Assembly (NCBI GenBank): GCA_016929795.1 | Contig: JAFGIA010000329.1 | Location: 1-12,795 of the forward strand | Source of the DNA: Anaerolineae bacterium | GTDB taxonomy: Bacteria; Chloroflexota; Anaerolineae; JAAYZQ01 | Direction of reading: 5' to 3' | DNA length: 12,795 nucleotides | In this document: positions 1 to 12,795 of the stretch, piece by piece | Position numbering within the stretch: the first letter of the stretch is position 1 | Layout: the number at the start of each line of letters is the position of its first letter | Program-made: the position numbers and the translations under genes | Notes under the pieces: model-generated | Seen by the model: the letters and a program-made list of their open reading frames with translations, nothing else | Told to the model about the DNA's origin: nothing | The model's database searches: none

Positions 1-83
1 TCATCCTTGGCGTCGAATGCCTGTCGGTCGAGCACGCTATGCACCGACCACCAATCAGGGGGACGCAAAATCTTGAACCGCAC
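1..83 (-). CDS. Possible 5' fragment of a minus-strand gene, unknown product
   Basis: The minus strand is open from a GTG at 83 to the window edge and reads VRFKILRPPDWWSVHSVL and then DRQAFDAKD. This looks more protein-like, with three Trp/His-rich positions and mostly G/C third bases, than the competing plus frame that is open from 1 to a TGA at 103-105. An alternative in-frame GTG lies at 101, inside the plus-strand -35 box. No convincing Shine-Dalgarno sequence precedes either start. The gene runs off the left edge and only about 27 codons are visible, so the family cannot be named. If real, it is transcribed divergently from the gene at 366. Confidence 0.25.
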   Translation of the reverse strand, partial: MRFKILRPPDWWSVHSVLDRQAFDAKD

Positions 84-101
84 TCCAGATACGATTGGCA
101 C

Positions 102-130
102 TTGACAAGCGGCGCACTCTTGGGTATAAT
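102..130 (+). promoter_or_regulatory. Consensus housekeeping sigma promoter
   Basis: TTGACA (102-107), a 17-bp spacer and TATAAT (125-130) form an exact match to the sigma-70/SigA consensus. Initiation is expected near 137, the first bases of an 11-bp inverted repeat. It should drive the secreted-protein gene at 366 through a long leader. Confidence 0.85.
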
Positions 131-135
131 GATGA

Positions 136-351
136 CGTGATTCACCTCGCGGTGAATCACGAGTTCTCAGGCAGGCTGCCCGGGCGGACGGGAGAAAGAA
201 TCGAGATCGTGGATTTGCCCAAGTCCACCCTTCGAATGCTTCTTCTTGGAGCCCGGCAGCCGGGAAAGGCGCGAGAAAGGGGGTGCGAAACTCATTAGTC
301 GCTGTTCTTGCAGGAAATCGGCGTTCTGTACCATTCAAAACTATGCTGATT
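136..351 (+). promoter_or_regulatory. Structured untranslated leader with hairpin at the transcript start
   Basis: The roughly 230-nt stretch between the predicted start point (about 137) and the ATG at 366 contains several stem-loops. An 11-bp perfect stem pairs 136-146 with 151-161 around a TCGC loop, with arms GTGATTCACC / GGTGAATCAC. A second stem pairs 209-216 with 221-228, loop GCCC, one G-U pair. A third pairs CCGG-type bases at 252-256 with 260-264. The first hairpin sits at the mRNA 5' end, so it could be an operator palindrome or an RNA-stabilising 5' stem. I do not recognise a known riboswitch class. An open frame from 95 (TTG) begins upstream of the promoter and has no ribosome site, so I do not call it a gene. 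Confidence 0.5.
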
Positions 352-365
352 AAGGAGAATGCAAC

Positions 366-1058
366 ATGAAGCGTGTACTGTATCTGCTCGTCCTGGTGAC
401 GATGCTGCTCGGTTCCTTCAGCACTGCCTTTGCGCAGGAGCCGCAGCGCGTCGACACCCAGCCACTGGAAGCCACCCTGGGTGACGTCTGGTGGTTCTAC
501 TTTGACTTTGGCGTTCCCGGCATCCGGGTCGACGCCTACCTGTACCGGCCGGCAACCGCCGTCTGGGATCCCGCATCCCTCGCCTGGCTCGAGCTCGGCT
601 GGCCATTCGCTGGCGGCCCGCAGTTCGGCACCTGGTGGTGGACGCCGACAGACTATCCCGACAACCCGTTCGCGGCGACGCTCAACGACTCTGACATGCG
701 CCGGCAGTCGTGGCCTAGCTATCTCTACACGGATATCTTTGGCTACTACTATGCCGAGTTCATGCTCCCGCGCGACGAAGTCTGGTTCCCCTGCAGCTAC
801 CCGCTGAAGTGGAAGTGCAACTACCTGCTCGATCCGTTTGGGACCATGGAATGGCACTCGCCCGTGCAGATGGTCTACGAATGCCGCCCGATCGACCCCA
901 ACTTCCTGGTCTGGGAGTGCTTGAACTGGCCGTGGGCCGTTGATCCTCAGGACACCATCTCCCCGCTCGAAGTCTACCTGATCGACGAGTATGGCTTCGG
1001 CTACATCATCCCGTTCGAGGTCACCGGCATGTACTGGAAGTTCAGCGATTTTGAATAA
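366..1058 (+). CDS. Secreted tryptophan-rich protein of unknown function
   Basis: A 230-residue protein with a clear Sec signal peptide: MKR, then a hydrophobic core, with probable signal peptidase I cleavage after AFA (residue 23). The mature chain of about 207 residues is very aromatic. I count 16 Trp, including WW at 42-43 and WWW at 90-92, plus many Tyr and Phe, and four Cys at 143, 151, 173 and 185 that could form two disulfides. There is no transmembrane segment, lipobox or recognisable catalytic motif; it looks like a compact beta-rich extracellular domain. The start is fixed by AAGGAG at 352-357, eight to nine bases before the ATG. It has its own consensus promoter and a terminator-like hairpin just downstream, so it is probably monocistronic. 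I do not recognise the family. It could be a carbohydrate- or surface-binding protein, but that is only a guess from composition. Confidence 0.85.
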   Translation: MKRVLYLLVLVTMLLGSFSTAFAQEPQRVDTQPLEATLGDVWWFYFDFGVPGIRVDAYLYRPATAVWDPASLAWLELGWPFAGGPQFGTWWWTPTDYPDNPFAATLNDSDMRRQSWPSYLYTDIFGYYYAEFMLPRDEVWFPCSYPLKWKCNYLLDPFGTMEWHSPVQMVYECRPIDPNFLVWECLNWPWAVDPQDTISPLEVYLIDEYGFGYIIPFEVTGMYWKFSDFE

Positions 1059-1092
1059 GCACCAGCCGCTCGCGCCTGACGCCTGAGAACGA

Positions 1093-1131
1093 CAAAGGGC
1101 GTACTCCGAGAGGGGTACGCCCTCACCTTTG
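1093..1131 (+). terminator. Hairpin terminator after the secreted-protein gene
   Basis: Perfect 9-bp arms AGGGCGTAC (1096-1104) and GTACGCCCT (1115-1123) surround a 10-nt loop. CAAA at 1093-1096 can also meet TTTG at 1128-1131. Only a short CCTTT follows rather than a long T tract, so termination may be partial or factor-assisted. It lies 35 nt after the stop codon at 1058. Confidence 0.6.
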
Positions 1132-1270
1132 CCTAGAGGCAGTGATGACGCATCCAACCCCCCCGGCACCAATTTCCAAAACCCGGCACAGCCCGACGTC
1201 AAGTCCAAACAAACGCTCGACAGCCAACCACCATGTGTATTTGGCGACGCTGCGCATGCAGGAGAAAAAC

Positions 1271-2839
1271 ATGAAGCGGACTCAATATCGTTCAATCGTT
1301 ATCGCACTGTTGATGGGGGCCTTGTGCCTACAGATCGTACCGGCATGGAACGTGAGCCGTGCCGCTTCGGTGCAGGATCAGCCAGCGTGGCAAATTCACC
1401 CCTCTTCACCCACTGGCTCCCTCTACAGCATCGACATGGTCGGCTCGGGACCAGGCTGGGCCGGCGGCGTCATTGGCTCGATGCTCAAGTTCGACGGCTC
1501 CGATTGGCAGACAACCTGGCTCGATTTTGACGAAGTCATCATGAGCATTGATCTGTGGGACGCATCGCTTGGCTGGGCCGTCACCAACCGTGGCAAGATC
1601 CTACAGTACAATGGGGCGGCCTGGCAGACCGTGGCCACCCCGGGCGAGTGGAACTGGCTTTCGGCAATTTTCGCCGCCAGTCCCCAGGATATCTGGGCGG
1701 TGGGTGAGGGCGGGGCAATTTTGCACTCGACCGGTGGAGGTTGGCAAAAGGTCGCTACCCCGCGGCCCACGTGGCTCAGCGGCATCGACATGGTCAGCCC
1801 CACCGATGGTTGGATCGTAGGCGGGGGGGTTATTCTCCACTGGGACGGAATGAGCTGGCAAGTGGCATACGAGCCGCCGAATCACGAGTGGATGCGCGGC
1901 ATCGACATGCTCTCCGCCACCGACGGATGGGCCGTGGGCACTGGCGGCTTGATCCTGCACTATGATGGCAGCCAGTGGAACCAGGTGGGAAGCGGGACAC
2001 AAATGGCGCTCAACGACGTGTCGATGGTGGATGCCGATTCAGGCTGGGCCGTGGGCGAATCCGGGGTGATCCTGCACTACGACGGTGGGAGTTGGCGTGT
2101 AGAAGACAGCAAGACGTTCAACGAGCTACGCTCGATTCACATGGTGAATGAAACGTGGGGTTGGGCCGTCGGCAAGCACGGGGTCATCCTCGAGTACCGC
2201 ACCAGCGGCGCCTATCCCCCAACGGCGACGCCCACCCCTCGCCCCACGCTGACGCCGATCCCGTCTGCCACATCCACGGCCACCAAGGCCCCCACTCTGA
2301 CACCCAGCACGACGCCCACCAGCGGCCCCACGAGCACCCCTCAACCGAGCGCGACAGCCACGTCGACGGGGGCACCTACCACTACCCCTTCGCCCACGCA
2401 GCCAGGCCCAACCAACACGCCCAGGCCAGGGACCACCGCCACACCCATCCCTGCGGCCAGCGCCACGGCCGCGCCGACCAACACGAGCGAGGCCTTGCCA
2501 GGTGCCGAGCCGGCGACGCCGGAACCAACCAGCACGCCACTGGCCGAGACGCCTGCCACGTCCCCTGGAACGACTGGACAGGTCGAGAGCAGCCCGACGA
2601 CGGAAGCGCTGGCCCAGGTAACAGCCACGCCCGAGCCCACGGCGCCGGCGATTGCCCAGGCCTCGCCCCTTCCCGTCGAGCCGCCGGCTTCAAGCGGAGA
2701 GGCCGCACAGGACGACGAGCCCGGGCCGGGGCGGTGGGTAATGATCGCCATCATCGTGCTGGTGCTCGGCATCGGTGCCCTGGTAGCCATTGGCGGCGCG
2801 GTGGCCGGTGGACTGTGGCTGCGCAGGAAAAAGATGTAG
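1271..2839 (+). CDS. Membrane-anchored seven-bladed beta-propeller surface protein
   Basis: A 522-residue protein. The start is the ATG at 1271, preceded by AGGAG at 1260-1264; the reading frame is open back to a GTG at 1142, but that stretch is not signal-like. Residues 1-32 form a signal peptide. Residues 51-310 hold seven repeats of about 38-40 residues with the pattern IDM-x-GWAVG-x-GG-ILHYDG-x-W, resembling BNR/Ycf48-like propeller repeats. The last repeat lacks its Trp strand, while a lone 'PAWQ' strand at 38-41 precedes the first, so the ring is probably closed by the N-terminus. Residues about 315-485 are a Thr/Pro/Ser/Ala linker. Residues 489-515 are a transmembrane helix followed by LRRKKM, giving an extracellular propeller on a stalk with a cytoplasmic basic tail. 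Ligand unknown. The glycosyltransferase gene starts 22 nt downstream and is probably co-transcribed. Confidence 0.88.
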   Translation: MKRTQYRSIVIALLMGALCLQIVPAWNVSRAASVQDQPAWQIHPSSPTGSLYSIDMVGSGPGWAGGVIGSMLKFDGSDWQTTWLDFDEVIMSIDLWDASLGWAVTNRGKILQYNGAAWQTVATPGEWNWLSAIFAASPQDIWAVGEGGAILHSTGGGWQKVATPRPTWLSGIDMVSPTDGWIVGGGVILHWDGMSWQVAYEPPNHEWMRGIDMLSATDGWAVGTGGLILHYDGSQWNQVGSGTQMALNDVSMVDADSGWAVGESGVILHYDGGSWRVEDSKTFNELRSIHMVNETWGWAVGKHGVILEYRTSGAYPPTATPTPRPTLTPIPSATSTATKAPTLTPSTTPTSGPTSTPQPSATATSTGAPTTTPSPTQPGPTNTPRPGTTATPIPAASATAAPTNTSEALPGAEPATPEPTSTPLAETPATSPGTTGQVESSPTTEALAQVTATPEPTAPAIAQASPLPVEPPASSGEAAQDDEPGPGRWVMIAIIVLVLGIGALVAIGGAVAGGLWLRRKKM

Positions 2840-2861
2840 CGCCCACTTGGGCCCATCCTCG

Positions 2862-5105
2862 ATGACCAACTCGGCGTCCCGGCGCCCGCGCGACGTTCTG
2901 ATCACGATCGTCCTGGGGCTGGCCCTGCTGGCCCTGGCGCTGGCCACGCGCCACACCTCACTCGGCGCCTTTGCCTGGCCCGACGAGCAGACGTGGCTCG
3001 AGCGCTCGGCCGCCTTTGTGCTGGCCGTCGAGCGGGGAGACCTGGCGGGCACCTACCTGGCCGATCATCCCGGCGTGGTGCCGATGTGGGGCTTTGGCAC
3101 CGCACTTGCCCTCCGCGCCCGGCTTACCGGCGACCACCAGGCCCTCGAGACCCTGGCGGCGGGTGAGTACGAAGGCGACTATCCAGCCCAACTGGCCGCG
3201 GCGGCGGCATTCACGGTGGTCTTGACCTCGCTGACCGTCGCCGCCGCCTACCTCCTGCTCATTCCACTCCTCGGGCGGGCGGGCGCCGCGTTGACCGGGC
3301 TGCTCCTCGCCCTCGATCCCTTCTACCTCACCCACTCGCGCATCGTCCACGTCGACGGCATCCTGGCCAGCGCCATGCTCCTCTCTGTGCTCAGCCTGCT
3401 CGTCTATTTGAAACGCCGCTCCACGAGTCTGTCATTGGGAGTTGATCCAGAGCGCGCGCCACTCAGCATCCAGGAGCCTGTCGTTGCGAGCGAGCGTCAG
3501 CGCGCGAAGCAACCCCCACATCAGGTCACGTGCCCAACGACGGGCCTGGGGATTGCTTCGGGCGCGAAACGACCGCGCCCTCGCAATGACAGATTTTCAA
3601 CTGCCTACCTCCTCCTCTCGGGGTTCACCGCGGGTCTGGCCTTGTTGACCAAAACACCGGCGCTCTTTCTTGTCCCCTTTACCGCCCTGGTGCTCGGCGG
3701 GCAGTGGCTCTGCCGCCGGCTCGGGCGCGATGGGTGGGGCAAGCTCGGGCAGCTCGCCGGCGCGTTCGGCATCTGGCTGGCGGTGGCCTGGGGCACCTTC
3801 CTTGCCCTCTGGCCCGCCACCTGGTCGGACCCCCTCTTTTTTCTGTGGCGCCTCTATCGCGCCTCGCGCTGGGGCGTGGTCGTGTCGCACGGCACCAACT
3901 TTTTCCTGGGACGCGTCGTGGAGGATCCTGGCCCTCTCTTTTACCCCGTGGTGCTCGCCTTTCGCCTGTCGCCCGTCGTCGCCATCCTGCTGCCCGTGGG
4001 GATCGTGCTTGCGGCACTCGCCTGGCGCCGCGGGCGGGACGTGCGCCTGCCGCTCGCCGGCTATGCCTTTCTCCTCTTTTTCACAATCATGGTCTCGCTG
4101 GCGGCCAAAAAAGGGGATCGCTACCTGCTGCCCGTCTTTCCAGTCGCCGCCGTCGTGACAGGTTGGACAGCGATGGAGCTGGTGGCTATCGCACGCGCGC
4201 AGGGGTGGATGTCGCGGCGCGTGGCCTGCGCCGCGGCCGCCGGCCTCTTGCTTCTCGCTTCACTCCTGTGGCTGCCGCTGGCACCGCACTATGGCGCCTA
4301 CTTTAACCCCCTCGCCGGCGGCGGCGCAGTGGCGGCGCGCACCTTCCCCTTTGGGCAGGGCGAGGGGCTGGAGTTGGCCGCCGAGTACCTGAATGCGCGC
4401 CACGAACGCGGCGACCTGGTGGTCGTCACCTTCTACCCACCCCAGTTCCGCTACTATTTCCACGGCGAGGCCACGTCGCTGCGGCGTGGCGAGTGGGACG
4501 AGACGTGGCAGTTTGCCGATTACGTCGTCTTTTACATCAGCCAGGTGCAACGCGACCTTCCCACGCCCGAGCTGGTGCACTTTTTCCTGGCGCAAGAGCC
4601 CGAGTACGTGGCCCGGATCGACGGCGTGGATTTCGCGCGCGTCTATCGCTCGCCGCTGCTCCTCTCGGGAGAGGGTCCGGGGGCCGAGCGCGCGCTCGAC
4701 AGCCGGGTGGTGGGCGACAAGCTGGCGCTCACCAGCTATGCCCTGAGCGATCCGCTTCCCGCGCCGGGCGACACGTGGTATGTGACGCTCGCCTGGCAGG
4801 CGACAGAGCAGCTCGACCGTGACTATTCCTTCGAGACACTGCTGGTGGACGACGCCGGGCAGGTAGTGTGGCAGGAGATCGGGCCACCCTTCGACGGCCA
4901 ATTTCCGACCTGGTGGTGGCGGCCAGGGCGAACCCATTATCAAAGATATCACATTCCACTGCCGGCTGCCCTCCCGCCAGGCAACTACCGGCTGCTGGCG
5001 CGCGTGTTCGACCCTGCCGGCGGCCAGACACTGCCCCCCGCACAGCACAAAGCAGTAGACCGGCCCGGCTACCTGGACGTGATCGGGGTCCGGATCGCGC
5101 CATAA
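2862..5105 (+). CDS. GT-C membrane glycosyltransferase (PMT/ArnT-like, GT39/GT83 type)
   Basis: A 747-residue polytopic protein expected to move a sugar from a lipid-phosphate donor to an acceptor outside the membrane. TM1 is at 11-29. It is followed by WPDEQ with acidic residues D41-E42 where GT-C enzymes keep the catalytic Asp, then HPG at 69-71. HVDG at 163-166 follows a later helix, and KKGDRYLLPVFP at 416-427 is typical of the PMT/ArnT superfamily. Several more helices extend to about 470. Residues about 480-747 form a soluble, probably extracytoplasmic domain ending in a beta-sandwich-like part (WWWRPG, then PPGNYRLLARV). The ATG at 2862 has no clear Shine-Dalgarno; the open frame upstream overlaps the previous gene. 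A palindromic repeat is translated at residues 206-243, enlarging a loop that is usually short. Acceptor unknown; the adjacent Ser/Thr-rich propeller stalk is a candidate. Confidence 0.82.
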   Translation: MTNSASRRPRDVLITIVLGLALLALALATRHTSLGAFAWPDEQTWLERSAAFVLAVERGDLAGTYLADHPGVVPMWGFGTALALRARLTGDHQALETLAAGEYEGDYPAQLAAAAAFTVVLTSLTVAAAYLLLIPLLGRAGAALTGLLLALDPFYLTHSRIVHVDGILASAMLLSVLSLLVYLKRRSTSLSLGVDPERAPLSIQEPVVASERQRAKQPPHQVTCPTTGLGIASGAKRPRPRNDRFSTAYLLLSGFTAGLALLTKTPALFLVPFTALVLGGQWLCRRLGRDGWGKLGQLAGAFGIWLAVAWGTFLALWPATWSDPLFFLWRLYRASRWGVVVSHGTNFFLGRVVEDPGPLFYPVVLAFRLSPVVAILLPVGIVLAALAWRRGRDVRLPLAGYAFLLFFTIMVSLAAKKGDRYLLPVFPVAAVVTGWTAMELVAIARAQGWMSRRVACAAAAGLLLLASLLWLPLAPHYGAYFNPLAGGGAVAARTFPFGQGEGLELAAEYLNARHERGDLVVVTFYPPQFRYYFHGEATSLRRGEWDETWQFADYVVFYISQVQRDLPTPELVHFFLAQEPEYVARIDGVDFARVYRSPLLLSGEGPGAERALDSRVVGDKLALTSYALSDPLPAPGDTWYVTLAWQATEQLDRDYSFETLLVDDAGQVVWQEIGPPFDGQFPTWWWRPGRTHYQRYHIPLPAALPPGNYRLLARVFDPAGGQTLPPAQHKAVDRPGYLDVIGVRIAP
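3479..3591. repeat. Palindromic dispersed repeat (REP/MITE-like) inside the glycosyltransferase gene
   Basis: The left arm 3479-3518 begins TGTCGTTGCGAG and ends GCGCGAAGCAACCCCCA. The right arm 3547-3591, read on the minus strand, begins TGTCATTGCGAGGGCGC and ends CGAAGCAATCCCCA. The arms match almost completely at both ends and diverge in the middle, around a 28-nt centre. The 'TGTCATTGCGAGCG...GAAGCAATC' type of sequence is one I know as a dispersed intergenic palindrome in many bacterial genomes, including Chloroflexi. Here it is read through in frame (VVASERQRAK, then IASGAKRPRPRND). A further half-match, TGTCATTGGGAG at 3430-3441, lies 38 bp upstream and may be an old partial copy. Confidence 0.75.
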
Positions 5106-5137
5106 TGTCTCTGTGTATCTCTGTACCTAGCCCTCCC

Positions 5138-6379
5138 CTACGGCTGCCAGTCGAGCGGGTATACTCCCTCGTCGATGCTGGTGTTCGTCAGGCGTAGCTG
5201 GCCGCTGCCGTCGGCCTTCATCACATACACCTCCAGGTTGCCGTCGCGTTTGGACAAAAAGGCGATCCAGCTCCCATCTGGCGACCAGCGGGGCATAAAG
5301 TCCCCTCCAGCCATGTTGGTCAGGTTTACGACACTGGTGCCATCGATCTCGATCGTGGCGATCTCGTAGCTGCCATTCAGGTAGGTAGAAAAGACAATAC
5401 GCTGGCCATCAGGAGACCAGTGGGGAGTATAGTCGGCATACTCATTTTCGGTGAGTTGCTCCCTGGTATCGGTCAACAGATCGTATATCCAGATCTCGCT
5501 GTCCTTTTCATTCGGATCCATAAAGTGGATGTAGGCCAGCTTGGTGCTGTCAGGCGCCCACGTCACCGACCTGTCGGGTACCTCGTCGTGGGTCACTCGA
5601 TCGCCCGAGTAGGCGACATTCGGGTCCAGGAGAAAAACATCTTCCCAAAAGTCGAGCCCGCAGATGTAGGCCAGGTAGGCGCCATCGGGTGACCAGACCG
5701 GATCGTGGCTCTGGCACGAGTGATTGGTCATCCTTCTCTGGTTACTGCCGTCAGCATCCATGATGTACACTTCGTACCGGTCGTCGCGATGCGAGTGAAA
5801 CGCAATCTTGGTCCCGTCCGGCGACCAATCGGGCGCGCGATCCGAGCCCGCCGAGTTGGTCAGGTTCCTGACATTGGTGCCGTCGGCGTTCGCGACATAG
5901 ATCTCTTCGTTGTCGCCGGCGTGCACCCAGGCGATCTGGCTGCCGTCAGGCGACCAGTCGGGGTCGAAATCGCCGCCATCCAGGCGGCTGACATTGACGA
6001 GATCGCTCCCGTCCGTATTCACGGCATAGATCTCGTAGGTCGACCCCGCCTCATTCGCCTTACTTTCGAAGGCGAGGCGAAGGGAATCGGGATCGCGCGT
6101 GGGGGTGGGCGTAGGCGTGGGCGTGAACGTCGGCGTCGACGTCGGCGTGGCGGTCGGTGGGACGTAGAGACGGAGCACCAGGGGCAGGTAGAACTTGAAG
6201 ATGATCGGAGTTTCCTCGGCGGCGGGACGCGCACTCGGATCGTCTACATCGGTCACGAAGAGAGATAACCCCGACCCGGCACCAGCGGCAGCGGGTGTGA
6301 GGGCGAGAAGAGCAATCAGAAACAACGACACGGCCGCGACGACGCCGGCTGCGGCCATCCATCGAACGATCATACGCAT
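5138..6379 (-). CDS. Secreted seven-bladed PD40/TolB-like beta-propeller protein
   Basis: A 413-residue protein. The start is the ATG at 6379, fixed by AAGGAGG (minus strand, 6394-6388) eight bases upstream; the open frame continues further up but lacks a ribosome site. Residues 1-35 are a signal peptide, or an uncleaved anchor. FYLPLVLRLYVPP at 63-75 and the PT-repeat linker at 76-94 are typical of Chloroflexi surface proteins. Residues 100-413 carry PD40 repeats of about 43 residues: W-[SA]-P-D appears six times, each followed by IAF/IAW, E-[IV]-Y and DG-x-x-LT. The first blade lacks its WSPDG strand and the chain ends in VYPLDWQP, so seven blades with C-terminal closure are expected. No TolB N-terminal domain or enzymatic domain is present, so a binding or scaffold role is likely. 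It converges with the glycosyltransferase gene, 32 nt between stops, with no visible terminator between them. Confidence 0.87.
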   Translation of the reverse strand: MRMIVRWMAAAGVVAAVSLFLIALLALTPAAAGAGSGLSLFVTDVDDPSARPAAEETPIIFKFYLPLVLRLYVPPTATPTSTPTFTPTPTPTPTRDPDSLRLAFESKANEAGSTYEIYAVNTDGSDLVNVSRLDGGDFDPDWSPDGSQIAWVHAGDNEEIYVANADGTNVRNLTNSAGSDRAPDWSPDGTKIAFHSHRDDRYEVYIMDADGSNQRRMTNHSCQSHDPVWSPDGAYLAYICGLDFWEDVFLLDPNVAYSGDRVTHDEVPDRSVTWAPDSTKLAYIHFMDPNEKDSEIWIYDLLTDTREQLTENEYADYTPHWSPDGQRIVFSTYLNGSYEIATIEIDGTSVVNLTNMAGGDFMPRWSPDGSWIAFLSKRDGNLEVYVMKADGSGQLRLTNTSIDEGVYPLDWQP

Positions 6380-6478
6380 ACAGGTAACCTCCTTGTCCTG
6401 TCGGCCTGACCGACCGCGACGCGAGCACGGCGCCTTCGCCGCGACGGGCCGGGTCGGGGGCATGAATTGATTGGCACT

Positions 6479-6507
6479 ATCATATCATAAAGGGGAAAAA
6501 GCGCCAA
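6479..6507 (-). promoter_or_regulatory. Promoter for the PD40 propeller gene
   Basis: On the minus strand TTGGCG (6507-6502), a 17-bp spacer and TATGAT (6484-6479) match the housekeeping consensus well. Initiation is expected near 6472, leaving a leader of about 93 nt before the ATG at 6379. A second overlapping TATGAT occurs at 6489-6484, but with a 12-bp spacer. Confidence 0.65.
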
Positions 6508-6555
6508 GCGGCGGCTGGGGTGGTGACTGGTGAGCACCGGTCGTGTTACAGCAGA

Positions 6556-6584
6556 TGGACAGGCCAGGCCGAGTACGCTATAAT
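6556..6584 (+). promoter_or_regulatory. Promoter for the frameshifted gene at 6655
   Basis: TGGACA (6556-6561), a 17-bp spacer and TATAAT (6579-6584). Initiation is expected near 6591. GGTGCA at 6594-6599 can pair with TGCACC at 6632-6637, giving a hairpin at the 5' end of the transcript, as in the leader at 136. It is divergent from the promoter at 6479-6507, 48 bp away, so the two may share regulation. Confidence 0.7.
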
Positions 6585-6654
6585 GGCGTGCGAGGTGCAC
6601 ACCGCAGCGCGTAGCGTGCCGCGCGGCTGTATGCACCGCCATGAGGTGACCAAG

Positions 6655-7502
6655 ATGATTCCGACCGGTCCTATCGAGGACGTAACCCTGGTTGTGACAG
6701 CCCACCAACCGACAGACGGGCTGGCCCACCTGGCAGCCGAGACGCTGCCCTGGCTCGCCGGCCACTATGCCGCGCTGGTTGCCTACTGCTCACGCGATAC
6801 CCATCCGGCCATCCTCCACCTGCTGGCAGAGCACGGCGCGACCGTGCGGCGCGATCCCAGGGAGTCACAGGGTATCCTCGGCATCGGCGAGGTGCGGCGC
6901 GCCACGCTACGCGCCGGCCTCGAAGCGGGCACCGCCCACCTTCAGATGTGCGACTTTGACCGCGCCCTCCACTGGGCGGCGCACTATCCGGACGAGATGG
7001 AAAACACAATCGCCGGCGTAGCAGGCCACGACCTGCTCGTGCTCGGCCGCACAGCGCGCGCCTGGGCCACCCACCCAGCCTACCAACGCGACACCGAGCC
7101 GCTCTTCAACCACGCCTTTGCCCTCGCCACCGGCCTGGCGTGGGACATCGGCGCCGGGTCACGCGGGTTGTCGCGGCGTGCCGCCGAGGCGCTGCTGGCG
7201 CTGTCGCGCGAGCAGACGGTGGGGGTGGATGCAGAGTGGCCCCTCCTTCTCCTGAACCACAACCGCCAGGCAGAAGCCAACGGCCTCCCCCCCTTCGGCT
7301 CAGCTACCGATCATGCGAAGGGCTCGAGTTCGAAACAGCCGACAGGTTTGGCCCCGAGATCGAGGCCGCCGGCGGCTACGAGACGTGGCTGGCCGGTGTC
7401 GAGGCCAGCCCGGCCCGCTGGGCCTTCCGCCTGCATGTGGCCTATCTCATCACCCAGGCCATCGCCAACTATGCCCCACCAATCGCCAAACGTAAATCGT
7501 GA
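6655..7502 (+). CDS. Nucleotide-sugar-transferase-like protein, frameshifted
   Basis: The start is the ATG at 6655 with GAGGTGA at 6643-6649 five bases upstream. The first frame reads MIPTGPIEDVTLVVTAHQPT and has a GT-A-like layout: a hydrophobic first strand, a later 'CSRDTHP', and a CDFDRALHW stretch around residue 101 that could be a DXD-type metal/nucleotide site. After residue about 213 (NGLPP) the frame turns into low-quality Arg/Pro/Ser sequence. The frame one base back instead continues sensibly as LRLSYRSCEGLEFETADRF and onward to a TGA at 7500-7502. The switch lies in a run of seven C at 7287-7293; an eighth C would give a 282-residue protein. Read literally, the first frame runs to a stop at 7690-7692, across the next promoter. 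There is no signal peptide or membrane segment. The glycosyltransferase idea is tentative. Confidence 0.65.
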
Positions 7503-7521
7503 ATCACAAATCACAAATCGA
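7494..7521. repeat. Four-copy heptanucleotide tandem repeat
   Basis: AAATCGT, GAATCAC, AAATCAC and AAATCGA follow one another without gaps, spanning the stop codon of the preceding gene and ending 7 bp before the next -35 box. Possibly a slippage-prone spacer. It contains GTGAATCAC at 7499-7507, which also occurs at 152-160. Confidence 0.5.
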
Positions 7522-7527
7522 TCCGCC

Positions 7528-7556
7528 TTGACAGATCGACGCACCTCTGATATACT
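7528..7556 (+). promoter_or_regulatory. Promoter of the peptide-type ABC transporter operon
   Basis: TTGACA (7528-7533), a 17-bp spacer and TATACT (7551-7556) make one of the best promoters in the window, as expected for abundant binding proteins. Initiation is expected near 7563. Confidence 0.8.
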
Positions 7557-7562
7557 AAATCG

Positions 7563-7771
7563 CGCTTGTCAAACAAAGGCGAGTGAAGATTCGTCGTTTC
7601 GCCAGACAATGGCCCGTGCTGGTTGGAAGAAACGACAGCGCGTACTTTTTTCGCAACAGGAGTACGCCGAGCGACATCTGGAGAGGGGGTGATCATAAGA
7701 AAAGCCTGAGCAGTTCGATGATTCGACTGAAAGATTGCCGAACCATGAAGTGACTGAAGGAGGAGACTACA
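7563..7771 (+). promoter_or_regulatory. Long leader of the ABC transporter operon
   Basis: About 210 untranslated nucleotides precede the GTG at 7772. GTCGTTTC at 7593-7600 pairs perfectly with GAAACGAC at 7629-7636. GCGTAC at 7640-7645 can pair with GTACGC at 7662-7667, enclosing a T6 run (7646-7651) in the loop. Because the T run can lie either just after the first stem or inside the second, a two-state attenuator is conceivable, but the first stem is nine bases from the T run. I do not recognise a known riboswitch. The ribosome site AAGGAGGAG at 7757-7765 closes the leader. Confidence 0.4.
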
Positions 7772-9592
7772 GTGACAGGCAAACGTGCAGTATTTTCTAT
7801 CCTGCTGGTTCTCGCCCTGGTGACCAGCTTTCTAAGTGCATGCGGCGCCACCCCTGTGCCAGAGGCCACCCAGGCACCGGCACAGCCCACCTCCGCTGAG
7901 GCCCAACCGGAGGCCACCGAAGCCCCGCCGCCCGAGCCCACGGCTGCCGAGCCCGAGCCTGCCGCCGGCGGCACCTTCATCTTTGGCCGCGGCGGCGACT
8001 CGGTCCAGCTCGACCCGGCCATCGTCACCGACGGCGAGAGCTTTCGCGTCACCGGCCAGTGCCTCGAGCCCCTCTACCAGTACGAGCCCGGCTCCACCAC
8101 CCCCATCCCGGCCCTCGCCACCGAATGCTCGCCCAACGACGACGGCACCGAGTGGACCTGCGCCCTGCGCCAGGGCGTCAAGTTCCACGACGGCACCGAC
8201 TTTAACGCCGACGCCGTCATCTTTAACTTTGAGCGCTGGCGCTTCACCGACAACCCCTACCACTTTGAGAGCCAGGTCTTTGAATACTACGAGTACATGT
8301 GGTCCGGCTTTGACGACGCCAGCGTCATCACCGCCGTCGAAAAGGTCGACGACTATACCGTCAAGTTCGTCCTGGGCGCGCCCGTGGCCCCCTTCCTGGC
8401 CAACCTGGCCATGGACATGTTTGCCATCTCCAGCCCGACGGCCTTTGAGCAGTACGGCGAGGACTATGGCCTGCCCTCCGCCGGCTGCGTGGGCACCGGT
8501 CCCTTCAAGTTCGTCGAATGGGTCGAGGCCGACCACATCACCGTCGAGGCCAACGACGACTACTGGGGCGGCCGCCCAACCATCGACCAGATCGTCTTCC
8601 GCGTCATCCCCGACGACTCGGCTCGCTACCTGGCCTTGCAGGCCGGCGACATCCACGCCCTGGAACAGGCCACGCTCGAGGACATCCAGGCCGCCGAAGC
8701 CGATCCCAACCTCTACGTCCAGGCCCGCCCCGCCCTCAACACCGGCTACCTCGCCTTCAACTATGCCCTCGAAGAGATGAAGGACATCAACTTCCGCAAG
8801 GCCGTGGCCCACGCCATCAACCGCCAGGGCCTGCAGGAGAACTTCTTTGGGACCTACGGCGAAGTGGCCACCAACTTCTTGCCGCCGCTGATCCTGGGCC
8901 ACAACGACGACATCGAGGATTGGGCCTACGATCCCGACCTGGCCAAGCAGTATCTGGCCGATGCTGGCTTCCCCGATGGCCTCAGCGAGGTGACCCTCGC
9001 CCAGGACATCGTGGATGCGGAAGGCAACGTCGTCTATGCCGCCGGCGACAAGATCCCGCTGCGCCTCTACTACCTGCCCATCACCCGCTTCTACTTCCCC
9101 AGCCCCAAAGAGGTCGCCGAGGGCATGGCGGCCGACCTGGCGCGGGTTGGCATCAACGTCACGCTCGAACTGGCCGGCGACTGGTCGACCTACCTCGGCC
9201 TGCGGCGCACCGGACAACTGGTCGGCCTCTACCAGCTCGGCTGGGGTGGCGACAACGGAGACCCGGACAACTTTCACGGCTACTTCTGGGGCTTTGGTGG
9301 CGACGACAGGGTTGGCGACGATCCTTCAGCCTGGGTCAAATCACCCGACAAGCGCGAGGGCTTTTACGCCAACACCGAGGTGGCCGCCCTCTGCTACCAG
9401 GGCCAGATCAACCCCGACCGCGCCGAGCGAGAGCAGATCTACAAAGAGATCGAGCAGCTCCTGCACGACGATGTCGCCCGCGTGTGGTTGGTGCACAACA
9501 ACACACCGCTTCTCTTCTCCAATGTCGTGAGCGGCTACGTCGCTCAACCCGTGGGCGCCGACTACTACGAGTTCGTCGTCCTGGAGCAATAA
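7772..9592 (+). CDS. ABC transporter substrate-binding lipoprotein, family 5 (peptide/nickel type)
   Basis: A 606-residue lipoprotein that should capture a solute, probably a peptide or similar, outside the membrane and deliver it to a Dpp/Opp-type permease. The GTG start at 7772 is set by AAGGAGG eight bases upstream. The signal peptide ends in the lipobox LSAC, with Cys24 the lipidated residue. Residues 25-65 form a Pro/Ala/Glu/Thr tether. SBP_bac_5 covers 66-606, about the normal length: an early LDPAIVTD segment, FHDGTDFNADAVIFNFERW typical of the family, a CVGTGPFKFVEW strand, DDYWGGRPTID, and a late LGWGGDNGDPDNF. First gene of the operon; a near-identical domain occurs in the next gene. 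Substrate cannot be read from the sequence. Confidence 0.95.
   Translation: MTGKRAVFSILLVLALVTSFLSACGATPVPEATQAPAQPTSAEAQPEATEAPPPEPTAAEPEPAAGGTFIFGRGGDSVQLDPAIVTDGESFRVTGQCLEPLYQYEPGSTTPIPALATECSPNDDGTEWTCALRQGVKFHDGTDFNADAVIFNFERWRFTDNPYHFESQVFEYYEYMWSGFDDASVITAVEKVDDYTVKFVLGAPVAPFLANLAMDMFAISSPTAFEQYGEDYGLPSAGCVGTGPFKFVEWVEADHITVEANDDYWGGRPTIDQIVFRVIPDDSARYLALQAGDIHALEQATLEDIQAAEADPNLYVQARPALNTGYLAFNYALEEMKDINFRKAVAHAINRQGLQENFFGTYGEVATNFLPPLILGHNDDIEDWAYDPDLAKQYLADAGFPDGLSEVTLAQDIVDAEGNVVYAAGDKIPLRLYYLPITRFYFPSPKEVAEGMAADLARVGINVTLELAGDWSTYLGLRRTGQLVGLYQLGWGGDNGDPDNFHGYFWGFGGDDRVGDDPSAWVKSPDKREGFYANTEVAALCYQGQINPDRAEREQIYKEIEQLLHDDVARVWLVHNNTPLLFSNVVSGYVAQPVGADYYEFVVLEQ
7967..9592 (+). 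repeat. Duplicated SBP_bac_5 module, copy 1
   Basis: This 1,626-bp segment and the one at 10675-12300 are the same length, with no insertion or deletion needed to align them end to end, including the last codon before the stop. By hand I count about 36 differing residues out of 541, roughly 93% identity. The first 125 bp (7967-8091) differ at a single base. Confidence 0.9.
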
Positions 9593-9614
9593 CCGTAGTG
9601 TGGAAGAATATCTG

Positions 9615-9681
9615 CTCAATAATCGGGGATTGGGGTGTGTGCGGTGCCCGCACACGCCCCAACTTCCCCCCCTTTATTGAG
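9615..9681 (+). terminator. Long nested hairpin between the two binding-protein genes
   Basis: A 15-bp inner stem pairs 9630-9644 with 9648-9662 around a TGC loop (one G-U pair). GGGG at 9625-9628 can pair with C residues at 9666-9672, and CTCAATAA (9615-9622) pairs perfectly with TTATTGAG (9674-9681). There is no terminal T tract, so it is more likely an mRNA-stabilising or partial-termination structure that lets the first binding protein be made in excess. Read on either strand it is equally stable. Confidence 0.6.
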
Positions 9682-9723
9682 ATGATACGTGGAAGAATCA
9701 AATAACCAAAGGAGGAGATTGTG

Positions 9724-12300
9724 ATGATCGGTAAGCGTTCACTCTTTTCTGTGCTGCTGGTCCTGACCCTGATAGCCAGCATGTTAGCGGCGTGTGGTGC
9801 CACGCCCGAGCCGGAAGCGACCACCGCTCCCCAGGAACCGGCGGCGCCGCAGCCCACCTCAGCTCCAGCCGAACCGGGTGAAGAGGACCTGCTCGACCAG
9901 GTCATGGCCGCTGGCAAGCTGGTGGTGTCGACCGACCCCAACTATGCCCCGCAGAGCTTTATCAACGATGCGGGCGAGCTCGATGGATTCGACGTCAAAG
10001 TGGCCCAAGAAGTTGCCGGGCGACTCGGCGTCGAGGTCGAATTCGTCACGCCTGACTGGGACCTGATCACCGCCGGCAACTGGGGCGGACGCTGGGACCT
10101 GAGCGTTGGATCGATGACCCCCACCGAGAGCCGCGCCGAAGTACTCTGGTTCACCGCCCCCTACTACTACACTCCGGCTTCGTTCGCCGTGCACAAGGAC
10201 AACACAAGCATCAAGGACGTGTCTGACCTTTCGGGCAAGACCGTCGGCCTGGGCACAGCCACCACCTACGAAGCCTATCTCGACGGCTCGCTGGCGATCA
10301 TGGGCGGCGAGATCATGTACGATCCGCCCTCGGGCATCACCGTGCAGCCCTATGCCACCGACGCCGAGTCGATCGAGGATCTGAGCCTGGGTGATGGCGT
10401 GCGTCTCGACGCCGTCATGTCGGCCCAGCCGACGATCCAGAACGCCATCGACAGCGGCCTGCCGCTCAAGTACGTGGGCACGCCGGCCTTCTACGAGCCG
10501 CTCGCCTTTGCTCTCGACAAGAGCCGTGGCAAGTCGGATGCGATGCTCGCCCGGCTCAACGAGATCCTGGCCGAGATGCACGGGGACGGCACCCTCACGG
10601 CGCTGTCCACCGAGTTTTACGGCATCGACCTCACCACGCTGGTCAAACCCGGCGAAGCCCCGGCCGTGGGTGGCGGCGGCACCTTCATCTTTGGCCGCGG
10701 CGGCGACTCGGTCCAGCTCGACCCGGCCATCGTCACCGACGGCGAAAGCTTTCGCGTCACCGGCCAGTGCCTCGAGCCCCTCTACCAGTACGAGCCCGGA
10801 TCCACCACGCCCATCCCGGCGCTCGCCACCGAGTGCACGCCCAACGACGACGGCACGGAATGGACGTGTGCGCTGCGCGAGAACGTCATGTTCCACGACG
10901 GCACTCCTTTTAACGCCGACGCCGTCATCTTTAACTTTGATCGCTGGCGCTTCACCGACAACCCCTACCACTTTGAGAGCCAGGTCTTTGAGTATTACGA
11001 GTACATGTGGGGCGGCTTTGACGACGCCAGCACCATCACGGCCGTCGAAAAGGTCGACGACTATACCGTCAGATTCGTGCTGAGCGCGCCGGTAGCGCCC
11101 TTCCTCGCGAACCTGGCGATGGACATGTTCGCCATCTCCAGCCCTGCCGCCTTTGAGCAGCACGGCGAGGACTATGGCCTGCCCTCCGCCGGCTGTGTGG
11201 GCACCGGTCCCTTCAAGTTCGTCGAATGGGTCGAGGCCGACCACATCACCGTCGAAGCGTACGACGACTACTGGGGCGGCCGCCCGACCATCGACCAGAT
11301 CGTCTGGCGCGTGATCCCCGACGACTCGGCTCGCTACCTGGCCCTGCGGGCCGGCGACATCCACGCCCTGGAACAGGCCACGCTCGAGGACATCCAGGCC
11401 GCCGATGCCGATCCAGATCTGTACGTCGAGGCCCGTCCGGCGCTCAACACCGGCTACCTGGCCTTCAACTATGCCATCGAAGAGATGCAGGACATCAACT
11501 TCCGCATGGCCGTCGCCCACGCCATCAACCGCCAGGGCCTGCAGGAAAACTTTTTCGGGGAGTATGGTGAAGTAGCCACCAACTTCTTGCCGCCGCTGAT
11601 CCTGGGCCACAACAACGACATCGAAGACTGGGCCTATGATCCCGACCTGGCGCGGCAGTATCTGGCCGATGCCGGCTTCCCCGATGGCATCAGCGAGGTG
11701 ACCCTGGCCCAGGACATCGTGGATGGTGAGGGCAACGTCGTCTATGCCGCCGGCGACAAGATCCCGCTGCGCCTCTACTACCTGCCCATCACCCGCTTCT
11801 ACTTCCCGAGCCCGAAAGAGGTCGCCGAGGGGATGGCTGCCGACCTGTCCCGGGCCGGCATCAACGTCACGCTCGAACTGGCCGGCGACTGGTCGACCTA
11901 CCTCGGCCTGCGGCGCACTGGCCAACTGGCCGGGCTGTACCAGCTGGGCTGGGGTGGCGACAATGGTGACCCCGACAACTTCCATGGCTACTTCTTTGGC
12001 TTTGGTGGTGCTGACAAGGTCGGCGACGATCCTTCAGCCTGGGTCAAGTCACCCGATATGCGCGAGGGCTTTTACGCCAATCAGGAAGTGGCCGCCCTCT
12101 GCTACGAGGGACAGATCAATCCAGACCGGGCGGAGCGAGAGCAGATCTACAAAGAGATCGAGCAGCTCCTGCACGACGATGTCGCCCGCATCTGGCTGGT
12201 GCACAACAACACGCCGCTCCTCTTCTCGAACGTGGTAAGCGGCTACGTGGCGCAGCCCGTGGGCGCTGACTACTACGAGTTCGTCGTCCTGGAACAGTAG
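9724..12300 (+). CDS. Fused two-domain substrate-binding lipoprotein: SBP_bac_3 plus SBP_bac_5
   Basis: An 858-residue lipoprotein. I choose the ATG at 9724 over the GTG at 9721 because it aligns exactly with the paralogue start; AAAGGAGG lies at 9708-9714. Lipobox LAAC, Cys24. Residues 25-52 are a tether. Residues about 53-308 are a family-3, amino-acid-type binding domain: LVVSTDPNYAPQSF, GFDVKVAQEVAGRLG, then MTPTESRAEVLWFTAPYYY with R137 at the carboxylate-binding position, and GKTVGLGTATTYEAYL. Where HisJ-type proteins have the amino-group-binding Asp, this one reads LDAVMSAQ (228-235). A short linker ending in Gly residues leads into an SBP_bac_5 domain at 318-858, about 93% identical to the preceding protein. 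The frame is continuous across the join with no stop or slippery run, so it is a real fusion. It lies between a single-domain paralogue and a DppB-like permease. Confidence 0.93.
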   Translation: MIGKRSLFSVLLVLTLIASMLAACGATPEPEATTAPQEPAAPQPTSAPAEPGEEDLLDQVMAAGKLVVSTDPNYAPQSFINDAGELDGFDVKVAQEVAGRLGVEVEFVTPDWDLITAGNWGGRWDLSVGSMTPTESRAEVLWFTAPYYYTPASFAVHKDNTSIKDVSDLSGKTVGLGTATTYEAYLDGSLAIMGGEIMYDPPSGITVQPYATDAESIEDLSLGDGVRLDAVMSAQPTIQNAIDSGLPLKYVGTPAFYEPLAFALDKSRGKSDAMLARLNEILAEMHGDGTLTALSTEFYGIDLTTLVKPGEAPAVGGGGTFIFGRGGDSVQLDPAIVTDGESFRVTGQCLEPLYQYEPGSTTPIPALATECTPNDDGTEWTCALRENVMFHDGTPFNADAVIFNFDRWRFTDNPYHFESQVFEYYEYMWGGFDDASTITAVEKVDDYTVRFVLSAPVAPFLANLAMDMFAISSPAAFEQHGEDYGLPSAGCVGTGPFKFVEWVEADHITVEAYDDYWGGRPTIDQIVWRVIPDDSARYLALRAGDIHALEQATLEDIQAADADPDLYVEARPALNTGYLAFNYAIEEMQDINFRMAVAHAINRQGLQENFFGEYGEVATNFLPPLILGHNNDIEDWAYDPDLARQYLADAGFPDGISEVTLAQDIVDGEGNVVYAAGDKIPLRLYYLPITRFYFPSPKEVAEGMAADLSRAGINVTLELAGDWSTYLGLRRTGQLAGLYQLGWGGDNGDPDNFHGYFFGFGGADKVGDDPSAWVKSPDMREGFYANQEVAALCYEGQINPDRAEREQIYKEIEQLLHDDVARIWLVHNNTPLLFSNVVSGYVAQPVGADYYEFVVLEQ
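10675..12300 (+). repeat. Duplicated SBP_bac_5 module, copy 2
   Basis: Partner of 7967-9592. The signal peptide, tether start (CGATP-x-PEAT-x-AP) and ribosome site are also shared between the two genes, so the whole gene was duplicated and the SBP_3 domain was either inserted in this copy or lost from the other. Confidence 0.9.
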
Positions 12301-12352
12301 CTGCTGCATCGTGGCTCCGTTCAAGGATGAAGCGGACGTGAACTAGGATCAC

Positions 12353-12393
12353 ACAGGGGGTGTGGCTGCCTTCTGGCCGGCCGCACCCCCTGT
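12353..12393 (+). terminator. Hairpin between the fused binding protein and the permease
   Basis: ACAGGGGGTG (12353-12362) pairs perfectly with CACCCCCTGT (12384-12393), and GGC/GCC bases inside can extend it. No T tract follows. It lies in a 169-nt gap that otherwise holds no gene, before the ribosome site of the permease. A partial terminator or 3'-end stabiliser for the binding-protein mRNA is likely. Confidence 0.6.
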
Positions 12394-12469
12394 CTGCTTG
12401 AGCACCGGGATCCGGGCCCACGGCCGGGCCGATCTCCTGTGTGTGAGCCGGTACTAGAGTGGAGGAAGC

Positions 12470-12795
12470 TTGACCCGATACGTAGTCCGTCGCCTTGTGA
12501 CCCTGCTGCCAACGCTGCTGGGGGTGACCATTGTCATCTTTCTTTTCCTGCGCCTCATCCCCGGCGACCCAGCCGTGGCCATGCTTGGCGAGCACGCCGC
12601 TACCGAAAATGTCGAGCGCATTCGCGAACAGCTTGGCCTGAACCGCCCCCTCTTCCTGGACCGGGAGGCGCTAGAAGAGGGTGACATTGGTGGCTTCTTT
12701 GACACGCAATACATTCGATACGTGGGCCGGTTGCTCCGCGGCGACCTGGGCGACTCGATTCACCGGCGCATTCCCATCAACGACACACTCAAGGA
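12470..12795 (+). CDS. DppB/OppB-type ABC transporter permease, 5' part
   Basis: The first 108 codons of an inner-membrane permease; the gene leaves the window at the right edge. The start is a TTG at 12470 with GGAGG at 12461-12465, a short spacing; it gives (M)TRYVVRRLVTLLPTLLGVT, the typical DppB N-terminus with the first helix near residues 9-30. The family motif LRLIPGDPA and 'IREQLGLNRPL' follow. Between GLNRPLF and YIRYVGRLLRGDLGDSI there is an extra acidic and aromatic segment (DREALEEGDIGGFFDTQ) compared with classical DppB. Full-length members are about 310-340 residues. It should form the channel with a DppC-like partner and take substrate from the binding proteins encoded just upstream. 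Confidence 0.92.
   Translation, partial: MTRYVVRRLVTLLPTLLGVTIVIFLFLRLIPGDPAVAMLGEHAATENVERIREQLGLNRPLFLDREALEEGDIGGFFDTQYIRYVGRLLRGDLGDSIHRRIPINDTLK

Follow-up and report, generated by a model that had tools for sequence, protein, structure and literature searches.

Can a single receptor molecule serve two different ABC importers? Such importers are usually described with one receptor family per permease family. The question is raised by a gene in the window, i.e. the whole stretch of 12,795 nucleotides of Anaerolineae DNA analyzed here, whose product joins a domain of the SBP_bac_3 family and a domain of the SBP_bac_5 family in one lipoprotein. The bacteria concerned belong to a lineage that is known largely through DNA taken from the environment. 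The features of the locus are as follows.

7528..7556, + strand: promoter-like TTGACA-17-TATACT ahead of the first receptor gene; TG precedes the second hexamer
7772..9592, + strand: DppA-like lipoprotein of 606 aa with a single SBP_bac_5 domain, a paralogue of the fusion protein (from Pfam and alignment)
9724..12300, + strand: SBP_bac_3-SBP_bac_5 fusion lipoprotein, 858 aa from ATG 9724 (859 from GTG 9721)
9724..9879, + strand: predicted lipoprotein signal peptide (Cys24) and Pro/Ala/Glu-rich tether of the fusion (from sequence; pLDDT below 50 at 24-51)
9880..10647, + strand: SBP_bac_3 domain, type a, with Arg137 kept and the ammonium-site Asp replaced by Ala234 (ATG numbering)
10648..10674, + strand: interdomain linker of about nine residues (pLDDT below 50 at 311-316)
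10675..12297, + strand: DppA-like SBP_bac_5 domain in canonical order; an Arg and an Asp match DppA Arg355 and Asp408
12470..12795, + strand: DppB-type permease, 5' part only, starting at 12470, the window ending inside the gene (from profiles)

The fusion is encoded by an open reading frame of 859 aa (9721-12300, + strand) with zero internal stops, which starts at GTG 9721 or ATG 9724 with GGAGG upstream. The sequence-only reading of this DNA had described an uninterrupted frame with a single lipobox, and this is indeed what is found: one lipobox, LAAC (residues 21-24, ATG numbering), marks the product as a lipoprotein. A simple lipobox pattern is present in 36 of the 45 fusions with a complete start, and the signal peptide and tether of the window's fusion are 62% identical to the start of its paralogue. 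Pfam matches SBP_bac_3 (PF00497) to residues 67-301 from the GTG (104.7 bits versus a cut-off of 26.4, profile positions 1-131 of 132) and SBP_bac_5 (PF00496) to residues 363-762 (305.4 bits versus 32.4, profile positions 1-364 of 368). The domain borders proposed earlier (53-308 and 318-858, counted from the ATG) are in line with the point at which the paralogue begins to align, residue 319 in GTG numbering, and with the low-confidence linker at 311-316. An AlphaFold model of the full chain, made with a 40-sequence alignment, has a mean pLDDT of 83.8 and falls below 50 only at residues 24-51, 116-119 and 311-316; in this prediction, which had been suggested as a check, both domains are complete and confidently folded. 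Foldseek placed the SBP_5 part of the model on GbpA and DppA with TM scores by target of 0.87-0.88. No permease domain was detected by Pfam within the 859 aa, and the protein is thus not a receptor of the GlnPQ type. GC (0.645 and 0.635) and GC3 (0.848 and 0.849) hardly differ between the two parts of the gene, and the idea of a foreign insert was rejected on these grounds. A 708-aa open frame with high GC3 lies opposite the fusion (9859-11985, - strand) and was not taken as a gene.

A misassembly at the join (10648-10674; suspected at about 10640-10680 by the sequence-only reading) is ruled out because the same architecture occurs on many contigs: full-length fusions, 57-84% identical, are found on dozens of other contigs, from Anaerolineae where named. 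In a search of 5.8 billion proteins, the 120 best of the listed matches, among them the two from the window itself, comprise, with architectures labelled by our own profiles, 62 SBP3-SBP5, 2 LysM-SBP3-SBP5, 40 SBP5, 9 BMP-SBP5, 3 SBP8-SBP3-SBP5, 2 SBP8-SBP5, 1 LysM-SBP5 and 1 fasciclin-SBP5 proteins. With 62 matches sharing the architecture on many contigs and in many genomes, an assembly or annotation artefact is hardly conceivable. Nor do homologues always encode the two domains as separate genes; a single locus (L101) has an unfused pair, with SBP3, SBP5, DppBCDF and a PAAT permease as separate genes of one operon. A scan of 84,980 species with one genome per species gave 49 loci, all but two of them titled as Chloroflexota or as groups belonging to this phylum; the two are a MAG titled 'Neomarinimicrobiota' (L033) and, at 24% identity, a match in Lachnospiraceae (L049). 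Among 396 sampled genomes of the class that includes the genome of L001, 57 match the fusion or a part of it at E 1e-120 or better, 72 match the window's SBP_3 head at 1e-60 and 60 match SBP3b of L006, the other type of SBP_3 head. These counts are those of samples: the homology searches scored part of the candidates, and the class searches 2, up to 6 and up to 7 per genome.

The head of the fusion is exchangeable among relatives. The SBP_5 subfamily of the window occurs with SBP_3 heads of two types and with BMP, SBP_8, SBP_8 plus SBP_3, Peripla_BP_6, LysM, fasciclin and, once, Ser/Thr kinase domains. Conversely, window-type SBP_3 heads (77-84% identical) are carried in L094, L096 and L103 by SBP_5 modules that share just 26-29% identity with that of the window, and occur in SBP3-SBP3 tandems (L097, L099) and before SBP3b (L070). 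Heads have thus been swapped in both directions. Peripla_BP_6 fusions are also seen in L033 and L118. On a FastTree tree of 139 SBP_5 core segments, which has some long branches and 5'-cut rows (e.g. L005_3 and L007_3) that may have lost a head to a contig end, the presence or absence of an SBP3 head requires 24 changes. A single origin of the fusion by descent is unsupported, as the SBP3-headed canonical rows need 15 changes, 12 of them forced by starred branches. The kinase-headed protein (L035, 739-3447), in which a Ser/Thr kinase domain is joined to the window's SBP_5 subfamily, could possibly be a peptide-sensing receptor kinase.

The SBP_5 module also varies in its topology. In 30 of 50 fusions it is circularly permuted, positions ~105-479 preceding 1-100 (for example L139 14408-16885 and L163 8011-10452, both on the - strand, and 28 more), and that of the window has the canonical order. 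The first topology profile contained canonical and permuted members; a rerun with a canonical-only profile gave the same 30/19/1 split of the 50. Permuted SBP_bac_5 domains are found under SBP_3, BMP and Peripla_BP_6 heads, and also make up a large family (P0121-P0240), most of whose members have no sizeable head (95 of 119 are shorter than 640 aa). In a single-domain SBP_5 protein of L013 (7422-9122, 25-26% identity), the segment matching residues 341-511 of the window paralogue comes before that matching 1-268, and the protein seems to be permuted at a different place.

In the window, the tandem receptor does lie beside a single-domain SBP_5 paralogue (7772-9592) and a DppB permease (from 12470), as first described. 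Over 541 aa these copies of SBP_5 share 93% identity, with a dN/dS of 0.12 at a dS of 0.32. Both copies look maintained, and this ratio argues against a pseudogene copy. After duplication, the headless copy may have lost a head that it once had, since near relatives also have the fused form; in the SBP_5 tree the pair falls in a supported five-row set with L003 (headless), P0053 (SBP_8-headed) and P0002 (SBP_3-headed). No terminator-like site was found in the two gaps that separate the SBP_5 gene, the fusion and DppB. The promoter-like site has 11 of 12 matches and is the one such site in 7500-12795, versus 0.9 expected from shuffles, and as a promoter of the first receptor gene it is suggestive only. 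A PD40 propeller protein (5138-6463, - strand) and a PMT-type mannosyltransferase (2790-5105, + strand), both named by Pfam, adjoin the receptor genes.

What could the two modules bind? In amino-acid receptors of the SBP_3 family an Arg binds the alpha-carboxylate and an Asp the alpha-ammonium group of the ligand. Arg137 of the window's head aligns with the carboxylate-binding Arg of AncQR (4zv1), and Ala234 is found in place of the ammonium-binding Asp. All 34 type-a SBP_3 domains have A, S or P instead of this Asp, which is kept in 54 of 57 type-b domains. Because type-a domains lack it, the ligand of the window-type head may be a compound without a free alpha-amino group. For the SBP_5 module a dipeptide appears the likeliest ligand, since the alignment to 1dpp_A places Arg and Asp at positions 355 and 408 of DppA, which are ligand residues there.

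The permease genes beside the fusions bear on the question. Neighbours were annotated by profiles built from sequences named by Pfam or NCBIfam, or clustering with such sequences. The counted set consists of 36 distinct SBP3-SBP5 fusions and 30 single-domain SBP_5 genes, each with at least 4 kb downstream, and a PAAT permease was counted if on the same strand and within 9 kb. Such a permease accompanies 29 of the 36 fusions versus 2 of the 30 single SBP_5 genes (Fisher p 6e-10, kinship ignored), and DppB plus DppC lie downstream of 33 of the 36. Behind fusions of canonical order the permease is present in 14 of 15 cases, L171 included. According to the profile annotation, 23 of the 29 PAAT-positive fusions have the order fusion-DppB-DppC-PAAT permease, and in 13 of these a PAAT ATPase comes next (L004, L006, L029, L046, L113, L155, L158, L159, L166, L171, L174, L175 and L177). 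NCBIfam names for sampled PAAT permeases and ATPases are of the cystine/glutamine/ectoine type. The sequence-only reading had proposed one transporter fed by two receptors. This may apply in the window itself, where both SBP_5 copies could feed one DppBC, but relatives usually encode two translocators, and one receptor serving two transporters is the better reading because of the difference between fusions and single SBP_5 genes in PAAT permeases.

Excluded from the 36 and 30 were duplicates, genes with less than 4 kb downstream, WIN_7772 and L034_9818 (whose operon also has a fusion), 5'-cut rows showing no head and other heads (BMP, BP6, PK, FAS); the BP6 label of L003, covering 49 aa of signal region, was disregarded. 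For L103_9130 and L103_6351 the PAAT-positive status was entered manually on the basis of L138, a locus that overlaps theirs and whose 5'-cut copy the script had filed as single SBP_5. Before hand correction the script counted PAAT permeases in 27/35 versus 3/33 (3/32 without fusion-bearing operons) and DppBC in 32/35 versus 33/33; the addition of L103_6351 brings DppBC to 33/36 for the fusions.

Unfused genes mostly keep to their own permease type. Of 23 single SBP_3 genes followed by 4 kb of sequence, 18 are accompanied by a PAAT permease and 2 by DppBC, and those of window type in L106, L135 and L140-L142 stand directly before a PAAT permease and ATPase. SBP3-SBP3 tandems have PAAT genes in 4 of 4 cases and DppBC in none. 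DppD/F genes occur in 6 of the 36 operons with a fusion versus 20 of 30 single-SBP_5 operons, and an MR_MLE (dipeptide-epimerase-like) gene in 0 of 35 versus 11 of 33. The MR_MLE gene follows DppBCDF in L020 (16136-17158) and 10 other single-SBP_5 operons, pointing to dipeptides as a probable substrate there.

The association between SBP_3 head and PAAT gene is strong in number, with few separate origins behind it. A kinship-aware comparison has just 3 independent head/no-head pairs with branch support. When 200 pairings were made, the PAAT gene accompanied the head in an average of 2.5 of these pairs and went against it in one pair in a few pairings (median p 0.25). Some neighbours may be there by chance, since these regions hold many amino-acid importer genes. 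The one failure of the control is L003, which has PAAT genes despite having no SBP_3 head; its SBP_5 shares 90% identity with that of the window. Seven of the 36 fusions have no PAAT permease within reach: L136, L137 and L163 likewise have no DppBC in reach, and L115, L133, L134 and L162 do have DppBC. The L163 fusion precedes two BPD_transp_2 permeases, and in L136 and L137 a separate SBP_3 gene is found upstream of the fusion. These exceptions fit a swapped or re-used head, yet count against a double receptor.

Other heads offer single cases of such pairing. A BMP-SBP5 fusion in L012 lies beside divergent BMP-type importer genes, a Peripla_BP_6-SBP5 protein in L031 is encoded behind a LivF-like gene, an SBP3-Peripla_BP_6 protein in L184 (2516-4453) precedes two BPD_transp_2 permeases and a LivG-like ATPase, and a Peripla_BP_6-SBP3 protein in L178 (6350-8434, - strand) precedes a PAAT permease. 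Peripla_BP_6 and SBP_3 are thus joined in either order, each time before the permease type of the C-terminal domain. Unusual permeases were also seen. PAAT permeases with an N-terminal WD40-type propeller occur in L097 (673-2907, - strand), L107 (11540-13717) and L111 (16915-19137), named by Pfam and two of them by NCBIfam, and genes of L096 (3-2027, - strand) and L103 (1-1479, - strand) cluster with them. DppB-type permeases of 771-778 aa are found in L111 (10730-13066), with a C-terminal permease domain and a weak propeller-type match ahead, and, by profile only, in L170 (6095-8410, - strand). In L012 a BMP receptor domain is fused to a BPD_transp_2 permease (2781-4910, - strand), divergent from the BMP-SBP_5 fusion.

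As the window ends inside DppB, we infer that its operon continues with DppC, a PAAT permease and a PAAT ATPase. Among the loci compared, the DppB fragment is nearest to those of L003 (80.6%), L006 (79.6%), L008 (79.6%) and L009 (75%). In L003 and L006, DppB is followed by DppC, PAAT permease and PAAT ATPase; the L008 contig ends after DppC, and L009 has DppC without a PAAT permease. The contigs of the nearest fusions, L001 and L002, end too early to show downstream permeases.

On balance we lean towards a double-headed receptor that feeds two ABC translocators of one operon, SBP_3 delivering to PAAT and SBP_5 to Dpp. One lipid anchor would carry the SBP_bac_3 head and then, behind a short linker, the DppA-like SBP_bac_5 module. 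Each module would catch its own ligand and dock on its own translocator, SBP_5 on DppBC and SBP_3 on the cystine/glutamine/ectoine-type PAAT permease encoded behind DppC, often with a GlnQ/TcyN-like ATPase. The fusion would tie the two receptors to a 1:1 ratio, hold both beside both channels, and the head could be exchanged for another SBP family, as in relatives. Where DppD/F is missing, DppBC may be powered by genes elsewhere in the genome or by the PAAT ATPase. That Anaerolineae have a modular ABC uptake, in which a tethered chimeric receptor with exchangeable heads serves two translocators of one operon and a single PAAT-type ATPase may power both where DppD/F is missing, is a tentative proposal that we rather doubt.

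The SBP_3 domain could instead be an accessory head that binds a second ligand and tunes the Dpp importer, as a sensor or occupancy switch, with no feeding of PAAT. The missing ammonium-site Asp in all type-a domains, which are perhaps no plain amino-acid receptors, speaks for this, as do the four loci with DppBC and no PAAT permease in reach (L115, L133, L134 and L162). We consider it unlikely in view of the PAAT permease gene near most fusions, and of the unfused type-a SBP_3 genes that immediately precede genes for a PAAT permease and ATPase. It could also be that no new mechanism exists, co-expressed receptors that share a lipobox having been joined and heads being gained or lost nearly neutrally. 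The 24 head changes on the SBP_5 tree, the headless copy beside the headed one in the window and the unfused operon L101 are all consistent with this, but the recurrence with distinct SBP_5 subfamilies (L094, L096, L103) suggests that fusion was favoured, and we give near-neutral joining little credence.

Finally, both domains might feed the same DppBC and widen its substrates, for which the tandem receptor domains of GlnPQ on one translocator (PMC8025302) are a precedent. SBP_3 and SBP_5 are different families, their single genes stand by PAAT permeases and by DppBC, respectively, and most fusion operons include a PAAT permease gene, which makes a shared DppBC improbable. If the double-headed receptor with two translocators is real, it would break the rule of one receptor family per permease family, make receptor-translocator docking testable within one molecule, and be a way for Chloroflexota to couple the uptake of different nutrients. 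The exchangeable heads constitute a natural experiment in domain shuffling.

The sequence-only reading named no earlier description of this combination, and our literature search, covering titles and abstract starts of the papers listed, with most subscription journals outside its scope, found no description of an SBP_3-SBP_5 chimera or, in the same titles and abstract starts, of a circularly permuted SBP_bac_5. The terms 'fused', 'fusion' and 'tandem' are absent from the main text of the SBP survey PMC9602780 by term search. A naturally circularly permuted ABC receptor for sugars, TpMglB-2 (Tp0684), is described in PMC4990184; it is a Type I/cluster B sugar receptor, whereas the permuted receptors here are SBP_bac_5 proteins. 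Compared with DppA of the DppABCDF importer, the SBP_5 module is similar (29% identity, TM by target 0.88 to 1dpp_A), but its 244.4 bits are below the cut-off of 1005 of the NCBIfam equivalog NF043070, the fusion has an SBP_3 head, and DppD/F are rare in fusion operons. The PAAT importers GlnHPQ, TcyJLN and EhuABCD share the SBP_3 family with the fusion, and in relatives PAAT permease and ATPase genes lie behind it; here, in contrast, the receptor is half of a chimera, and the window-type head is without the ammonium-site Asp. A close parallel in architecture is GlnPQ of Lactococcus lactis, which like the fusion has two substrate-binding domains per chain serving an ABC importer; those of GlnPQ are attached to a single transporter's transmembrane domain (PMC8025302), and SBP_3 is matched twice in a tandem of this type (6h30). 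The fusion differs from GlnPQ in joining two families, in having a lipid anchor and no permease in the chain, and in the two translocators encoded nearby in its relatives.
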